A stretch of DNA of 64,000 nucleotides from Intestinimonas massiliensis (ex Afouda et al. 2020) (GTDB lineage Bacteria; Bacillota; Clostridia; Oscillospirales; Oscillospiraceae). The notes under the pieces are model-generated. The model was not told where the DNA came from and did no database searches. It saw nothing but the letters and a program-made list of their open reading frames with translations. Both the position numbers and the translations under genes were made by a program. The stretch lies in the NCBI RefSeq assembly GCF_001244995.1, contig NZ_LN869529.1, forward strand, positions 1,630,957-1,694,956, written 5' to 3'. Positions 1 to 64,000 of the stretch are shown one piece after another; within the stretch, counting starts at the first letter, position 1, and every line of letters starts with the position of its first letter.

Positions 1-1
1 G

Positions 2-271
2 GAGGGCAAGGTAAAGAAGCTGATCCCTGCTGTGGAGCAGATCACCTTTTCCGGCCAGTACGCCGTAGAGAAGGGCCAGCCGGTACTTTACATCACCGAG
101 CGGGCGGTCTTTGAACTGACCTGGGAGGGCGTGGTGCTCAAGGAAATCGCCCCCGGCGTGGACCTGCGGCGGGACATCCTGGAGCAGATGGATTTTGAGC
201 CCATTGTAAATTATGTGGAGCTCATGGACGAGCGTATCTTCCGGGATGCGCCCATGGGGCTGACCTTCTAA
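2..271 (+). CDS. Family I acyl-CoA:acetate/3-ketoacid CoA-transferase, C-terminal end (5' truncated by window edge)
   Basis: The reading frame is open from the first bases and ends in TAA at 269-271, so only about 89 C-terminal residues are visible. The segment TERAVFELTWEGVVLKEIAPG followed by DLRRDILEQMDF is typical of the C-terminus of propionate/acetate CoA-transferases, which move CoA between short-chain acyl-CoA and free acids. The catalytic Glu lies upstream and cannot be checked. A GntP-type permease and a MaoC hydratase follow on the same strand, suggesting that the enzyme activates an imported hydroxy acid. A GTG at 32 is only an internal codon, not a convincing start. Confidence 0.82.
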   Translation, partial: EGKVKKLIPAVEQITFSGQYAVEKGQPVLYITERAVFELTWEGVVLKEIAPGVDLRRDILEQMDFEPIVNYVELMDERIFRDAPMGLTF

Positions 272-348
272 ACTGGCAAACCGGAGAGAGTACCCGCGTA
301 GCCGCCAGGGGGCCTGCGCGGGAATAAAGAAATAGGAGGAACGTACTT

Positions 349-1692
349 ATGGCATTATCTCTGTTTGGTATTATTTTGGGCTTGGTCCTGCTGATGTTCC
401 TGGCCTATAAGGGCTGTTCCATCATCTGGGTCGCCCCTGTCTGCGCCGTGGTGGTGGCCGTTCTGGGCGGTTACAGCATTCTGGACGCCTATATCGGCGA
501 CTATATGGCCGGCATGGCCAACTATGTGCTTCAGTGGTTCCCCGCCTTCTTCCTGGGCGCGGTCTACGGCAAGCTGATGGACATGACCGGCTCCGCCCGG
601 AGCCTGGCCGACGCCATTGTACGGCTCATCGGGCCCAAGTTCGCCGTGGCCGCCGTTGTCATTCCCTGCCTGCTGATGACCTATGGCGGCATCTCTCTGT
701 TCGTGGTGGTCTTTGTTATCTATCCCATGGGCTACGCCATCTATCGGGCCGCCGATCTGCCCCGCACCCTGCTGCCCGGCGCCATCGCTACCGGCGCCTT
801 CGGCATCACCATGACCGCCGTCCCCGGTACGCCCCAGATTCAGAACATGATCCCCACTACTTACTACGGCACCACCCCCATGGCCGCTCCGCTGATGTCC
901 ATCGTGGCCTGCATCGTGATGTTCGTTCCCGCCTACATATATCTGGAGTGGCGGGTCCGCCAGTGCCGGAAGAAGGGGCTCCACTTTACGCCCGACCCCA
1001 AGCACGTGGAGGTGGACCACAGCGCCAAGAACCTGCCCTCCTGGCACTGGCTGGCCGGTATCGTTCCTCTGATCGTCGTGGTCCTCATGCTCAACCTGTT
1101 CCCCAAGCTTCTGCTGAACGCCACCGGCATTAATCTGGCCTCCAACTATTCCATCGTGATCGCCCTGGTCTGCGGCATCATCATTTGTTGCCTGATGAAC
1201 CTGAATCAGGTCAAAACGCTCATTCCCGCCATCAATGATGGCGCCAACGGCTCCATGGGCGCCATCATGAACACCGCCTGCGCCGTGGGCTTCGGCTCTG
1301 TGGTCAAGGTCATGTCGGGCTTTGAACTGCTCAAAAACGCCATGCTGAATATGCCCGGCTCCATTCTCTTTTCCGAGGCCGTGGCTGTCAACGTGCTGGC
1401 CGGCGCCACCGGCTCCGCCTCCGGCGGCATGTCCATCGCTCTGGAGGCCCTGGCCCCCCGCTATCTGGAGATCGCCCATTCCATCGGCCTAAACCCGGAG
1501 CTTCTGCACCGCATCGCTTCCATCTCCTCCGGCGGTCTGGACACCCTGCCCCACAACGGCGCGGTCCTGACCCTGCTGGCCGTGTCCAACTGCACCCACA
1601 AGGAATCCTATATCGACATCTGCGTCACCACCTGTATTATCCCGGTAATCGCCTCCCTGCTGCTGGCCCTGGTCTGGGGCGTGTTCCTGTAA
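349..1692 (+). CDS. GntP-family permease (hydroxy-acid/gluconate-type H+ symporter)
   Basis: This 447-residue, highly hydrophobic protein has about a dozen predicted membrane segments and the usual length of GntP-family carriers. Family signatures include the early Gly-rich membrane segments, the conserved PGTPQIQN stretch near residue 165 and a Gly/Ser-rich late segment near residue 350. The start has an AGGAGG site at 335-340. GntP members transport gluconate or short hydroxy acids; some are annotated as D-beta-hydroxybutyrate permeases. Flanking CoA-transferase and MaoC hydratase genes favour a short (R)-hydroxy acid over a sugar acid, but this is inferred from context. The long minus-strand open frame across the gene is a GC artefact. 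Confidence 0.85.
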   Translation: MALSLFGIILGLVLLMFLAYKGCSIIWVAPVCAVVVAVLGGYSILDAYIGDYMAGMANYVLQWFPAFFLGAVYGKLMDMTGSARSLADAIVRLIGPKFAVAAVVIPCLLMTYGGISLFVVVFVIYPMGYAIYRAADLPRTLLPGAIATGAFGITMTAVPGTPQIQNMIPTTYYGTTPMAAPLMSIVACIVMFVPAYIYLEWRVRQCRKKGLHFTPDPKHVEVDHSAKNLPSWHWLAGIVPLIVVVLMLNLFPKLLLNATGINLASNYSIVIALVCGIIICCLMNLNQVKTLIPAINDGANGSMGAIMNTACAVGFGSVVKVMSGFELLKNAMLNMPGSILFSEAVAVNVLAGATGSASGGMSIALEALAPRYLEIAHSIGLNPELLHRIASISSGGLDTLPHNGAVLTLLAVSNCTHKESYIDICVTTCIIPVIASLLLALVWGVFL

Positions 1693-1729
1693 GCCCGTCC
1701 GGGACCATAAAGTTCCCCCTTGCTTGGCT

Positions 1730-1755
1730 GGGCGGACCAACTCCCCGGTCCGCCC
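1730..1755 (+). terminator. Hairpin between permease and MaoC gene
   Basis: A 9-bp perfect stem (GGGCGGACC / GGTCCGCCC) with an 8-nt loop lies 38 bases after the permease stop. No U-run follows, so it may be a weak or Rho-assisted terminator, or a stabilising/processing hairpin that uncouples the MaoC gene from the permease. Confidence 0.4.
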
Positions 1756-1848
1756 GCCACATATCAATGTATCTTCTCTTTTTATACAAGCTCTCCCTTT
1801 TCCCATATTCCCTTTTCCCACACAACTCAATAAGAAAGGAGGTTTTCT

Positions 1849-2259
1849 ATGACCATTCATGAGTTGAGGGTCGGTGAGAGCGCCAGCCGCTCCAAGACCA
1901 TCACTGAGACCGATGTCTACCTCTTCGCCGGCATCACCGGCGACCTGAACCCCGCCCACGTCAACGAGCAGACTGCCAGCCTGACTCCCTTCGGCGGCCG
2001 CATCGCCCATGGCATTTTGTCCGCCGGACTGATTTCCGCCGTTCTGGGCATGCAGTTCCCCGGCCCCGGCACCATCTACCTGGGCCAGGAGCTGAAGTTC
2101 ACCAAGCCCGTCCGTTTTGGCGACACTGTCACCGCCACCTGCACGGTGTCCGAACTTCTCCCCGAAAAGAACATCGCCAAGCTGGATACTATTTGCACCA
2201 ACCAGCGGGGCGAGGTCGTAGTCAAGGGCATGGCCACCGTCATGCCGCCCAAAGATTGA
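1849..2259 (+). CDS. MaoC-like (R)-specific enoyl-CoA hydratase
   Basis: This 136-residue hot-dog-fold protein has the size of the PhaJ/MaoC single-domain hydratases. The motif FAGITGDLNPAHVNE followed by FGGRIAHG carries the Asp and His expected for catalysis in (R)-specific hydratases, which interconvert (R)-3-hydroxyacyl-CoA and trans-2-enoyl-CoA. A strong AGAAAGGAGG site lies just before the ATG. The gene is separated from the permease by 156 bases with a hairpin and ends at a strong terminator. With the upstream permease and CoA-transferase it could complete conversion of (R)-3-hydroxybutyrate to crotonyl-CoA; that pathway is an inference. Confidence 0.88.
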   Translation: MTIHELRVGESASRSKTITETDVYLFAGITGDLNPAHVNEQTASLTPFGGRIAHGILSAGLISAVLGMQFPGPGTIYLGQELKFTKPVRFGDTVTATCTVSELLPEKNIAKLDTICTNQRGEVVVKGMATVMPPKD

Positions 2260-2272
2260 TTTCCCCTCCGCA

Positions 2273-2323
2273 AATGAGCCATCCGGGCGAGACCTTCTCA
2301 GGTCCCGCCCGGATGGCTCATTT
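2273..2323 (+). terminator. Rho-independent terminator after MaoC gene
   Basis: A long inverted repeat (arms from AATGAGCCATCCGGGCG and its complement, one mismatch, loop of about 6 nt) is followed by TTTATT. It lies 14 bases after the MaoC stop. Confidence 0.8.
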
Positions 2324-2365
2324 ATTCCCGCCGTCTCAGCCGTTAAAAATGCCGCCCCTTATATC

Positions 2366-2410
2366 ATAAAAAAGGCGTCCGGGCCGCCAGCGGCCGGACG
2401 TCCTTTTTCC
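2366..2410 (-). terminator. Terminator of the DeoR-family gene
   Basis: On the minus strand a GC-rich stem (GGACGTCCGGCCG / CGGCCCGGACGCC) is followed by a run of six T. It starts about 10 bases after the DeoR-gene stop, and the plus-strand side is also flanked by T, so it may work in both directions. Confidence 0.75.
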
Positions 2411-2419
2411 ATTCTGTCG

Positions 2420-3169
2420 TCACACCGTAAGTACGTTGACCCCCGCCCTCTCCAGCATATGCTGGTCGGCCGGCTTGATGTCGGTGTCGGTAATGAGGGT
2501 ATGCAGGTGGTCCAGGGGGAACACCGACGCTACCGCGCTGCCGCCGATCTTGTCGGAGGTGGTCAGCACGATCATCTTGCCGGCCGATTCGGACATGGAG
2601 CGCACCACCTCCGCCCGGAACAGGTTGATGGTGGACACGCCCTTCTCTTCGCTGATGGCATCGGCGCCGATGAAACACTTGTCCACCGAGAACTGGCTCA
2701 GGCCCAGCTTGGTGAGCGGCCCCACATTGGCCTCGGCGTCGTGCTGGAAGGAGCCGCCCAGCAGCACCACATCCAGCGAGGAGCAGGCCCGCACGAAGTT
2801 GCACAGGAACACGGAGTTGGTAATGATGGTGATGCCCCGCTTGGTGGCCAGCTCCCGGGCCAGCAGGGAGCAGGTGGAGCCCGTCTCGATGATGATGGTC
2901 TCCCCGTCGCTGACCAGACCGGCCGCCCGCTGGACGATGCGCTGCTTTTTCTCATAATTGTTCCACATGCGGGTGGAGGTATCATAGCCGTTGTCCACCG
3001 CCACCGCCCCGCCGTGGGTCCGCTTCAGGACGCCCTGGTCCTCCAGCTTTTTCAGATCCTGCCGCACCGTCACCAGGGAGACGCCAAATTCCGCGGTGAG
3101 CTCGCTGACGCTGACCTTCTCCTGGCTCTGAAGCAGGGAGATGATCCGCAATTGTCTCTCATTAAACAC
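2420..3169 (-). CDS. DeoR-family transcriptional regulator
   Basis: The 249-residue protein has an N-terminal DeoR winged helix (ERQLRIISLL, then TVRQDLKKLEDQG and RTHGGA at residues 3-55). The C-terminal DeoRC sugar-phosphate sensor domain follows, with the GGSF and IGAD segments. I chose the GTG at 3169 because GGAGG lies 8 bases upstream and the family motif starts at once; the longer open frame to 3316 would add about 49 unconserved residues. It is divergent from the split transketolase, which it may regulate in response to a sugar phosphate. A minus-strand promoter at 3233-3261 fits. Confidence 0.9.
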   Translation of the reverse strand: MFNERQLRIISLLQSQEKVSVSELTAEFGVSLVTVRQDLKKLEDQGVLKRTHGGAVAVDNGYDTSTRMWNNYEKKQRIVQRAAGLVSDGETIIIETGSTCSLLARELATKRGITIITNSVFLCNFVRACSSLDVVLLGGSFQHDAEANVGPLTKLGLSQFSVDKCFIGADAISEEKGVSTINLFRAEVVRSMSESAGKMIVLTTSDKIGGSAVASVFPLDHLHTLITDTDIKPADQHMLERAGVNVLTV

Positions 3170-3232
3170 TTTGAATGCCTCCAAGCTGTCGTTACGCGCT
3201 GATCGGATTTTCGTTGCAAAGCTGTTCTTTAT

Positions 3233-3261
3233 ATAATAGCCTATTTTTCCGAAAAGTGCAA
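3233..3261 (-). promoter_or_regulatory. Probable promoter of the DeoR-family gene
   Basis: On the minus strand TTGCAC (3261-3256) and TATTAT (3238-3233) are separated by 17 bases, upstream of the chosen GTG start. Confidence 0.6.
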
Positions 3262-3316
3262 GAAGGAATCTGAGCAAGTTCAAGAACCCCCTCCTTTTCC
3301 GGCAGAAAGAAGGCAC

Positions 3317-3345
3317 TTGCGCCCGCCGCGCCCTTGTACTATACT
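3317..3345 (+). promoter_or_regulatory. Probable promoter of the transketolase operon
   Basis: TTGCGC (3317-3322) and TATACT (3340-3345) are separated by 17 bases, about 48 bases before the transketolase start. The -10 box matches well and the -35 box moderately, compatible with activator or repressor control by the adjacent DeoR protein. Confidence 0.55.
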
Positions 3346-3392
3346 AATAACACTGCATTTTTACCCACGATCGACATGAAAGGGTGATCCTG

Positions 3393-4238
3393 TTGGAACA
3401 ATCGCGCATCCGTGAGCTGGAGGTCCTGGCGGCCAGGGCCAGGCTTCTGGCGGTTGACATGGTGCACACGGCCAATTCCGGCCACATCGGCGGCTCGCTG
3501 TCCGCCATGGACCTGCTGACCGTGCTGTACTTCCACACCATGCGGGTGGACCCCGCCCATCCCCACGACCCCGACCGGGACCGTTTTGTCCTGTCCAAAG
3601 GCCACTGCACCCCCGCCCTGTACCCCATTCTCTCCCTGCGGGGCTTCTTCCCCCAGGAGGAGCTGAAGCTCTTCCGTTCCATCGAAGGCCACCTGTCCGG
3701 CCACGCCGAGATGCGTCACGTCAAGGGCGTGGACATGTCCACCGGCTCGCTGGGCCAGGGGCTGTCCGCCGCCGTGGGCATGGCCCTGGCGGGCAGGCTG
3801 GACGGCCGGGACTACCGGGTCTATGCCCTGCTGGGCGACGGCGAGCTGGCCGAGGGCCAGGTGTGGGAGGCCGCCATGTCTGCGGCCAAGTACAAGCTGG
3901 ACAACCTGTGCGCCTTCGTGGATCTGAACGGTCTGCAGATCGACGGTAAGACCGCCGACGTGATGCCCACCGCTCCGGTGGACAAAAAGTTTGAGGCCTT
4001 CAACTGGAACGTGCTGACGGTGGACGGCCACGACTGCGCCGCCGTGGCCGACGCGCTGGAGCAGGCCAAGGCCGCCCAGGGCAGGCCCACCGTCATCCTG
4101 GCCCGCACCGTGAAGGGTAAGGGCGTCTCCTTTATGGAGAACAACGCCGGCTGGCACGGCAAGGCTCCCAACGATGAGCAGTACGAGCAGGCCATAGCCG
4201 AGCTGAGGGCCGCTCTGGCCCAACTGGAGGTGAACTGA
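3393..4238 (+). CDS. Transketolase, N-terminal (thiamine pyrophosphate-binding) subunit
   Basis: This is the N-terminal half of a split transketolase (281 residues). Visible family features are the GHIGGSLS segment near residue 30, the SKGHCTPALY segment, and the ThDP/metal motif with LLGDGELAEGQVWEA near residues 147-161 followed by the Asn of DLNGLQ. The enzyme transfers two-carbon units between ketose and aldose phosphates. A TTG start at 3393 is preferred because AAAGGGTGAT lies at the right distance; a GTG at 3384 would overlap that site. The C-terminal subunit starts one base after the stop, as usual for split transketolases. The upstream DeoR gene suggests specialised sugar use rather than housekeeping. 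Confidence 0.92.
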   Translation: MEQSRIRELEVLAARARLLAVDMVHTANSGHIGGSLSAMDLLTVLYFHTMRVDPAHPHDPDRDRFVLSKGHCTPALYPILSLRGFFPQEELKLFRSIEGHLSGHAEMRHVKGVDMSTGSLGQGLSAAVGMALAGRLDGRDYRVYALLGDGELAEGQVWEAAMSAAKYKLDNLCAFVDLNGLQIDGKTADVMPTAPVDKKFEAFNWNVLTVDGHDCAAVADALEQAKAAQGRPTVILARTVKGKGVSFMENNAGWHGKAPNDEQYEQAIAELRAALAQLEVN

Positions 4239-4239
4239 C

Positions 4240-5187
4240 ATGGCAGAGAAGATCGCAACGAGAGCCGCCTACGGCGAGGCCCTGGCCGCCCTGGGGGAGC
4301 ACTATCCCCAGTTGGTGGTGCTGGACGCCGACCTGTCCGGCTCCACCATGAGTAAGAAGTTCGCCGATAAGTACCCGGAGCGCTTTTTCAACATGGGCAT
4401 TGCCGAGGCCAACATGACCACCGTGGCCGCCGGCCTGTCCACCTGCGGCAAGAAGGTGTTCACCAATACCTTTGCCATGTTCGCCGCCGGCCGGGCCTTT
4501 GAACAGGTCCGCAACTCCATCGCCTATCCCCACCTGAATGTGACGGTGGTGGGCTCCCACGGCGGCCTGTCCGTAGGCGAGGACGGAGCCACCCACCAGT
4601 GCTGCGAGGACTACGCCCTCATGCGCAGCCTGCCCGGGATGCTGGTGCTCTCCCCCTGCGACGCTCCCGAGATGCGCCGGGCCGTCCAGGCCCTGCTGGA
4701 CTACGAGGGTCCCGCCTACCTGCGCCTGGGCCGCCTGGCGGTGGAGTCGGTTACCGACGGAGCGCCCGGCTACCGCTTCGAGCTGGGCAAGGGCGCCGTG
4801 CTGCGGGACGGCGGCGACGTCACCGTCATCGCCGCCGGTATGATGGTCCAGATGGCCCTGAAGGCAGCCGAGGCCCTCCAGGCCGAGGGCGTGTCGGTCC
4901 GAGTGGTGGATATGCACACCATCAAGCCCCTGGATGAGGCGCTGGTGCTGCGCTGCGCCCGGGAGACCGGCTGCATCGTCACCACCGAGGAGCACAACAT
5001 CATCGGCGGCCTGGGCGAGGCGGTGGCCGCCTGTGTGTCCGCCGGCTGCCCCGTACCCGTGGTGCGCCACGGCGTGGAGGACGTGTTCGGCCGCTCCGGC
5101 AAGGCCGAGCGGGTGCTGGAGCACTTCGGCCTGAGCCCGGAGGGCATCGCCGCCAAGGTCCGCCAGGCCCTGGAGCTCAAAAAATAA
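4240..5187 (+). CDS. Transketolase, C-terminal (pyrimidine-binding and C-terminal domain) subunit
   Basis: The 315-residue second half of the split transketolase. The pyrimidine-binding domain carries the segment RFFNMGIAEANM (residues 47-58), which contains the Glu that activates thiamine diphosphate, and GGLSVGEDGATHQ. The C-terminal transketolase domain follows from about residue 190. The ATG lies one base after the stop of the N-terminal subunit, so translation is probably coupled and the products form one heteromeric enzyme. Length and motifs are normal and there is no sign of damage. Confidence 0.92.
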   Translation: MAEKIATRAAYGEALAALGEHYPQLVVLDADLSGSTMSKKFADKYPERFFNMGIAEANMTTVAAGLSTCGKKVFTNTFAMFAAGRAFEQVRNSIAYPHLNVTVVGSHGGLSVGEDGATHQCCEDYALMRSLPGMLVLSPCDAPEMRRAVQALLDYEGPAYLRLGRLAVESVTDGAPGYRFELGKGAVLRDGGDVTVIAAGMMVQMALKAAEALQAEGVSVRVVDMHTIKPLDEALVLRCARETGCIVTTEEHNIIGGLGEAVAACVSAGCPVPVVRHGVEDVFGRSGKAERVLEHFGLSPEGIAAKVRQALELKK

Positions 5188-5248
5188 AAAATCATGTGCG
5201 GCAGGCAAATGCCATCCCTGCATTTGAAACCTGAGAGGCAGTCACAGC

Positions 5249-5985
5249 ATGCAGCAGACTTTACAGCGCGTTGGATTCCTGGCGCTGTCGGCCATCCTTC
5301 TCGCGTGGGTGATACAGGCCGGACCCACGGACCGGTCTTCTTCGCCAGTTGCGGATCGGGTCGCGCCCGTAGAATATGCTCAGGGCAAAGGACTGAGTCC
5401 GGTCCCCTCCCAAACGGCAGGCCAGGACGCCCCGATTGTGTCCTGGGCGGACGCATCCTTGTGGTATTCCATGGAGGATGGACTGCGCCGGGGCGACGTC
5501 TTATCCTCCTATGGCTTTGACGGCGCGGCGCCCTGCTTCCTCTACTGCAATGCCGCACAGCAGACGCAGTTGGAGCTCTATTTTGATGGAGAGACCGGGA
5601 CAGGTTGCGGTTTCCGCTATGACTGGGACGGGCAGGCAGAACAGCCACAAATCTATGGGTTTGGCTTCCATATGGTGGAGACCTCCTCCGAATGGGACGT
5701 ATGGGGAAATACCGAACCCTATTCCATGCAATCCGTCTGGGGGACGGATGGATCGGCATTTGTCTCCCATTATCAGGAATCTATGACCTATGCCAGTAGC
5801 GGCAAGCCGGAGTGGTCCAATCCACCGGCGTGTCGGAGGGAATTCCTCCGGAGCAGGTCCCGGTAGACGTCCTGACGATCACATTTGCCTATCGGGAGGA
5901 CGACAGCCCCCAGCCTGCCTATTGTCTCGTTCTGGACTGCGGCCTGGGTCTCTGCCTGCCGACAATGATTTCCTATTCCATTTAA
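5249..5985 (+). pseudogene. Frameshifted secreted protein of unknown function
   Basis: The frame from 5249 begins with a signal-peptide-like stretch (FLALSAILLAWVIQAG) and runs 205 residues to a TAG at 5866. Its last 13 or so residues look unnatural (Arg-rich). From about 5811 another frame gives a plausible continuation, VVQSTGVSEGIPPEQVPVDV and then a beta-strand-like stretch, to TAA at 5985. A one-base change near 5798-5815 would restore a secreted protein of about 245 residues. I do not recognise the family. It lies between transketolase and lipoate ligase with no clear functional link. It could be a real pseudogene or a sequencing error. Confidence 0.6.
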
Positions 5986-6016
5986 AATCTGTATTTATAT
6001 GACAGAGAGGTACCGT

Positions 6017-7006
6017 ATGGTCTATCTGGAATCCCCCTCCACCGATCCCTATTTTAACCTGGCGCTGGAGCAGTACGTCTTCGACTGCCTGCCCCGGGAC
6101 CGGGAATATTTCATGCTCTGGCAGAACGACAACACCATCGTGGTGGGCAAGCACCAGAACACGGCCGAGGAGATCAACGCCGACTTCGTCCGGACGCACG
6201 GCATCCGGGTGGTCCGGCGGCTGTCCGGCGGCGGCGCGGTGTACCACGATCTGGGCAACCTGAACTTCACCTTCGTCATGGACGCCGGGGCCGACAGCGC
6301 TCTGGATCTGCATCTGTTCTGCCGGCCGGTGGCCCGCGCCCTGCAAAAGCTGGGGGTGGACGCCCAGGTCAACGGCCGCAACGACATCACCATCGACGGC
6401 CAGAAGTTCTCCGGCAACGCCCAGTACCGCAAACAGGGCCGCATCATGCACCACGGCACCCTGATGTTCGACTCCGACCTCTCCGTGGTGGCCCAAGCCC
6501 TGCAGGTCTCCCAGGACAAGATCGAGTCCAAGGGGATTCCTTCGGTGCGCAGCCGGGTCACCACCATCCGTCCCTATCTCCGGCAGGACGTGTCCCTGGA
6601 GCAGTTCAAAGCCCTGCTGCTGGAGGCCATGTTCGAAGGGACGCCCATGGAGCCCTATTCGCTCACCACACAGGACCTGGCCGCCGTCCAGGCGCTGCGG
6701 GACAGCCGCTACGCCACCTGGGAGTGGAACTACGGCGCCTCCCCCAAGTGGTCGGTGCGTAAGCGCCGCCGGGTGGAGGGCGTGGGCGTCATCGAGGTCT
6801 TTCTGGTGGTGGAGCAGGGGCGCATTGCCGCCGCCGACTTCCGCGGCGATTACTTCTCCGCCGAGGATTCCGGCCCCCTGTCCGCCCGGCTGATGGGCCT
6901 GCCTCTGGAGCCCTCCGCCCTGACCGACGCCCTGCGGGACGTGCCGGTGGACCGGTATTTCACCGGCCTGACCGCCGAAGCCCTGGTCTGTATCCTGACC
7001 CAATGA
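6017..7006 (+). CDS. lplA: Lipoate-protein ligase A
   Basis: This 329-residue protein joins free lipoate through an AMP intermediate to lipoyl domains of 2-oxoacid dehydrogenases or GcvH. Signatures are SPSTDPYFNLALEQYVFD at the N-terminus, NTIVVGKHQN, and the catalytic-loop motif RRLSGGGAVYHDLGNLNF, then the KFSGNAQYR lysine region. A C-terminal LplA accessory domain (about residues 245-329) is present. The ATG at 6017 is preferred to that at 5999 because GAGAGG lies 6-8 bases before it and the family sequence starts there. The gene stands alone and is closed by a strong terminator. Confidence 0.93.
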   Translation: MVYLESPSTDPYFNLALEQYVFDCLPRDREYFMLWQNDNTIVVGKHQNTAEEINADFVRTHGIRVVRRLSGGGAVYHDLGNLNFTFVMDAGADSALDLHLFCRPVARALQKLGVDAQVNGRNDITIDGQKFSGNAQYRKQGRIMHHGTLMFDSDLSVVAQALQVSQDKIESKGIPSVRSRVTTIRPYLRQDVSLEQFKALLLEAMFEGTPMEPYSLTTQDLAAVQALRDSRYATWEWNYGASPKWSVRKRRRVEGVGVIEVFLVVEQGRIAAADFRGDYFSAEDSGPLSARLMGLPLEPSALTDALRDVPVDRYFTGLTAEALVCILTQ

Positions 7007-7018
7007 CCCCTAGACCGG

Positions 7019-7055
7019 CCCCGGCCGCCCCTTTGGGGCGGCCGGGCTCTTTTTT
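7019..7055 (+). terminator. Rho-independent terminator after lplA
   Basis: A GC stem (CCCGGCCGCCCC / GGGGCGGCCGGG) with a tiny loop is followed by CTC and a T-run (TTTTTT), 13 bases after the lplA stop. Confidence 0.88.
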
Positions 7056-7076
7056 CGATTTCTCTCCCTCAAATAG

Positions 7077-7104
7077 TTGCGTATTCACCTATTTGTGCTA
7101 TACT
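7077..7104 (+). promoter_or_regulatory. Promoter of the MATE exporter gene
   Basis: TTGCGT (7077-7082), a 16-base spacer and TATACT (7099-7104). Transcription would start near 7111, which supports a downstream TTG start at 7146 rather than a start at 7113. Confidence 0.6.
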
Positions 7105-7145
7105 ATTGAGTATTGAATCATCCTCATCCGTTGGGAGTGACACCG

Positions 7146-8531
7146 TTGTCCATCTTTCATCCGGCCGAAGACAAATTTACCCAGATGACCCAGACCCCCA
7201 TCCCCAACCTGGTGGCCACGCTGGCTGTCCCCACCATCATCAGCATGCTGGTCACCTCGGTCTACAACATGGCCGATACCTACTTCGTAGGGCAGATCGG
7301 TACCAGCGCCACCGCCGCCGTAGGCGTGGCCCTCCCCCTGATGGCCGTCATCCAGGCCATCGGCTTCACCTTCGGCCAGGGCTCGGGCAACACCGTCTCC
7401 CGCCTGCTGGGCCAGCAGAAGCGGGAGGAGGCCGAGTCCATGATCTCGGTGGCCTTCTTTTCCGCTTTCCTCTGCGGGCTCGTCCTGGGTGTGCTGGGCA
7501 CCGTACTCATCGAACCCATGGTGCACTTTCTGGGCGCCACCGACACCAGCGCCCCCTATACCATCGACTATGTCCACTTTATCCTCATCGGCGCGCCCTT
7601 CATGGTGTCCTCTCTGGTGCTGAACAACCAGTTTCGCTTCCAGGGCAACGCCGTGTTCGGCATGGTGGGCATCTTCTCCGGCGCCATCGTCAACATCGTG
7701 CTGGACCCCATCTTCATCTTCGCGCTGGATCTGGGCACTGGAGGGGCGGCCCTGGCCACCATTCTAAGCCAGTTTCTCAGCTTCTGCCTGCTGGTGGGCG
7801 GCACCTTCCGGGGCACCAACATCCCCCTGTCCTTCCGGCAGTTCCGCCCCTCGCTGGACAAGTATCGCATCATCCTCGCCAACGGCCTGCCTTCTTTCTG
7901 GCGGCAGGCATTGGCCAGCCTGGCCACTATTCTGCTCAACGTGGCGGGGCGCAACTGCGGCGGCGATACCGTAGTAGCCGCCATGAGCATCGTCTCCCGG
8001 GTCACCATGTTCGCCGGCTCGGGCATCATCGGCTTTGGCCAGGGCTACCAGCCGGTGTGCGGCTTTAACTACGGCGCCGGGCTGTACGGCCGGGTACGGG
8101 AAGCCTTCCGCTTTTTCTTCCGGGTGGCTCTCATCGCCGCCCTGGCCCTGTCCATCCTGGGCTTCCTCTTCGCCCCCCAGGTGGTGGCCCTCTTCCGCCG
8201 GGACGACCCGGAGGTCATATGCATCGGCGCGCTGGCCCTCCGGCTCCAGTGCATCACCTTTCCCCTCATGTCCTGGCTCTTTCCCGCCAGCATGACCCTG
8301 CAAACCATCGGCCGCTCCTTCAAGGCCACGGTACTGGCCATGTGCCGCCAGGGGCTCACCTTTGTGCCCCTGATCCTGGTCCTGCCCTATCTGTGGGGGG
8401 TATTCGGCATCCAGGCCAGCCAGCCGCTGGCTGACATTCTCACCTTCGCTGTGGCCCTGCCCATGGGTCTGGGCGTCCTGCGGGAGCTCCGGCTGGCGCA
8501 GGAAGGAGCCGAGGCCCAGGGGACCGCCTGA
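7146..8531 (+). CDS. MATE-family multidrug/Na+ antiporter
   Basis: This protein of about 461 residues has twelve predicted membrane segments. MATE signatures are PTIISMLVTSVYNMADTYFV near the N-terminus, the Gly-rich GFTFGQGSGNTVSRLLG segment, and the mirrored half starting around residue 235 with QPVCGFNYGAG. The family exports cationic drugs and metabolites using Na+ or H+ gradients. TTG at 7146 is chosen because GGGAG lies 8-10 bases upstream and the promoter places the transcript start at about 7111. It is a single-gene unit; the substrate cannot be told from sequence. Confidence 0.9.
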   Translation: MSIFHPAEDKFTQMTQTPIPNLVATLAVPTIISMLVTSVYNMADTYFVGQIGTSATAAVGVALPLMAVIQAIGFTFGQGSGNTVSRLLGQQKREEAESMISVAFFSAFLCGLVLGVLGTVLIEPMVHFLGATDTSAPYTIDYVHFILIGAPFMVSSLVLNNQFRFQGNAVFGMVGIFSGAIVNIVLDPIFIFALDLGTGGAALATILSQFLSFCLLVGGTFRGTNIPLSFRQFRPSLDKYRIILANGLPSFWRQALASLATILLNVAGRNCGGDTVVAAMSIVSRVTMFAGSGIIGFGQGYQPVCGFNYGAGLYGRVREAFRFFFRVALIAALALSILGFLFAPQVVALFRRDDPEVICIGALALRLQCITFPLMSWLFPASMTLQTIGRSFKATVLAMCRQGLTFVPLILVLPYLWGVFGIQASQPLADILTFAVALPMGLGVLRELRLAQEGAEAQGTA

Positions 8532-8612
8532 ATCCTCCGCAAAATTGGAACGGGGCCGCGATAAAACCGCAGCCCCGTTCGTTATCCATACAAAGGGAAG
8601 GACTTCCCTTCT

Positions 8613-8669
8613 CTCCCGGCTCTGTGATATAATGACTGCAAAGCAGTCATTATATCACAGAGCCGGGAG
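8613..8669. repeat. 27-bp perfect palindrome with 3-base centre over the sigma-factor promoter/leader
   Basis: The left arm 8613-8639 begins CTCCCGGCTCTGTGATATAA; the loop is AAA; the right arm 8643-8669 is its exact complement. Each arm contains TATAAT in outward orientation relative to the other strand (plus-strand copy at 8628-8633). The right arm ends inside the GGAGGAGG ribosome site of the sigma-factor gene. It can therefore form a very stable RNA hairpin or DNA cruciform and overlaps a possible start region for transcription and translation. Confidence 0.9.
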
Positions 8670-8683
8670 GAGGTGCCGCCGAC

Positions 8684-9265
8684 GTGTTCCTGCTGATGTC
8701 CATGGAGGAGCTGGCCCGTGCCCAACGGCCGGAGGGCCGGCTGGAGGAGCGCCTGCTGCCCCTGGTCGGCCAGGGGGATTCGGAGGCCTTCGAGGTCCTG
8801 TACCGCTCCACGGAGAAGGCCGTCTATGCCCTGGCCCTCTCCATTTTGAGGAACCCCCACGACGCGGAGGACATCGTCCAGGAGACCTATCTCAAGGTGC
8901 GGGCAGCCGCCCACCTGTATGTTCCCCAGGGCAAGCCCCTGGCCTGGCTGTTCACCATCACCAAGAATCTTTGCCGGGACCTGCTGCGCGGTCAGAGCCG
9001 GACAGAGGCCGCCCCAGATGGGGCGGAGGATGATCTGCGCTTCTCCTACGTCTCCGACCCCACCGACCGGCTGGTGCTGGAGACCGCCCTCAAAGCGCTG
9101 GGCGAGGAAGAGCGGCAGGTGGTGCTGCTTCACGCCGCCTCCGGCCTGAAGCACCGGGAGATCGCCCGGGACCTGGGTCTTCCCCTGTCCACCGTCCTGT
9201 CCCGGTACAGCAGAGCCCTGAAAAAGCTGCAGCGCTATCTGACGGAGGAGGGGGTGCACCTGTGA
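8684..9265 (+). CDS. ECF-type RNA polymerase sigma factor
   Basis: The 193-residue protein has a sigma region 2 (NPHDAEDIVQETYLKV at about residues 59-74, then AWLFTITKNLCRDLLR) and a region 4 helix-turn-helix (LKHREIARDLGLPLSTVLSRYSRAL split over residues 155-180). This is the domain pair of ECF sigma factors. The GTG at 8684 lies 9 bases after GGAGGAGG. The next gene overlaps its stop by four bases and encodes a membrane protein with an RsgI-type domain, so the sigma factor is probably held inactive by that partner. A large palindrome covers the leader and may add control. Confidence 0.92.
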   Translation: MFLLMSMEELARAQRPEGRLEERLLPLVGQGDSEAFEVLYRSTEKAVYALALSILRNPHDAEDIVQETYLKVRAAAHLYVPQGKPLAWLFTITKNLCRDLLRGQSRTEAAPDGAEDDLRFSYVSDPTDRLVLETALKALGEEERQVVLLHAASGLKHREIARDLGLPLSTVLSRYSRALKKLQRYLTEEGVHL

Positions 9266-10209
9266 GCCGCAAGAAATTGGAACATGCCCTGTGCCGCGCG
9301 GTGGAGGACCTGCCCCGACCCGGCCTGGACGCCGTCTCCGGCCCTCCCGTGGTCCGGATGGAGGTCCATGACTACATCACCCGTCCGGCCTCCCCCGACC
9401 CCCGCCTGCGGCGCCGGCGCCTGGCCTCCCTGGCCGCCGCGGTCTGCCTGCTGGCGGTCATCGCCGGAGCGGCGGTATGGACGCAGTTTTTCCAAATCTA
9501 CTCCACCGTGGAGCTGTCCGTCAACCCCCACTTCTCCATCCGCCTCAACCGCCGGGACCAGGTCCGGGCGGTGGACGGCGTCAACGGCGACGCTCAGGCG
9601 CTGCTGGAGGGGCGCTCCTACCGGGGCTGGACCTTGGAGGCCACGGTGAACTCCCTGATGGATGAGCTGGCCCTCAAGGGCTACCTCACCTCCCCCCAGG
9701 ACCAGGTGGACGTGCTGGCGGCCAGTAAGGCCCTCCCCCACGCCCAGAAGCTGCGGGAAGAGGTCGAGGCTCTGGTGGCGGCGAAGCTCTCCGGTCTGGA
9801 TGCCCCGGAGCCGGAGCCCGCTCCCAGCCCGGAGCCCACCCCCTCCGTCACGGCCACGCCCTCTCCCACGCCCAGCCCGAGCGTGGGAGACACACCTGCG
9901 CCCGCTGTCCCCGTCTCCCCCGCTGTCTCGCCCAGCCCCAGTCCGGCGGTCTCGCCCGCGCCCGTCCCTACGCCTACGCCTGCGCCCACGCCTACGCCCG
10001 CGCCCATCCAGCCCCAGCCGCTGACGGAAGCCGACGTGGAGTCCATGGTCCGGGCCCTCTTTCCCGGCGGCAAGATCCAGAAGATCAAGCTGGATGAGGA
10101 CGACGGCGTCTCCTATTATGAAGTGATGCTGAAGGACGGCAAGGAAAAGATCGACCTGGAGATCGACGCCTATACCGGCGAAGTGCTGGATCTGGATTAC
10201 GACGACTGA
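9262..10209 (+). CDS. RsgI-type membrane anti-sigma factor with Pro-rich linker and C-terminal PepSY-like sensor
   Basis: The order in this 315-residue protein is a cytoplasmic N-terminus (1-53), one membrane helix (about 54-73), an extracellular RsgI-like domain (about 78-145; STVELSVNPHFSIRLNRRD), a Pro/Thr/Ser/Ala linker (181-253) and a C-terminal PepSY-like domain (254-315). In RsgI proteins the Asn-Pro bond at this place is cut by autoproteolysis during signalling; here it is N88-P89. GTG overlaps the sigma-factor stop by four bases, so the two are translationally coupled. The protein probably binds the sigma factor on the inside and senses a surface signal outside. The cytoplasmic part is short and not a clear standard anti-sigma fold. 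Confidence 0.82.
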   Translation: MSRKKLEHALCRAVEDLPRPGLDAVSGPPVVRMEVHDYITRPASPDPRLRRRRLASLAAAVCLLAVIAGAAVWTQFFQIYSTVELSVNPHFSIRLNRRDQVRAVDGVNGDAQALLEGRSYRGWTLEATVNSLMDELALKGYLTSPQDQVDVLAASKALPHAQKLREEVEALVAAKLSGLDAPEPEPAPSPEPTPSVTATPSPTPSPSVGDTPAPAVPVSPAVSPSPSPAVSPAPVPTPTPAPTPTPAPIQPQPLTEADVESMVRALFPGGKIQKIKLDEDDGVSYYEVMLKDGKEKIDLEIDAYTGEVLDLDYDD

Positions 10210-10247
10210 AAACCGCCTCCGCGTCCTGAGACGCGGAGGCGGTTTTC
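10208..10247. terminator. Bidirectional terminator between convergent genes
   Basis: An 18-bp perfect stem (arms starting GAAAACCGCCTCCGCGTC) with a 4-nt loop has A-tract and T-tract flanks, so it serves both the anti-sigma gene (+) and exodeoxyribonuclease III (-). Confidence 0.88.
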
Positions 10248-10250
10248 CGT

Positions 10251-11006
10251 TCAGTCCCTCAGCTCCAGGCAGACCGGGCAGTGGTCGCTGCCGTACACGT
10301 CGGAGAGGATGGAGGCCCCGGCGACGCGGTCCCGCAGCCGGTCGGACACCAGGAAATAGTCGATGCGCCACCCGGCGTTGTTCTCCCGGGCGTGGAAGCG
10401 GTAGCTCCACCAGGAATAGGCCCCCGCAGCGTCAGGGTACAGCCAGCGGAAGGTGTCGGTAAACCCGGCGGAGAGCAGCTCGGTCATCTTGGCGCGCTCC
10501 TCGTCGGAGAAGCCGGCGTTGCCCCGGTTGGTCTTGGGGTTTTTCAGGTCGATCTCCTGGTGGGCCACATTCATGTCCCCGCAGACCACCACCGGCTTTC
10601 TGCCGTCCAGACTCTTGAGATAGGACCGGAAGGCGTCCTCCCACGCCATGCGGTAGGGCAGACGGGCCAGTCCATCCTGGGCGTTGGGGGTATAGACGGT
10701 GACCAGATAGAACTCCGGGTACTCCAGGGTGATGCACCGGCCCTCCCCCACGTGGTCGGAATCCCCGATGTCGTAGGTCGCACACAGGGGCTCCCGCCGG
10801 GTGAAAATGGCGGTGCCGGAGTAGCCCTTCTTCTCCGCCGAGTTCCAGTACTGCAGGTAGCCGGGGGTGTCGATGTCGGCCTGACCGGGCTGCATCTTGG
10901 TCTCCTGCAGGCACAGCGCGTCGCAGTCCGCGGCGGTAAAAAAGTCGAAAAATCCCTTTTTGACGCAGGCCCGCAGGCCGTTGACGTTCCAGGATATGAG
11001 CTTCAT
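10251..11006 (-). CDS. xth: Exodeoxyribonuclease III (AP endonuclease family)
   Basis: The 251-residue protein begins MKLISWNVNGLRA, the hallmark N-terminus of ExoIII/ExoA. It continues with LCLQETKMQPGQ (metal-binding Glu), YTPNAQ, CGDMNVAH (catalytic Asp/Asn) and a C-terminal GSDHCPV (catalytic Asp-His). It cuts at abasic sites and removes 3' blocks in base-excision repair. The start at 11006 has AGGAGG 8 bases upstream; a longer frame to 11042 is not supported. It lies downstream of the S41 peptidase gene on the same strand but with its own ribosome site. Confidence 0.95.
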   Translation of the reverse strand: MKLISWNVNGLRACVKKGFFDFFTAADCDALCLQETKMQPGQADIDTPGYLQYWNSAEKKGYSGTAIFTRREPLCATYDIGDSDHVGEGRCITLEYPEFYLVTVYTPNAQDGLARLPYRMAWEDAFRSYLKSLDGRKPVVVCGDMNVAHQEIDLKNPKTNRGNAGFSDEERAKMTELLSAGFTDTFRWLYPDAAGAYSWWSYRFHARENNAGWRIDYFLVSDRLRDRVAGASILSDVYGSDHCPVCLELRD

Positions 11007-11073
11007 GCGAAAACCTCCTGTTTCAATGGGATATAGGGACATTCTACAGGATGCCTACGCAAAAGGGAAGCCC

Positions 11074-12498
11074 CTATTTCAAGTTGTAGTATTGGCACAG
11101 CCGGACCGCCGCGTCCAGGGCATCGGCGGGCTCCACCCACAGGTCGGGGAGGAAGCCCGCCCCGTCGATGTTCTCCAGGCTCTCGCAGAAGGACAGGCCC
11201 GTGCCGAAGTAGACCCGCAGGCCGGTGTTGGGCAGGTAGAAGTTACAGTTGTTGGGGGTCAGGGAACAGCCCAGGGTGGGGCCCCCAATAAACAGGACAT
11301 CCCCCGCCGCGCGGAAGAATTCCACCGCCGTCTCCCCCGAGGAGGCCGTCCCCTTGTCGGTGAGGACCAGAACGACGCTGTCCGTCTGGGCCCACCGGCT
11401 CTCCAGATCAGCCGTCTGCCAGGTCCCGATTCGATCCGCCGGGTAGCCCTCCGGCATCAGCCTGTTGGAAAGCTGAGACACCCGGTGGGCGAAGGCCCGC
11501 CGGGGTGCGGCGGGCTGCCCCGCCCAGCCCTCGAACCAGTCCATGATCCAGATGTCGCTCCCCCCGCCGTTGGCCCTCAGGTCAAAGAGGAAGAGGGACT
11601 CATCCGCGTAGTCGCCGCCGCAGGAGGCGAAGCGCTCCAACTGTTCCTCCTGCGGCGGCCGCCCCTTCCGGGCGTACATCTGCCGGGAGGTCAGCACCGG
11701 AATTCCCTCCGCCTCTGTCTCAGTGAATACGTCCAACCCGTCCCAGGGGGTCTCCCCCGCCCGCACCCAGTCCAGCTCGTAATCTCCCTGTCGCTCCGGC
11801 AGGTCGGTTCCGTCGTGGCTCAGGGCGGCGAACCAGTGGACGATGGCGCCGTCCGGGCCGATGGTGGGCTTGACGTAGGCCGGGTCCAACCCCTCCGTGT
11901 CGGAAAAATAGAGGCCGGGCACGTAGTACATGTACTGGGCGTGGCCGTCCCGCATGGCGGTGGAACCCAGGGTAAAGTGCCCGTCCACCAGCACCGGAGC
12001 GAGATGCCGGACCAACACCTTCTCCAAGTCCCGGGAGAGCAGGTAGCGCTCCCCCTCCAGGTCGGAGCGCACCGCGTCCTTGAGGGGCAGGAACACCTCG
12101 TCCCCGCCAAAGTATGTGTAGGCCCCATAGGTGGTACGCAGCAGGGTGAAGAGAGTCTCCACGTCCTCCTCCATCCCCGCCCGGCTCAGGGGCGGCAGGG
12201 CTTCCGGCGGCGCGGTCAGCCGGTCCATCTCCTCCGGGGTAAAGGTATCGTTCTGGTCCCGGAAGTCCGCCGTCCACGGACTCAGATCCAGGTCGGGGCC
12301 ATCCTCCAGCACCGCCCGGCGGGCGGCGTTGGCCTCCTCCAAAAAGGCGGAGAAGTCCACGCCCGCTAGCGTCTGGGTCCCCACGGGGGCGGAGGTCGCT
12401 GGGGGCGGGGCCTCCGCCTCCGTGGCGGGGCCGGGGGCGCAGCCCGTCAGCAGCAGCAGAGCCGCCCACAGGGCCGCCAGCCATTTTCTCCGCTTCAC
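11074..12498 (-). CDS. Lipoprotein with S41 (C-terminal processing) peptidase domain
   Basis: This 474-residue protein has a type II signal peptide with lipobox LLLLTGC, giving a membrane-anchored Cys at about residue 20. The C-terminal half matches S41 peptidases: DLRANGGG, then VLVLTDKGTASSGETAVEFF, where the Ser of SSGE is the expected nucleophile, and IGGPTLGC. No PDZ domain is evident, unlike classical CtpA. It would cleave or sense peptides at the outer face of the membrane. The ATG overlaps the mtaB stop by four bases, so it is translated together with mtaB although no functional link is known. Confidence 0.83.
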   Translation of the reverse strand: MKRRKWLAALWAALLLLTGCAPGPATEAEAPPPATSAPVGTQTLAGVDFSAFLEEANAARRAVLEDGPDLDLSPWTADFRDQNDTFTPEEMDRLTAPPEALPPLSRAGMEEDVETLFTLLRTTYGAYTYFGGDEVFLPLKDAVRSDLEGERYLLSRDLEKVLVRHLAPVLVDGHFTLGSTAMRDGHAQYMYYVPGLYFSDTEGLDPAYVKPTIGPDGAIVHWFAALSHDGTDLPERQGDYELDWVRAGETPWDGLDVFTETEAEGIPVLTSRQMYARKGRPPQEEQLERFASCGGDYADESLFLFDLRANGGGSDIWIMDWFEGWAGQPAAPRRAFAHRVSQLSNRLMPEGYPADRIGTWQTADLESRWAQTDSVVLVLTDKGTASSGETAVEFFRAAGDVLFIGGPTLGCSLTPNNCNFYLPNTGLRVYFGTGLSFCESLENIDGAGFLPDLWVEPADALDAAVRLCQYYNLK

Positions 12499-13799
12499 AG
12501 CAATTCTCCCTCCAGACAGTCCTCCCCGACGCCGGTGATCCGGACCTGCCGGACCCGGTTGTGCAGGCCGGCGCCCTGCGCCCGCACCTGCACATAGTTG
12601 GGGGCGTGCCCCCGCCAGAGGCCCTCCTTCTCCTCCTCAAAAAGGACGGGCAGGGCCTGTCCCACCCAGGACGCCAGATAGGCCCGCTCCAGACGTGTGG
12701 CCAGCGCCGCCGCCCGGCGGGCCCGCTCCTCCTTCACGCCCCTGGGCACCTGGCCCGGCAGGTCCGCCGCCGGGGTGCCGGTGCGCCGGGAGTAAGGGAA
12801 GATGTGCATGGCAGTGAAGGCGCACCGCTCCACGAAGGTCAGGGTCTGGGCAAACTCCTCCTCGGTCTCCCCGGGGAAGCCCACGATGAGATCGGTGGTA
12901 AGACCGGGGGCCTGAAAGTATCCTCTCAGTAATTCCACGCTCTCAAAATACCGGGCGGTGTCGTACTTTCGATTCATCCGCCTCAGAGTGGCGTCGCAGC
13001 CGGACTGCATGGACAGGTGGAAGTGGGGGCACAGGTTGTCCAAGGCGGCGCACCGGCGGCTGAAGTCCTCCGTCACGGTCCGGGGCTCCAGGGAGCCCAG
13101 CCGCACCCGGCAGCCCGGCGCAGCGGCGCACACCGCCTCGACGAGGTCCATGGGCCCGGGCCCCCCGGGCAGGTCCCGGCCCCAGGAGGACAGCTCGATG
13201 CCGGTGAGCACCAGCTCCCGGTAGCCCTCCTCTGCCAGCCGTCTGGCCTCGGCCGCCGCCCTCTCCAGGGGCAGAGAGCGCACCGGTCCCCGGGCGTAGG
13301 GGATGATGCAGTAGGAGCAGAAGTTGGTGCAGCCGTCCTCCACCTTGAGCATGGCCCGGGTGCGGCCCTCCAGACCGCCGGCGGCGAGGGGCTCAAAGGT
13401 CCGGTGGGCCATGATGTTGTCCACGGTGACCTGGGGGGCCGGGCGATTGGGGGCGGCCTTGGCGGCGGAGAGCCGCTCCAGATCGTCCAGAAACTGCATC
13501 CGCTCCGCCGTCCCGGCGATCAGATCCACCCCCAGGGCCTCCACCGCCCCGGGGGCGGTCTGGGCGTAGCAGCCGCAGACGGCCACCACCGCGCCGGGGG
13601 CGCGTTTCCGGGCCTGACGGATGGCCTGGCGGGACTTTTTATCGCTCACCGCCGTGACGGTGCAGGTGTTGATGATATAGGCGTCCGCCGGGCCCTCAAA
13701 GGGGACCAGCGCGTGCCCCCGGGCCCGGAGGGCGTTTTCCAGGGCGGCGGTCTCGTACTGATTGACCTTGCAGCCCAGGGTGTGTATGGCGACTTGCAT
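12495..13799 (-). CDS. mtaB: tRNA (N6-threonylcarbamoyladenosine-C2)-methylthiotransferase MtaB
   Basis: The 434-residue radical-SAM enzyme converts t6A37 to ms2t6A37 in ANN-decoding tRNAs. The N-terminal MTTase domain has HTLGCKVNQYET and INTCTVTAVSDKKSRQ plus GCYAQ, giving the three cluster Cys residues. The radical-SAM motif CTNFCSYC (CxxxCxxC) lies at about residue 155. A short TRAM-like domain closes the protein (about 365-434). KVNQ rather than a MiaB-type sequence after the first Cys supports MtaB. It is the first gene of a minus-strand pair with the S41 lipoprotein. Confidence 0.94.
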   Translation of the reverse strand: MQVAIHTLGCKVNQYETAALENALRARGHALVPFEGPADAYIINTCTVTAVSDKKSRQAIRQARKRAPGAVVAVCGCYAQTAPGAVEALGVDLIAGTAERMQFLDDLERLSAAKAAPNRPAPQVTVDNIMAHRTFEPLAAGGLEGRTRAMLKVEDGCTNFCSYCIIPYARGPVRSLPLERAAAEARRLAEEGYRELVLTGIELSSWGRDLPGGPGPMDLVEAVCAAAPGCRVRLGSLEPRTVTEDFSRRCAALDNLCPHFHLSMQSGCDATLRRMNRKYDTARYFESVELLRGYFQAPGLTTDLIVGFPGETEEEFAQTLTFVERCAFTAMHIFPYSRRTGTPAADLPGQVPRGVKEERARRAAALATRLERAYLASWVGQALPVLFEEEKEGLWRGHAPNYVQVRAQGAGLHNRVRQVRITGVGEDCLEGELL

Positions 13800-13881
13800 G
13801 GCGATACCTCACAAATGGCATGGATTTCGGTTTGCTTTATGGGCAAAATGGCTGAATTTACAATGGGGCGGGGGTTCTTCG

Positions 13882-13910
13882 TTGAATTCCAACCCGGTTT
13901 GTACTAGAAT
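13882..13910 (+). promoter_or_regulatory. Promoter of the HPr-like/YfbR/ACT/UPF0210 gene run
   Basis: TTGAAT (13882-13887), a 17-base spacer and TAGAAT (13905-13910), 40 bases before the ATG of the HPr-like gene. Confidence 0.62.
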
Positions 13911-13950
13911 GATGCTACCTCATTCTAACATAACCGGGGAGGAAAAGACA

Positions 13951-14187
13951 ATGACCAGCTTTGCCGTTCAGCTTACCTCTGTCGCAGATATCAAGGAATT
14001 TGTCGATGCGGCCAACCGCCTGGATTGCGATGTGGATGTGATCTGCGGCCGCTATCTGGTGGACGGCAAGTCCATCATGGGCCTGTTCTCCATCGACCTG
14101 TCCGCCCCCATCCGGGTGGAGGTCCACGGCACCGACGCCCAGGGGGAGTCCTTTCGCAGGGCCGTCGGCCGGTTCGTGGAGCAATAG
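13951..14187 (+). CDS. HPr-like protein without the phospho-histidine
   Basis: The 78-residue protein has the HPr fold signature in its second half (VDGKSIMGLFSIDLSAPIRV, matching the conserved KSxxGLxxL region). The N-terminal GLHARPA motif with the phosphorylated His is absent; the sequence there is VQLTSVADIKEFVDAAN. It is therefore unlikely to carry phosphate for PTS transport and may be a structural or regulatory paralogue, as annotated in other gut Clostridia. The ATG at 13951 follows GGGGAGG by about 8 bases. It is followed after two bases by the HD-domain nucleotidase gene. Confidence 0.75.
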   Translation: MTSFAVQLTSVADIKEFVDAANRLDCDVDVICGRYLVDGKSIMGLFSIDLSAPIRVEVHGTDAQGESFRRAVGRFVEQ

Positions 14188-14189
14188 GG

Positions 14190-14768
14190 ATGCCCTATCA
14201 TTTCTTTGCTCTCATCTCCCGGATGCGCTACATCGGCCGCTGGGGCCTGATGCGCAACACCTTCCGTGAGAACATCCAGGAGCACTCCCACATGGTGGCG
14301 GTGCTGGCCCACGCCCTGGCGGTGATCCGCCGGGAGGTCTACGGCGGGGAGATTGACCCCGGCCAGGCCGCTGTGCTGGCTCTCTACCACGACGCGCCGG
14401 AAATCCTCACCGGCGATCTGCCCACGCCGGTGAAGTACTTCAACCCGGAGATCCGGGACGCCTACAAGGCGGTAGAGGCGGTCTCGGCCCGCAGGCTGCT
14501 GGCCCTGCTGCCCCCGGAGCTGCAGCAGGTCTATGCCCCGCTGCTGGGTGAGGACGCCGGCGGCGAGCTCCACGCCATCGTCAAGGCCGCCGACAAGCTG
14601 TCGGCCTACATCAAGTGCGTGGAGGAGCTCAAGGCCGGCAACCACGAGTTCAAGCAGGCAGCGGAGCAGACCCTGGAGGCCCTGAAGGACTCCCCGCTGC
14701 CCGAGGTGGGCTATTTCATGGAGCACTTCCTGCCCGGGTTTAGCCTCACCCTGGACGAGCTTCAATAG
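14190..14768 (+). CDS. YfbR-like HD-domain 5'-deoxynucleotidase
   Basis: This 192-residue HD-superfamily phosphohydrolase removes phosphate from deoxynucleoside 5'-monophosphates in the family prototype YfbR. Metal ligands visible are the His of QEHSHMVAVLAH (near residue 32), the HD pair in LALYHDAPEILTGDLPTPVKY (near 69), and the late Asp in KAADKLSAYIKCVEEL. The N-terminus YHFFALISRMRYIGRWGLMR is characteristic. The ATG starts two bases after the stop of the HPr-like gene, so the pair is probably coupled. Confidence 0.88.
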   Translation: MPYHFFALISRMRYIGRWGLMRNTFRENIQEHSHMVAVLAHALAVIRREVYGGEIDPGQAAVLALYHDAPEILTGDLPTPVKYFNPEIRDAYKAVEAVSARRLLALLPPELQQVYAPLLGEDAGGELHAIVKAADKLSAYIKCVEELKAGNHEFKQAAEQTLEALKDSPLPEVGYFMEHFLPGFSLTLDELQ

Positions 14769-14819
14769 CGAAGTGCGCTGACCGCCCCCGTGCCACAAGA
14801 AACGAAAGGATCTGATCGT

Positions 14820-15089
14820 ATGCGAGCCATCGTCACCGTCATCGGCAAGGACCAGGTGGGCATCATCGCCTCGGTATGCGCCCTGCTGGCCGAACACAAC
14901 GTCAATGTGCTGGACATCAGCCAAACTATCTTGCAGGACTACTTCACCATGATCATGCTGGTGGACGCTGCCCACACCGACCTGCCCTTTGCCGAGCTGG
15001 TCACCGCGCTGGAGTCCGCGGGCAGAGAGCGGGACCTGGTCATCCACGCCCAGCGTGAGGATATCTTCAACGCCATGCACCGCATTTAA
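14820..15089 (+). CDS. ACT-domain protein (UPF0237 family)
   Basis: The 89-residue single ACT domain begins MRAIVTVIGKDQVGIIASVC, which matches the UPF0237/GcvR-like family. GAAAGGATCTG precedes the ATG at a good distance; an in-frame GTG at 14790 lacks support. This small protein lies 12 bases upstream of the UPF0210 gene, a pairing conserved across Firmicutes. It is a likely ligand-binding regulator, but its ligand is not known. Confidence 0.9.
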   Translation: MRAIVTVIGKDQVGIIASVCALLAEHNVNVLDISQTILQDYFTMIMLVDAAHTDLPFAELVTALESAGRERDLVIHAQREDIFNAMHRI

Positions 15090-15101
15090 GGGGGCTGTGT
15101 T

Positions 15102-16460
15102 ATGATCAACACCAACGACATCCTCTCCACCATCGACATGATCGACCAGCAACACTTGGACATCCGCACCATTACCATGGGCATCTCCCTGCTGGACTGC
15201 GCCGACCCCTACCCCAAGGCCGCCTGCCGGAAGATCTATGAAAAGATCTGCCGTAAGGCAGAAAAGCTGGTGGTCACCGGCGAGGCCATCGAGAGGGAGT
15301 TCGGCATTCCCATCGTCAACAAGCGCATCTCCGTCACCCCCATGGCGCTGGTGGCCGCCTCCTCGGAGACCGAGGACTACGTCCCCTTCGCCGTGGCCAT
15401 GGACGAGGCGGCCAAGGCCTGCGGCGTCAACTTCATCGGCGGCTTCTCCGCCTTGGTGCAGAAGGGCTTCACCGCCGCCGACCGGAAGCTCATCGCCGCC
15501 ATCCCCGAGGCGCTGGCCGTCACCGAGTACGTCTGCTCCTCGGTGAACGTGGGCTCCACGAGGGCGGGCATCAACATGGACGCGGTGAGGCAGATGGGCG
15601 AGACCGTCAAGGCCGCCGCCCAGCGCACCCGGGACCGGGGCGGCTTCGGCTGCGCCAAGCTGGTGGTGTTTTGCAACGCGGTGGAGGACAACCCCTTTAT
15701 GGCCGGCGCCTTTCATGGCACCGGCGAGGGGGAGTGCGTCATCAATGTGGGGGTCTCCGGCCCCGGCGTGGTGTACCACGCCCTCCAGGCCGTCAAGGGC
15801 AGGCCCTTCGACGTGGTGGCTGAAACAGTGAAAAAGACCGCCTTCCGCATCACCCGCATGGGGCAGCTTGTGGCTCAGGAGGCCTCCCGCCGCCTGGACG
15901 TACCCTTCGGCATCGTGGACCTGTCCCTGGCCCCCACCCCCGCCGTGGGCGATTCGGTGGCCCGCATCCTGGAGGAGATGGGCCTGGAGGTCTGCGGCAC
16001 CCACGGCACCACCGCCGCGCTGGCCCTGCTCAACGACGCGGTCAAAAAGGGCGGCGTCATGGCTTCCTCCCACGTGGGCGGCCTGTCCGGCGCCTTCATC
16101 CCCGTGAGCGAGGACGAGGGCATGATCGCGGCCGCCGCCTCCGGCGCCCTGCACCTGGATAAGCTGGAGGCCATGACCTGCGTGTGCTCGGTGGGTCTGG
16201 ACATGATCGCCGTCCCCGGCGTCACCAGCGCCGAGACCATCGCCGCCATCATCGCCGACGAGGCCGCCATCGGCATGGTCAACTCCAAGACCACCGCCGT
16301 ACGCATCATCCCCGCCCCCGGCATGCACGTGGGTGACACGGTGGAGTTCGGCGGACTGTTGGGCTCGGCCCCGGTCATGCCCGTGCATCCCTTCGGCAGC
16401 GAGGCGTTCATCCGCCGCGGCGGACGCATCCCGGCCCCCATGCAGAGTCTGAAAAATTAG
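15102..16460 (+). CDS. UPF0210 (DUF711) family protein, PFL-like
   Basis: The 452-residue protein belongs to the UPF0210 family. Conserved stretches include the N-terminal [20 protein letters not shown], the middle [12 protein letters not shown] and the C-terminal [16 protein letters not shown]. Members have been likened to pyruvate formate-lyase-type folds, but no reaction is established. It forms a two-gene unit with the upstream ACT protein and is closed by a strong terminator. Its length is typical and it appears intact. Confidence 0.9.
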
Positions 16461-16469
16461 GGCCCTTCA

Positions 16470-16497
16470 AGGCGCCGCCCACCGGCGGCGCCTTTTT
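16470..16497 (+). terminator. Rho-independent terminator after UPF0210 gene
   Basis: A 10-bp perfect stem AGGCGCCGCC / GGCGGCGCCT with loop CACC and a T-run starts 9 bases after the stop. Confidence 0.9.
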
Positions 16498-16588
16498 CTC
16501 CGGGGCCTCGCACCAATTTCCACTAGGAAATTCGCCCTTTATCGTGTATACTAGCAGCATGGACAAGTAATATAAGGAGGTTCGACAT

Positions 16589-17914
16589 ATGTTAAAACTG
16601 GACCTTTCCAACGCCCAGGGCTTTCTGCCCCAGGACTGGCTGGACCGCCGCCTGCCCGCACTGGAGCAGGCCCACCGTCAGGTGCTGGAGGGCAACGGCC
16701 CCGGCGGAGATTTTACCGGCTGGGTCACGCTTCCCAGGGACTACGATTCAGCCGAACTGGTTAGGATAAAGGCGGCGGCAGAGAAGATCCGTTCCGACTC
16801 CGACGTGCTGGTGGTCATCGGCATCGGCGGGTCCTACCTGGGGGCCCGGGCGGTCATTGAGCTCACGAGCTCCGCCGACCGCCGTCTGGTCCGGGGCCGG
16901 CCGGAGATCTTCTTTGCCGGCAACGGCCTATCCTCCGACGAGCTGGCCGGCATCATCGACTACCTGGACGGCAAGGACTTCTCGGTAAACGTCATCTCCA
17001 AGTCGGGCACCACCACCGAGCCGGCCGTGGCCTTCCGTATCTTTAAGGCCCTGCTGGAGGAGAAATACGGCAAGGCGGGGGCCCGTGGGCGCATCTACGC
17101 CACCACCGACGCCCGCAGGGGAGCTCTGAAGGGTCTGGCCGACGCCGAGGGCTACGAGGAATTCGTGGTGCCCGATGCGGTGGGCGGGCGCTACTCCGTC
17201 CTCACCGCCGTGGGGCTGCTGCCCATCGCCGCCGCAGGCATCGACGTGGACCGGCTGCTCTCCGGCGCCCGGGAGTTGATGGAGGCTCTGGCAGTCCCCG
17301 GCCGGGACAACCTGGCCTGGCAGTATGCCGCCGCCCGCAACGCCCTGTATGACGCCGGCAAGGCGGTGGAGCTGCTGGTGGGCTACGAGCCCTCCTTCCG
17401 CTTTTTTGCCGAGTGGTGGAAGCAGCTCTACGGGGAGAGCGAGGGCAAGGAGCACAAGGGTCTCTTCCCCGCCAGCGTGGAATTCACCGCCGACCTGCAC
17501 TCCATGGGCCAGTATATCCAGCAGGGCCAGCGCATCCTGTTGGAGACGGTGGTGCGCTTCTCCCGCAGCCGCCGGAGCGTCGCCATCCCCCACGACCCGG
17601 ACAACGTGGACGGGCTCAACTTCCTGTCGGGCAAGAGCCTGGATTTTGTGGCCGAGCAGGCCATGCGCGGCACCCTGCTGGCTCACGTGGACGGCGGCGT
17701 GCCCAACCTGGTGCTGGAGGCCGGGGGCCGGGACGAGGCCAGCATTGGCGCGCTCATTTACTTCTTTGAGTTCGCCTGCGGCGTATCCGGCTATCTGCTG
17801 GGGGTCAACCCCTTCGACCAGCCCGGTGTGGAGGCTTACAAGAAGAACATGTTTGCTCTTCTGGGCAAGCCTGGATACGAGGCGCTGCGGGCCGAGCTGG
17901 AGCAGCGGCTGTGA
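16589..17914 (+). CDS. pgi: Glucose-6-phosphate isomerase
   Basis: This 441-residue enzyme interconverts glucose-6-phosphate and fructose-6-phosphate. Family motifs are [17 protein letters not shown] (about 71-87), [14 protein letters not shown] (sugar-phosphate loop), and the catalytic-Glu region [31 protein letters not shown] near the C-terminus corresponds to PGI signature 2. The length suits the shorter Gram-positive Pgi type. TAAGGAGG precedes the ATG. A weak TATACT element at 16547-16552 may be the -10 box. It is monocistronic. Confidence 0.96.
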
Positions 17915-17960
17915 CATCGGAAGGTTCCTCATGAACTTTCCGTGAATTTGCGCAAATTGG

Positions 17961-17989
17961 TTGCAATCCCATTGTGGAAATGGTAACAT
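17961..17989 (+). promoter_or_regulatory. Promoter of the P-loop protein gene
   Basis: TTGCAA (17961-17966), a 17-base spacer and TAACAT (17984-17989), 71 bases before the ATG at 18060. Confidence 0.6.
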
Positions 17990-18059
17990 AGTGACAAGGA
18001 AATCGCCCCGCGGTTTTCACAGGCCGGGAGAGCCCGGCGTACAAAGTAAGGAGTGATTT

Positions 18060-18476
18060 ATGATGCTTCGAGTGATCATGGGGGTCAAGGGTACCGGTAA
18101 GACCAAGCAGATGATCGATCTCATCAATACGGCTGCCAAGGATGCCAGCGGAAATGTGGTGTGCATTGAACGTGGCCCCAAAATGATGTATGACATCCAC
18201 TATAAGATCCGCCTAGTGAACTCCGGCGAGTTTGCCATGCACAATTACGATTTTCTGAAGGGCTTCATCAGCGGCCTGTACGCGGGAAATTACGATATCA
18301 CCCACATCTTTATCGACAGCCTGACCAAAATCATCCCCAGCGACGCCAGCGACCGTCAGGTGGAGGACTTCCTCAACTGGCTGGCCAAGTTCGGTGAGGA
18401 CAACAACATCAAGTTCGTGGTCACCATCAGCGCCGACGCCTCTCTGGCTACCGAGGGCGTGAAGCAGTATTTCTAA
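18060..18476 (+). CDS. Small P-loop NTPase-like protein of unknown function
   Basis: The 138-residue protein opens with a Walker A motif, MGVKGTGKTKQMIDLIN (about residues 7-23). A hydrophobic strand ending in Asp follows (ITHIFIDSLTKI), a possible Walker B. It is too short for a full AAA+ or RecA domain and looks like a minimal ATP-binding domain of a type common in Clostridia. AAGTAAGGAG precedes the ATG, and a good promoter lies upstream. Nothing in the neighbourhood (pgi before, LacI regulator after) fixes its role. Confidence 0.75.
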   Translation: MMLRVIMGVKGTGKTKQMIDLINTAAKDASGNVVCIERGPKMMYDIHYKIRLVNSGEFAMHNYDFLKGFISGLYAGNYDITHIFIDSLTKIIPSDASDRQVEDFLNWLAKFGEDNNIKFVVTISADASLATEGVKQYF

Positions 18477-18490
18477 ATCGCCGTGCCGAA

Positions 18491-18518
18491 GCCGGGCTCC
18501 GTTACAACGGGGCCCGGC
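18491..18518 (+). terminator. Hairpin after the P-loop protein gene
   Basis: GCCGGGCTCCGTT pairs with AACGGGGCCCGGC (one G-T pair) around a 2-nt loop. There is no classic T-run; instead it abuts and shares bases with the much larger palindrome that starts at 18514. Confidence 0.55.
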
Positions 18519-18586
18519 TCTCAGTCTGTCGAAAAGCCCGGATTCTCGAGTTGAGAATCCGGGCTTTTCGACAGACTGAGAGCCGG
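18514..18586. repeat. 34-bp perfect palindrome with 5-base loop
   Basis: The left arm 18514-18547 (starting CCGGCTCTCAGTCTGTCGAA) and right arm 18553-18586 are exact complements around GAGTT. The gap 18477-18831 otherwise holds the preceding terminator-like hairpin, a promoter at 18728-18756 and no gene. The arms are much longer than a terminator needs and no T-run follows. Confidence 0.92.
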
Positions 18587-18727
18587 AAAGTGAGCCTTCC
18601 CGGCCCAAAAGTGACGTTGGCAGACCGCTTGGCGGACACCATATCCGTTTTCTCCTTCTATAAACACCTCATACCGGCAAATAGCACCGATAGCACCTGT
18701 ATAACACCAAATATCAGCGTTCTTCCA

Positions 18728-18756
18728 TTGACAGGCGAACTTTTTTCTTGTAATAT
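18728..18756 (+). promoter_or_regulatory. Promoter of the LacI-family regulator
   Basis: A consensus TTGACA (18728-18733), 17-base spacer and TAATAT (18751-18756), about 76 bases before the GTG start. This is one of the best sigma-A-type promoters in the window. Confidence 0.75.
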
Positions 18757-18831
18757 TATAAAAATGGCGTAATATCCCAGCGCTGTCCGCACACATCCCC
18801 TTCAGCAGCTGGTAGAAAGGGGAACCCTTGA

Positions 18832-19872
18832 GTGAGAGCTAGACCCACCATCAAAGACATTGCCGCGGAAGTCGGCGTTTCCCATACCACCGTTTCCTAT
18901 ATCCTCAGCGGGAACACCACCCAGAAGATATCTCCGGCGACCCGCAAGGCGGTGCTGGACGCAGCCAAGCGGCTGCAATATGTCCCCAACAGCGCCGCCC
19001 GCTCCCTGCGCAACAACAGCACCCACTGCGTCAGCGTCGCCATGGAAAAGGCCCTGACCAACACCCGTTTCAGCGGACTGCTCCAAGGCATCCGGGAAAG
19101 CCTTCAGGCCGAGGGCTACTGGATCATGCTGTTCGATTTCAGCACCAGCAGCCCTCCGTATCCCGACTTTCTGGAGAGCGTTCTGCAACGGCGCACCGAC
19201 GGCATCATCTATATCTCCTCCGACGGATACCCTCCGGAAGAGCACTGCCGCCAGATGATCATCGACAACACCCTGCCCTTTGTGGCCTGCGACTGTTGCC
19301 CGGAGGAACCGGAGTTGGTCTCTGTGAGCTTTGACTATGAGCGGGGCGCCTTCGAGGTAGCCTGCCGCTTGTTTGGAGAGGGGGCCCGGCGCATTTTGTA
19401 TTGGAGGCCCGACGTTCAGAGCCTCCAGGAGGGGTACCGGGAGCAGGGTCTGCGCCGTGCGGCGGAGCTCTACCCAGGAGTGGAGTTTTCCGTGTCTCTC
19501 CTGCCTTCCAACACCTGCGTGTGCACGAGCGACCGCCACTCCGACCTGAACCGGATATGCAGCCAGCACCTGGCCCAGGAGATCCTGCCGCGCATTGCCG
19601 ACTTTCAGCCTGGGGATGCCGTAGTTTGTTGCTGGAGCGTCATGGTAAACCACCTAAACGCCGCCTTGAGCGGAAAGGGCAGGGGGCTGAAAATCGCCAC
19701 CCTGTCCGACGCGGAGCCTCCTGTGGTGACGGACACGCAGATCCTCACCAGCCGCTCCAACTTCGTGCGGGGCGGGAAGGAGTGCACTGCCTTGTTGCTG
19801 CGCCAGCTCCGGGGCGAGTCTTGCAGCAGCGTGGTACTTCCCCCGGATATTCCCAGTTACATTAATTCTTGA
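18832..19872 (+). CDS. LacI-family transcriptional regulator
   Basis: The 346-residue protein has the LacI helix-turn-helix at once (TIKDIAAEVGVSHTTVSYIL, residues 6-25) and the hinge region KRLQYVPNSAARSLR. A periplasmic-binding-protein-like effector domain follows (about 60-345). GTG at 18832 lies about 9 bases after AAAGGGG. It sits convergent to the CoA ligase that heads the minus-strand half of the catabolic island, so it is the best local candidate to control that island. The ligand, usually a sugar or nucleoside in this family, is unknown. Confidence 0.9.
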   Translation: MRARPTIKDIAAEVGVSHTTVSYILSGNTTQKISPATRKAVLDAAKRLQYVPNSAARSLRNNSTHCVSVAMEKALTNTRFSGLLQGIRESLQAEGYWIMLFDFSTSSPPYPDFLESVLQRRTDGIIYISSDGYPPEEHCRQMIIDNTLPFVACDCCPEEPELVSVSFDYERGAFEVACRLFGEGARRILYWRPDVQSLQEGYREQGLRRAAELYPGVEFSVSLLPSNTCVCTSDRHSDLNRICSQHLAQEILPRIADFQPGDAVVCCWSVMVNHLNAALSGKGRGLKIATLSDAEPPVVTDTQILTSRSNFVRGGKECTALLLRQLRGESCSSVVLPPDIPSYINS

Positions 19873-19878
19873 CCGGCC

Positions 19879-19915
19879 AAAAGACCGCCTGAACATGATG
19901 TTCAGGCGGTCTTTT
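19879..19915. terminator. Bidirectional terminator between lacI-type gene and CoA ligase
   Basis: A 16-bp perfect stem (AAAAGACCGCCTGAAC and complement) with loop ATGAT has A- and T-tract flanks and lies between the two convergent stops. Confidence 0.88.
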
Positions 19916-19924
19916 AATGTCATA

Positions 19925-21475
19925 TCAGCGAAGATGACTCTTTTTGATCTTTCCGGTGGCAGTCCTGGGGAAGTCATCCACAAATTCTATGATCGTGGGA
20001 CGTTTGAATTTGGCCAGCCGCGGCGTGCAGTACTCTGTAATCTCATCTTTGGTCAGTACGCTGCCTGGCCGGAGCTGAACGAAAGCCTTGACCGCCTGAT
20101 CCCGGATGGGGTCAGGCACTCCGATCACCGCCGCATCAGCAATATCCGAATGGGAGGTGAGCACACACTCCACCTCCAGGCTGCTCACGTTTTCCCCCGA
20201 CCGTTTGATCATATCGCTGGAACGGTCGATAAAGTAAAGCCAGCCATCTTCATCCAGATAGCCCCGATCCCCGGAGTGGAGCCAGCCGTCGGGATCAATG
20301 AGTCGGGCGGTCGCCTCCTCGTCCTTGTAATATCCCAGCACCAGCGAGCGCCCGGGGACTCCGTGGACGCAAATCTCCCCCACCTGGCCGGGGGCCAGCT
20401 CCCGGCCGCACTCGTCTACAATTTTGATGCAGTAGGATGGCGCGGCTCTGCCTACCGACGGCCAGCGCTTCTCCCCTGTCAGCGGCGCGCAGGTCACTCC
20501 GGATACCGTCTCGGTCATGCCATAGGAGTTGAGCAGGCTCACCCGAAATCGCTCCTCGAACCGCTCCTTCTCCTCGTCGCTCAGGCCCATGGAAAAATAA
20601 ATCTGTTTCAGGCTGTGATCTTTCTCCCAGGGTTGAACTGCCTGCATCAGCATGGTGCGGTTCATCACGGACATGGTGTCGGTAAACTGCGCCCGATAAC
20701 GGCAGACCTGCCCCCAGAAACGGCGGGCACTATAATGCTCCACCATCAACAGGGTGCTTCCGGTGCAGATGACCGGCATGGCCGCCATCTCCTGGAAATC
20801 CATGTGATAGCAGGGCATAGAGCTGAGAAACCGATCTCCGTGTTCCATCCCCATCTGCATCACATGGATCAGCCCGCCGTAGACCACATTGCAATGGGTG
20901 TACATGGCCCCCTTGGGGTGACGGGTGGTGCCGCTGGTAAACAGAATCACGGCCAACTCGTCGCCCGTCACCGGCCGAACCTCCCGAAGATACGGCTCCT
21001 GGCGGGCCATCCCAGCCTCCAGTGAGATCACCCCCTCCGGCAGCGCCTCTCCGCCCCGGATGGAGATCAATTGCTCCGCCATGGGGCGCGGAGCGGACTC
21101 CAGGTACAGCGGCAGAGCACAGGGTTCCGTGATCACCCGCCGGATGCCGCACTTCTCCAAGATGTGGCGAACCTCCGGCTGCTGGTAATGTTCATTCAGC
21201 GGCACCGACACCGCCCCGATCTGGGCCAGCGCCAGCCAGCAGGTCAAATATTCCGGCGTGTTGTGCAAGTGCAGGGCCACCAGCTCCTGCCGGGCCACCC
21301 CCAGCTCCAGGAAAAAGTTGGCCGCCTGCTTCACCTTGCGATCCATCTCCTCATAGGTCCATACCGTTACCTGGTCGTCCACGGAGATATATTCCAAAAA
21401 GGGCGCCCGCCCATAGCAGCGTACAGTCTCATCCCACTGGCTGCGCAGGGTGCGGCTACCCACCATATCCGTCAT
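19925..21475 (-). CDS. CaiC-like acyl-CoA synthetase (AMP-dependent ligase)
   Basis: The 516-residue ANL-superfamily enzyme activates a carboxylate to acyl-AMP and then acyl-CoA. Motifs are ILFTSGTTRHPKGAMYTH (phosphate loop, about residue 165), SYGMTETVSG, GWLHSGDRGYLDEDGWLYFI and the C-terminal TGKIKKSHLR with the catalytic Lys. The N-terminus (LRSQWDETVRCYGRAPFLEY) and overall pattern resemble CaiC, the carnitine/crotonobetaine CoA ligase. The ATG at 21475 follows AAGGTGGG; the frame extends to 21544 without support. It is downstream of the ETF genes on the minus strand and divergent from the CoA-transferase/dehydrogenase run. Confidence 0.85.
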   Translation of the reverse strand: MTDMVGSRTLRSQWDETVRCYGRAPFLEYISVDDQVTVWTYEEMDRKVKQAANFFLELGVARQELVALHLHNTPEYLTCWLALAQIGAVSVPLNEHYQQPEVRHILEKCGIRRVITEPCALPLYLESAPRPMAEQLISIRGGEALPEGVISLEAGMARQEPYLREVRPVTGDELAVILFTSGTTRHPKGAMYTHCNVVYGGLIHVMQMGMEHGDRFLSSMPCYHMDFQEMAAMPVICTGSTLLMVEHYSARRFWGQVCRYRAQFTDTMSVMNRTMLMQAVQPWEKDHSLKQIYFSMGLSDEEKERFEERFRVSLLNSYGMTETVSGVTCAPLTGEKRWPSVGRAAPSYCIKIVDECGRELAPGQVGEICVHGVPGRSLVLGYYKDEEATARLIDPDGWLHSGDRGYLDEDGWLYFIDRSSDMIKRSGENVSSLEVECVLTSHSDIADAAVIGVPDPIRDQAVKAFVQLRPGSVLTKDEITEYCTPRLAKFKRPTIIEFVDDFPRTATGKIKKSHLR

Positions 21476-21638
21476 AGCAAACCCACCTTTTATACCGCTG
21501 AGGCCAGAGCCGGTCGTCCTTTCATCGATTCCCCGGAAAATCATCCGGGAGCGGCCACACCATCGCCACCGCTCCCGTCCATGGGCGCATCTGCCAGGCC
21601 GCAGTCTTGGGGACTTCTGTATATATCCCGCCGACTCC

Positions 21639-22562
21639 TCAGGAAAGCTTTTCGATCAATGCAGGAACCACCTTATACAAATCGCCCACTACGCCGAAAT
21701 CGGCGTTTTTGAAGATCGGCGCGGACTTATCCTTGTTCACTGCCACGATCACCCGGGACTTGTTAATGCCGCCAATGTGCTGAATCTGCCCGGACACGCC
21801 CAGAGCCACGATGAGCTCGGGCTTGACCTGGACGCCTGTGATGCCCATATAGTTGGACTTGGGGAGCCATTTGTTGTTCTCCGCCACTGGACGGGAACAG
21901 CCAACCTCCGCGCCCAGCGCAGCAGCCAGCTTCCGGCACAGCTCCAGATCCGCCTCCTGCGCCAGGCCCCGTCCCACGTCCACAATGCGCTTGGCCGCCA
22001 CCAGGTCCACGCCGCCCTCCTTCTTCGGCGTACAGGCGATGCGCTTCAAGCCGCCTTGTGGGAGCCCCTCAAAGGGGGCGACAGCGGCCTGCGCCGGCTC
22101 CGCGGCGGCCTCGAATACACCGCCGCCCACCGTGAGCACACCGTAGGGCTTGGTGAATACCTCACTGCGCTGAGCCATACCGCCGTACACCATGCGGCAG
22201 CAGACCAGCTCCTCGCCGGATCGCTCCAGGGCGTTGACACTGGTGAGCACCGCGGTGTCCAGCAAAACGCCCAGCTTACCCGCCAGGCAGCGGCCACGGA
22301 TGGTGTTGTTGACGATGACCAGAGCGGAGGCCTCCTTTTTCACCTCCTGGGCGACAGCGGCGGCATAGTCCTCCGGTACGGCTCCGTCGGAGGGCTGGCA
22401 ATAGAGTAGGCGATCCGCACCGCACCCGGCGGCACCTGCCGCCTCGGCCTCACTGCCGAACAAAATGGCGGTGACCCGCGCTGCCACAGCCCCCGCGCCG
22501 GCACACAGCTCTGACAGGGCGGAAGCCTCATCGCTCATCACGAATATCGTCTGCATCGACAT
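21639..22562 (-). CDS. Electron transfer flavoprotein alpha subunit (FixB/CaiC-island type)
   Basis: The 307-residue ETF alpha subunit has the C-terminal FAD domain with GVSGQIQHIGGINKSRVIVA and FKNADFGVVGDLYKVVPAL. The N-terminal Rossmann-like domain covers about residues 1-180. ETF shuttles electrons to or from acyl-CoA dehydrogenases. The ATG follows GGGAGG, and the gene lies 22 bases after the beta subunit. Next to CaiA-like and CaiC-like genes it most resembles the FixB role in carnitine reduction. No FixC/FixX or ETF:quinone oxidoreductase gene is seen in the window. Confidence 0.9.
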   Translation of the reverse strand: MSMQTIFVMSDEASALSELCAGAGAVAARVTAILFGSEAEAAGAAGCGADRLLYCQPSDGAVPEDYAAAVAQEVKKEASALVIVNNTIRGRCLAGKLGVLLDTAVLTSVNALERSGEELVCCRMVYGGMAQRSEVFTKPYGVLTVGGGVFEAAAEPAQAAVAPFEGLPQGGLKRIACTPKKEGGVDLVAAKRIVDVGRGLAQEADLELCRKLAAALGAEVGCSRPVAENNKWLPKSNYMGITGVQVKPELIVALGVSGQIQHIGGINKSRVIVAVNKDKSAPIFKNADFGVVGDLYKVVPALIEKLS

Positions 22563-22584
22563 GATTTCCTAACCTCCCTTTCTA

Positions 22585-23346
22585 TCAAAAGCCCTCTTTT
22601 TTCAGGAACCGAACCAGGGCATCCACGGCCTCCTCGCCGTCGCCCTCCACCAACTCTTTGCGGCGCTCCTGCTGTTGGGGCGCCAACTGCTGCAAGATGC
22701 GCAGGGAGGGCTCGCCGCCTCCTTGGCAGTCCAGCTTGTCCACGGGCTTCTTACCCGCCCGCATGATATCCCGCATGGCGGGTACAGAGGGGGTATTGAT
22801 CTCGGAGGATACACTGAGCACCGCCGGCAGGGGAACCTCCAGCACCTCCACCTCGTCCTCCAAGGTGCGCTCTACCTCAAGGACGCCCTCTCCGGCGGGC
22901 TTGATGCCAGTGATATTGTTCAGGGCAGGCACGCCCAGCAGCTCACCCACCTGCACCCCAACCTCCTGGAAGTACAGGTCGCTGGAACCCATGCCGCACA
23001 GCACCAGATCATACTGTCCGATGGTTCCCACCGCCTCCGCGATGGCTTTGGCGGTCTGGAGGGAGTCCTGGAAGGGCTTGCCGTCATCCATGACCAGCTT
23101 CAGCTCGTCCGCCCCCCGGGAGAGAATATCCTTCTGGATCTTGCTGGAGCCCAGGGCCGCTTCGCTGCCAATGCTCAGGGCCGTCAGGGAACCGCCGCCT
23201 GCCGCCAGTTGCTTGCCGCTCTCCAGCGCGTTCAAATCATACTGGCTGATCTTCCAGGGCGTTCCGGCAAAATTCAGCTCCCGGCTGGACAGCACCTGGA
23301 TTTCCTCCTCGTTGGGAACGACCTTACAACACACAATGATCTTCAT
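22585..23346 (-). CDS. Electron transfer flavoprotein beta subunit (FixA type)
   Basis: The 253-residue ETF beta subunit starts MKIIVCCKVVPNEEE, the family's standard N-terminus. It has NALESGKQL, the YDLVLCGMGSSD segment (nucleotide-binding region) and the VPALNNITGI stretch. The start at 23346 is chosen on family alignment and the AAGGAAGG site; the open frame runs on to 23475 without conserved sequence. It forms the first gene of the minus-strand unit (beta, alpha, CoA ligase) that reads away from the divergent control region. Confidence 0.9.
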   Translation of the reverse strand: MKIIVCCKVVPNEEEIQVLSSRELNFAGTPWKISQYDLNALESGKQLAAGGGSLTALSIGSEAALGSSKIQKDILSRGADELKLVMDDGKPFQDSLQTAKAIAEAVGTIGQYDLVLCGMGSSDLYFQEVGVQVGELLGVPALNNITGIKPAGEGVLEVERTLEDEVEVLEVPLPAVLSVSSEINTPSVPAMRDIMRAGKKPVDKLDCQGGGEPSLRILQQLAPQQQERRKELVEGDGEEAVDALVRFLKKEGF

Positions 23347-23871
23347 CCTACCAACCTTCCTTCTACGTTTTCCCAGACCCAAACTGCCGTACAGGAGTAC
23401 TCCAATGGATGAAAAAGCAAACTTCCCGGTCTGGTTTTTCGTTAAAGTAGACGCGCTCGGCTTGTTTTTGCACAATCCGCCTTTATCTTAGGCTAAATCA
23501 TTTGGGCTGTCAACAGAAAAATAGGAGAACCCCAGCGCCGGATTTAAAAGCAGTTTTTCTACTATTTTTAATAAAATATCAATATTATTGTGTATTAATT
23601 AAAAAAACGTAATTTTATATATATTTTCACTTGTTTGCCGCCCCTCCATTTTTGGGGGGTTCTACAATTTTGATGTTAAAAATTTGGCAACATTGATGCT
23701 TGCGAATTTACCCTTGATTTGCTATCTTGTAATTGCACGTTAAAGTAGAGTAATTTACAATTTCCAAGCGGATATATCCGGTTCGGTTTGTTGTTTTAGC
23801 GTGAAAGTTATTGGGGGAAGCCAATGCCGTCACCGGATGGATCGGAACAGAGAAAGGAGCGGCCTAATGCT
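23347..23871. promoter_or_regulatory. AT-rich divergent control region of the Cai/Fix-like island
   Basis: This 525-base region holds no convincing gene. It is sharply richer in A+T than its surroundings, with runs such as GTGTATTAATTAAAAAAACG near 23590-23610. A 12-base direct repeat CGTTAAAGTAGA occurs at 23440-23451 and 23739-23750, facing the same way 299 bases apart. A 12-base palindrome CGGATATATCCG lies at 23769-23780, and a small C/G hairpin (CCCCTCCATTTTTGGGGGG) at about 23641-23659. The region must carry both divergent promoters and probably regulator sites. Confidence 0.7.
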
Positions 23872-25062
23872 ATGAAACCACTGGCTTCACTGAGGATACT
23901 GGACCTGACTGACGGCAACCCCTATCCGGGCAGTCTGTTCGCCGACTACGGGGCCGAGGTGCTGAAAATCGAGCCGCCCGGTCGGGGCGATTCCATCCGC
24001 CGCCGGGGCACCACGGGGGCGGACGAGCCCGAGGGGCTTTACCAGAGCTATTATAACCGAAGCAAGAGGAGCGTGGCACTGGATCTCACCCGGAACGCCG
24101 GGCAGGAGATCCTGCGGCGGCTTATCCCCACCTGCGACATGCTCGTGGCCAATGTGCCGGAGTCACGGCTGGCAGCGCTGGGACTGGGCTATGAGCGGCT
24201 CAGAGCGGTAAACCCCAAGCTGATCTACGGCGTGCTCACTCCCTTCGGAGAGGAAGGCCCCTGGAAGGATCTTCCGGACTATGATCTGATCGTCATGGCC
24301 CGCACCGGGCTGCTTGAGAAGACCGGCCTGCCGGACAAGCCCACCCGCATCGGCTCTCCGCTCTCTTATTATTACGGGGCTTGGCACCTCACCGCCGGGA
24401 TGATGGCCGCCTGGCTGGACGCTCAGGACAGCGGGCAGGGCCGGAAGGTGTCTGTGTCCTGCTGGCAGGCCATCTGCTCCATCGACGACACCTATGTTCA
24501 GGGCCTCCAGGGGCTGAATGTCCTGCCCAAGCGCATCGGAAACGGCTTCCCCACCACCAACCCCACCGATACCTTTCAGTGCAAAAACGGCTGGTTCGCT
24601 CTGAGCATCGGCAGCGACGCTCAGTGGCTGGCCTTTGCCGCCGGAGCCGGGCGGGATGACTGGGGTGAGGGCACTGTCTATGCCCACGATCCGGCCCGAT
24701 CCATGAAGCACTACTTCGGTGAGCTGGACGAACAGTTGCGGGACTACTTCCGCACCATCACCATTGAGGAGGCGGATCGCATCTGCCGGGAGGCCATGGT
24801 GCCCGGAGGGCCTTGCAATACCGTCCGGGAACTGATGGACGACGAGCAGGTGGCCGCCCGGAGCATGATTATTGAGGTAGACGACCCTGTTTGGGGCCGG
24901 GTGAAGCAGTTGGGCAAGCCTGCCAAATTTCTCCGGGATGACCAGGATGACGACGCGGCGGCCCCCGCCCCCGCCCTGGGCGCCCATACCGATCCAGTGC
25001 TGGCGGAGCTGGGGATGGAGGAACCAGAGATCGCGGATCTGCGCCGGCAGGGTGTGGTCTGA
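23872..25062 (+). CDS. Family III (CaiB/BaiF) CoA-transferase paralogue lacking the catalytic Asp
   Basis: The 396-residue protein has family III features: ADYGAEVLKIEPPGRGDSIR (CoA site, about 24-43), YNRSKRSVALDL, GLGYERLRAVNPKLIY, and a C-terminal LGAHTDPVLAELG. In active members a Gly-Asp supplies the Asp that forms the acyl anhydride. Here the aligned stretch is TRIGSPLSYYYGAWH, with Ser162 where the neighbouring copy has Asp170. It may be an inactive or structural subunit paired with the next gene. Start at 23872, after AAAGGAG, rather than 23824. It is the first plus-strand gene of the island. Confidence 0.85.
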   Translation: MKPLASLRILDLTDGNPYPGSLFADYGAEVLKIEPPGRGDSIRRRGTTGADEPEGLYQSYYNRSKRSVALDLTRNAGQEILRRLIPTCDMLVANVPESRLAALGLGYERLRAVNPKLIYGVLTPFGEEGPWKDLPDYDLIVMARTGLLEKTGLPDKPTRIGSPLSYYYGAWHLTAGMMAAWLDAQDSGQGRKVSVSCWQAICSIDDTYVQGLQGLNVLPKRIGNGFPTTNPTDTFQCKNGWFALSIGSDAQWLAFAAGAGRDDWGEGTVYAHDPARSMKHYFGELDEQLRDYFRTITIEEADRICREAMVPGGPCNTVRELMDDEQVAARSMIIEVDDPVWGRVKQLGKPAKFLRDDQDDDAAAPAPALGAHTDPVLAELGMEEPEIADLRRQGVV

Positions 25063-25089
25063 ACATCGCTGGGAAAGGAGTGTTGACCT

Positions 25090-26295
25090 ATGAAAAGAAG
25101 ACTCCCTCTCGAGGGCATGAAAGTACTGGACTTCACCATCGCGCTGGCCGGGCCTTTCACCGCTTGGCAGTTGGCCGATATGGGGGCCGAAGTGTGGAAA
25201 ATCGAGCGGGCGGGCGGCGGCGATCAGTGCCGGGCATGGGATCCCTTCCTCAACGATTTAGGCACCATGTTTGTATCTTACAATAAGAATAAAAAAAGTG
25301 TGGAAATGAACCTTGCCGCCCCAGAGGGCAAGGCTGTGATCTATGAGATGGCCAAGCAGGCCGATGTGGTCATCGAGAATTTTAAAAGCGGCTCCATCGA
25401 CCGGCTGGGGTTGGGCTATGAAAAGCTAAAGGAACTCAACCCCAGGCTGGTATTCATCTCCCTCAGCGGCTTTGGAGCCTCCGGCCCGCTGAGGAAGCTG
25501 CCCTGCTACGATGCCATCGCGGAGGCCCGCAGCGGCTTTGCCGCCTCCAACGGCGATCCGGAGGGCCCCCCCATGAAGGCGGGCAACTGCATCGGCGACA
25601 CCATCACCGGCCTGTACGGACTCAACGCGGTGCTCATGGCTCTCATCGACGCTCGCCGCACCGGGCAGGGCTGCCGCATCGACATGTCCATGATGGACGT
25701 GGGGATGCAGGCCTGTGAGGAGACCATTATGGACTTCAGCCTCCACGGCCAGGCTCAGGCTCGCTTCGGCGACCATGACCGCTTTACCTCCCCCTATGGG
25801 ATGTTTGAGGCCAGGGACGGCTGGTGTGTCATCATCGCCGACACCGAAGCGCGGTGGCGGGCCCTATGCGGAGCGCTGGATCATCCCGAATGGAAGGACG
25901 ATCCCCGCTTCAAGGATAACGCCTCCCGGGTGGCCCACAAAGATCATCTGGTAGAGGCCGTCACCTCCGCCACCGTCCTTCTGCGCCGGGCGGAGATCGA
26001 AGCCCGGCTGCTGGCCGTGGATGTGCCCGCCTCGGCGGTGCTCACCTTTATTGAGGCGTACACCTCGGACCATGCCAATCAGACGGGGCTCACCCAGTTG
26101 GTGGATCAAAAAAAGATCGGCCTGATGCGCTTCTATTCCAACCCCATCCGCTTTGACAACGAGACCATCCCCATCCGCCGGGGCGCTCCCCTGCTGGGGG
26201 AGGACACCACCCAGGTCTTGAGGGAGCTGGGTTACTCCCAGGCGGAGATCGACCGACTGTATGCGGATGGCGTGGTCGGCGCCAGCCTGATCTGA
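25090..26295 (+). CDS. Family III CoA-transferase, CaiB-like
   Basis: The 401-residue enzyme has the full family III pattern: GPFTAWQLADMGAEVWKIE, YNKNKKSVEMNL, GLGYEKLKELNPRLVFISLS and the catalytic CIGDTITGLYG with Asp170. Such enzymes move CoA from a CoA-thioester product to the incoming acid, as CaiB does with gamma-butyrobetainyl-CoA and carnitine or crotonobetaine. It follows the Asp-less paralogue by 27 bases, with AAAGGAG before the ATG, so the two may form a heteromer. The actual substrate is not known. Confidence 0.9.
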   Translation: MKRRLPLEGMKVLDFTIALAGPFTAWQLADMGAEVWKIERAGGGDQCRAWDPFLNDLGTMFVSYNKNKKSVEMNLAAPEGKAVIYEMAKQADVVIENFKSGSIDRLGLGYEKLKELNPRLVFISLSGFGASGPLRKLPCYDAIAEARSGFAASNGDPEGPPMKAGNCIGDTITGLYGLNAVLMALIDARRTGQGCRIDMSMMDVGMQACEETIMDFSLHGQAQARFGDHDRFTSPYGMFEARDGWCVIIADTEARWRALCGALDHPEWKDDPRFKDNASRVAHKDHLVEAVTSATVLLRRAEIEARLLAVDVPASAVLTFIEAYTSDHANQTGLTQLVDQKKIGLMRFYSNPIRFDNETIPIRRGAPLLGEDTTQVLRELGYSQAEIDRLYADGVVGASLI

Positions 26296-26321
26296 CCTCT
26301 TGGAAAAAGGAGCGATGCCTG

Positions 26322-26951
26322 ATGGAGATACGGCGCGTGGTGGCCGGGGAGTTCTTTACCAACTGCTATGTGGTGTGGGGCGGCAAGCCTGGGATCGCGG
26401 TACTTATCGACCCGGCGGACGACGCGCCCGGACTGCTCCGGCTGCTGGATGGCCTGGGGCTCATCCCGGAGGCCGTCCTGCTCACCCACGGGCACTATGA
26501 CCACATTCTGGCGGTGCCCGGCCTGCAGGCGCGGTGGCCGGAGCTGCCTGTCTGGTGCCACCCCCTGGACGTGCCCCAGGCCCTGACCGAGCGGGACATG
26601 GGCCGGGTCTACCCCACTGTAGCGGCCTTCTCCAACCTGCGGCCTTTGGAGGACGGGCAGCGCCTCCGCCTGGCAGGACTGTCCATCCAGGCGCTCCACA
26701 CCCCGGGGCACACACCCGGCTCCGTCACCTTCCTGACAGGGGACGCACTGTTTACCGGGGACACCCTGTTTCGCGGAGAGATCGGCCGTACCGACTTTGC
26801 GGGGGGCGATGACGAGCAGATGGCCTCCTCGCTGGCCCGTCTGGCAGAACTGGAGGGGAATCTCCGGGTGCTGCCGGGCCACGAGGAGGACTCCACTCTG
26901 GAGCGGGAGCGGCAAACGAACCCCTGGCTGCGTGTTGCCGCGGAGATCTGA
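26322..26951 (+). CDS. MBL-fold metallohydrolase (glyoxalase II-like)
   Basis: The 209-residue protein has the metallo-beta-lactamase metal motif LTHGHYDHILAV (HxHxDH, about residues 53-64). The further His of HTPGHTPGS and the Asp of FTGDTLFRGEIGRTD follow, and a late GHEEDST. The compact YcbL-like form lacks the glyoxalase II C-terminal domain. In this operon it might act as a thioesterase or remove reactive thioesters; the family cannot settle this. It lies 26 bases after the CoA-transferase. Confidence 0.88.
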   Translation: MEIRRVVAGEFFTNCYVVWGGKPGIAVLIDPADDAPGLLRLLDGLGLIPEAVLLTHGHYDHILAVPGLQARWPELPVWCHPLDVPQALTERDMGRVYPTVAAFSNLRPLEDGQRLRLAGLSIQALHTPGHTPGSVTFLTGDALFTGDTLFRGEIGRTDFAGGDDEQMASSLARLAELEGNLRVLPGHEEDSTLERERQTNPWLRVAAEI

Positions 26952-26992
26952 GTATCCACTGCACAATGATTTCAAATATGAGGTGAACCACT

Positions 26993-27772
26993 ATGGAGAT
27001 CAAAAAGAACGTTCTGACTGAACTGCGGGACGGCGTGCTGATCGTCACCCTCAACCGGGAGGAGCGGCGCAACGCCATCGACCCCGACACCGCCAACGAG
27101 CTGGAAGCTATCTTCAATCACGCCGAAAAGGATCCCGCCGTGGGCGCCCTCCTCATTACCGGCGCCGGGGAGCGCAGCTTCTGCGCCGGGGAGGATCTGG
27201 CCGCACTGGGAGAAAATGGTGAGTGTCTTACCGAGACGGAGCACGGCTTTGCCGGCATCACCGAGCGGCTGTGCCCCAAGCCCATTGTGTGCGCCTGCAA
27301 TGGTACGGCGGTAGCCGGGGGACTGGAGATTGCCCTGGCCTGCGACGTGATTGTGGCCGCCGACCACGCGCGCTTCGGCCTTACCGAGGTGAAGGTGGGT
27401 CTGTTGGCCACCAGCGGCGGCCTGGTTCGCCTTCCCAAGCTTATCCCTGCCAAGATCGCCTCCGAGATGTGCCTCACCGGCAACCTCATCAACGCCCAAC
27501 GGGCCTATGAGGTGGGGCTGGTCAACCATGTGGTTCCCAAGGAGCAGGTGATGGACAAGGCGATGGAGCTGGCCAAGCGGATGGCTGCCAACGCCCCCAT
27601 CCCCATGCGGCTGGCCAAGCAGATCCTCCACATGGCCCCCCATACCTCTGTGGAAGACGGGATGCGGGTGTGCCGCTACATGGCCTGGAAGTACGTGGAG
27701 GGCACCGAAGACGCCAAGGAGGGCCCCCAGGCTTTTCTGGAGAAGCGCCCGCCCCAGTGGAAGGGCCGCTGA
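26993..27772 (+). CDS. CaiD-like enoyl-CoA hydratase (crotonase family)
   Basis: The 259-residue crotonase-fold protein has oxyanion-hole segments SFCAGEDLAALG and CNGTAVAGGLEIALACD, and catalytic Glu candidates in GLEIAL and GLTEVKVGLLATSGG. The C-terminal stretch EDAKEGPQAFLEKRPPQWKG is strikingly like the end of CaiD (carnitinyl-CoA dehydratase). It would hydrate or dehydrate the 3-hydroxyacyl/enoyl-CoA pair in the island. GAGGTG precedes the ATG. The substrate remains inferred. Confidence 0.88.
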   Translation: MEIKKNVLTELRDGVLIVTLNREERRNAIDPDTANELEAIFNHAEKDPAVGALLITGAGERSFCAGEDLAALGENGECLTETEHGFAGITERLCPKPIVCACNGTAVAGGLEIALACDVIVAADHARFGLTEVKVGLLATSGGLVRLPKLIPAKIASEMCLTGNLINAQRAYEVGLVNHVVPKEQVMDKAMELAKRMAANAPIPMRLAKQILHMAPHTSVEDGMRVCRYMAWKYVEGTEDAKEGPQAFLEKRPPQWKGR

Positions 27773-27848
27773 ATCCTGTTGGGATGGGCTCTCCGCTTTT
27801 GAGCGGAACGGGCCGCCAAAATAACTGAATTTATGGAGGAACGCAAGT

Positions 27849-28985
27849 ATGGATTTCAAGCCGACTGAGGAACAGGAGCTGATGGTACAGGCCATCGAAG
27901 AGGCAATGACCCGGGAAAACCTGGAGACCTACTTTCAGGACTGCGACCGGGAGCACAAGCACCCCAAGAAGTGGTGGGATCTGCTGGACGAGCTGGGCTT
28001 GTTCAGTATGTTCCTGCCCGAGGAAGCGGGCGGCGACGGTGAAGGGGCCATCACCATGTTCCTGGTGATGGAGGCGCTGGGGCGCTGCGGCGGGCCCATC
28101 TATCTCTTCTGGGATCACGTGAAGGCCGACGCCCTGCTGGAAAATGGCACCAAGGAGCAGATCGACAAATTCATGCCCATGTTCTTTGAGGGCAAGCCCG
28201 CCTTCGCCCAGGGCTTCTCCGAGCCGAATGCGGGTACCGATCTGTCCCCCGCCACCATCTCCACCACCTACACCCGCCGCAACGGCAAGGTGTATATCAA
28301 CGGTCACAAGCACTTCATCTCCGGCGCCCAGGACAGCGACTACTGTCTCACCCTGGCCAAAAACGCGGAGAACCCCGAGCAGCTCACCCTTTGGTTCGTG
28401 CCCACAAACGTACCCAACTGCAAGAAGGAGCCCATGGAAAAGATGGGCATCCACATGGAGAACGTCAACGACATCTGGTTCGATGAGGTGGAAATCGACG
28501 AGTCCGACATGTTCTCCTTCGAGGGCAACGGCCTGATGGCCACCAGCAAGGGCTTCGACTATGAGCGGCTGATCGATGCCTTCAACGCTTACGGCCAGGC
28601 CCTGTGCGCCTATGAGGACGCCTGCCGCTACGCCAACCAGCGGATCGTCAAGGGCCAGGAGATCGGCCGGCTCCAGCTCATTCAAAACCACATCATGGAG
28701 ATGACCATGCGCATCGAGGCCATGCGCAATATGCTGCTCCACTACGCCTGGAACAAGGACAATGGGATGCTCACCCGGGCGGAGGCCTCCATCGCCAAGC
28801 AGTTCTGCTCCGAGAGCGCCAACATCGTGGTGGATCACGCCCTCCAGATCCTGGGCGGCATCGGCTTCTGCGGCAGCCGGGTCAGCCGCATCTACCGCGA
28901 CCTGCGCATCACCCGCATCTCCGGCGGCACCGGCGAGATCCAGACCGTCATCGCCACCCGCCAAGTGCTCAAGAAGTACCGCTGA
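27849..28985 (+). CDS. CaiA-like acyl-CoA dehydrogenase/enoyl-CoA reductase
   Basis: The 378-residue flavoprotein of the ACAD family has SEPNAGTDLS in the FAD/substrate region, YANQRIVKGQEIGRLQLIQ and ILGGIGFCGSRVSRIYRDLR. The usual catalytic Glu in the C-terminal EGT motif is absent (ISGGTGEIQ). A Glu is instead present at residue 239 in GFDYERL, the alternative position used by isovaleryl- and long-chain-type enzymes. Both the ERL motif and the end (SGGTGEIQ ... VLKKYR) match CaiA, crotonobetainyl-CoA reductase. It would use the ETF encoded across the divergent region. Confidence 0.9.
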   Translation: MDFKPTEEQELMVQAIEEAMTRENLETYFQDCDREHKHPKKWWDLLDELGLFSMFLPEEAGGDGEGAITMFLVMEALGRCGGPIYLFWDHVKADALLENGTKEQIDKFMPMFFEGKPAFAQGFSEPNAGTDLSPATISTTYTRRNGKVYINGHKHFISGAQDSDYCLTLAKNAENPEQLTLWFVPTNVPNCKKEPMEKMGIHMENVNDIWFDEVEIDESDMFSFEGNGLMATSKGFDYERLIDAFNAYGQALCAYEDACRYANQRIVKGQEIGRLQLIQNHIMEMTMRIEAMRNMLLHYAWNKDNGMLTRAEASIAKQFCSESANIVVDHALQILGGIGFCGSRVSRIYRDLRITRISGGTGEIQTVIATRQVLKKYR

Positions 28986-29027
28986 GCCCCAAGCCCCGAA
29001 AAGTCATTCGTAAAGGAGAGTTTTTCC

Positions 29028-30167
29028 GTGGAATTTAAATGGAACGACGAGCAGCAGCTCATGCAGACCATGTTCCGGGAGTTCGTTGACAAGGAGCTGC
29101 GTCCCATCGCCGCCGAGCTGGACGAGCAGGAGCGCTTCCCCTTCGAGCTGATCCCCAAGATGGGCGAGATCGGCCTTCTGGGCATTCCTGTCGCCGAGGA
29201 GTTCGGCGGTGTGGGTATGGGCACCCTGGAATACGTCATGGCGGTGGAGGAGATCTCCAAGGCCTGCGCCAGCACCGGTGTCACCATTTCCGCCCACACC
29301 TCCCTGTGCTGCTGGCCCATTGAGCACTTCGGCACCCAGGAGCAGAAGGAAAAATACCTGCCCGACCTGGCCACCGGCGAAAAGCTGGGCGCCTTCGGCC
29401 TCACCGAGCCCAACGCCGGCACCGACGCCGCCATGCAGCGTACTACCGCGGAGGACAAAGGGGATCACTGGCTGCTCAACGGCTCCAAGGTCTTCATCAC
29501 CAATGGCGAGGTGGCCGACGTATACGTGGTGTTCGCCATGACCGACAAGGCCGCGGGCAACAAGGGCATCTCCGCCTTCCTCCTGGAGAAGGGCATGGAG
29601 GGCTTCAGCTTCGGCAGTCACGAGAAGAAAATGGGTATCCGCGCCTCCTCCACCTGCGAGCTGGTGTTCGAGGACGTGAAAGTGCCCAAGGAGAACCTGC
29701 TGGGCGAGCTCAACAAGGGCTTCCAGATTGCCATGATGACCCTGGACGGCGGGCGCATCGGCATCGCCGCTCAGGCATTGGGTATCGCCCAGGGCGCCAT
29801 CGACGAGACGGTGAAGTACGTCAAGGATCGGGTCCAGTTCGGCCGACCCATCTCCAAGTTCCAGAACACTCAGTTTATGTTGGCAGAGATGCAAACCCGG
29901 GTGGACGCTGCCCGGATGCTGGTCTACCGGGCGGCCGCCATCAAGGACGCCGGGGAGCCCTATTCCTCCGAGGCGGCCATGGCCAAGCTGTTCGCCTCCG
30001 AGACTGCCCGTGAGGTGACCTGGCGGGCGGTACAGCTCTTCGGAGGCTATGGCTATACCCGGGATTACCCCGTAGAGCGCATGATGCGGGATGCCAAGAT
30101 CACCGAGATCTACGAGGGCACCTCTGAGGTTCAGAAAATGGTCATCTCCTCCCGCATGGGCCTGTAA
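29028..30167 (+). CDS. Acyl-CoA dehydrogenase, butyryl-CoA dehydrogenase type
   Basis: The 379-residue ACAD has the conventional layout: TEPNAGTDAAMQ (about 125-136), MGIRASSTCELVFEDVKVP, RVQFGRPISKFQ and QLFGGYGYTRDYPVERMMRD. It retains the classical catalytic Glu in EIYEGTSEVQ near residue 363. GTG start with TAAAGGAGAG upstream. It differs in catalytic type from the CaiA-like copy 42 bases before it, so the operon probably handles two different acyl-CoA oxidation/reduction steps or two substrates. Confidence 0.92.
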   Translation: MEFKWNDEQQLMQTMFREFVDKELRPIAAELDEQERFPFELIPKMGEIGLLGIPVAEEFGGVGMGTLEYVMAVEEISKACASTGVTISAHTSLCCWPIEHFGTQEQKEKYLPDLATGEKLGAFGLTEPNAGTDAAMQRTTAEDKGDHWLLNGSKVFITNGEVADVYVVFAMTDKAAGNKGISAFLLEKGMEGFSFGSHEKKMGIRASSTCELVFEDVKVPKENLLGELNKGFQIAMMTLDGGRIGIAAQALGIAQGAIDETVKYVKDRVQFGRPISKFQNTQFMLAEMQTRVDAARMLVYRAAAIKDAGEPYSSEAAMAKLFASETAREVTWRAVQLFGGYGYTRDYPVERMMRDAKITEIYEGTSEVQKMVISSRMGL

Positions 30168-30240
30168 AAGCCTGTCCAACAATCTGACCCGGAGGGCGCC
30201 TTCCACTGGCGCCCTCCCTCACAGAAAGGAGCTCGATCAA

Positions 30241-30378
30241 GTGGGAGAGATCCTCTACTCCATCCTCATTGGCGGCTTCCTGGTTTTGTCCGGAATTTTC
30301 ATGAACATCTATCTGCGGTGGGAGGAAAAAAAGTGGACTTCTGAGGACAAAGGGGAGCGGAACGGAGGCGGCGCATGA
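30241..30378 (+). CDS. Small single-span accessory protein of the sodium symporter
   Basis: The 45-residue protein has one hydrophobic helix (ILYSILIGGFLVLSGIFMNIYL) followed by a charged tail. GTG at 30241 follows AAAGGAG, and the stop overlaps the symporter ATG by four bases. Such tiny membrane partners occur before some SSS-family symporters. It is likely a stabilising or accessory subunit; no enzymatic motif is present. Confidence 0.72.
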   Translation: MGEILYSILIGGFLVLSGIFMNIYLRWEEKKWTSEDKGERNGGGA

Positions 30379-31988
30379 ACGTCTTCTTCCTCGGCGTCAT
30401 CGTCAGCATCGTAGTCTACCTGGTCGTGGGCCTGTCGGCGGGACGTAAGGTCAAGGATATCGACGACTATTACGTCAGCGGCCGCAACGCCCCGACCATC
30501 CTCATCGCCGGAACCCTGTTTGCCTCCATGCTGTCGGTCAATGGCTTTATGGGGGATCAGGGCTTCTGCTACACCGGAAATATCACCACTCTGGTGCTGC
30601 TCAACTCCATGTGCGCCTGCGGCTATGTGTTCGGTCCGCTGTTCTTCGGCCGCTACCTCCGCCGGTCTGAGTGCGGCACCATGCCCGAGTACTTCGGTGT
30701 CCGCTACAAGGATCCCCGCATCCGCCGTGTCGCGGGCATCATTACCATCATCTCGCTGACCGCTTACCTGCTGGCCTGCATCACCGGCGTGGGTATCCTC
30801 ATGCAGGAGCTCACCGGGCTGAGTTACGAGCTATGCCTGTTCATCGCGTGGGCCTGTTTTACCGCGTTTACCTTCTATTCCGGCTCCAAGGGCGTTATCA
30901 TCACCGATACCATGATGTTCATGGTGTTCATCGTGGCCGCCATTATCGCCGGGCCCTACATCTTCAACGCCCAGGGAGGTCTGGGCAGCCTGCTGGAGAA
31001 CCTGATGAATAACCCCGCCGCCGCTGAAGGCCTGTTGGATTATCATGGCAACATCCCCGGCACCGGAGCGTCCGACGTGTTCGGCGCGGTGATGTATGCC
31101 GTCACCATGGGCATCATCTGGTTCATCACTGTAGGCGTCTCTCCCTGGCAGGCGGGACGCAACCTGATGGCCAAAAACGAGCACGTCATCTTCCGCGCCG
31201 GTGCGGTGGCCGCCGTGTGCACCACCGTGTTTCTGCTGTACGTAAACCTCATGTCCATCTCGGTCATCAATCTGGCGCCCAATCTGGAAGATCCCCAGCG
31301 GGTGCTTATCTGGGCGGCGTTCAACGTTATGCCCAAGCTGGTGGGTACCCTGCTGCTGGCCGGCATCATGGCCGCGGGGCTCTCCTCCGCCTCCACCTTC
31401 CTGTCGGTGGTGGGCTTCTCGGTGACCTCGGACATTTTCCCCGTAGCGTTCAAGGACGAGAAACATCAGCTGCACACCAGCCGTGTTATTATGCTGGCGG
31501 TAGGCATTGTCTCCCTCATCCTGGCCTATCTGGGCCTGGGCGGCGTGCGAGTGATCTCCTGGTTTGCCTCCACCATTATTGCCGCCTCCTGGCTGGTGCC
31601 CGGCGTGGGCAGTATTCTGTCTGGCAAGCTGTCCGCCACTGGAGCCCGGTGGTCCATGACGGCGGGCTTCTTGGGCTTCATCCTCTCGAAGTGTCTGGTG
31701 GGCTTCGGGGCAGGCCCCTTCCATAGCATCTTGATCAACTTTCTGGACCCCTTCTTCATCGGGCTGTATCTCAGCCTGGCCTTCGCGGTCATTGGCTCCA
31801 AGCTCCGCCCGGTGACGCCGGAGGAGTCCGCCTACCGGGACAAGCTGCTTGTGCTGCCCCAGGGGGAGCGGGCGGCCCGTGAGTACCAGATCGACCGGCG
31901 TTACGGCTGGCTCCTCATCGTCATGGGGGTCCTTACAACCCTGTTTTTGCTGCTGACCTGGGCTCTGCCCTACAACGGCCTGATCTGA
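30375..31988 (+). CDS. SSS-family sodium:solute symporter
   Basis: The 537-residue carrier has about 13 hydrophobic segments. SSS features include the early GRKVKDIDDYYVSGRNAP loop, GTLFASMLSVNGFMGDQGFCY, the GVGILMQELTGLSYE region and the FLSVVGFSVTSDIFP stretch with Ser/Thr residues near the sodium site. It overlaps the small accessory gene and most likely imports the acid degraded by the island. It is not a BCCT-type carrier, so the CaiT carnitine exchange mechanism is not what is used here. Confidence 0.88.
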   Translation: MNVFFLGVIVSIVVYLVVGLSAGRKVKDIDDYYVSGRNAPTILIAGTLFASMLSVNGFMGDQGFCYTGNITTLVLLNSMCACGYVFGPLFFGRYLRRSECGTMPEYFGVRYKDPRIRRVAGIITIISLTAYLLACITGVGILMQELTGLSYELCLFIAWACFTAFTFYSGSKGVIITDTMMFMVFIVAAIIAGPYIFNAQGGLGSLLENLMNNPAAAEGLLDYHGNIPGTGASDVFGAVMYAVTMGIIWFITVGVSPWQAGRNLMAKNEHVIFRAGAVAAVCTTVFLLYVNLMSISVINLAPNLEDPQRVLIWAAFNVMPKLVGTLLLAGIMAAGLSSASTFLSVVGFSVTSDIFPVAFKDEKHQLHTSRVIMLAVGIVSLILAYLGLGGVRVISWFASTIIAASWLVPGVGSILSGKLSATGARWSMTAGFLGFILSKCLVGFGAGPFHSILINFLDPFFIGLYLSLAFAVIGSKLRPVTPEESAYRDKLLVLPQGERAAREYQIDRRYGWLLIVMGVLTTLFLLLTWALPYNGLI

Positions 31989-32226
31989 CCGGCTCACATC
32001 TGCGTCGCGAAGAGGAATATCCCCCTTTTGCCGGCTGCCCCGCTGAGGAAGGCCCTTGGATGGGCGGTGGCCCGCCTGCCCGGCATGTGCGCCGAGGCGG
32101 AGCCCAACATGCTCATATTGGCCATTTACTCGGTATTGCCTTTCAGAGGGGGTAAGAGAGCAGAAGCGAGAGCCCGCGGCAATTCGGCCCAATCAAACAA
32201 AATAAAAAATTTTGGAGGAGTCTGTC

Positions 32227-33498
32227 ATGAAGAAAAACAAAACCGCCAAGTTTTTGACCTTCATCCTGCTGGTTCTGGCCATGAACACCATCTACGTGCT
32301 GCCCTACCTCATGTACACCTATTATACCCCCCTCCAGGAGGCGATGGGCCTGGTGGGCCGGGACGCGGATTACGGCAAACTGCTCAATGTTTACGGTATC
32401 GCCAACGTGATTCTGTATCTGCCCGGCGGCTGGATCGCCGACAAATTTAACCCCAAGAAGCTGCTGGTCTTCTCCATGATCAGCACTGGCATCCTGGGCC
32501 TGTGGGAAGCCACCTGGCCCAGCTACTCCATGCTTATGCTCATCCACGTGCTGTGGGCGGTCACCACCGTGCTCACCTTCTGGTCCTCCTCCGTCAAGTG
32601 TGTCAACCTGCTGGCCGACGCCGATGAGCAGGGCAGCATGTTCGGCAGCCTGGAGGCCATGCGCGGCGTGGTGGGCCTCATTGTCACCACCATCTGCGTG
32701 GGTCTGTTCAACCTGTTCCGCTCCGATAGTTCCAAAGCCATGGGCTCCATCGTGGCCGTGGTATCCGTCATCATGATCGCCGTGGGCATCGCCCTGGCTC
32801 TGCTCATGCCCAAGTTCAACAACCTGCATGCCACCAACGACTCCCTGCTCGACAGCATCAAGGCCATGGGCGTGGCCTTCAAGCTCCCCATCACCTATGT
32901 GCTGGCCGGCCTCATCTTCTGCGGCTCCATGACGTACGCATCCTCCAGCTACTACGCCCCCTACCTCCAGAAATTCTGCGGCATGCCCACCGAGATCGCC
33001 GTCACCTTCACCAACTACCGGGCCATTATTTGTCAATTGATTGCCGCCTCCCTCGCCGCCGTGCTGGCCGCCAAGCTGAAGAATTCCAGCCTGCCCATGA
33101 TCGGGGCCGGCATCGTGGGCATCGTGTGCTTCGTGGGCATGACCCTCGTTCCCGCCTCCGCTGCCGTACTGTGGCCCGTGATGATCCTCACCATCGTCGC
33201 CTCCATGGCCGTGTATTTCTTCCGCGCCCTGTACTACGCCACCGTGGACGAGAGCGGCACCCCCAAGAACGTCGTGGGCAGCGTCATCGGCATCGCCTCT
33301 CTAATCGGCTTCCTGCCCGACACCTTCTACACCTCTCTGTGCGGTAAGTGGCTGGAGGCTGACCCCACCGGCACAAGCGGCTACCAAAAAATATTTATTG
33401 CCGCTTGCTGCGCCATGGTGCTGGGCTTGGTGTGCTCTTTCTTGGCTGAGCGCCTCATCAAGAAATACCGCAGCTCCGCTTCCGCCTCTGCGAAGTAA
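32227..33498 (+). CDS. Major facilitator superfamily transporter
   Basis: The 423-residue protein has twelve predicted helices. After the first helix comes LPYLMYTYYTPLQEAMGL, a pattern of oxalate/nitrate-type MFS carriers, and NVILYLPGGWIADKFNPKKLLVFS holds the MFS loop motif (GGWIADKFNPKK). The ATG at 32227 follows TTGGAGGAG. A 238-base gap separates it from the symporter, so it may have its own promoter. It could export the reduced product or import a second substrate; direction is unknown. Confidence 0.87.
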   Translation: MKKNKTAKFLTFILLVLAMNTIYVLPYLMYTYYTPLQEAMGLVGRDADYGKLLNVYGIANVILYLPGGWIADKFNPKKLLVFSMISTGILGLWEATWPSYSMLMLIHVLWAVTTVLTFWSSSVKCVNLLADADEQGSMFGSLEAMRGVVGLIVTTICVGLFNLFRSDSSKAMGSIVAVVSVIMIAVGIALALLMPKFNNLHATNDSLLDSIKAMGVAFKLPITYVLAGLIFCGSMTYASSSYYAPYLQKFCGMPTEIAVTFTNYRAIICQLIAASLAAVLAAKLKNSSLPMIGAGIVGIVCFVGMTLVPASAAVLWPVMILTIVASMAVYFFRALYYATVDESGTPKNVVGSVIGIASLIGFLPDTFYTSLCGKWLEADPTGTSGYQKIFIAACCAMVLGLVCSFLAERLIKKYRSSASASAK

Positions 33499-33594
33499 TC
33501 CCCGTCCCCTAACGCGGAGCTGCCCCCATGCGGCTGCTCCGCGTTTCCCCACTTGCTTGCCAAGCAAAAGATCCGAGAAAGGAACGATTCAGCA

Positions 33595-34761
33595 ATGAAA
33601 TTTGAGTTCGACACCGCCCACTCCCGTGTGGGCATGGAGTCCGCCAAGTGGGATGCCATCGGCCCCAACCCCGCCCAGGGTGTGGTGCCCCTGTCCGTGG
33701 CCGATATGGAACTGCTCTCCCCGCCTGAGATCATCGAGGAGCTGAAGAGCACCGCCGAGTTTGGCATGTGGGGCTACACCTGGTGGGGCCAGCGGTACGC
33801 CGACGCCGTCAAGCACTGGCTGTCCACCCGCCACGGCTGGGACATCCAGAAGGACTGGATCATCCAGACCAACGGTGTGGTCCAGACGCTGTACGCCTCC
33901 GTCCGAGCCTTCACCCAGCCCGGGGACAATGTGCTGCTCCTGACCCCTGTTTACTACCCCTTCTACCGGGCGGTGAACCTGAACGGCCGCAAAGTGGTGG
34001 AGAGCCCCATCCGTCTGGTGGAAGGCCGTTATGAGGTGGACTTTGACGACTTTGAGGAAAAAGCCAAGCAGTGCAAGATGTTCCTGCTGTGCTCCCCCCA
34101 TAACCCGATGGGCCGGGTGTGGAGCGAAGAGGAGCTGTGCCGTATGGGCGATATCTGCCTGAAGCACAACGTGCTGGTGGTCAGCGACGAGATTCACTTC
34201 GATATCATCATGCCCGGTCACAAGCACGTCAGCTACCCCACGCTGGGAGAGAAGTACGCCAACAACTGCGTCATGTGCTGTGCCGCCAGCAAGACCTTCT
34301 CTCTGGCGGGCCTTTGCGTGGCCAACGCCATCATCCCCAACCCCGAGCTGCGCGATAAGCTGAACAACGAGGTAAACATCTCCGGCTGCTATACCTACAG
34401 CATCTTCGGCCTCCGGGCTCTGGAGGCCGGTTATATGAAGTGCGCCGAGTGGGTGGATCAGCTCAATGAGCACATCTGGGGCAACTACCTCTATTTTAAG
34501 GAGTTCATGGCGAAGCATTTCCCTGAGGTGTGGGTAGCCGATCTGGAGGGCACCTATTTGTGCTGGTTCGACTGCCGCTGCTTTGGCATGGACGGCGAGA
34601 CCCTGGCCAAGTTTCTTCAGGAGAAGGCCCAACTGTTCCTGGACGATGGCTACATCTTCGGCACAGCTGGGGACGGCTTTGAGCGGATCAATCTGGCCTG
34701 CACCCGGAAAGTGCTGGAGGAGGCCCTGCTCCGCTTCAAGGCCGCTATGGATCAGCGGTAA
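33595..34761 (+). CDS. MalY/PatB-type PLP enzyme (aminotransferase/C-S lyase)
   Basis: This 388-residue fold-type I PLP enzyme has MalY/PatB features: VPLSVADMELLSPPEIIE, YTWWGQRYADAVKHWLSTRH, CSPHNPMGRVWSEEEL, VVSDEIHFDI (Asp binding the cofactor) and ASKTFSLAGL with the PLP Lys. This group mostly cleaves C-S bonds in cystathionine-like compounds; some members transaminate. It sits near the end of the island after the MFS gene, so it might release a sulphur- or nitrogen-containing substrate or act on the product. Confidence 0.88.
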   Translation: MKFEFDTAHSRVGMESAKWDAIGPNPAQGVVPLSVADMELLSPPEIIEELKSTAEFGMWGYTWWGQRYADAVKHWLSTRHGWDIQKDWIIQTNGVVQTLYASVRAFTQPGDNVLLLTPVYYPFYRAVNLNGRKVVESPIRLVEGRYEVDFDDFEEKAKQCKMFLLCSPHNPMGRVWSEEELCRMGDICLKHNVLVVSDEIHFDIIMPGHKHVSYPTLGEKYANNCVMCCAASKTFSLAGLCVANAIIPNPELRDKLNNEVNISGCYTYSIFGLRALEAGYMKCAEWVDQLNEHIWGNYLYFKEFMAKHFPEVWVADLEGTYLCWFDCRCFGMDGETLAKFLQEKAQLFLDDGYIFGTAGDGFERINLACTRKVLEEALLRFKAAMDQR

Positions 34762-34893
34762 GCGCCGTATGCATCGTCAAAACGGAGTGCCTGGCGCTGC
34801 GCGGGCAGATCGCTACCACCTGGCAAGTACACCGCCGGAGCGCTAAAGCGGCTCCCAAAATAGCTGCTGTAAAAGAATAAGGAGGTATTCATC

Positions 34894-35895
34894 ATGGAAT
34901 TCTTCATGCCTGACCGCAAGCCCGACTATGAGCGCAACAAGCCCGATCCCTATCCCCTGCTCAGCGAGAGTATGCGGAAGGTGGTCGATTATCAGGCCGC
35001 ACACGCTGCCGATGCGTTCGACACCAACTGTTCCTGGGATGAGCTTCGGGTGAAGTATGTGCAGGAGCGCCGCTTCTGGAACGAAGGCGGCCCCGAGGCG
35101 TTCAAGACCGTGGAGGTCATGGTGCCCGGCCCCATAGGGGATGTGCCCGCCAGGATCTACTATCCCGACGACAAGCCAGAGCACTATGCGGTGGTGTTTA
35201 TCCACGGTGGCGGCTACACCGTGGGAAGCAACGACACCCATGACCGTATGATGCGCTCTGTCATGGCTTCCAGCGGCTGCTGTGTCATCGGTGTGGACTA
35301 CCACCTGGCCCCTGAGGCCAAATTCCCCATCCCTCTGTACGAGGCCGCCGCGGTGGTGCGCTACTTCCAGGAGCGCGGTGCCGAGTACGGCATCCTCCCG
35401 GACAAGATGGCCTTGGGCGGCGACTCCGGCGGAGCTAATCTGGCTCTGGGGCTGAACCTCTACCTTCGAGACACCCCCGGCGGCAATGCTTTTGTCAAGG
35501 CCCTGCTGCTGTACTATGGGGCGTTCGGTATGATGGACTCCTGTTCCTTCCGGCTCTACGGCACTCTGCTGGACGGGATGCGCCGCTCCGACCTGGCCGC
35601 CTACATCAACTATTATGCCACCCCCGAAGACCAGGAGAACCCCTATTACGCCGCCTTCCTCAACGACCTGTCCTTCGGAATGCCCCCTGTCTATATGTGC
35701 TGCGGTGACCTGGACCCCCTGCTGGACAATACCAAGACCCTGGAGGCGTTTATGAAGCTCTACAATGTGCCCACTCAGGTGGATATCGTTCCCGGCGTCC
35801 TCCACGCCTTTATGCACTACGGTCGCATGATGCCTGAGGCGGTGGAGTGCCTGGAGCGCAGCGGCGCCTTCTTCAAGGCCCATCTGGACCAGTAA
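34894..35895 (+). CDS. HSL-type alpha/beta-hydrolase (esterase)
   Basis: The 333-residue hydrolase of the hormone-sensitive-lipase family has the oxyanion motif FIHGGGYTVGS (about 107-117) and nucleophile motif LGGDSGGANLALG (Ser near 175). The acidic segment GDLDPLLDN and the late His of LHAFMHYG follow. ATAAGGAGG precedes the ATG. It ends the island and could free an acid from an ester before uptake of CoA. No signal peptide is seen, so it acts in the cytoplasm. Confidence 0.88.
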   Translation: MEFFMPDRKPDYERNKPDPYPLLSESMRKVVDYQAAHAADAFDTNCSWDELRVKYVQERRFWNEGGPEAFKTVEVMVPGPIGDVPARIYYPDDKPEHYAVVFIHGGGYTVGSNDTHDRMMRSVMASSGCCVIGVDYHLAPEAKFPIPLYEAAAVVRYFQERGAEYGILPDKMALGGDSGGANLALGLNLYLRDTPGGNAFVKALLLYYGAFGMMDSCSFRLYGTLLDGMRRSDLAAYINYYATPEDQENPYYAAFLNDLSFGMPPVYMCCGDLDPLLDNTKTLEAFMKLYNVPTQVDIVPGVLHAFMHYGRMMPEAVECLERSGAFFKAHLDQ

Positions 35896-35958
35896 GCACG
35901 GTAAGGCGGAACGGAACCGGCCTCACATCCCGCAAGGAAAGAAAAACACGAAACAGAG

Positions 35959-36006
35959 AGAACAGGCCCTACCCGGTCAAACCCGGGCTGGGCCTGTTCT
36001 TGTTTG
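35959..36006 (+). terminator. Terminator of the catabolic island
   Basis: An 11-bp outer stem (AGAACAGGCCC / GGGCCTGTTCT) with an inner CCCGG/CCGGG stem is followed by TGTTTGT, 63 bases after the esterase stop. Confidence 0.75.
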
Positions 36007-36048
36007 TGCTTTCGCAAGAGGAGGGACGAATACAAAGCTGTTTTCCCT

Positions 36049-36420
36049 TCAAACCCGCAGGCTGTGTGGGTACGCTTTTGCAGCGATGCGGGGGGAGCTT
36101 TTGTGCTTGACGTCAGTCAGACCTTGAAGTGTGGCATAAATCTTTCTGAGGAAAGCAATCCTTCCCAACGGTAATGCTGGCCCCACGCGCAGGATTCCGA
36201 AGCTGTCCCAGTCCCGCAGGTCCTTCTCCATCTCGTCGAAGGGGGGGGGCAACGTGGGAGTCGTAGGAGCGGAAGCGCTCTCCCGCCGCCGTCAGGTGGA
36301 GCCGCCGGGACAGCCGCTCAAAGGTTTGACCCTCCCCCGGAATACCCATCCAGCTCGGCCACCGCCTGGCTCACGGTGGGCTGGGCTTCCGAGGCCCGGG
36401 TCGCGTTGTTCCCTCCATCG
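36049..36420 (-). pseudogene. Decayed LysR-family regulator
   Basis: On the minus strand, translated pieces of a LysR regulator appear in different frames. TRASEAQPTVSQAVAELDG is the helix-turn-helix, QTFERLSRRLHLTAAGERF its end, and EKDLRDWDSFGILRVG the start of the effector domain. Frame changes and a run of nine G (36241-36249) break it, and the C-terminal two-thirds is missing. It lies divergent to the chromate transporter genes, where an intact LysR gene is common. The rest of the 35896-36508 gap holds the terminator at 35959-36006 and a short AT-rich promoter-like stretch near 36430-36485. Confidence 0.8.
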
Positions 36421-36508
36421 TAATTTCCTTATGTTTTCTATCATATAATAGTATTTCCATAATTGTTTGACAAGTGGTATACTGAGATCAGCCAAAGGAG
36501 GGATACCC

Positions 36509-37078
36509 TTGCAGCGGGCGAATTTTTCTTTCTGGAGATTGTTTTTGTCCACCTTTCAGCTCAGCGCCTTCACCTTCGGGGGCGGCTACGTCATCGTCCC
36601 CCTGATGAAGGAGCGGTTTGTCCGCCGTCTGGGCTGGATCGACGAGGAGGAGATGCTGGACCTGGTGTCCATCGCCCAGTCCTCGCCGGGGGCCATGGCG
36701 GTCAATACCTCTATTCTGGTGGGCTATCGGATGGCCGGTGTACCCGGGGCCCTGGTCTCGGTGTGCGGCACCGCCCTGCCCCCCCTAATCATTTTGTCGG
36801 TCATCTCCCTGTTTTACGTGGCTTTCCGGGACAACCGCGTCGTCAGTCTGGTCCTGCGGGGCATGAACGCGGGGGTGGCTGCCGTCATCTGCGATGTGGT
36901 CCTCACCATGGGAAGGGGCGTCCTGCGGCAAAAGCGCGCGCTCTACACCGCGGTCCTGGCGGCGGCGTTCTGCGCGGCCTGGTTCGCCGAGGTCAGCGTG
37001 GTCCTTATTATCCTCTGCTGCGGCCTGATCGGGGCGGCCGACACCCTGTGGAGCCGAAGAAAGGGGGCGGTGTCGTGA
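36509..37078 (+). CDS. Chromate transporter family protein, first half-size subunit
   Basis: The 189-residue membrane protein is of the short-chain CHR type. FQLSAFTFGGGYVIVPLMKERFV and SIAQSSPGAMAVNTSILVGYRMAG are the family signatures. Short CHR proteins come as adjacent pairs that act together to export or import oxyanions such as chromate. A TTG at 36509 is chosen because AAAGGAGGG lies 6-7 bases before it. The second subunit overlaps its stop by four bases. Its likely LysR regulator upstream is broken. Confidence 0.9.
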   Translation: MQRANFSFWRLFLSTFQLSAFTFGGGYVIVPLMKERFVRRLGWIDEEEMLDLVSIAQSSPGAMAVNTSILVGYRMAGVPGALVSVCGTALPPLIILSVISLFYVAFRDNRVVSLVLRGMNAGVAAVICDVVLTMGRGVLRQKRALYTAVLAAAFCAAWFAEVSVVLIILCCGLIGAADTLWSRRKGAVS

Positions 37079-37629
37079 CTCTGCTCCGCCTGTTCTGGAG
37101 CTTTTTCCAGATCGGTCTGTTCAGCTTCGGCGGCGGCTATGCCGCCCTACCCCTCATCCAGCACCAGGTGGTGGAGCAAAACGGCTGGCTCACCATTTCC
37201 CAGTTCACCGACATCATCACCATCTCCCAGATGACTCCCGGCCCCATCGCCCTGAACTCGGCCACCTTTGTGGGCATTCAGATCGCTGGGCTCCCCGGCG
37301 CCCTGATCGCCACTCTGGGCTGTATCCTACCCTCCTGTATCGTGGCCCTGACCCTGGCCTGGTTCTACTACAAATACCGCAATCTGAGTCTGGTCAAGGG
37401 GGTGCTCCAGGGCCTGCGGCCTGCCGTGGTGGCCCTCATCGCCTCCTCCGGCCTGTCCATTCTGCTCCGGGCCCTGCTGGCGGGAAACCGTCTGCTCTCC
37501 GGCGTGGACTTTGTGGCGGTCGCCCTCTTTGCCGCCGCCCTGTTCGTCCTGCGCCGGTGGAAGCCCAACCCCATCTGGGTCATGGCGGGTTGCGGCGCGG
37601 CGGGGCTTGTGCTCTATTCCCTGGTATAA
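37075..37629 (+). CDS. Chromate transporter family protein, second half-size subunit
   Basis: The 184-residue partner has QIGLFSFGGGYAALPLIQHQVVE and ISQMTPGPIALNSATFVGIQ, the matching CHR signatures. It has about five to six membrane segments. GTG at 37075 overlaps the first subunit's stop by four bases and has AAGGGGG upstream, so the two are translationally coupled. It is closed by a strong terminator. In gut anaerobes the natural substrate is not established. Confidence 0.9.
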   Translation: MTLLRLFWSFFQIGLFSFGGGYAALPLIQHQVVEQNGWLTISQFTDIITISQMTPGPIALNSATFVGIQIAGLPGALIATLGCILPSCIVALTLAWFYYKYRNLSLVKGVLQGLRPAVVALIASSGLSILLRALLAGNRLLSGVDFVAVALFAAALFVLRRWKPNPIWVMAGCGAAGLVLYSLV

Positions 37630-37631
37630 GT

Positions 37632-37670
37632 AAAATACATCGGAGGAGCGGCGCTCCTCCGATGTATTTT
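37632..37670. terminator. Bidirectional terminator after the chromate transporter pair
   Basis: An 18-bp perfect stem (AAAATACATCGGAGGAGC and complement) with a 3-nt loop lies between convergent genes and ends at the stop codon of the minus-strand gene. Confidence 0.9.
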
Positions 37671-37921
37671 CAGCCCTGCAGTCCGTTCTCCTGGCGCTCC
37701 ATGTTCTCTACCACGATATCAAAGATATCCCCCAGTGAAGCGGCGTACTCCAGCACCTTCCAGGGCTCGTTGGTGTGAAAGTGGAGCTTGATCAGGTCCT
37801 CGTCCCCCACCGCCAGCAGGCAGTCGCCGGGGATGTTCTGCGTGATATAGTCGTGAATGCCATCCTCCGAGAGGTTTTCCCCCTCGATAAGCAGTTGAGT
37901 GTCAAAACGGTATTCCAGCAT
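37670..37921 (-). CDS. Stand-alone FakA/DAK2-type middle domain protein
   Basis: The 83-residue protein, MLEYRFDTQLLIEGENLSED then GDCLLAVGDEDLIKLHFHTNEP, matches the domain between DAK2 and the C-terminal part of fatty-acid kinase FakA/YloV, with the conserved HFHTNEP histidines. Here it is a separate small gene. The ATG at 37921 has GAGAGGAG upstream. It lies just downstream of the rpsI terminator. It may be a partner of a kinase encoded elsewhere; as shown it has no nucleotide-binding domain. Confidence 0.72.
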   Translation of the reverse strand: MLEYRFDTQLLIEGENLSEDGIHDYITQNIPGDCLLAVGDEDLIKLHFHTNEPWKVLEYAASLGDIFDIVVENMERQENGLQG

Positions 37922-37944
37922 CCCGTGTTCTCCTCTCTGATCAA

Positions 37945-37974
37945 GGAAAGCCGCCACGTCTGTGGCGGCTTTCC
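37945..37974 (-). terminator. Terminator of the ribosomal protein S9 operon
   Basis: A 13-bp perfect stem (GGAAAGCCGCCAC and complement) with a 4-nt loop lies 16 bases beyond the rpsI stop on the minus strand. Confidence 0.8.
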
Positions 37975-37990
37975 GAATGCGACAGACAAA

Positions 37991-38047
37991 TCAGCGCTTG
38001 CTGAACTGAGGCGCACGGCGGGCGGCCTTCAGACCGTATTTCTTGCG
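37991..38047 (-). other. rpsI: 3' end of rpsI (ribosomal protein S9) left at the prophage attachment site
   Basis: On the minus strand 19 codons read RKKYGLKAARRAPQFSKR and stop, the invariant C-terminus of ribosomal protein S9. Upstream codons in the same frame (GDFTRG...) are not S9, and the phage integrase begins 73 bases further on. The host gene has therefore been cut at its 3' end by prophage insertion. The bulk of rpsI, with a phage-supplied 3' end, should lie beyond the far prophage border outside the window. Confidence 0.85.
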
Positions 38048-38119
38048 CCCTCTGGTGAAATCCCCTTTATTTTCAACGGGTATAAGCCACATCTCCAAAA
38101 ATGCACCTCAAAATGAACC

Positions 38120-39316
38120 TCATTTTGGGCTGGAAGCGAAGGCGGCCGTGACCTTGGAGATCAAGTCTTTGGGCTGATTATAGGTCAAGTGGGCATAGAT
38201 GTCCAGGGTGATTTTCGCGTGCTCATGGCCGGCCAGCACCTGAACGGTCTTGACGTCAACGCCAGATAAGAGCAGATTCGTGATGTAGGTATGCCTGAGC
38301 TGATGCGGCGTCACCTGGAAGTCCATGCTGTAAATGACGGTCTTGTTGTGAGCGGCCCGCTCTCCAAGCACCGGCGTGACCGTGTGCTTGATTTTCTGGC
38401 CTTTGACATATCTGGTGTATGTGCGCTCCTTTGTGCTTCGCACGGTTACATACTTCCAGAGTCGCGCCCACTGGGTACCGGATAGCGGCCCACCGTCCCG
38501 GTTGTAAATCACATACTCAGACTGGCTTGCTTCTTTGACGGCCTTTAGGCAGTCCACCAGCTGGGGAGGGATCGGGATGATCCTCTTGGACGCCTTGGTT
38601 TTCAGGTCGGTCAATATGACTGGCCTATTGTGCTCAGTGTGCCAGGCCCTGCAGACGGAGATGTGAGGGGCGCTCCCCTCCAGGAAAACGCTATCCCATT
38701 GCAGCGCCAGGGCCTCCTCTCGACGGAGCCCCGCATATAGGCAGAGCATGACAAACGGATACGGCGGTAATCCCCGGATGGCATCCAGCAAAATACTGAC
38801 CTGCTTATCGGTAAGCGCATTTTTCTCCTTTGGGGCCCGCCCTCCCTTGGGGTTGAGGTTTTTACACGGGCTCTCGTCGATGATGCGATTCTCCAGAGCG
38901 GAGCCAAAAATCATCTTGTAGAGCATCTGAACGCTGCGGTAGATAGAGGCTGACTTCTCTGCTGCCTTGGAGATCGCCAGCTTAATATCGTCCGGTGTCA
39001 CCTCGGCCATGTATTTCTCCCCCAGGGGCGCTATGATGTAGATTTTGACCTTGGAGGTGTAGTCAGCCAGTGTAGTGGCTCGGATGTGCGCGGCTTGCAT
39101 AGTAAGCCACTTCTCGGCATAATCCTTGACGGTAGGGTTTTCCCTGCGGTAGACCTCCTCCTCGATCTGGCGTTGGACGACGGCGATTTTTTCGGTCAGC
39201 TCCTCGGGGGTTTGCGCGTAGAGGGCGATGTACTTTCCGTTCGGCCCCTTTATGCGCTTGCGAAATTCTTTCCGGCTCTCTATCCACTCATAAGTCGGTT
39301 TCTTGGGCCGAGCCAC
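38120..39316 (-). CDS. int: Phage tyrosine recombinase (integrase)
   Basis: The 398-residue integrase has an N-terminal arm-binding domain (RKEFRKRIKGPNGKYIALYA, then PEELTEKIAVVQ), a SAM-like core-binding domain (about 60-150) and a catalytic domain. Catalytic residues are Arg in AGLRREEALALQW, HxxR in HQLRHTYITN, the following His in LAGHEHAK and the Tyr nucleophile in LDIYAHL. GTG start after GGGGGTGA. It points toward the rpsI attachment site. A short inverted repeat (CAAAATGA/TCATTTTG, 38109-38127) around its stop may weakly terminate it. Confidence 0.96.
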   Translation of the reverse strand: MARPKKPTYEWIESRKEFRKRIKGPNGKYIALYAQTPEELTEKIAVVQRQIEEEVYRRENPTVKDYAEKWLTMQAAHIRATTLADYTSKVKIYIIAPLGEKYMAEVTPDDIKLAISKAAEKSASIYRSVQMLYKMIFGSALENRIIDESPCKNLNPKGGRAPKEKNALTDKQVSILLDAIRGLPPYPFVMLCLYAGLRREEALALQWDSVFLEGSAPHISVCRAWHTEHNRPVILTDLKTKASKRIIPIPPQLVDCLKAVKEASQSEYVIYNRDGGPLSGTQWARLWKYVTVRSTKERTYTRYVKGQKIKHTVTPVLGERAAHNKTVIYSMDFQVTPHQLRHTYITNLLLSGVDVKTVQVLAGHEHAKITLDIYAHLTYNQPKDLISKVTAAFASSPK

Positions 39317-39370
39317 ATTGTCACCCCCTGTTCTTCTACTGATAGACTTGCTTAGATAGATTACAGTACC

Positions 39371-39416
39371 CAGTTACAGATACAGCTTACAGTTCAGTAT
39401 GCAGTAACAGATACAG
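39371..39416. repeat. Two direct repeats behind the integrase gene, candidate arm-type sites
   Basis: CAGTTACAGATACAG (39371-39385) and CAGTAACAGATACAG (39402-39416) differ at one base and are exactly 31 bases apart, three DNA turns. Their place between integrase and the next gene suits arm-type integrase or excisionase sites. Confidence 0.55.
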
Positions 39417-39443
39417 AAACAGTGCGCGCGCGCGAACAGTATA

Positions 39444-39466
39444 GATACCGTATTGCATACGGTATC
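39444..39466. repeat. Palindrome in the integrase upstream region
   Basis: GATACCGTAT and its complement ATACGGTATC surround TGC, just after an alternating GC run (39423-39434). It may be an operator or recombination accessory site. The rest of 39317-39505 shows only the direct repeats listed separately. Confidence 0.5.
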
Positions 39467-39505
39467 GTGCTCGCCAAAAAATCGGTAGCTGAGCAGACGC
39501 TGACA

Positions 39506-40120
39506 TCAACTCAAGCTGTCAATTTTCGCATTGAGTGCGTCAACAAGGACACTTTTTTCAGCTTCGGAAAGAACGCTATCGTAGTCAGAGTAATCCACAC
39601 CAGCTTCGGCGCTTTGGCCGTAGTAGTAATACTGGGTCGTTGTTGCCGTCAGGTCTTTTTGTGGCGACGCGATTATTTGCAGGCTGATTTCAAAATCATC
39701 CAGATGTTCACGCTGGACATCTTGGGTGTAAAACATGAAATAGATATTTTCGCTGTTGTAAATGGTCTGGAGCTGAGACATCCGCTCGCCATCAAGAGCA
39801 TTACCCTCGCTGGAGATATAAGCATTAACTTGAAGTTCCGCCTGGATATCCCCGGAATCCCTGTTCAGCATCCAATACACATCGTCATCGGAAAGGTTAG
39901 CCCTATCCACGGTCGCTACGCAATAGCCAGTGTAGCCGTGATCGGCGTAAACTTCACAAAAAGAAACCGCAGACAGTGAAATAGATGCATCTCCACAGGC
40001 TATATCCCCGGGCAAAACTTCTATTGTGATAGGGTCTGCCTGCTCTGGTGCAGAGCTACACCCGGAGACAAGGGCGGCGCACAGGACAGGTAATAGCATC
40101 ATGCGGAGCTTTTTATTCAC
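39506..40120 (-). CDS. Prophage-encoded lipoprotein of unknown function
   Basis: The 204-residue protein has a lipoprotein signal peptide (MLLPVLCAALVSGCSS, lipobox VSGC, Cys about residue 21). A mature part rich in acidic and aromatic residues follows, with no recognised enzyme motif. GTG start follows AAGGAGG. It lies between integrase and repressor on the minus strand, the usual place for lysogenic-conversion genes expressed from the dormant prophage. It could be a superinfection-exclusion or surface-modifying lipoprotein; this is inferred from position only. Confidence 0.72.
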   Translation of the reverse strand: MNKKLRMMLLPVLCAALVSGCSSAPEQADPITIEVLPGDIACGDASISLSAVSFCEVYADHGYTGYCVATVDRANLSDDDVYWMLNRDSGDIQAELQVNAYISSEGNALDGERMSQLQTIYNSENIYFMFYTQDVQREHLDDFEISLQIIASPQKDLTATTTQYYYYGQSAEAGVDYSDYDSVLSEAEKSVLVDALNAKIDSLS

Positions 40121-40266
40121 AAAGACCCCTCCTTGTTGATGAAATTCATCGTATATCTGCGAATAATGTCAAAAGTAATTTTATATCGTTTCCAACAAAA
40201 ATCTGTTCTCTTTTGCTATAATGACGATACTGCCGGCAGCTACTTTTCGATAAGGAGCTGAAATCA

Positions 40267-40416
40267 ATGAAAGCGACCGAGTGGAAAGAGGTAATTCACA
40301 TGCTGGGGCAACTGTCGGCCCCTGAAAAGCAGGAGCTGATCACTTTCTTGCGCCGTTTGCAAGATAGCGAATGTAGTTCACCGCCTCTGCCTTCTTGTCA
40401 TCAGAAAGAGAAATGA
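40267..40416 (+). CDS. Small 49-residue protein convergent with the repressor
   Basis: ATAAGGAGCTGAAATCA precedes the ATG. The product MKATEWKEVIHMLGQLSAPE continues with KQELITFLRRLQDSE, a plausible amphipathic-helix protein. TATAAT at 40217-40222 could be its -10 box. It overlaps the 3' end of the repressor gene by 77 bases on the other strand, so transcription of either could interfere with the other. No family is recognised. Confidence 0.5.
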   Translation: MKATEWKEVIHMLGQLSAPEKQELITFLRRLQDSECSSPPLPSCHQKEK

Positions 40417-40876
40417 GCATATTGATTATTTCCATGTCCAGTCCGCTCCCGCTGCCGGGGGCGGACTTTGCTGCATCCAGCCCAAGCATCGAGTCAAGGC
40501 TTTCGCCGAGCTGCTCCGCCAACTGGCAAGCCATGTCCAAAGAAAGCGGGACAGCCCCGTTGATAATGAGCCCCACTTCGTATAAGTCAACGCCAGCTGC
40601 GGCCAGATCGGCCTTGTCCCGCGTTTCGATGATGTGGGCCAGCTTCTCCCTAAATTCCTTCGACATCTCGCCGCTGTCCTCATGGCCAGTGAGAAAATCA
40701 ATATTGACGTTGAAGATGTCGGCCAGGGCCTCCAGCATCTCGTAACTCGGCATCCGCTGCCCGGACTCATACATACCGACCAAGCTTCTGGAAACCTCCA
40801 TCTTATCGGCCAACTCTTGCTGCGAAAAACCCGCCCTTTTTCTTAGATAGACAAGGGTATCGGAAAATTTACTCAC
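40340..40876 (-). CDS. CI-like phage repressor
   Basis: The 178-residue protein has an N-terminal XRE/lambda-repressor helix-turn-helix (YLRKRAGFSQQELADKMEVS then RSLVGMYESGQRMPS, about 8-42). A C-terminal region follows that lacks an obvious LexA-type Ser-Lys protease. It may thus be controlled by an antirepressor or ImmR/ImmA-like system rather than RecA self-cleavage. GTG at 40876 is chosen because GAGGTGAT lies just upstream; the GTG at 40885 is part of that site. It is divergent from the Cro-like gene. Confidence 0.85.
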   Translation of the reverse strand: MSKFSDTLVYLRKRAGFSQQELADKMEVSRSLVGMYESGQRMPSYEMLEALADIFNVNIDFLTGHEDSGEMSKEFREKLAHIIETRDKADLAAAGVDLYEVGLIINGAVPLSLDMACQLAEQLGESLDSMLGLDAAKSAPGSGSGLDMEIINMLISLSDDKKAEAVNYIRYLANGARK

Positions 40877-40900
40877 GCAAATCACCTCAATGCAAGGTTA

Positions 40901-41004
40901 TCACGAAATGTGACAAAAGTAAAGAGGAAAAAGAAAAAATGTCACGGAAAGTGTTGACAAGCCCAGCGGCCTGTGGTATGCTCGGTTTGTCACTTGAAGT
41001 GACA
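40901..41004. promoter_or_regulatory. Lysogeny switch: three operator copies and the early promoter
   Basis: Operators related to TGTCACTT-AAGTGACA lie at 40901-40913 (TCACGAAATGTGA), 40942-40954 (TCACGGAAAGTGT) and 40988-41004 (TGTCACTTGAAGTGACA, a perfect 17-base palindrome). An early rightward promoter has TTGACA at 40954-40959, a 17-base spacer and TATGCT at 40977-40982. The second operator touches the -35 box and the third lies over the transcript start, so binding there would block early transcription. Confidence 0.85.
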
Positions 41005-41031
41005 GCCAAATGAGAAAGGGGGTAGACAAGT

Positions 41032-41223
41032 ATGGACCTTGGGAGACGCCTTAAGGAGCTTCGTGGGGATCGGAGTAGGGACAAGGTGGCTGCGGCCATT
41101 GGTATTTCCTCTTCCGCGCTCGGAATGTATGAGTGCAATAAACGAATCCCCCGGGACGATGTCAAGAAAAGGATTGCTGATTACTTCGGTGTGACGATCC
41201 AGCAGCTTTTTTTTGAGGATTGA
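41032..41223 (+). CDS. Cro-like helix-turn-helix protein
   Basis: The 63-residue single XRE domain (RRLKELRGDRSRDKVAAAIG, then SSSALGMYECNKRIP) is divergent from the CI-like gene and directly downstream of the early promoter. GAAAGGGGG precedes the ATG. It is the likely Cro that competes for the shared palindromic operators and commits the phage to lysis. An operator copy lies two bases after its stop, which may give extra control of the genes behind it. Confidence 0.85.
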   Translation: MDLGRRLKELRGDRSRDKVAAAIGISSSALGMYECNKRIPRDDVKKRIADYFGVTIQQLFFED

Positions 41224-41224
41224 T

Positions 41225-41239
41225 GTCACTTAAAGTGAC
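41225..41239. promoter_or_regulatory. Fourth operator copy between cro-like and next gene
   Basis: GTCACTTAAAGTGAC is a perfect 15-base palindrome identical in plan to the operators upstream of the cro-like gene. It lies directly after the cro-like stop. Confidence 0.8.
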
Positions 41240-41256
41240 CGAAAGGAGTTGATGCA

Positions 41257-41484
41257 ATGGGCGCACTGTTGACCCGCAAAGAAGCAGCTGCACGGCTTGG
41301 CATTACGGTTATGACGCTGGACGCCGAGCGGAATAGCGGCCACCTTGCCTACATACAGCGAAAGCCCGGCGGGAAGGTTTGGATTACCGAAGAGGCGCTA
41401 GCTGAGTATTTGGCCCGCGCGACGCACCCGGCGCGGCCGGACGTAAAGGCGGCTCGGGCATTGCGCCAAGTCAGGCGAGCATAA
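41257..41484 (+). CDS. Small helix-turn-helix (excisionase/MerR-like) DNA-binding protein
   Basis: The 75-residue protein starts LLTRKEAAARLGITVMTLDA, the winged-helix motif of excisionase-like HTH_17 proteins. It continues with KVWITEEALAEYLAR, as expected for that fold, and a basic tail. GAAAGGAG precedes the ATG. In the early region it may be an excisionase or early regulator. It is immediately downstream of an operator copy, so repressor could control it. Confidence 0.78.
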   Translation: MGALLTRKEAAARLGITVMTLDAERNSGHLAYIQRKPGGKVWITEEALAEYLARATHPARPDVKAARALRQVRRA

Positions 41485-41514
41485 ATGGGAGATGAAAGGA
41501 GCTGATATACCCCC

Positions 41515-41706
41515 ATGTATTTCAGAGTGTGCTCCCTCTGCGGTGCGCATCTCGACCCCGGAGAGCGGTGCGACTGCCGGGAGACAGAAAAGAGGCCGCC
41601 CCCGCTGCTACGGGAACGACCTCACGAAAATAGAACCAAGCCCAGTCTATCAGCCGGCCAGCTGGAAGTCAAGGGCGACTGGAGGTGCCGCTATGGCCGA
41701 GAATGA
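41515..41706 (+). CDS. Small Cys-rich (zinc-binding) phage protein
   Basis: The 63-residue protein has CSLCGAHLDPGERCDC near the N-terminus, a likely zinc knuckle, and a basic C-terminal part. GAAAGGAG lies upstream at a slightly long distance. It overlaps the next gene's start by 14 bases. No family is recognised. Confidence 0.55.
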   Translation: MYFRVCSLCGAHLDPGERCDCRETEKRPPPLLRERPHENRTKPSLSAGQLEVKGDWRCRYGRE

Positions 41707-42067
41707 ACTGAGAGCCCTCCGAATTGACCTGGGCCTGCCGGCCAAGGACATGGTGGCCGTCGTCCAGGGGCTCTACCCCAAGTACGACAAGACCATGCAG
41801 AGCAAGTGCGAGAACGGCGACGACTACGGAATTTCTATACGGCCGGATGCCATGAAGGCCCTGTATGAGAAATTTGCCCCTGGCGGTACCAAGGTCAGCC
41901 GGCGGAAGAAAGACCGCCACCGGCTGACGGGCCGTATCACCTGCCGCCTGGAGGACGCCGATATGGAGGCGTTGCAACAGCGCATGAAAGCCGATGGATA
42001 TGCCACCGCCCAGGAGCTCATGACCGCCCTGGTGCGCCGGTATCTTGCCGGGGAGGTGGAAGCGTGA
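41693..42067 (+). CDS. Phage protein of unknown function with ribbon-helix-helix-like C-terminus
   Basis: In the 124-residue protein the first half (ENELRALRIDLGLPAKDMVA) resembles a helix-turn-helix start. The second half (GRITCRLEDADMEALQQRMK then YATAQELMTALVRRYLAG) looks like a ribbon-helix-helix or similar DNA-binding segment. GGAGGTG precedes the ATG at 41693. It overlaps the preceding and following genes by a few bases, as is normal in this early operon. Probably a DNA-binding early protein. Confidence 0.65.
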   Translation: MAENELRALRIDLGLPAKDMVAVVQGLYPKYDKTMQSKCENGDDYGISIRPDAMKALYEKFAPGGTKVSRRKKDRHRLTGRITCRLEDADMEALQQRMKADGYATAQELMTALVRRYLAGEVEA

Positions 42068-42288
42068 ACTATGACCTGCCGGATCACCCGGTCGTGCAAA
42101 ACCTGGAGCGCACCGGCTATCCGGACGGAAAGGAGCCCCGCTGCCCCCGTTGCCCCATCTGCGGCGAGGAGTGCGAAACCGTCTACAAAGACCGATGCGG
42201 TGCATACGTCGGCTGCGACGTGTGCATGGAAACCAAGGACGCATGGGAAGTTGAAGACTGCTTCCCTGAAAGGAGCGAAGATGCCTAA
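42064..42288 (+). CDS. Small zinc-ribbon protein
   Basis: The 74-residue acidic protein has CPRCPICGEECETV and GCDVCMET, four Cys pairs suited to a zinc ribbon. GTG start overlaps the previous stop by four bases. Its end overlaps the next coding frame by eight bases. The family occurs in Firmicute phages but I cannot assign a function. Confidence 0.65.
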   Translation: MNYDLPDHPVVQNLERTGYPDGKEPRCPRCPICGEECETVYKDRCGAYVGCDVCMETKDAWEVEDCFPERSEDA

Positions 42289-42538
42289 ATTCTATTTCAC
42301 CTACGGCACCTAGGGCCAGCCGTTTGTCGGCGGCTGGACGGAGGTCGAGGCCCCGGATGGCCACGCGGCCTGTGCTGCGTTCAGAGCCTACCACCCGGAC
42401 AAGACCGAGGGCCTCTTGAACTGTTCCAGCGTGTACGACGAGGCTCACTTCAAGCTGACCGAGATGTATCGGCGAGATAATTTTGGCTTCCGGTGCCATG
42501 AGCTGATCCAGCTCACCAGAACGGGGGTGTCCCGGTGA
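42281..42538 (+). pseudogene. Phage gene with an in-frame amber codon at position 11
   Basis: The frame starts MPKFYFTYGT, then TAG at 42311-42313, and continues without break: GQPFVGGWTEVEAPDGHAAC, then AFRAYHPDKTEGLLNC, to TGA at 42538. The downstream part looks like a conserved small phage protein, and its end overlaps the next start by GTGA. AAAGGAGCG precedes the ATG. A single base change (for example from GAG or CAG) would explain the stop. TAG is used as the normal stop by the large terminase gene of the same phage, which argues against recoding. Confidence 0.7.
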
Positions 42539-42900
42539 AAGGCGTAGTCATCACCACCGCGGACGAAGTCTCTGTTCGGGACTTTGCGGCCCCGCTCAAT
42601 AAAAGCCTGGGGGCGGTTGTCGGTGGCTACATCGAGCTCGTTCATCCGCAGGGCCTCCAGCCCCCGTACTGCATGATCGTCAACGAAGAGGGGCTGCTCA
42701 AAGACCTCCCGCTCAACCGGGCCGGGTCGCTCCTCTACGGGACGCAGTTCCACGGCTCGCCCATCGTGGGAGACATCGTCATCATGGCCGAGAGATGGAC
42801 GCCGGATGGCCGGGACATCGTCGGCATCCCCGAAGACCGCGCCGAGAAGGTGGCGCAGGAACTTATTAAAGCATTCAAGCTGAAAGGAGCAGAACAATGA
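42535..42900 (+). CDS. DUF3846-like phage protein
   Basis: The 121-residue protein has GAVVGGYIELVHP and a LLYGTQFHGSPIVGDIVIM stretch that match the DUF3846 group of small phage proteins. GTG start overlaps the preceding frame's stop by four bases, and its stop overlaps the ATPase ATG by four bases. Function unknown; it belongs to the early operon. Confidence 0.7.
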   Translation: MKGVVITTADEVSVRDFAAPLNKSLGAVVGGYIELVHPQGLQPPYCMIVNEEGLLKDLPLNRAGSLLYGTQFHGSPIVGDIVIMAERWTPDGRDIVGIPEDRAEKVAQELIKAFKLKGAEQ

Positions 42901-43856
42901 TTAGAAATCCCAACGAAATCCAGGAGGGCACCAAGAAGATTCGTATGCTGATTGCCGGCTACCCTGGCATCGGTAAGTCTACACTGGCCCTGTCCGCCCC
43001 CCGTCCCCTGCACATTGACGTGGACTTCGGCATCGACCGCATCGAGCCCCGGTACCGCAAGCCCTACATCCAGCCCAAGAGCTACGACGAGATCCTGGAG
43101 GACCTGACCCCCCTCAACGTCAAGGACTTCGACACGCTGGTCTTTGACACCGGCGGGAAGCTCATTTCCCTCATGTCTCAGTGGGCCATCAAGAAAGACG
43201 TCAAGTATGGCCAGCGGGACGGCTCCCTCTCCCTCAAGGGATACGGCTTCATCGGCCGCGAGTTCCAGCGCCTCATGGATTACTGCTTCTACGAGCTGGA
43301 CAAGCACATCGTCGTGGTGTTCCACGCCATCGAGGAGAAGGACGGGGACAACACCCGGCTACGCATCAAGGTCGAGGGCCAGACCAAGAACAACGTCTGG
43401 GAGCCGATGGACCTGGGCGGCTTCGTGGAGATCCAGGGCAACAACCGCACCATCGGCTTCTCCAACTGCGAGCGGTACTTCGCCAAGGGCACCCGGGGCA
43501 TTCACGGCGTTTGGCAGGTCCCCGAGCTGGGCCCGGATAAGCCCAACGACTTCCTGACCCGGCTCTTTGCCCAGTACAACGCGCTCTCCGCCGCAGAAGT
43601 GGCTCAGAACGCAGAGGAGCAGGAAGCCTACGAGGCGGCTATGGCCAAGGGGCGGAAAATCGTCGCTGGTATCACCGATGCCGACAGTGCCAACGCCGCC
43701 ATGTCCAAAATCAAGGCCGTCAACCACGCCTTGACCTCCAAGAAAGAAGTCAACGCGGCTTTCAACGCCAAAATCAAGGAGCTCGGGCTGTTCTACGACA
43801 AGGTGCTGAAAAAGTACACCCCAGCGCCGGCGGAGGGAGAAAAGGGGGCGGAGTAA
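42897..43856 (+). CDS. Sak4-like RecA-fold ATPase (phage recombination)
   Basis: The 319-residue protein has a Walker A motif IAGYPGIGKSTLALS (about 19-33), Walker B-like LVFDTGGKLI and a late sensor-like VVVFHAIEEKDGD. This is the pattern of phage Sak4/RecA-like single-strand annealing partners. The C-terminal part from about 225 is helical. It is followed at once by a PD-(D/E)XK nuclease and a NinB-like protein, the usual recombination cassette, so it probably helps anneal or exchange strands during phage replication. Confidence 0.82.
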   Translation: MIRNPNEIQEGTKKIRMLIAGYPGIGKSTLALSAPRPLHIDVDFGIDRIEPRYRKPYIQPKSYDEILEDLTPLNVKDFDTLVFDTGGKLISLMSQWAIKKDVKYGQRDGSLSLKGYGFIGREFQRLMDYCFYELDKHIVVVFHAIEEKDGDNTRLRIKVEGQTKNNVWEPMDLGGFVEIQGNNRTIGFSNCERYFAKGTRGIHGVWQVPELGPDKPNDFLTRLFAQYNALSAAEVAQNAEEQEAYEAAMAKGRKIVAGITDADSANAAMSKIKAVNHALTSKKEVNAAFNAKIKELGLFYDKVLKKYTPAPAEGEKGAE

Positions 43857-44468
43857 ATGGCCCGGTATCTGATGACCCACTCTCTGCTGTCGTCCTGGCT
43901 CTACGCCATGAAGGAAAACCCCTACGAGGACGCCAGTACCGAGCGGGACCCCTATGCCGAGTTCCTCCAGGTGCTCCGGCGGGAGCCGACCCCCACCACC
44001 GAGGCCATGCAGAAGGGCATCGACTTCGAGGACCTGGTGACTGACATCGTGAACGGCGCCGGCGACACTCAAAATCGCTGGTATGACGCCGCGCAAAAGG
44101 TCGCCGGGTATGTCCGGGGTGGCATTCTCCAGTACAAGGCCCGCCGGATCATCACCGTCCGGGACACTGAGCTGGTGCTGTATGGCCGGCTGGATTGCCT
44201 CAAGGCTGGCGACATCAAGGACATCAAATTCTCCAGCAGCTACGACCGGGGCAAGTATTTCAGCAGCACCCAGCACCCTACCTACTTCGAGATCGTCCCG
44301 GAGGCCAAGTCTTTCACCTACCTGGTGAGCAACGGCTCCGAGGTCTGGACGGAGCGGTACTACCGCGAGGAGACGCCCAGCATCATCCCCACCATTTCAG
44401 ACTTTCTGGAATGGCTGGATGCCCTGGAGCTGGCCCCGCTCTACAAAGAAAAATGGCTGGCCCTATGA
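43857..44468 (+). CDS. PD-(D/E)XK exonuclease
   Basis: The 203-residue nuclease of the RecB/Cas4-like fold has the acidic GIDFEDLVTDIV motif, GRLDCLKAGDIKDIKFS with the Asp and Asp-x-Lys catalytic set, and QHPTYFEIVPEAK (Gln/Tyr motif). It would resect DNA ends for annealing by the adjacent Sak4-like ATPase and SSB. The ATG directly follows the ATPase stop, and its own stop overlaps the NinB-like gene. Confidence 0.83.
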   Translation: MARYLMTHSLLSSWLYAMKENPYEDASTERDPYAEFLQVLRREPTPTTEAMQKGIDFEDLVTDIVNGAGDTQNRWYDAAQKVAGYVRGGILQYKARRIITVRDTELVLYGRLDCLKAGDIKDIKFSSSYDRGKYFSSTQHPTYFEIVPEAKSFTYLVSNGSEVWTERYYREETPSIIPTISDFLEWLDALELAPLYKEKWLAL

Positions 44469-44995
44469 GGGGGCGGCTGGTCGACCTGACCATCGGGCTC
44501 AACCGCAAGCAGCGCATCACCGTGGAGGTCGACCGGGATTACCGCGAGGACTATGAGCGGCTGAAAGACGCCGAGCTGGACATCGAAATCAAGAAGTACC
44601 GGGAGAAACGCTCCAAATCCGCCAACGCCTATTTCCATGTGCTGGTGAACAAGATCGCCGCCGAGCGCGGCGGCAGCGACGAAGCTACCAAAGCCTCCCT
44701 CGTCGTGGAGTATGGGGCGCTGGCCAAGGACGCCGACGGGCTGACGGTGGGCTTCAAGCTCCCCGCCTCCGTGGATGTGTCCACCATCTACCCCTATGTG
44801 AAATGCTTTGACACCCGCGTGGAGAACGGCAAGATGTTCAAATGCTACCTGGTCTACAAGCAGACGCACCTCATGGACAGCAAGGAAATGGCCCGGCTGA
44901 TTGACGGTGCCATCGAGGTAGCCAAGGAGCTGGGCATCGAGACGGACACCCCGGAGCAGCTGGCCCGGTACAAGGAGGACTGGAATAAGGAATGA
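44465..44995 (+). CDS. NinB-like recombination protein
   Basis: The 176-residue protein contains KRSKSANAYFHVLVNKIAAE and the C-terminal QTHLMDSKEMARLIDGAIEV then AKELGIET, typical of NinB (Orf)-type phage recombination mediators. These bind SSB-coated single strands. Start ATGA overlap with the nuclease gene at 44465. An ssb gene lies in the same operon. Assignment is by family pattern and context. Confidence 0.75.
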   Translation: MRGRLVDLTIGLNRKQRITVEVDRDYREDYERLKDAELDIEIKKYREKRSKSANAYFHVLVNKIAAERGGSDEATKASLVVEYGALAKDADGLTVGFKLPASVDVSTIYPYVKCFDTRVENGKMFKCYLVYKQTHLMDSKEMARLIDGAIEVAKELGIETDTPEQLARYKEDWNKE

Positions 44996-45375
44996 GAAAA
45001 GTTTACTGCGACTACTGCGGCTGTCAGGCTGAGTATGTGGACAGCAAGGTCGTCTACGGCAAGAGCTACGGCATGATGTACCTCTGCCGGAATTGCATGG
45101 CCTACGTCGGTGTTCACAAGGGCACCGACAAGCCCCTGGGCCGGCTGGCCAACGCGGAGCTCCGCTACTGGAAGAAGCGGGCCCACGCCGTTTTCGACCC
45201 CCTGTGGCAGCGGGGGCGTTTCCGCGGCCACCGCAACGCGGCTTATGGATGGCTGGCCCAGAAGATGGGCTTGCCCGTGGAGCAGACCCATATCGGGATG
45301 TTCGATGTGGCGCAGTGTCGCAAGGCCATTCATATCATCGAGAACGAAACGAGAGGAGGAAGTTCACATGGATGA
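44992..45375 (+). CDS. Zinc-finger protein (DUF3268 type)
   Basis: The 127-residue protein starts RKVYCDYCGCQAEYVDS and has a second pair YLCRNCMAYVGVH, making a four-Cys zinc site. A basic helical part follows with RYWKKRAHAVFDPLW. This matches the DUF3268 family of phage zinc-finger proteins, of unknown role but often in replication regions. ATGA overlap with the NinB-like gene. Confidence 0.78.
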   Translation: MRKVYCDYCGCQAEYVDSKVVYGKSYGMMYLCRNCMAYVGVHKGTDKPLGRLANAELRYWKKRAHAVFDPLWQRGRFRGHRNAAYGWLAQKMGLPVEQTHIGMFDVAQCRKAIHIIENETRGGSSHG

Positions 45376-45607
45376 AAAGAGAAGCCCCGAGGAGCTGCTG
45401 GCGCAGCTGTGCCTGGAGCCCGGCTTCGTGCTGGTGCCGCAGGATCGCTTTGAGGAGCTGGTGCGGGCTGAGGCGGAGCGCGACGTCCTGGAGGCCACGA
45501 TCCTGGGCGAAAACAAGTATGCCGTTGGCACCGTTTTGGATGCCATCAAGAAGGCCCGGAACAAGGTGCTCCTGGGCAAACCGGAGGTGGAGGGCGATGC
45601 TCAATAG
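45368..45607 (+). CDS. Small phage protein of unknown function
   Basis: This 79-residue, mostly helical and acidic protein (LAQLCLEPGFVLVPQDRFEE) overlaps the preceding gene by 8 bases and the ssb gene by 11 bases. GAGAGGAGG precedes the ATG. It ends in TAG. No family is recognised; position suggests a replication accessory protein. Confidence 0.6.
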   Translation: MDEKRSPEELLAQLCLEPGFVLVPQDRFEELVRAEAERDVLEATILGENKYAVGTVLDAIKKARNKVLLGKPEVEGDAQ

Positions 45608-46109
45608 AATCATCATCATGGGTCGGCTGACCCGTGATCCAGAGCTTCGCCGCACCCAGAGCGGCACGGCCGTCGCCTCCTTCTCCCTGGCGGTCGACCG
45701 CGACTTCAAGAACCAGAATGGGGAGAAAGAGACGGACTTCATCGACGTGGTAGCATGGCGAAACTCCGCCGAGTTTGTATCCCGGTACTTTACAAAGGGC
45801 CGCATGGCTGTGGTGGAGGGGCGGCTGCAGATCCGCCCCTGGCAGGACCGGGACGGAAACAAGCGCCGCTCGGCCGAGGTCGTCGCCGACAACGTGTATT
45901 TCGGGGATTCCAAGAAAGACGGGGACGGAGGTGGCGGCTACCAGGGCGGCTACCCGCAGGACGCCTACGGCGGCGGGTATGGCGGAGGCTATGCGCCGCC
46001 CCCGGCTGGGCGGTCTGGCCCGCCGGCCGGAGGCTATCCGCCATCCAACTACGGCGGCGGAGACTTCACGGAGCTGGGCGATGACGATGACGGGGAGCTC
46101 CCGTTCTGA
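45597..46109 (+). CDS. ssb: Single-stranded DNA-binding protein
   Basis: The 170-residue SSB begins LNRIIIMGRLTRDPELRRTQ and has the OB-fold segments FSLAVDRDF, TDFIDVVAWR and VEGRLQIRPWQD (about 1-105). A Gly/Tyr/Pro-rich linker and the acidic tip DDDDGELPF follow. That tip is the docking tail for replication and recombination partners. It lies within the phage recombination module and would coat the single strands made by the PD-(D/E)XK nuclease. Confidence 0.95.
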   Translation: MLNRIIIMGRLTRDPELRRTQSGTAVASFSLAVDRDFKNQNGEKETDFIDVVAWRNSAEFVSRYFTKGRMAVVEGRLQIRPWQDRDGNKRRSAEVVADNVYFGDSKKDGDGGGGYQGGYPQDAYGGGYGGGYAPPPAGRSGPPAGGYPPSNYGGGDFTELGDDDDGELPF

Positions 46110-46167
46110 CCCGTGCGGGCCGTCCCTTCGGGCGGCGGCCCGCTTCCCATAAAGGGGGGTGATTTCA

Positions 46168-46971
46168 ATGGCAAGGTACAGAAATGTGAGCACCTCGTTC
46201 TGGGAGGACAACAAAATCGTTGATGATTTCACCCCGGAAGATAAGTACATCTACCTTTACTGCATGACAAATCCGCATACCAACCTTTGCGGCTGCTATG
46301 AGATCAGCCTGAAGCAGATTGCGTATGAGACGGGTTACAACACCGACTCGGTGGAGCGATTGCTGAAGCGCCTGGACAGGACCCATGAGGTTATTCGATA
46401 CTCCGCGCCGACCAAAGAACTCCTGATTATCAACTGGGACAAGTACAACTGGTCACGGTCGGAGAAGCTGGACAAGCCCCTTTTGGCAGAAATCAGCGCC
46501 ATAAAATGCAGTGATTTCCGTAGGTTTCTGGCCGAAAAGTACAACCGGCGTGAGACGGTGACGGTGCCTTACGATTATCGGGTGGAGCGAAGAATTCCAT
46601 CTTCATCATATCCAGAAAGCGACACCGGCGCAGCGTCGTCCGGCGGTGCGGAAGCTCCCCCGGAAAGGCAGGTGCGCCACAAGCGCGGCCAATACGGATG
46701 GGTGCGCCTCACCGATGAGGAGATGGACCGCCTCACCCGTGACTTGGGGCCGGACGAATTGACCCGATGCATCACCTACGTCGACGAAGCCGCCCAGACC
46801 ACAGGCAATAAGAACAAGTGGAAGGACTGGAACCTCGTCATCAGGAAGTGCAGCAAGGGACGCTGGGGACTTGAAAGGGCGCCGGCTTCTGCGGGCGGTA
46901 CGCGGAAAAGCACATCCCAGGGCGCTGTGGAGGATCTGCGAGAGCTCCACGAGCTATTCGGCGAGGGGTGA
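46168..46971 (+). CDS. Phage replisome organiser/initiator protein
   Basis: The 267-residue protein begins MARYRNVSTSFWEDNKIVDD and FTPEDKYIYLYCMTNPHTNL, the N-terminal domain of phage replisome organisers. A linker and a C-terminal DnaD-like part follow (about 175-240, TDEEMDRLTRDLGPDELTRC then WKDWNLVIRK). AAAGGGGGG precedes the ATG; the GTG at 46159 lies inside that site. It probably opens the phage origin and recruits the loader encoded next. Confidence 0.82.
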   Translation: MARYRNVSTSFWEDNKIVDDFTPEDKYIYLYCMTNPHTNLCGCYEISLKQIAYETGYNTDSVERLLKRLDRTHEVIRYSAPTKELLIINWDKYNWSRSEKLDKPLLAEISAIKCSDFRRFLAEKYNRRETVTVPYDYRVERRIPSSSYPESDTGAASSGGAEAPPERQVRHKRGQYGWVRLTDEEMDRLTRDLGPDELTRCITYVDEAAQTTGNKNKWKDWNLVIRKCSKGRWGLERAPASAGGTRKSTSQGAVEDLRELHELFGEG

Positions 46972-46975
46972 TGAC

Positions 46976-47485
46976 GTGACCAAGAAGGAAATGACGGAGA
47001 TTTTTAGTGTCATGCTCCTTGCGTGGCCCAACGCTGAAATGTTCAAGGGTGGCGTCGCCAAGCTGGGGCCGACCATCGAACTCTGGGCAGCCTGCCTCTC
47101 CGATGTGGACTTCTGGACCGGCCAGCAAGCAGTTATCCGATTGTGCCGGGCCTGCAAATTCCCGCCCTCTATCGCAGAGTTCAAAGAGCAAGCTGATGCC
47201 GTAGGCGTGGACGTTCAAAGCCGCATCGACCGCGCCTGGAACGATGTCAAATGGTCCCGGCTCCTGGAAGAGTCCCCAGAAGAGTGGTATCAACGATTAC
47301 CGCCGGGGAGCGATATCAAGGCCGTGGTCAATGCCCTGGGCGGCCCCGGGGGGCTTGTGTCCAAGGACGGAAAGCGCTGGAACTACTACGAGTTCCGGGA
47401 TGTGTACGAAAAGCTGATACGAAAAGAAGTGCCCGGGGCGGTGGCGCAGCTGACCTCCGGGAAAAAGAAGGAGTTGAGTCCATGA
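46976..47485 (+). CDS. Replicative helicase loader/inhibitor-like protein
   Basis: The 169-residue protein starts TKKEMTEIFSVMLLAWPNAE and has the PPSIAEFKEQA segment of the G39P-like N-terminal domain. This is found in phage helicase loaders that bring the host helicase to the origin. GTG at 46976 overlaps nothing but lies four bases after the previous stop. The order organiser then loader supports the role. The C-terminal half is less conserved. Confidence 0.72.
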   Translation: MTKKEMTEIFSVMLLAWPNAEMFKGGVAKLGPTIELWAACLSDVDFWTGQQAVIRLCRACKFPPSIAEFKEQADAVGVDVQSRIDRAWNDVKWSRLLEESPEEWYQRLPPGSDIKAVVNALGGPGGLVSKDGKRWNYYEFRDVYEKLIRKEVPGAVAQLTSGKKKELSP

Positions 47486-48099
47486 GAACGAGAAAAAGCT
47501 ACCGCCGCCGGGCCTGGGCGCAGCGTATCGTACTGGCGCTGCTCCTGGCGGTCGTTGCAACGCTGGTAATTGCCCGTATCGAGGCGGAGCCGGTGGCGGG
47601 CGAGGTATCTACCACCCCGGAGGCAACGCCCCAGGAAACGGCTGTATTGCGGCCGGAGCCTACCTATGTCGTAGGGGTCGTCCCGACCCCGGAGCCGATG
47701 CCGAAGGTGGTGGCACGATATGCGGATGTCTCCATGACCGAGGCTGAGCGCGACGAGTTGGCGGCGATCATCTACCTGGAGGCCCGCGGAGAGCCGGCCG
47801 AGGGACAGCAGGCGGTGGCCGAAGTCGTTTTGAACAGAGCGGTTTCCTCGGACTTCCCGGACAGCGTGAGCGAGGTGCTGCACCAGGGGGAGGGTACTGC
47901 GGTGCCGCAGTTCTCCACCATCGGCCTCCTGTCCGCGGCCGAGCCGGGGCAGGCCCAGTATGACGCCATCGACGCGGCGCTATATGGCCCGTCCATCCTG
48001 CCGGTCGACGTGGTGTTCTTCTCCCGGAGCGGAGAGAATGACCGGGTGTGGGGCGAGATCGGCGGCCATGTGTTCTGTTACGCCTATGTCTGGGAGTGA
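47482..48099 (+). CDS. Cell-wall hydrolase of the SleB type
   Basis: The 205-residue protein has an N-terminal membrane anchor or signal segment (IVLALLLAVVATLVIARIEA), a Pro-rich linker and a C-terminal Hydrolase_2 domain (AAIIYLEARGEPAEGQQAVA then VVLNRAVSSDFPDSV). The Glu of LEARGE is the likely catalytic residue of SleB-type lytic transglycosylases. It sits in the replication region rather than with lysis genes. It may help release, or modify the wall in lysogens. ATGA overlap with the loader gene. Confidence 0.82.
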   Translation: MRTRKSYRRRAWAQRIVLALLLAVVATLVIARIEAEPVAGEVSTTPEATPQETAVLRPEPTYVVGVVPTPEPMPKVVARYADVSMTEAERDELAAIIYLEARGEPAEGQQAVAEVVLNRAVSSDFPDSVSEVLHQGEGTAVPQFSTIGLLSAAEPGQAQYDAIDAALYGPSILPVDVVFFSRSGENDRVWGEIGGHVFCYAYVWE

Positions 48100-48103
48100 G
48101 CTT

Positions 48104-48286
48104 ATGAGAAAAAAGAAATTCCGAACAATCTGCGGAACTGCAGCCTGGGCCGGATTATTCCTCATGCTTGGAGCTGCAGGCGGCAGCGACACCGGCACCC
48201 TTGACTTCCCTGAAATCCTTTGGATGACGCTCCTGGGACTCGGGCTTTTCGCCGGCGGGTGCTATCTGGGAGGCTACATCGAATGA
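48104..48286 (+). CDS. Small membrane protein
   Basis: The 60-residue protein has two hydrophobic segments (ICGTAAWAGLFLMLGAAGG and ILWMTLLGLGLFAGGCYLGG) and a basic N-terminus. It starts 4 bases after the SleB-type gene and overlaps RecU by four bases. It could be a holin-like or export partner of the wall hydrolase; this is a positional guess. Confidence 0.62.
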   Translation: MRKKKFRTICGTAAWAGLFLMLGAAGGSDTGTLDFPEILWMTLLGLGLFAGGCYLGGYIE

Positions 48287-48795
48287 CCAAGGAAAAGGAC
48301 CCCCTCCGCCAGCTGATGGGAAAAATCAGCAAGGCCAAGGGAAAACACTTCGAGGAACGCCTGGACGCCTCCTTTGCCTACTACCGTGACCGGGGGTACG
48401 CCATCATCGAAAAGACTCCTGAGCCCATGCGCCCGACAAAGAACCTGGGCAACGGAAAGTTCATCGCTTTCTTTGAGAAGAAAGCGCAGCCCGACTATAA
48501 GGGCGTCATCAAGGGCGGCCGCACCGTCATGTTTGAGGCAAAGTTCACGGCAAAGGAGCGGATGGAGCAGGACCGCGTGGAACGGGAGCAGGGCGAGTAC
48601 CTGGACCGGCACGAGCGCCTTGGGGCGCGGTGCTATGTTCTGGCCGGCTTTGGCTCCGGCGAGGTCTACCGCATCCCCTGGGCCATCTGGCGCAGCATGA
48701 AAGAGCATTTTGGCCGAAAGTATGTCATTGAGGCCGACCTGGAGCAATACCGAGTACATACGGCGTGGAACGCCACGCTGCAGCTGCTCGACTGA
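48283..48795 (+). CDS. RecU-like Holliday junction resolvase
   Basis: The 170-residue PD-(D/E)XK-fold protein has FEERLDASFAYYRDRGYAII, KAQPDYKGVIKGGRTVMFEAKFT with the Asp and Glu-x-Lys catalytic set, and a C-terminal RIPWAIWRSM, as in phage RecU resolvases. It would cut branched recombination intermediates before packaging. ATGA overlap with the small membrane protein gene. Length is close to RecU. Confidence 0.85.
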   Translation: MTKEKDPLRQLMGKISKAKGKHFEERLDASFAYYRDRGYAIIEKTPEPMRPTKNLGNGKFIAFFEKKAQPDYKGVIKGGRTVMFEAKFTAKERMEQDRVEREQGEYLDRHERLGARCYVLAGFGSGEVYRIPWAIWRSMKEHFGRKYVIEADLEQYRVHTAWNATLQLLD

Positions 48796-48811
48796 AAGAA
48801 AGGAGATTACC

Positions 48812-49540
48812 ATGAGCGAGATTTCTATGTACGAGGCCCAAAAGAAGAAGCTGCAGGGCCTATGCGACGAGCATGACCTTGTTTTCCGCTTCATCAAAGA
48901 CCGCTATCCCATCACCCTCACCATCAAGCCCGTGCAGGGCATGGACGCACAGATTTCCATGCTGGAGAATGTCGAGGAGGTCGGCTATCGGAGCCCGGAC
49001 GCCTCCATGACCTGGATCTTCGAGGACGGGGTGCTGGAGACGAAGGTCACCGGTGGCACCTTCACCATCAGCAAGACCCTCCGGGGGAAAATCGAGAATG
49101 TCCTGGTGAAGATGATCGCCTACTGGCAGCAGTACTTCTTCCGGGACGTGATGGAGAAGAACGCCCTGCGCCCCGGCGTAATGCCTGTCATCGACGAGGA
49201 CGAGGCCGACGACAGCGAGGCCCCGCCCGTGCCGGAGGGTGCGGAGCCCCTGGAGGAATACGAGGACGACGGCGAGATCCCCGGGGGCGAGGAGCTCGAC
49301 GAGAATGACCCGGACATCCAAGAGGCTACCCGCATCGTCCGGGGCGAGAACAAGGCTACCACGGCCCTCTTACAGCGGCGCATGAATATAGGCTATGCCA
49401 AGGCCGCCCGCCTCCTGGATGCCTTGGAGAATCTGGGCGTGGTCGGCCCCTACAACGGCTCCGACCCGCGAGAGGTGCTTCCCAGCGACCTCCCCGATGA
49501 CGATGACAGCGAGGAGGGCGAGAGCGATGATGAGGCGTGA
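48812..49540 (+). CDS. Phage protein ending in an FtsK gamma-like winged helix
   Basis: The first about 115 residues of this 242-residue protein are a compact domain of unknown type. A highly acidic linker follows (about 125-170). The C-terminus carries EATRIVRGENKATTALLQRR and MNIGYAKAARLLDALENLGV then VGPYNGSDPREV, a clear match to the gamma domain of FtsK/SpoIIIE, which reads KOPS-like DNA signs. No motor domain is present. GAAAGGAG precedes the ATG. It may target phage DNA or the host translocase. Confidence 0.82.
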   Translation: MSEISMYEAQKKKLQGLCDEHDLVFRFIKDRYPITLTIKPVQGMDAQISMLENVEEVGYRSPDASMTWIFEDGVLETKVTGGTFTISKTLRGKIENVLVKMIAYWQQYFFRDVMEKNALRPGVMPVIDEDEADDSEAPPVPEGAEPLEEYEDDGEIPGGEELDENDPDIQEATRIVRGENKATTALLQRRMNIGYAKAARLLDALENLGVVGPYNGSDPREVLPSDLPDDDDSEEGESDDEA

Positions 49541-49703
49541 GGACTACAAGGCCGTGAAGCACATGGACAAGACCCAAATGGAGAAATATCTCCAGACGGT
49601 CTACCAGCGCGGCTTCGATGCGGGCGTCAAGTCCGTCATCGCCAAGACCAAGGCCGCCATCCAGGCGAAGGCCGTCGGCGGCGCGCCGGAAGCGGAGGGG
49701 TAA
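49527..49703 (+). CDS. Small helical phage protein
   Basis: The 58-residue protein includes MDKTQMEKYLQTVYQRGFDA and ends in a Lys/Ala-rich helix. GAGGAGGGCGAG precedes the ATG, and it overlaps the end of the previous gene by 14 bases. Function unknown. The start codon and coupling make it a credible gene although short. Confidence 0.6.
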   Translation: MMRREDYKAVKHMDKTQMEKYLQTVYQRGFDAGVKSVIAKTKAAIQAKAVGGAPEAEG

Positions 49704-49706
49704 GTC

Positions 49707-50567
49707 ATGGGAAAGGCCATCCGTCTCCGTGGTGAGTGCCAAAAGAATATCGTCAAGTTGCTGGACGGCTTGTGCGGCCGCTACTCCAGGTGGGAAGTGT
49801 GGCAGGACTTCATCATCATGTCCGCCATCAGCATTGCGAACGTCCTGGGCGGCCCTCACCGGGAGGCCCGGGAGCGGGAGTACACGAATCACGCCTCCCG
49901 GTATTCCCTGAAGGAGCTGGAGGTATTCGCGCAGATGCTGGCGGAGGTAGCCATGGAAATGGAGCGAGAGCCCGACCAAGACCTCCTCGGGGAGCTTTTT
50001 ATGGCCCTCGGCCTCAGCAACGAGTGGAAGGGTCAGTTCTTCACCCCGTACTCCGTGTGCCGGGCGATGTCCACCATGACCTACGGTGACGATTTCAAGG
50101 CGCGCATCGAGCAGAAGGGATGGGTGGCCGTCAATGATCCGGCCTGCGGGGCAGGGGCCCTGCTGATTGCCTTTGCAAACGAGTGCCGCCGCCCTGGCCA
50201 CGACATCAACTTCCAGACGTCGGTGCTGTTCGTGGCCCAAGACATCGACTTCCTGGCAGGGATGATGTGCTATATCCAGCTGAGCCTCATGGGCTGCCCT
50301 GGGTATGTGGTCATAGACGACAGTATCTCCCACCCCATAACAGGGATTGATCCTCATGGGCTCATTCCTCGCGACGGACCAAACGTCTGGTACACGCCCA
50401 TGTACTTCCGGGACGTTTGGCACTGGCGCCGGCTGTGGGTGCAGATGGATCGCGTATTGTTCACGGCGGCTCCGAAAGGCCAGGCGGAAACGCTGGCCCC
50501 GGAGCCGCCAGGCACAAATGGGCCTACATTGTCCGAGGGCAAGGGCGGCCAGCTGACACTGTTTTGA
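49707..50567 (+). CDS. N-6 adenine DNA methylase-like protein without NPPY motif
   Basis: The 286-residue protein has the HsdM-like entry KGQFFTPYSVCRAM and SAM-binding motif DPACGAGALLIAFA (about 144-157), plus QDIDFLAGMMCYIQLSLMG. The expected NPPY/F catalytic motif of N6 adenine methylases is not seen; the aligned zone reads CPGYVVIDDSISHP. Either this family uses another residue or it binds SAM without methylating. It lies among replication genes with no restriction enzyme beside it, so an anti-restriction or regulatory role is likely. Confidence 0.75.
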   Translation: MGKAIRLRGECQKNIVKLLDGLCGRYSRWEVWQDFIIMSAISIANVLGGPHREAREREYTNHASRYSLKELEVFAQMLAEVAMEMEREPDQDLLGELFMALGLSNEWKGQFFTPYSVCRAMSTMTYGDDFKARIEQKGWVAVNDPACGAGALLIAFANECRRPGHDINFQTSVLFVAQDIDFLAGMMCYIQLSLMGCPGYVVIDDSISHPITGIDPHGLIPRDGPNVWYTPMYFRDVWHWRRLWVQMDRVLFTAAPKGQAETLAPEPPGTNGPTLSEGKGGQLTLF

Positions 50568-50581
50568 TGGGAGGGGAGAAA

Positions 50582-51772
50582 ATGCGCGTATCGCCGCCGC
50601 TTGGGAAAAGGACATGGACGGCGGAGGAAGAAAACTACCTCCGGGAGAGCTGGGGTACCGTGACGGTCGATGGAATCTGCCGCCACTTGAACCGCACAAA
50701 AAACGCTATCATGGTAAGGGTAAACCGGCTGGGGCTTCCGCCCTACCTGGAGAGTGGAGAATACATCACCCTGCACCAACTGTCACGCGCACTTGGCTTC
50801 GGGGCATCATCGGATAAGTATTTCATGAAAAGCTGGGTGGAAAACCGGGGCTTCCCCCTGCACTACAAGCGGCGGGGAGCATCGACGATCCGTGTGGTCT
50901 ACCTGGGTGAATTCTGGGCGTGGGCCGAGAAAAACCGCTCTTTCCTGGATTTCTCCAAAATGGAGCCCCTGGCACTGGGGGAGGAACCAGACTGGCTGCC
51001 GGGGCAGCGCCGAAAAGATTATGAGGCCTATGCGCTTCAGAGAAAGGACGCATGGACACCGACAGAGGACTCCCGCCTAAAAATGCTGGTCAGCCTGCAC
51101 AAGTATTCGTGGGCCGAAATTTCCGACATGATGCACCGCTCCCATGGAGCGATTTCCCGCCGTTGCCGCGACCTTGGTATCAAAGACCGGCCTGTGGCTA
51201 TGGAGTTGACCGGGAAGCGCGGGACATGGTCACCGGAGGACTTTGAGGCACTGGTTGACGGTATTCGCAATGGCGACAGCTACGCCGCCATCGGGAAGGC
51301 CGTAGGCCGGTCGGAGAAATGTGTCCGCTCCAAGGTCTACAACGACTACCTGACCGAAAACATGGACAAGGTGCGTGAAATGCTCGGCGACGGACCCTGG
51401 GGATCCGGAGCCCCGGAGATGGACGTCAAGCACGGCTTCTATATCTCGCGCACCAGACAGCAGGTCCGGCGCGACCTCTCCACGCTGGCGGCACTGCTCC
51501 GCAAGAGGATGAACGACCTCGGGTATGACCCCTACTGGCAGCGGTTTATGTGCATGAACTGGGATGACTTCGACGGATGCGCCGCCGGGTGCAAGGACTG
51601 CGATTCCTGCACAGAGTTCCGCCGCATACCCCCGCAATACTGCGCCCGCTGCGGGGCTACCTTCTATGAGCGCAAGGAAAATCGCTTCTGCTTGGCCTGC
51701 CGCACGGCCAGGAAGAAACAGGCTCAGCGCCGGTGGTGCCGCATGAACGGATATACCCGAAAGGAGGTGTGA
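50582..51772 (+). CDS. Phage DNA-binding protein with three Myb/SANT-like repeats and zinc fingers
   Basis: The 396-residue protein has three SANT/Myb-like helix-turn-helix units: 10-52 (RTWTAEEENYLRESW...NRTKNAIMVRV), 157-200 (AWTPTEDSRLKMLV...HRSHGAISRRC) and 214-257 (GTWSPEDFEALVDG...GRSEKCVRSKV). A Cys cluster CAAGCKDCDSC (333-343) and CARCGATFY...CLAC (354-373) follow, likely zinc-binding. It follows the methylase gene and may organise or regulate phage DNA. The triple repeat layout is unusual for a phage. Confidence 0.75.
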   Translation: MRVSPPLGKRTWTAEEENYLRESWGTVTVDGICRHLNRTKNAIMVRVNRLGLPPYLESGEYITLHQLSRALGFGASSDKYFMKSWVENRGFPLHYKRRGASTIRVVYLGEFWAWAEKNRSFLDFSKMEPLALGEEPDWLPGQRRKDYEAYALQRKDAWTPTEDSRLKMLVSLHKYSWAEISDMMHRSHGAISRRCRDLGIKDRPVAMELTGKRGTWSPEDFEALVDGIRNGDSYAAIGKAVGRSEKCVRSKVYNDYLTENMDKVREMLGDGPWGSGAPEMDVKHGFYISRTRQQVRRDLSTLAALLRKRMNDLGYDPYWQRFMCMNWDDFDGCAAGCKDCDSCTEFRRIPPQYCARCGATFYERKENRFCLACRTARKKQAQRRWCRMNGYTRKEV

Positions 51773-51773
51773 G

Positions 51774-51962
51774 ATGTTCTTCCTGGAGAGAAAAGAGCCG
51801 GTCGCCATGTCGAATGTCCTCGGCAACACCAGCCAGCCGGTCCATACATACCGATGGAAAGCGATATACACCTGCCCGGAGCGGTGGCCCTTGGAGGCGC
51901 TTCTCCGGCACATGGACCCCGAGACGCACCGTATCACATCAAATTCCCCGGCCGAGGGATAA
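51774..51962 (+). CDS. Small phage protein of unknown function
   Basis: This 62-residue protein (ERKEPVAMSNVLGNTSQPVH, then HTYRWKAIYTCPERWPLEAL) has an excellent site AAAGGAGGTGTGAG before its ATG, one base after the previous stop. No family is recognised. Confidence 0.6.
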   Translation: MFFLERKEPVAMSNVLGNTSQPVHTYRWKAIYTCPERWPLEALLRHMDPETHRITSNSPAEG

Positions 51963-51984
51963 GCCGGCCACGAAAGGAGCTTGT

Positions 51985-53559
51985 ATGAAAAAATCAATCA
52001 ATGACCGCTGCCCACTGCAGGTCGAGTGCGAGCGGAAAAAATGTGAGTATGTCCGAAAGGAGTTGGAGTGCCCATACTACTCAGCGAACGCCCGCAAAGG
52101 CTACTACATCGACGACCAGGAGGAGATCCGTGACCGGCGGGATCGGGAGCGGATGGACGAAGCCCTCCTTGCTTCGCTGGGCGACGATGACGATGACGAC
52201 ACCTCCGACGGCGGCCTGGTCTACATCCCCGTCGAACAACTTTATCCTCACCCCGACAACCCCCGGAAAGACCTGGGCGACCTGACCGAGCTGGCCGACA
52301 GCATCAAGGCCAACGGTGTCCTCCAGAATTTGACCGTTGTCCCCCGCACCGTGACCGGGGAAATCACGGGAGAAACCTGGCAGAAGGGCTATACCGTGGT
52401 CATCGGCCACCGCCGGCTCGCAGCCTCGAAGCTGGCCGGGCTGAAAGAGCTGCCCTGCGTCATCACCGATATGGACCTTCGGAGCCAGGTGCAGACCATG
52501 CTCATGGAGAACATTCAGCGGGCCGACCTCACCCTTTACGAGCAGGCCCAGGGCTTCCAGATGATGCTCGACCTGGGGGACAGCATTGACGAGATCGCCC
52601 GGAAGTCCGGCTTCTCCCAGACGACCGTGCGGCGCAGGGTGAAGCTACTGGAGCTCGACCAGGAGAAATTCAAGGCTTCCGTGAGTCGTGGTGCCAACCT
52701 CATGGATTACATGGAGCTGGACAAGATCGACGACCCGGAGCTGAAGAATGAGGTCCTGGAGGCCATCGGCACCAACAACTTCCGGCAGAAGCTGGCCAGC
52801 GCCATCGAGACAGAGAAAAGCCGCAAGCTCATCGCGGAGCGGGTGCAGGCCCTTTCCGCCTTTGCGACTCAGGTTGAGAAGGTGGACCACTCCACCATGC
52901 GGTATGTGCGGAATTACGGCACCTGGAACAAGAAAGACGAGGTGACGCGCCCCGATGACGCGGACACCGTAGCTTACTTCTTCTGTGTGGGAATGCACCA
53001 GGTAGACCTTTATCGCCAGATCGTTGAGGAGCCGGAGGACACAGAGGCGGCGGCCCAGGCGGAGCGAATCAAGGCAGAGCTGGAGCGCCGGCACGCAGAG
53101 CTTGAAACTATCTCCAGGGCAGCATACCAGGCCCGATACGCATTCATCAAGGACTTTTCGGCGGCGAAAAAGAACGTGGCGACTGTCTGCCGGTTTGTTG
53201 CTGGGATGCTCCTCCGGGGCCACGATGATCCCGACGACGCCATGATGTCCGAGCTCTTGGGCATTGGCATTGATACCGAGAACGATGAAATCGACATCCC
53301 GGCCTTTGATGAACGGTCGAAAGAAAGCCCGGAATACGCTCTTCTGGCTACCGCCTACGCGTCCTTTGACGACGAGAGAGTAAATTATTTCTGGTGGCGC
53401 TGGGACTCCGCGAAGCACAGCATGGCCTGCGCCTACCAGGAAAACGAAAGCCTGGACTTCCTGTATAAGATTCTCACCGAGCTCGGATATGAGATGTCCG
53501 ACGAAGAAAAAGCCCTCCAGGACGGCACCCATGAGCTGTTCCAGGAGGTGGACGGATGA
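51985..53559 (+). CDS. ParB-family protein with N-terminal Cys cluster
   Basis: In this 524-residue protein the N-terminus holds CPLQVECERKKCEYVRKELE with a fourth Cys in CPYYS, a probable zinc site. The ParB/Spo0J core covers about 75-250: IPVEQLYPHPDNPRKDLGDL, VVIGHRRLAASKLAG (box with CTP/nuclease-type Arg) and ENIQRADLTLYEQAQGF. A helix-turn-helix IARKSGFSQTTVRRRVKLLE follows. A long C-terminal helical region of about 270 residues is unlike partition ParB. It may segregate an episomal form, regulate genes, or act as a nuclease. Confidence 0.85.
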   Translation: MKKSINDRCPLQVECERKKCEYVRKELECPYYSANARKGYYIDDQEEIRDRRDRERMDEALLASLGDDDDDDTSDGGLVYIPVEQLYPHPDNPRKDLGDLTELADSIKANGVLQNLTVVPRTVTGEITGETWQKGYTVVIGHRRLAASKLAGLKELPCVITDMDLRSQVQTMLMENIQRADLTLYEQAQGFQMMLDLGDSIDEIARKSGFSQTTVRRRVKLLELDQEKFKASVSRGANLMDYMELDKIDDPELKNEVLEAIGTNNFRQKLASAIETEKSRKLIAERVQALSAFATQVEKVDHSTMRYVRNYGTWNKKDEVTRPDDADTVAYFFCVGMHQVDLYRQIVEEPEDTEAAAQAERIKAELERRHAELETISRAAYQARYAFIKDFSAAKKNVATVCRFVAGMLLRGHDDPDDAMMSELLGIGIDTENDEIDIPAFDERSKESPEYALLATAYASFDDERVNYFWWRWDSAKHSMACAYQENESLDFLYKILTELGYEMSDEEKALQDGTHELFQEVDG

Positions 53560-54002
53560 AGGCCCTCACCATTTGGCAGCCCTGGGCCTCACTGCTGGTG
53601 TCCGGCCAGAAGAAATACGAAACCCGGAGCTGGGCCACCGCCTACCGAGGCCCCATAGCCATTCACGCCGCCATGCGGCCGGTGCGTCGAACTATCGACG
53701 CGCTGGCCGCCGACAAGGAAGGGAGCGGGTGGAATGTGCTGGAGCGGCTGGACGGCCTCTTCATCCGGCCTGGGGCGCTTGACCAGTTACCTACCGGGGC
53801 CATCGTCGGAAAGGCGATTCTGACCCGTTGCAATCTGATTACAGAGGACTTCCGGGCGAAGCTGTCGCCCCAGGAGTTGGACCTGGGTGACTTTTCGATT
53901 GGCCGGTATGCGTGGGAGTTTCATGTGATGGTCCCAGTGGACCCGCCGGTGAAAGCCTCCGGGAGGCAAGGACTCTGGACTTGGGAGGGAAGCCTGGAAT
54001 GA
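53556..54002 (+). CDS. ASCH-domain protein
   Basis: The 148-residue protein starts MKALTIWQPWASLLVSGQKK and YETRSWATAYRGPIAIHAAM, the standard signature of phage ASCH domains. These bind RNA and some cleave RNA or modified nucleosides. It overlaps the ParB gene by four bases. The role in the phage is not established; regulation of translation or RNA turnover is possible. Confidence 0.85.
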   Translation: MKALTIWQPWASLLVSGQKKYETRSWATAYRGPIAIHAAMRPVRRTIDALAADKEGSGWNVLERLDGLFIRPGALDQLPTGAIVGKAILTRCNLITEDFRAKLSPQELDLGDFSIGRYAWEFHVMVPVDPPVKASGRQGLWTWEGSLE

Positions 54003-54247
54003 AGAAAAAGCGAGCGAGATCCCAGCCGGTATCGGGGCGCACCGCCCCGGCGCCGGCGCCGGCGACCGGCGGCCGCGTCCAGGTGGGCGATGTAGTCTAC
54101 CGCAAGCCCATCTCTTTTTCGGATAGCGACGCCAAGAACGCCCAGACGATGCGCGGGACGGTGGTCTGGGTACACCCGGCCGGCCGCTTCCATGTGGTCG
54201 AATTTGAGAAGGGTGTTCGGGAAAGCTTCATGGGGGTAAAAGGTTGA
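53999..54247 (+). CDS. Small basic phage protein
   Basis: The 82-residue protein has a basic N-terminus and a Pro/Ala tract (SGRTAPAPAPATGG). A small beta-rich part (VQVGDVVYRKPISFSD, then MRGTVVWVHPAGRFHVVEFE) resembles a KOW/SH3-like barrel. It overlaps both neighbours by four bases. No family assigned. Confidence 0.6.
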   Translation: MKKKRARSQPVSGRTAPAPAPATGGRVQVGDVVYRKPISFSDSDAKNAQTMRGTVVWVHPAGRFHVVEFEKGVRESFMGVKG

Positions 54248-55047
54248 ATGCTGTAATCAAATACCCTGGAGCAAAGTGGTCACTGGCCGAATGGATAATT
54301 GGACACTTTCCGCCGCACCACAGCTATTTGGAGCCCTTCTTTGGGAGCGGAGCAGTACTGTTCACAAAACAGAGGTCCAACATAGAGACGGTGAATGACC
54401 TGGATGGGAATGTAGTCAATTTATTTAACTGGATTAGAAACGACCCGGAGCGGCTGGCCCGTGCGATTTATTGGACGCCCTACGCCAGAGATGTTTACGA
54501 CCGCGCGTGGGCCGCGCAACACACAGAAACTGACCCATTTCAGCGCGCAGTAGACTTTTATGTCAGAATGATGATGGGACATGGTTTCCGCACAACCGGC
54601 GAAAAAGTGGGGTGGAAAAACGACGTGCAGGGCCGCGAGGCCGCCTACGCTGCAGGTTACTGGTGCAAAACGCCGGAGGTTGTCTATCAAGCCGCAGAGC
54701 GACTTCGGGGCGTTCAAATCGAAAACAGGCCGGCCGTAGAGCTGATACGCCGGTTCAATTTTCCAAATGTGCTGATTTACGCCGATCCTCCTTATCTACT
54801 GGAGACACGGCACGGAAAGCAATATCGGTGCGAGATGTCCAAAAAAGACCACGTTGACCTACTGGATGCTCTAAAAGCGCATCGCGGGCCGGTAATCCTC
54901 TCCGGATATGAAAGCGACCTCTACGACGATGCGCTGACAGGCTGGTACCGAGATGAAGCAACAGCCATTGCCCAGACCGCGACGAAACGAAAGGAAGTCC
55001 TGTGGATGAACTTTGAACCACAAGGAATCCAAGAAAGAATGTTTTAA
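54244..55047 (+). CDS. D12-class DNA adenine methyltransferase (Dam-like)
   Basis: The 267-residue enzyme has the motif I region KYPGAKWSLAEWIIGHFP and FFGSGAVLF, and the catalytic DPPY in IYADPPYLLETRHG (about 176-189). These are hallmarks of D12-class adenine methylases. A TTG start overlaps the previous stop by four bases. Its codon choice is clearly less GC-rich than its neighbours (many A/T third bases), pointing to recent acquisition within the phage. It probably protects phage DNA from restriction. Confidence 0.92.
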   Translation: MNAVIKYPGAKWSLAEWIIGHFPPHHSYLEPFFGSGAVLFTKQRSNIETVNDLDGNVVNLFNWIRNDPERLARAIYWTPYARDVYDRAWAAQHTETDPFQRAVDFYVRMMMGHGFRTTGEKVGWKNDVQGREAAYAAGYWCKTPEVVYQAAERLRGVQIENRPAVELIRRFNFPNVLIYADPPYLLETRHGKQYRCEMSKKDHVDLLDALKAHRGPVILSGYESDLYDDALTGWYRDEATAIAQTATKRKEVLWMNFEPQGIQERMF

Positions 55048-55062
55048 GAGATGGGGGCACCT

Positions 55063-55263
55063 ATGTTGATTATCACCATTGAGGTCAATGCCAGGCCCGG
55101 ACAGGCCATCGGTATCAAGGAGGATCTGGCTCTCTACCTGGAGCGGTACGGGGACGCCCGGGTGGTCTCCGTTGAAGAAGCTCCGCAAAGGCAGATGGAA
55201 CAGATGATGATAGGGGGAGGTGTGCACCGTGAGGAAAAGCGTGTGTCGAGGGTGCGGCGCTGA
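55063..55263 (+). CDS. Small phage protein of unknown function
   Basis: This protein of about 66 residues starts MLIITIEVNARPGQAIGIKE and ends in a basic tail. The ATG at 55063 is preferred over that at 55051 on sequence grounds, though the ribosome site is weak for both. It overlaps the following gene by 35 bases. It may be a small partner of the adenine methylase; that is a guess from position. Confidence 0.5.
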   Translation: MLIITIEVNARPGQAIGIKEDLALYLERYGDARVVSVEEAPQRQMEQMMIGGGVHREEKRVSRVRR

Positions 55264-55480
55264 GATCATTTGGGTGAAAACCGAGTCGGGAAAGAGTATG
55301 CCGTGCAATCCGCGACTGGTTCCGTTCTGGGCCAGACCCGGGGCTCCGGGAAAGGTCGTTACCATGCGAGGAAAGGTGATGAGCTGCGACTTCGCCGGAG
55401 AAAGGGATCAACTGACGGATTTCGGCTATGTGTCCCATTTCAGCACCTGCCCGCAGGCGGGGAAGTTCAAGCGCAAGTGA
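55229..55480 (+). CDS. Small Cys-containing phage protein
   Basis: The 83-residue protein starts MRKSVCRGCGAEIIWVKTES and has a single early CxxC pair plus a late Cys in HFSTCPQAGKF, a zinc-ribbon-like layout common in phage proteins. A GTG at 55229 follows GGGGGAGG at a good distance. It precedes the late-regulator gene. Confidence 0.65.
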   Translation: MRKSVCRGCGAEIIWVKTESGKSMPCNPRLVPFWARPGAPGKVVTMRGKVMSCDFAGERDQLTDFGYVSHFSTCPQAGKFKRK

Positions 55481-55502
55481 CCAAAACAGGGGGTGAGCCA
55501 AT

Positions 55503-55895
55503 ATGACGCTACAAGAGTTGTCCCAGTACTATAAGTTGCGCGAGCGGCTGAAAAGGGACGAAGAAATCCTGCAATCCCTACGAGCCGCGGCTTGCCCCGG
55601 AGCGCAGAATTTGAGCGGGATGCCACACGCGCCGGGCGTTCGGGACAAGGTGGGCGACCTGGCTGTTGAGATCGCCGATATGACGGAACGAATCCGGTAT
55701 CTCAAAGAGGAGATCGACCGGGCAGAGGCGGCCGTCACAGAATTTGTGGAGAATATCGAGAACGACCAGACGCGGATGATTTTCAGGCTCCGCTTCCTCC
55801 GCTGCCTGACTTGGGGAGAGGTCGCGGCCGTCATCGGTGGGCGCAATACCGAAGATGGCGTGAAGTCAGCCTGCTACCGATACCTCTCTTCCTGA
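55503..55895 (+). CDS. ArpU/DUF1492-like late transcription regulator
   Basis: The 130-residue protein has a long coiled-coil-like first part (residues 1-85). The C-terminal sigma-region-4-like helix-turn-helix is QTRMIFRLRFLRCLTWGEVA then AVIGGRNTEDGVKSACYRYL. This matches DUF1492/ArpU phage late regulators, which switch on morphogenesis genes. GGGGGTG precedes the ATG. It is the last gene before a terminator and the cargo block. Confidence 0.83.
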   Translation: MTLQELSQYYKLRERLKRDEEILQSLRAAACPGAQNLSGMPHAPGVRDKVGDLAVEIADMTERIRYLKEEIDRAEAAVTEFVENIENDQTRMIFRLRFLRCLTWGEVAAVIGGRNTEDGVKSACYRYLSS

Positions 55896-55981
55896 GAAGT
55901 TGCAACGGCATGACGCGGCGCGACGCTTGCAAACGCCCCGTACATACGATATGCTTAAACTCGTAAAATCCTATCAAGCCA

Positions 55982-56014
55982 GGCGGCCCTTCTTCGGAGG
56001 GGCCGCCATTCTTT
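55982..56014 (+). terminator. Terminator after the late-regulator gene
   Basis: An 8-bp stem GGCGGCCC / GGGCCGCC around a CTTCGG-containing loop is followed by ATTCTTTT. It separates the early operon from the symporter/PP-loop/ParB block. In 55896-56123 no other firm gene is seen; a TTG-led frame near 56027 after AAAGGAGG is uncertain. Confidence 0.8.
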
Positions 56015-56123
56015 TGGGAAAGGAGGTTGAGGCCGCCGCGTTACTCCTTGCGCGTCGGTCATGCGCCGGGCTTCGTGTTCGCCAGCACGGGCAGCGGCGA
56101 CGCCAAAAAAGGAGAAAAGCAAA

Positions 56124-57509
56124 ATGTTCGGAATCATTGTCCTGGCCGTCTATGCGGCGCTGATGATCGGCGTCACGCTGATTTTCACCCGTAGGGCGAC
56201 CAGCTCAGAGAGCTTTCATGTGGCAGACCGGCGAATCTGTGCTCCCGTCGCAGCTATGAGTATCGCTGCGACCTGGATCTGGGCGCCGTCTCTGTTCACG
56301 TCATCGGAAATGGCGTACACAAAAGGCGTTCCAGGAATGTTTTGGTTCCTGGTGCCGAATGTGCTGTGCCTCATCATCTTCATTCCCTTTGCCAAGAAGA
56401 TCCGCCGCCAATACCCGGAGGGCATCACCCTCACCGGCTACATGGCCGAGCGGTACCGCTCCCCGAGGGTAAAGGGCGTCTACTCCTTCCAGCTGGGCGC
56501 GCTGGCCGTCCTCTCGACGGCCGTGCAGCTGCTCGCCGGCGGGAAGACGCTGGCCCTCCTCACGGGCCTGCCCTTCTGGAGCATGACGCTGGCCCTGGCC
56601 GCCATCGCCTATTCCTACTCCCGCTTCTCCGGTATCAAGGCGTCGGTGGCCACGGACGTCGTCCAGCTGGGCATCATCCTCTTGGGCGGTGCGCTCCTGG
56701 TATCCCTGGGCCTCCGGCTGACCGGCGGCCTGGAGACAGTGCGGGCCGGGCTGGGCTCTGTCAGCGGGGAGTACACCTCCCTGACCTCGGCCTCCGGCGT
56801 CGAGGTGCTGCTGAGCTTCGGCCTCCCAACGGCGGTCGGCCTCATCTCTGGTCCGTTCGGCGACCAGTGCTTTTGGCAGCGGGCCTTCTCCATCCGGGAG
56901 GACCGCATCGGCCGCTCGTTCTTCGTCGCGGCGCTGCTGTTCGCCCTTGTCCCCATCGCCATGGGCACGGTAGGCTTCCTGGCCGCCGGCTCCGGCTTCC
57001 AGGCGGCAGACGCCGGCATGGTGAACTTCGAGTTTGTCATGTCGCTGCTCCCGGCCTGGGTGCTGGTGCCCTTCCTGTTCATGGTCATCTCCGGCTTGCT
57101 CTCCACGGTGGACAGCAACCTGTGCGCCGCGGCGTCCCTCACGACAGACTGGATGACCGGCGAGGGGGCCGACAACATCCGCGCCTCCCGGCGCGTCATG
57201 CTGGCCCTGCTGCTGGTGAGCATTCTGATCGCCAACATCCCGGGGCTGACCGTGACGCACCTGTTCCTGTTCTACGGCACCCTGCGGGCCTCCACGCTGC
57301 TCCCCACGGTGATGACGCTGCTGGGGAAGAAGCTCTCCGCCGGCGGCGTGTTCGCCGGCGTCCTCACCGCGCTGTGCGTCGGGCTCCCCATCTTTGCCTA
57401 CGGCAACATCGCGGGCATTCCGGCCCTCAAAACGGCCGGCAGCCTGACGACCGTGCTGTCGAGCGGCGTCGTGGCCGTCATCGCCTCCAGAAAGGCGGTG
57501 AGGACATGA
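56124..57509 (+). CDS. SSS-family sodium:solute symporter carried by the prophage
   Basis: The 461-residue carrier has about 13 hydrophobic segments. SSS features include the N-terminal FTRRATSSESFHVADRRICA loop, AATWIWAPSLFTSSEMAYTK and VISGLLSTVDSNLCAAASLT with the sodium-site Ser/Thr residues. AAAAAGGAG precedes the ATG, and the stop overlaps the next gene by four bases. Such carriers normally import amino acids, sugars or bases; they are very rare in phages. Tight coupling to PP-loop and ParB-like genes suggests a supply role for that system. Confidence 0.85.
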   Translation: MFGIIVLAVYAALMIGVTLIFTRRATSSESFHVADRRICAPVAAMSIAATWIWAPSLFTSSEMAYTKGVPGMFWFLVPNVLCLIIFIPFAKKIRRQYPEGITLTGYMAERYRSPRVKGVYSFQLGALAVLSTAVQLLAGGKTLALLTGLPFWSMTLALAAIAYSYSRFSGIKASVATDVVQLGIILLGGALLVSLGLRLTGGLETVRAGLGSVSGEYTSLTSASGVEVLLSFGLPTAVGLISGPFGDQCFWQRAFSIREDRIGRSFFVAALLFALVPIAMGTVGFLAAGSGFQAADAGMVNFEFVMSLLPAWVLVPFLFMVISGLLSTVDSNLCAAASLTTDWMTGEGADNIRASRRVMLALLLVSILIANIPGLTVTHLFLFYGTLRASTLLPTVMTLLGKKLSAGGVFAGVLTALCVGLPIFAYGNIAGIPALKTAGSLTTVLSSGVVAVIASRKAVRT

Positions 57510-58288
57510 GCCTGGGTAGGAAACAACGCATCACCAATGAAGCCTGGCTGGAGGCCGTTGCAACCGTCGAGAGCGCGGTTTCCGAGGCGGCCCTGGGCGA
57601 ACTTGTGGCCGCGACCATCGAGGACATCAAGGCCAAGACAGCGGGCAAAAAGGCGGCCTATGCCTGGAGCGGTGGTAAGGACAGTATTGTCCTTGGCAAG
57701 CTCTGCGAGGCCGCCGGCGTGGTCGACAGCATGATCGGCGTGTGCGACCTGGAGTACCCGGCCTTTGCCGCTTGGATCGAGGCCAATAAGCCGGAGGGCT
57801 GCGAGGTCATCAACACGCACCAGGGGCTCGACTGGCTGGCCAGACACCCGGAGATGCTGTTCCCGCAGAACTCGGCCGCGGCCGGCCGGTGGTTTTCCAT
57901 CGTGCAACACCGGGCCCAGCGCATCTATGCCAAGGCCCACGGCCTCGACCTCATCATCCTGGGCCGCCGCCGTGCGGACGGGAACTATGTGGGTCGCGGC
58001 ACCAACATCTACACCGACGGCAAGGGCGTCACCCGCTTCAGCCCGCTCGCGGCCTGGAGCCATGAGCACGTCCTGGCCTATATCCATTACCACCAGCTCC
58101 CGCTCCCGCCCATCTACGGGTGGAAGAACGGCTACCTCTGCGGTACGCACCCCTGGCCCGCCCGGCAGTGGACGGGCGGCACCGAAAACGGCTGGCGCGA
58201 AATCTACGACATCGACCCCTCCATCGTCATTGAGGCGGCGGAGAAGATCGAGAGCGCCCGGGCCTTCCTGAAGGGGGTGCGGGCATGA
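57506..58288 (+). CDS. PAPS-reductase-like PP-loop protein, copy 1
   Basis: The 260-residue protein of the adenine nucleotide alpha-hydrolase/PAPS-reductase fold has the PP-loop motif AYAWSGGKDSIVLGKL (SGGKDS at 55-60) and GLDLIILGRRRADGNYVGRG. A Cys is in GYLCGTHPWPARQWTGG. It lacks the usual Cys-Gly-Ile-His reductase end, so it is probably not a sulphate reductase and may adenylate or thiolate a substrate. ATGA overlaps with the symporter gene before it and the ParB-like gene after it. Confidence 0.82.
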   Translation: MSLGRKQRITNEAWLEAVATVESAVSEAALGELVAATIEDIKAKTAGKKAAYAWSGGKDSIVLGKLCEAAGVVDSMIGVCDLEYPAFAAWIEANKPEGCEVINTHQGLDWLARHPEMLFPQNSAAAGRWFSIVQHRAQRIYAKAHGLDLIILGRRRADGNYVGRGTNIYTDGKGVTRFSPLAAWSHEHVLAYIHYHQLPLPPIYGWKNGYLCGTHPWPARQWTGGTENGWREIYDIDPSIVIEAAEKIESARAFLKGVRA

Positions 58289-58893
58289 ACGTGACGAGAA
58301 AGCTCCTGTCCGAGCTCCGGCGCCCGGAGCGGAACGTCCGGATGCACACCGACAAGCAGCTGAAAGAGTTCCGGCGCTCCATTGAGATGTTCGGCCAGAT
58401 CCGCCCCATCGTGGTGGACGAGGACGGCGTCATCCTGGCTGGCAACGGTCTGTATGAAACGCTCCTCTCCATGGGCCGCACCGAGGCAGACTGCTACGTC
58501 GTGACCGGCCTGACCGAAGCCCAGAAGAAAAAGCTGATGCTGGCAGACAACCGAGTGTTCGACCTGGGCGTGGATGACCTGTCCGCGCTGGATGCTTTTG
58601 TCCTGGAGTTGAAGGACGACCTGGACATCCCCGGCTATGAGGAAGACCTGCTCCGGGCGATGGTCATGGAGGCGGACGAGGCCGCCGATACCCTCAGTGA
58701 GTACGGCACCATCGACGAGGAGCGCATCGAGGAGATCCGCGACGCCCGGGAGCGCACCGAGGCCCGGGAGGAAGCGGCCGCGAGGAACGCCGAGGAGTAT
58801 GTCCCGCCGGCGGCTGGAACACAGCCTCAGGAGGAAGGACCGGCGCGCCGGTTCATCCTCTGCCCGAAATGCGGTGAGCGGATATGGCTGTGA
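58285..58893 (+). CDS. ParB-like protein, copy 1, with C-terminal zinc-ribbon half
   Basis: In this 202-residue protein the ParB-N fold segment includes RNVRMHTDKQLKEFRRSIEM, PIVVDEDGVILAGNGLYETL and TEADCYVVTGLTEAQKKKLM. It ends CPKCGERIWL, a half zinc site. The usual ParB DNA-binding helix-turn-helix is lacking. It overlaps both the PP-loop gene before it and the second PP-loop gene after it. It is likely the partner of copy 1 PP-loop protein. Confidence 0.82.
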   Translation: MNVTRKLLSELRRPERNVRMHTDKQLKEFRRSIEMFGQIRPIVVDEDGVILAGNGLYETLLSMGRTEADCYVVTGLTEAQKKKLMLADNRVFDLGVDDLSALDAFVLELKDDLDIPGYEEDLLRAMVMEADEAADTLSEYGTIDEERIEEIRDARERTEAREEAAARNAEEYVPPAAGTQPQEEGPARRFILCPKCGERIWL

Positions 58894-60038
58894 AGCGTGT
58901 TGCGTCCAACGTGGACATTGTGACCGCCGCCCGTCAGCGCATCAAAAATGTGTTCTCCAACGGCGTCCCAGTCTATATGTCGTTCTCTGGCGGAAAGGAC
59001 AGCCTGTGCCTGGCCGACCTCACCTTGAAACTGATCCAGGCCGGGGAGATCGACCCGGCCCAGCTGACCGTCCTCTTCATCGACGAGGAGGCCATCTTCG
59101 ACTGCATCGAGGAAACGACCAAGGCCTGGCGCAAGAAGTTCCTGCTGGCCGGCGCCAAGTTCCAGTGGTGGTGCATCGAGGTCAAGCATTTCAACTGCCT
59201 CAACGAGCTCTCCAGCGACGAGACATTCGTCTGCTGGGACCGCCGCAAGCGGGATGTCTGGGTGCGGCAGCCGCCGCCCTTTGCCATCCGCAACCATCCT
59301 CTGCTCAAGCCCAGGGTGGACAACTATCAATCCTTCCTGCCCCGCGTCACCCGGGACGGCATTATGATGACCGGCGTCCGGGCGGCCGAATCCGTCCAGC
59401 GCCTCCAGTACATGGCGGCTCTGGGCGTGGGCGGTAAGGGGATCACCAACACCAACACCATCTACCCGATCTACGACTGGAAGACCACCGACGTGTGGCT
59501 CTACCTTCGCAACGAGCGGGTGGAGATCCCCAAGGTCTATCTGCAGATGTACCAGGTCGGGGTCAATCGCAACCAGCTGCGGGTTTCGCAATTCTTCTCT
59601 GTCGATACTGTCCCCGTCCTGGTACATCTTGCGGAGTATGACCCCGCTCTGATGGAGCGCGTGCTCCGCCGTGAGCCCAACGCCTACCTTGCCATGCTCT
59701 ACTGGGACAGTGAAATGTTCCACCGCACGACGCGGAAGCGCCGGGAGCTGGAGGGCAAGGACACGAAGGACTACCGCGCGCTCCTGAAAGAGATGCTGTT
59801 CGAGCGCCCCGCCGATTTCTTCAACACTCCGCACAAGCGCGAGATCGCCAAGCAGTACCGCAAGCTCTTTATCCGCATGGACGGCATGGCCCGCCCCCGG
59901 GACTACCGGAAGATGTACGAAGGGCTGGTGGCCGGCGACCCCAAGCTCCGCACCCTGCGGGCGATCTACCAGGATATTTCCTGCGCCTACGCAGCCTACG
60001 CCAAGTCCTTCCGGAAGGGAGGTGAAGCGAATGGCTGA
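58884..60038 (+). CDS. IbrA-like PAPS-reductase/PP-loop protein, copy 2 (DUF3440 type)
   Basis: The 384-residue protein has the PP-loop motif VYMSFSGGKDSLCLADL (SGGKDS at 35-40) and FIDEEAIFDCIEETTKAW. GVRAAESVQRLQYMAA, YPIYDWKTTDVWLYLR and a C-terminal DUF3440-like extension match IbrA of enteric prophages, where IbrA and IbrB together affect host gene expression. It overlaps the ParB-like gene before it by 10 bases and the one after it by 8 bases. Substrate and reaction are unknown. Confidence 0.86.
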   Translation: MAVKRVASNVDIVTAARQRIKNVFSNGVPVYMSFSGGKDSLCLADLTLKLIQAGEIDPAQLTVLFIDEEAIFDCIEETTKAWRKKFLLAGAKFQWWCIEVKHFNCLNELSSDETFVCWDRRKRDVWVRQPPPFAIRNHPLLKPRVDNYQSFLPRVTRDGIMMTGVRAAESVQRLQYMAALGVGGKGITNTNTIYPIYDWKTTDVWLYLRNERVEIPKVYLQMYQVGVNRNQLRVSQFFSVDTVPVLVHLAEYDPALMERVLRREPNAYLAMLYWDSEMFHRTTRKRRELEGKDTKDYRALLKEMLFERPADFFNTPHKREIAKQYRKLFIRMDGMARPRDYRKMYEGLVAGDPKLRTLRAIYQDISCAYAAYAKSFRKGGEANG

Positions 60039-60555
60039 TGTGGACCTGTTCGCCCCTCTGTCCTCCCTGCAGTGGGTGGACCGCGACCAGCTCAAGCCCA
60101 ACGACTACAACCCCAACAAGGTCAACCGGGAGAACTTGAAGCTGCTGGTGCAGTCCATCCTCACCAACGGCTGGACGCTGCCCATCGTGGTGCGCCCTGA
60201 CTACACCATCATCGACGGCTTCCACCGCTGGACGGTGGCCGGAGAGGAGCCCCTGCACACGAAGCTGGGCGGCAAGGTGCCCGTGGTGATCGTGCGGCAC
60301 GACGACCAGACCGAGGACATCTACGGCACCGTCACCCACAACCGCGCCCGTGGCACACACCTGCTGGAGCCTATGAAGGCCATCGTCAAGCGCCTGCTGG
60401 CTGACGGGAAAAGCGTGCAGGAAATCGGGAAGCAGCTGGGCATGAGGCCCGAGGAGGTATTCCGCCTGTCTGATTTCTCACGCGATGACTTCCTCTCGAT
60501 GATGACGAAAGGCGTACATGGGTACAGCAAAGCAGAGCTGCTGACCAAGTACTGA
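60031..60555 (+). CDS. IbrB-like ParB-family protein, copy 2
   Basis: The 174-residue protein has ParB-N features PNDYNPNKVNRENLKLLVQS, PIVVRPDYTIIDGFHRWTVA (the DGFHRW box) and TVTHNRARGTHLLEPMKAIV. A helix-turn-helix-like end VQEIGKQLGMRPEEVFRLSD follows. This is the layout of IbrB, the partner of IbrA. GGAAGGGAGG precedes the ATG at 60031. The gene completes the second PP-loop/ParB pair. Confidence 0.86.
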   Translation: MADVDLFAPLSSLQWVDRDQLKPNDYNPNKVNRENLKLLVQSILTNGWTLPIVVRPDYTIIDGFHRWTVAGEEPLHTKLGGKVPVVIVRHDDQTEDIYGTVTHNRARGTHLLEPMKAIVKRLLADGKSVQEIGKQLGMRPEEVFRLSDFSRDDFLSMMTKGVHGYSKAELLTKY

Positions 60556-60948
60556 GGCATACCCCATGCCCCCATACACCAGGCATAGCCCAGGACAGGG
60601 CCATACAAGGCGTGAGAGCCGCGTATGTGTTCTGCCCTGGGCGTTCTCATGCCGAGGCGTGAAGGGGTGTTGCAAGCCCTGGAAATGGGCATTGAGGCCG
60701 ACGATGAAAAGCGCGGCAAGGTACTGTGACGGCCCCTCCCCAAAGGGTGCGGGCTCGCCGACCCCAAAAAACGATTAGTTAGTGCGCGAGAAAAGGGTAA
60801 CTTTAATTGAAATCTTGTATGAAATTATCGACTTCTTGACCTTCCGCCGGGCGTGGGACGCCCGCCTCCTATCACATAGCCTGGCCCCGGAGCGGAAACG
60901 CCCCGGGCGTCGGGCGGAGGGCCAAGACACAGGAAAGGAGCGTGGCCT
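60556..60948 (+). other. Gap between IbrB-like gene and terminase small subunit
   Basis: The 393 bases hold no secure gene. A 34-codon frame at 60625-60729 (ending LQALEMGIEADDEKRGKVL) looks coding but has no good ribosome site. Short inverted repeats CCCAGG/CCTGGG (about 60590-60640) and CGGGCGTGGGACGCCCG (60848-60864) are present. An AT-rich patch at 60770-60835 with TTGAAA may hold the promoter of the terminase operon. A packaging (cos) site could also be here but cannot be shown. Confidence 0.5.
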
Positions 60949-61584
60949 ATGGCGGCAAAGAAGCAGGATGTGGTCGTAGAGGACGGAGCCGTGTACGTGC
61001 TGCGCGCCGGGACGCCTGTCTACGTCAAGACTGCCGACATCTGCTCGATGACCGGGAAAAGCAATCAGTGGATCGGACAGCTGGTAGCCCAGGGGACGCT
61101 GCATAAACGCAGCACCCCCCACGGGAGCCTGTTCGATGTCACCGAGGCTGTGCGCGCCTACTGTTCCATGCTGGAGGCCCGCGCAGGACCGGCCAAGACC
61201 GAGGAGGAGATCAAGCAGGAAATCAAGCAGGAAAAGGCGAAAGCGGCCGCTGACGTGACAATGAAGATTGCCAAGGCCAACATCGCCAAGGCCGAGGCCG
61301 ACGAGCTCCAGGGCAAAATGCACCGGAGCGAGGACGTGGCCGCGATGACTACCGACTTGATCTATGCCATTCGCGGGGCGATGATGGCCCTGCCCGGCCG
61401 CCTGGCCGTGGACGTGGCCTCGGCGAACTCCCCAGCGGAGGCCGCCGAGATTATCCGCCGCGAGGTCAACAAGGCCATGCGGGAGCTCTCCAATTACCGC
61501 TATGACCCAAAGAAATACGAGGAGCGCGTCCGGGAGCGGAGGGCCTGGGAAGCTGACAGCGGGCGTGATGCCGATGACGGATAA
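60949..61584 (+). CDS. Terminase small subunit (Nu1-like)
   Basis: The 211-residue protein begins with a winged-helix DNA-binding domain (VYVKTADICSMTGKSNQWIG, about 24-43; then LFDVTEAVRAYCS). A long charged coiled coil (about 80-125) with a tandem IKQE repeat and a C-terminal helical part follow. This is the plan of Nu1-type subunits that recognise the packaging site. GGAAAGGAG precedes the ATG. It overlaps the large terminase gene. Confidence 0.88.
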   Translation: MAAKKQDVVVEDGAVYVLRAGTPVYVKTADICSMTGKSNQWIGQLVAQGTLHKRSTPHGSLFDVTEAVRAYCSMLEARAGPAKTEEEIKQEIKQEKAKAAADVTMKIAKANIAKAEADELQGKMHRSEDVAAMTTDLIYAIRGAMMALPGRLAVDVASANSPAEAAEIIRREVNKAMRELSNYRYDPKKYEERVRERRAWEADSGRDADDG

Positions 61585-63547
61585 GGAAACGCGCCGGCTC
61601 ATAGAGGAGAAAGAGGCCCGCGAGCGGGTAAAGAGGCTGAATGCCGTCATCGGGAAAGTCTTGGCCGGCATGAAGCCGCCGGACGACCTGACCGTGACGG
61701 AATGGGCGGAGAAAAACCGCCGCCTGTCCACCGAGGCCAGCGCCGAGCCCGGCCCCTGGCGTACCGACCGCACCCCTTACCTCCGGGAGCCGATGGACGC
61801 CTTTACCGACCCCCGGGTGCACCGCATCGTCATGGTGGCGGCGTCCCAGGTGGGAAAGTCGGAGTTCCTCAACAACACCATCGGCTATATCATCGACGAG
61901 GACCCCGGCTCCATCCTGTTCGTCCACCCCACGACCATTGACGCCAAGGAGTACTCCAAGCTCCGTATCGCTCCGATGATTCGGGACTGCCCCACCCTCA
62001 AAAAGAAGGTGGCGGACCCCAAGAGCCGCGACAGTGGAAACACCATCCTGCAAAAGACATACCCCGGCGGCATCCTGACGATGTGCGGCTCCACAGAGGC
62101 CCACGCCCTGGCGTCCAAGCCCATCCGCTACATCATGGGGGACGAGCGCGACCGCTGGGCGACCTCCGCCGGCAACGAGGGCGACCCCTGGGAGCTGGCC
62201 CAGGCCCGACAGACCACGTTCTACAACGCCAAGGCGCTGGAGGTCAGCACCCCCACCGTCAAGAACGCCAGCGCAATCGAGGCGTCCTACGCCGAGGGCA
62301 CAATGGAGCGGTGGAAAAGCAAATGCCCCCACTGCGGCGAGTACCACGAGATCAACTTCGAGGACATCCGCTATGAGCACGAGGAGGGCGTGGTAGCCGG
62401 CCGCAAGACCTTCAAGGTGCTGCACGTCTGGTATGTCTGCCCCGGCTGCGGAAGCATATCCGACGAGACGACCATGAAGCACCAGCCCGCGCGCTGGGAG
62501 GCGGACAACCCCGACGCATACGCCCAGGGCGTCCGCTCTTTCTGGCTGAACGCCTTTGTTAGCCAGTGGGCTTCCTGGAGCTCCATCGTACTCAAGTATC
62601 TCAAGGCTATCGGCAACACCAGGAAGCTCCAGGTGGTCTACAACACCTGCTTCGGCCTGCTGTGGGAAGACCGCGGCGACCTGGAGGACGAGGACAGCCT
62701 CATGGCCCGCCGGGAGGATTACGGTACCCGGCCGGACGGCTCCCCCGTGGAGCTGCCGGAGGGGGTGCTGGTACTCACCGCCGGCGTGGACACCCAGGAC
62801 GACCGCATGGAGTATGAGGTCGTCGGGCACGGCCACTTCGGGGAAACCTGGGGAATTGAAAAGGGCATCGTCATGGGCAGGCCGGATGACCCGGACACCT
62901 GGGCCAAGCTGGACGAGATGGTGTTCAACCGAGTATTCCGCTTCGAGGACGGCCTGGGCCTCCGAAGCTCTATGACCTTCGTGGACGAGGGCGGCCATTT
63001 CACCCAAGACGTCCGCCTCCAATGCCGGGCGCGCATCTCCCGCAAGGTGTTCTGTATCAAGGGTATGCCCGGGGCGGATAAGCCCTACACCTCTCCGCCG
63101 AAGAAGATGAAGATCGTGGTCAATCAAATCGCCATCGGCACCTGCTGGCAGTACCAGCTCGGCGTCGACTCCGGCAAGCAGATCATCATGGACAACCTCA
63201 AGGTGCAGAAGCCGGGCTCGAAGTACTGCCACTTCCCGAGGCGGGACGACTACGGCCCCGGCTACTTTACCGGCCTGCTCTCTGAGCACCTGGTATATGA
63301 CCCGGCCAAGAAGCAGCCCTGGGTGTGGGAGAAGATACCCGGCCACGAGCGCAACGAGGCCCTGGACTGCCGCAACTACGCTCTGGCGGCCTTCAAATGC
63401 ACGCCGGCCAACCTTGACGAGATAGACAGGCGGCTAAAGGCGGCCCGGGGGAAAGCCCCCTCTACGGGCGTTGCAACAGCCCCGCCGCCCCCCAAAAAGC
63501 AGACCAAGCGCGGCTCCGCGCTGAAGAAATACTACGACGAATGGTAG
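61568..63547 (+). CDS. Terminase large subunit (GpA family)
   Basis: The 659-residue packaging motor/nuclease is of the lambda GpA family. The ATPase has VMVAASQVGKSEFLNNTIGY (Walker A-like, about residues 89-108) and the Walker B region RYIMGDERDRW. A zinc-binding CPHCGEYHEINFED...CPGCGS lies at about 258-300. The nuclease domain has GVDTQDDRMEYEVVG and a late DCRNYALAAF. Start 61568 or 61574; both overlap the small subunit. It ends in TAG, showing that TAG is a real stop in this phage. Confidence 0.95.
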   Translation: MPMTDKETRRLIEEKEARERVKRLNAVIGKVLAGMKPPDDLTVTEWAEKNRRLSTEASAEPGPWRTDRTPYLREPMDAFTDPRVHRIVMVAASQVGKSEFLNNTIGYIIDEDPGSILFVHPTTIDAKEYSKLRIAPMIRDCPTLKKKVADPKSRDSGNTILQKTYPGGILTMCGSTEAHALASKPIRYIMGDERDRWATSAGNEGDPWELAQARQTTFYNAKALEVSTPTVKNASAIEASYAEGTMERWKSKCPHCGEYHEINFEDIRYEHEEGVVAGRKTFKVLHVWYVCPGCGSISDETTMKHQPARWEADNPDAYAQGVRSFWLNAFVSQWASWSSIVLKYLKAIGNTRKLQVVYNTCFGLLWEDRGDLEDEDSLMARREDYGTRPDGSPVELPEGVLVLTAGVDTQDDRMEYEVVGHGHFGETWGIEKGIVMGRPDDPDTWAKLDEMVFNRVFRFEDGLGLRSSMTFVDEGGHFTQDVRLQCRARISRKVFCIKGMPGADKPYTSPPKKMKIVVNQIAIGTCWQYQLGVDSGKQIIMDNLKVQKPGSKYCHFPRRDDYGPGYFTGLLSEHLVYDPAKKQPWVWEKIPGHERNEALDCRNYALAAFKCTPANLDEIDRRLKAARGKAPSTGVATAPPPPKKQTKRGSALKKYYDEW

Positions 63548-63557
63548 GTGATGCCCG

Positions 63558-63815
63558 ATGGCAGATATGACCGACGTGAAAATCCGGCTGAACTTCTGGC
63601 GCTCCGCCTATGAGAAGCTGACTGCGGCTTACACCGCCCTGGTGGACGGCCGCGTCAAGAGCTATACCATCGACGACCGGCAGCTCACCCGCTTCGACCT
63701 CGGCACCCTCAAGGACGAGATCGAGGAGGCTGAGCAGAAGATCGACGAGCTGAACGCCCTGCTGAACGGCAGGCGGCCCCGCAAGGCCTTCGGCGTCATC
63801 CCCCGCGACTGGTGA
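63558..63815 (+). CDS. gpW/DUF6148-like head-tail joining protein
   Basis: The 85-residue protein ADMTDVKIRLNFWRSAYEKL then VKSYTIDDRQLTRFDLGTLK and a helical end with EEAEQKIDELN match the small protein that follows GpA-type terminases and plugs the connector (gpW-like). It starts 10 bases after the terminase stop with GGTGATG upstream. Confidence 0.8.
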   Translation: MADMTDVKIRLNFWRSAYEKLTAAYTALVDGRVKSYTIDDRQLTRFDLGTLKDEIEEAEQKIDELNALLNGRRPRKAFGVIPRDW

Positions 63816-63818
63816 CCT

Positions 63819-63838
63819 TTTTCGTGAGGTCACGAAAA
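63819..63838. repeat. Short palindrome after the head-joining gene
   Basis: TTTTCGTGA and its complement TCACGAAAA surround GG, directly after the stop. No T-run follows. It may be an operator or an RNA hairpin in the 127-base space before the next gene. Confidence 0.5.
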
Positions 63839-63871
63839 TGATATGGGTACAAGCCTGAGAGGGCTTTACCA

Positions 63872-63926
63872 CGGGCAGCCCGGCGGAGTTTGTCAGCTCC
63901 TTTCGCCGCCGGGCGGCCCGTTTTTT
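63872..63926 (+). terminator. Large hairpin with T-run before the last gene
   Basis: CGGGCAGCCCGGCGG pairs with CCGCCGGGCGGCCCG (one A-G mismatch) around a 19-nt loop and is followed by TTTTTT. It would stop, or attenuate, transcription inside the morphogenesis operon unless read through. Confidence 0.75.
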
Positions 63927-63942
63927 ATGCAACACATAGGAG

Positions 63943-64000
63943 GTGGGCGACATATACCGCGATAAGAAAACCGGGCTGTTCCTGCCCGACACAGCGCGCC
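63943..64000 (+). CDS. Start of next phage structural gene (cut by window edge)
   Basis: Open frame GDIYRDKKTGLFLPDTA continues to the edge. The only standard start in frame is the GTG at 63943, which overlaps its own AGGAGG site, because a TAG lies just before. An ATA at 63952 would have ideal spacing but is a rare start. By position it should be portal or head maturation. Confidence 0.4.
   Translation, partial: MGDIYRDKKTGLFLPDTAR

Follow-up and report, generated by a model that had tools for sequence, protein, structure and literature searches.

A phage gene cassette that joins an exchangeable importer to PP-loop and ParB-fold proteins, with a possible role in nucleic acid modification

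Several described systems resemble parts of the locus studied here. IbrA/IbrB pairs are encoded side by side in E. coli prophages and in phages of Streptococcus, Mycobacterium and Flavobacterium (PHROG 2302 and 2159), either alone or together with the ParB-like protein that we call PB1 below and/or a DNA methyltransferase. At least 200 sequenced phage records contain genes of this type, usually under the label 'PAPS reductase, host metabolism' or 'co-activator'. In Dnd/Ssp (DndC with the ParB-like DndB) and Dpd (ParB-like DpdB), a PP-loop and/or ParB-fold protein works on DNA, and site selection or gating has been proposed as the role of DpdB and DndB. A further likeness that we propose is to lysidine synthesis by TilS, where a PP-loop enzyme adenylates the target and a small amino compound then attacks it, although TilS acts on tRNA and has no ParB partners. 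In the CmoA/CmoX/CmoY system of DNA hypermodification, the phage protein CmoY, an ATP-dependent, AMP-forming PP-loop-class ligase, attaches a small amine, glycine, to a DNA base, and CmoY clusters often hold ParBc proteins (PMC12783734); CmoY uses cellular glycine and has no importer. The closest arrangement is gp35–gp38 of Faecalibacterium phage FP_Taranis (NC_047914), which encode a 'transporter membrane protein' (of the family called T2 below), a ParB-like protein, IbrA and IbrB, and lie 5′ of the terminase; the paper on this phage does not discuss them.

The window, a stretch of 64,000 nucleotides from Intestinimonas massiliensis, contains a five-gene cassette on the + strand (56124–60555) in the order SSS, PP1, PB1, PP2, PB2 (Table 1). 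It lies in a prophage, with a gene resembling late transcription regulators on its 5′ side and terminase genes on its 3′ side. The open reading frames were confirmed, and the successive overlaps of 4, 4, 10 and 8 bases agree with the sequence-only reading, which had given them as 4–10. PP2 and PB2 are homologous to IbrA and IbrB, and the difference from the known pairs is that here they are accompanied by a dedicated, exchangeable importer and often by a second PP-loop enzyme. FP_Taranis differs in having T2 in place of SSS, and in lacking PP1. An alternative in-frame ATG for SSS is present upstream at 56061; homologues begin at 56124.

Table 1. Features of the cassette and its surroundings (positions in the window).
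Feature	Position	Strand	Evidence and remarks
Late transcription regulator-like gene	55503..55895	+	PHROG 36, E 3.9e-13; just upstream of cassette
Terminator-like hairpin with T-rich tail	55982..56016	+	11-bp stem; in gap between regulator and cassette
SSS, sodium:solute symporter family importer, 461 aa	56124..57509	+	Pfam SSF 2e-20; PHROG 20720 9e-175
PP1, PP-loop (HUP) protein, 260 aa, optional	57506..58288	+	PHROG 424; Pfam PAPS_reduct 2.5e-9
PB1, ParB-like protein, C-terminal CxxCG-IWL	58285..58893	+	PHROG 620 9e-45
PP2, IbrA-like PP-loop protein, 384 aa, core	58884..60038	+	PHROG 2302 5e-88; Pfam PAPS_reduct 9e-13
PB2, IbrB-like ParB-fold protein, DGFHRW motif, core	60031..60555	+	Pfam ParB_N 1e-7; PHROG 2159 1e-70
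Terminase small subunit, marks genomic slot	60949..61584	+	PHROG 57, 4e-26
Terminase large subunit, GpA type	61502..63547	+	Pfam GpA_ATPase 2e-79

The cassette genes recur in unchanged order at about 200 distinct phage loci; those without the symporter have another importer instead. Besides FP_Taranis, culturable carriers include prophages of Flavonifractor An100, Agathobaculum desmolans and Anaerotruncus colihominis. The searches recovered 204 non-redundant PP2-PB2 relatives. Order and strand were identical at 94 of 130 loci, the remainder mostly lacking only PP1 or only SSS, or being cut by a contig end. In an unbiased scan, seeded with PB2 only, SSS or T2 lies directly upstream of the PB1-PP2-PB2 core in 50 of the 51 untruncated clusters; the remaining cluster lacks an importer, and its PP1 is truncated. 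Seeding with the importer gave a complete core at 76 of 80 viral SSS loci (three others being cut by the contig end and one carrying a deletion) and at 74 of 80 T2 loci. Coupling of the importer to the core is strongly supported, and the joint system with a dedicated carrier proposed by the sequence-only reading has passed the check named for it beforehand, namely co-occurrence in other phages. PB1-PP2-PB2 is the core and PP1 is optional. All five genes are under purifying selection (dN/dS 0.03–0.29; 0.09–0.29 for SSS). A TerL-like gene, of several types, follows within 4 kb downstream in 108 of 140 clusters, and a terminator-like hairpin occurs between −280 and +80 of the importer reading frame in 60 of 172 clusters, compared to 6 of 516 random segments from the same loci. 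The hairpin region has no family match in Rfam. A riboswitch could have pointed to the substrate, but Rfam gave no match 5′ of the cassette in the window, nor any that reached gathering score in eight related loci. Elsewhere the association is looser: many phages carry IbrA/IbrB without any importer, implying that the importer is dispensable for the core reaction in some lineages, and in other phages the PB1-PP2-PB2 core adjoins a DNA methyltransferase, which was never found inside the importer-coupled cassette.

SSS belongs to the sodium:solute symporter family (Pfam SSF, 73.5 bits against a gathering score of 22.8), and scores below the NCBIfam cut-offs of the substrate equivalogs PanF (60 against 328 bits), PutP (39 against 516) and ActP (31 against 750). 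Its nearest solved relatives are the DUR3 urea and SLC5A7 choline transporters, which are not decisive for the substrate. The importer is exchangeable within the cassette: its slot holds SSS, T2 (an unnamed membrane family of 331 residues) or, at two loci, an ABC permease with an SsuA/NMT1-type binding protein, and these three types do not indicate any single ligand. T2 is possibly a distant relative of SSS, judging from a profile match (hhalign 53%, E 1.4e-4) and the SIAATW motif common to both. SSS and T2, the non-ABC types, would be expected to transport inward. The neighbors of distant cellular relatives of SSS are other adenylating enzymes: Asn_synthase (1e-69 to 1e-73), ProRS-like or divergent PP-loop proteins. 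Symporters had been called very rare in phages, which holds for isolate genomes (1 of 50,697 records) but not for gut virus contigs, where one scan gave 98 relatives. Among 391 genomes of the class, T2 had no match and PP1 matched in two, as would suit genes that belong to phages and not to the housekeeping set of the host.

Both PP-loop proteins retain SGGKDS, as had been noted. Their membership of the PP-loop (HUP) superfamily is indicated by the conserved S55-xGKDS-60 and S35-xGKD-39 motifs and by Foldseek matches of PP1 to PP-loop enzymes; the AlphaFold2 model of PP1 (pLDDT 95) has PAPS reductase, CysD, TtuA, GMP synthetase and FAD synthase as its best folds. PP2 additionally conserves REPNAY and GDPKxR. 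Its relatives are annotated as IbrA, and the match to PHROG 2302 (5e-88) is directly followed, across the 8-base overlap, by that of PB2 to PHROG 2159 (1e-70), which places the pair in the IbrA/IbrB family. No cysteine is invariant in PP1 (155 sequences) and only one, C97, in PP2 (236 sequences). Loss of the reductase-type cysteine end had been described for the first copy, which is correct for PP1 but is not peculiar to it, because PP2 also lacks the reductase cysteine. The conserved catalytic cysteine and terminal CGxH of CysH are absent from both proteins (CysH model, 26 against 154 bits). DndC/SspD proteins are defined by three Fe-S cysteines plus a cysteine dyad (PMC10853773); these too are absent (DndC model, 20 against 290 bits), as are the DndA/D/E partners and TGT. 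Sulfate or PAPS reduction and DndC-like phosphorothioation are consequently rejected as unlikely functions. Of the adenylation or thiolation suggested earlier, adenylation fits PP-loop enzymes, while the conserved cysteine set for thiolation is missing; the comparison with IbrA held for PP2 and that with DndC did not. Neither protein matches the Asn_synthase domain of CmoY-type amide ligases in Pfam, CmoA and CmoX are absent from the cassette, and the similarity to TilS is only a remote one of fold.

PB1 has no match in Pfam, but shares homology with the ParB domain found in phage DNA methyltransferases (PHROG 498, 9e-28; PADLOC MTase_II, 1e-15), and its C193 and C196 are invariant. The AlphaFold2 model of PB2 matches ParB/Noc/KorB NTPase structures, with a weak match to sulfiredoxin (E 0.03). 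PB2 misses the cut-off for the TIGR00180 partition proteins (30 against 58 bits) and PB1 does not match that model. A free serine kinase of ParB/Srx fold (SerK/SbnI) was rejected for PB2, because the model scores 14 against 380 bits and the fold search favors ParB/Noc/KorB. The two PP-loop/ParB pairs had been read as a duplication; profile comparison rules this out, since PP1 and PP2 have only the PP-loop fold in common (hhalign 92%, about 22% identity) and PB1 and PB2 fail to align over their whole length. The pairs are different families.

The explanation that we consider best, with about an even chance of being correct, is a phage-borne import-and-modify cassette in which the importer, adenylating PP-loop enzymes and ParB-fold proteins most likely produce a modified base in phage DNA. 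The recurrence of a conserved cassette with different importers in one slot argues that its enzymes consume an imported molecule; we infer the substrate, the adenylated target, DNA as acceptor and the benefit to the phage. The dedicated importer, here a Na+/solute symporter, would carry a small polar molecule into the cell, whether infected or lysogenic, and so supply a small nucleophile to the PP-loop enzymes. PP2/IbrA always, and PP1 often, would act as ATP pyrophosphatases that adenylate the target group, which the imported molecule or a derivative would then attack, in chemistry of the ligase type seen in TilS, asparagine synthetase and CmoY rather than redox or Fe-S sulfur chemistry. Both ParB-fold proteins may bind NTP and nucleic acid, and choose sites or gate the reaction. 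The modified base would be made before packaging, and might protect against host nucleases or change late transcription. The choice of DNA over RNA or protein as acceptor can reasonably be inferred from context: the homology of PB1 to a methyltransferase ParB domain, the terminase slot, and the DNA methyltransferases beside the core elsewhere. Against this explanation count the importer-free IbrA/IbrB phages, the position of PP1 and PP2 outside the asparagine synthase family, the lack of a methyltransferase within the cassette, the annotated role of IbrA/IbrB in gene expression, and importer types without a common ligand.

The same import-and-activate logic could serve a protein or an RNA (tRNA or phage mRNA), and might, for instance, help to escape tRNA cleavage or to remodel translation. 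Most PP-loop enzymes work on tRNA (TilS, TtcA, TtuA), the fold matches include TtuA and TilS, and the best PDB match of the PP2 profile is a U34-tRNA thiolase (E 0.003); nevertheless, the features just listed in favor of DNA, together with the presence of two ParB-fold proteins, make such an acceptor rather unlikely. We consider it unlikely that the cassette is an expression switch or a means of lysogenic conversion, with IbrA/IbrB-type co-activators of phage or host genes and an importer that gives the lysogen a signal molecule or nutrient. Many records do annotate IbrA/IbrB as co-activators of prophage gene expression, the cassette sits between a late regulator and late genes, and regulators that depend on NTP are known among ParB-fold proteins (PMC12704722). 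However, this would not account for the one or two PP-loop enzymes, whose ATP sites are intact, the position points to expression late in the lytic cycle rather than in the lysogen, and an effect on expression could be a downstream result of DNA modification.

Superinfection exclusion or defense, with the PP-loop/ParB proteins as sensors or markers of invading DNA and the membrane protein as effector, would agree with the remote similarity of PP2 to BrxP and DndC (PADLOC, 4e-12 and 1e-7) and with the frequency of defense cargo in prophage cassettes, but is distinctly unlikely: an ABC permease with a binding protein would not substitute for a membrane-damaging effector, the cassette has no nuclease, and the symporter matches no PADLOC model. 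Very improbable is the usual label of 'PAPS reductase / cysH, host metabolism', that is, auxiliary metabolic genes for sulfur assimilation. It follows the Pfam and PHROG labels and the annotation in a prophage paper (PMC11318856), and two variants have SsuA/TauC-like ABC importers; the missing CysH cysteines, a cassette that encodes neither ATP sulfurylase nor APS kinase, and the unexplained ParB proteins speak against it. Chance insertion of a host symporter beside an IbrA/IbrB locus has nothing but the rarity of symporters in isolate genomes in its favor, and is refuted by the co-occurrence of importers across loci as well as by the purifying selection, so that its probability is negligible.

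As far as we have found, the importer coupling is new, while the IbrA/IbrB pairs themselves were already known; open-access full texts contain no description that we could find of the importer-coupled cassette. Hundreds of gut-bacterial viruses carry a swappable importer together with two ParB-like proteins and either one or two enzymes that use ATP, which suggests that these viruses import a small molecule to modify nucleic acid chemically, probably their own DNA. If the acceptor is DNA, the pathway would, as far as we have found, be the first in phage modification to have a nutrient importer of its own. The cassette also argues against a role in sulfur metabolism for many viral 'cysH' auxiliary metabolic gene calls. 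The soluble binding protein in the two ABC-type variants offers a route to direct identification of the ligand, which makes the question testable. More tentatively, phages of gut Clostridia may practice transporter-fed hypermodification, in which an IbrA-type enzyme and two ParB-fold proteins put an environmental molecule on phage DNA; this would constitute a new class of base, with the importer determining its chemistry, and would explain the IbrA/IbrB pairs.

The five tightly overlapping open reading frames claimed by the sequence-only reading were all found in the window. They encode a sodium:solute symporter family importer (SSS), a PP-loop protein (PP1), a ParB-like protein (PB1), an IbrA-like PP-loop protein (PP2) and an IbrB-like ParB-fold protein (PB2); we refer to PB1-PP2-PB2 as the core. 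A late-regulator-like gene (PHROG 36) lies upstream of this cassette, and small and large terminase genes lie downstream. The carrying element is confirmed as a prophage because the window encodes an integrase, a Sak4-like annealing protein and a DnaA/DnaD-like replication protein. The source genome is 3.1 Mb in size. The symporter is 100% identical to that of a 53.6 kb IMG/VR virus contig (L073), and the nearest named relative of the cassette is in Flavonifractor sp. An100 (symporter 97% identical). The same prophage encodes a third ParB-like protein, 608 residues long.

Features of the cassette and its prophage in the window
Feature	Position	Strand	Family match or remark
Whole cassette	56124-60555	+	
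SSS	56124-57509	+	SSF 2e-20
PP1	57506-58288	+	PAPS_reduct 2.5e-9
PB1	58285-58893	+	ParB-like PHROG 620, 9e-45; no Pfam match
PP2	58884-60038	+	PAPS_reduct 9e-13
PB2	60031-60555	+	ParB_N 1e-7
D12-class (Dam-like) DNA adenine methyltransferase gene	54244-55047		~1 kb upstream of cassette, beyond PHROG 36 gene
Third ParB-like protein	51733-53559		PHROG 6218
Phage integrase	38120-39316		

The expectation that these genes co-occur in other phages was borne out on viral contigs: scans with SSS and PP1 as queries gave 130 loci, 94 of which have the order SSS-PP1-PB1-PP2-PB2 on one strand. Fifteen lack only PP1, ten lack SSS, and some are at contig ends. Among loci lacking SSS, another membrane protein was found in the importer slot; it touches the next gene and belongs to a 331-residue family (T2) without a Pfam or NCBIfam name; a named phage with this arrangement is FP_Taranis (gp35-gp38, gp35 being annotated as 'transporter membrane protein'). 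Two loci (L108 and L194) carry an ABC permease (SaoP/TauC-like) and an NMT1/SsuA-type binding protein in the slot (best models SsuA family, 3e-23 and 2e-33). After further scans with PB2, PP1 and T2 and a genome scan, 412 PP2-bearing loci were grouped into 204 clusters at 95% PP2 identity: 86 with SSS and PP1, 24 with SSS without PP1, 32 with T2 and PP1, 42 with T2 without PP1 and 2 of ABC type, the rest being mostly contig-end cuts or importer-free relatives. Since these pooled counts are biased by the seeds, the PB2-seeded scan was taken as the fair test. Its 51 untruncated clusters comprise 25 with SSS, 25 with T2 and a single exception, which has a truncated PP1 and no importer. Conversely, the complete core accompanies 76 of 80 SSS-seeded viral loci (contig ends truncate another 3) and 74 of 80 seeded with T2. 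The importer is very probably a functional part of the system.

Several loci depart from the common arrangement. Two phages have an extra ORF, resembling a homing-type endonuclease in sequence, inserted after PP2 and before PB2 (L028:11197-11622 and L108:10537-11280). At L001:9275-10431 a deletion brings PP1 right up to PB2 with loss of PB1 and PP2, which could reflect either a misassembly or a module that is broken. In Eubacterium plexicaudatum (L327:8064-16082) several kb inserted within PP1 interrupt the cassette, while two truncated symporters without the remainder of the cassette (L349:7995-9005 and L356:7995-9026) are apparently decayed copies. One ABC-type cassette is preceded on its phage contig, at a distance of a few kb, by three type-P5 twister ribozymes (L194:908-2367).

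More widely, the core occurs as nested sets, from IbrA-IbrB by themselves (Streptococcus and E. coli phages), through ParB-IbrA-IbrB adjoining terminase (mycobacteriophage Phlyer) and sets including a DNA methyltransferase (Arthrobacter phage Salgado, Bacillus phage 031MP004 and Rhizobium phage RHph_I4), to sets that add an importer and, in some cases, PP1 (phages of gut Clostridia, and MAG contigs of Treponema). Phage vB_RanS_PJN03 has the order ParB, ParB, IbrA with no importer (L359:4890-7065). In mycobacteriophage Gaia, IbrB (gp104, L456:4114-5013) carries the annotation of an ectoine synthase/ParB multidomain protein, and this fusion may be a clue to the chemistry.

In the literature searched, IbrA/IbrB appear only as annotations. 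The sole description of a PP1/PP2 pair there concerns a Clostridium clostridioforme prophage, where PHROGs 424 and 2302 at orf40 and orf42 are labelled 'phosphoadenosine phosphosulfate reductase, host metabolism' (PMC11318856); the cassette genes gp35-gp38 go unmentioned in the FP_Taranis paper. An importer-coupled cassette with exchangeable importers appears to be undescribed in searchable texts.

All five genes have dN/dS of 0.03-0.29 when the window is compared with the cassettes of An100, Yanshouia, Agathobaculum and Anaerotruncus. The window and Agathobaculum symporters are 61% identical, against 78-89% for the other cassette genes, a sequence pattern that looks like an importer swap inside the cassette. 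Of 140 clusters, 108 have a gene resembling that for the terminase large subunit (TerL) no more than 4 kb downstream. Module distances within terminase types are about the same as those between types, and modules merely 5-10% diverged adjoin different TerL types; the cassette is therefore mobile between phages, although its slot stays the same. Directly 5' of the importer ORF there is a terminator-like hairpin in 60 of 172 clusters, compared with 6 of 516 random segments. We read this as marking the start of a late operon. The region may instead hold a leader regulator; it matches no Rfam family in the window, nor any at gathering score in eight related loci.

The PP1 model is confident (pLDDT 95), its top folds being PAPS reductase, CysD, TtuA, GMP synthetase and FAD synthase. 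The PP-loop motif noted in the sequence-only reading stood, S-x-G-K-D being conserved across 155 PP1 and 236 PP2 sequences, but the cysteine set needed for DndC/TtcA-type chemistry is not conserved. No cysteine is invariant among the PP1 sequences (C212 of 'CGTH' is substituted in ~19%), and C97 is the sole invariant one in PP2. This rules out CysH, DndC, TtcA and similar cysteine-dependent chemistries, so that the simplest reading of the sequences is an adenylating, ligase-like activity.

A genome-wide scan placed symporter relatives of 43-52% identity at 11 distinct loci outside the cassette. Between 8 and 10 of these, given that two are poorly resolved, have an adenylating enzyme as a neighbour; none was found beside the relative at L345, and L353 is cut. 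The neighbour is asparagine synthase, together with a second conserved gene, at L339, L344, L347 and L357, and a divergent SGGIDS PP-loop protein at L341, L350 and L351, with a related ORF in L352. In an alphaproteobacterial MAG (L355:7959-11016) it is a divergent prolyl-tRNA-synthetase-like protein (proS 2e-26), a hint that the substrate resembles an amino acid. Because the association recurs independently, it supports an importer that feeds ATP-dependent ligation; the compound ligated may be amino-acid-like. The asparagine synthase loci form a conserved three-gene set across unrelated bacteria, whose third protein is uncharacterised, ~330 residues long, with an N-terminal CxxC.

PB2 keeps a DGFHRW motif and matches ParB/Noc/KorB structures, and sulfiredoxin weakly. 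PB1 ends in an invariant C-terminal CxxC and shares homology with the ParB domain at the N-terminus of phage DNA methyltransferases (PHROG 498, 9e-28; PADLOC MTase_II, 1e-15). Proteins with the ParB fold bind several NTPs, and small-molecule kinases are among them (PMC12704722). The phage enzyme CmoY joins glycine to 5-carboxymethylcytosine of DNA, and ParBc proteins are often encoded in its gene clusters (PMC12783734). In logic, CmoY is the closest proven analogue of the cassette. By analogy with it and with TilS, a second analogue for the chemistry, PP2, aided by PP1 where present, would adenylate a group on the target, which the imported molecule would then attack, while the ParB-fold proteins would engage DNA and NTP. 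We give this scheme, acting on DNA, roughly even chances. Three points favour DNA over RNA as the target: the relatives of PB1, the DNA methyltransferases that neighbour the core, and the slot before the packaging genes.
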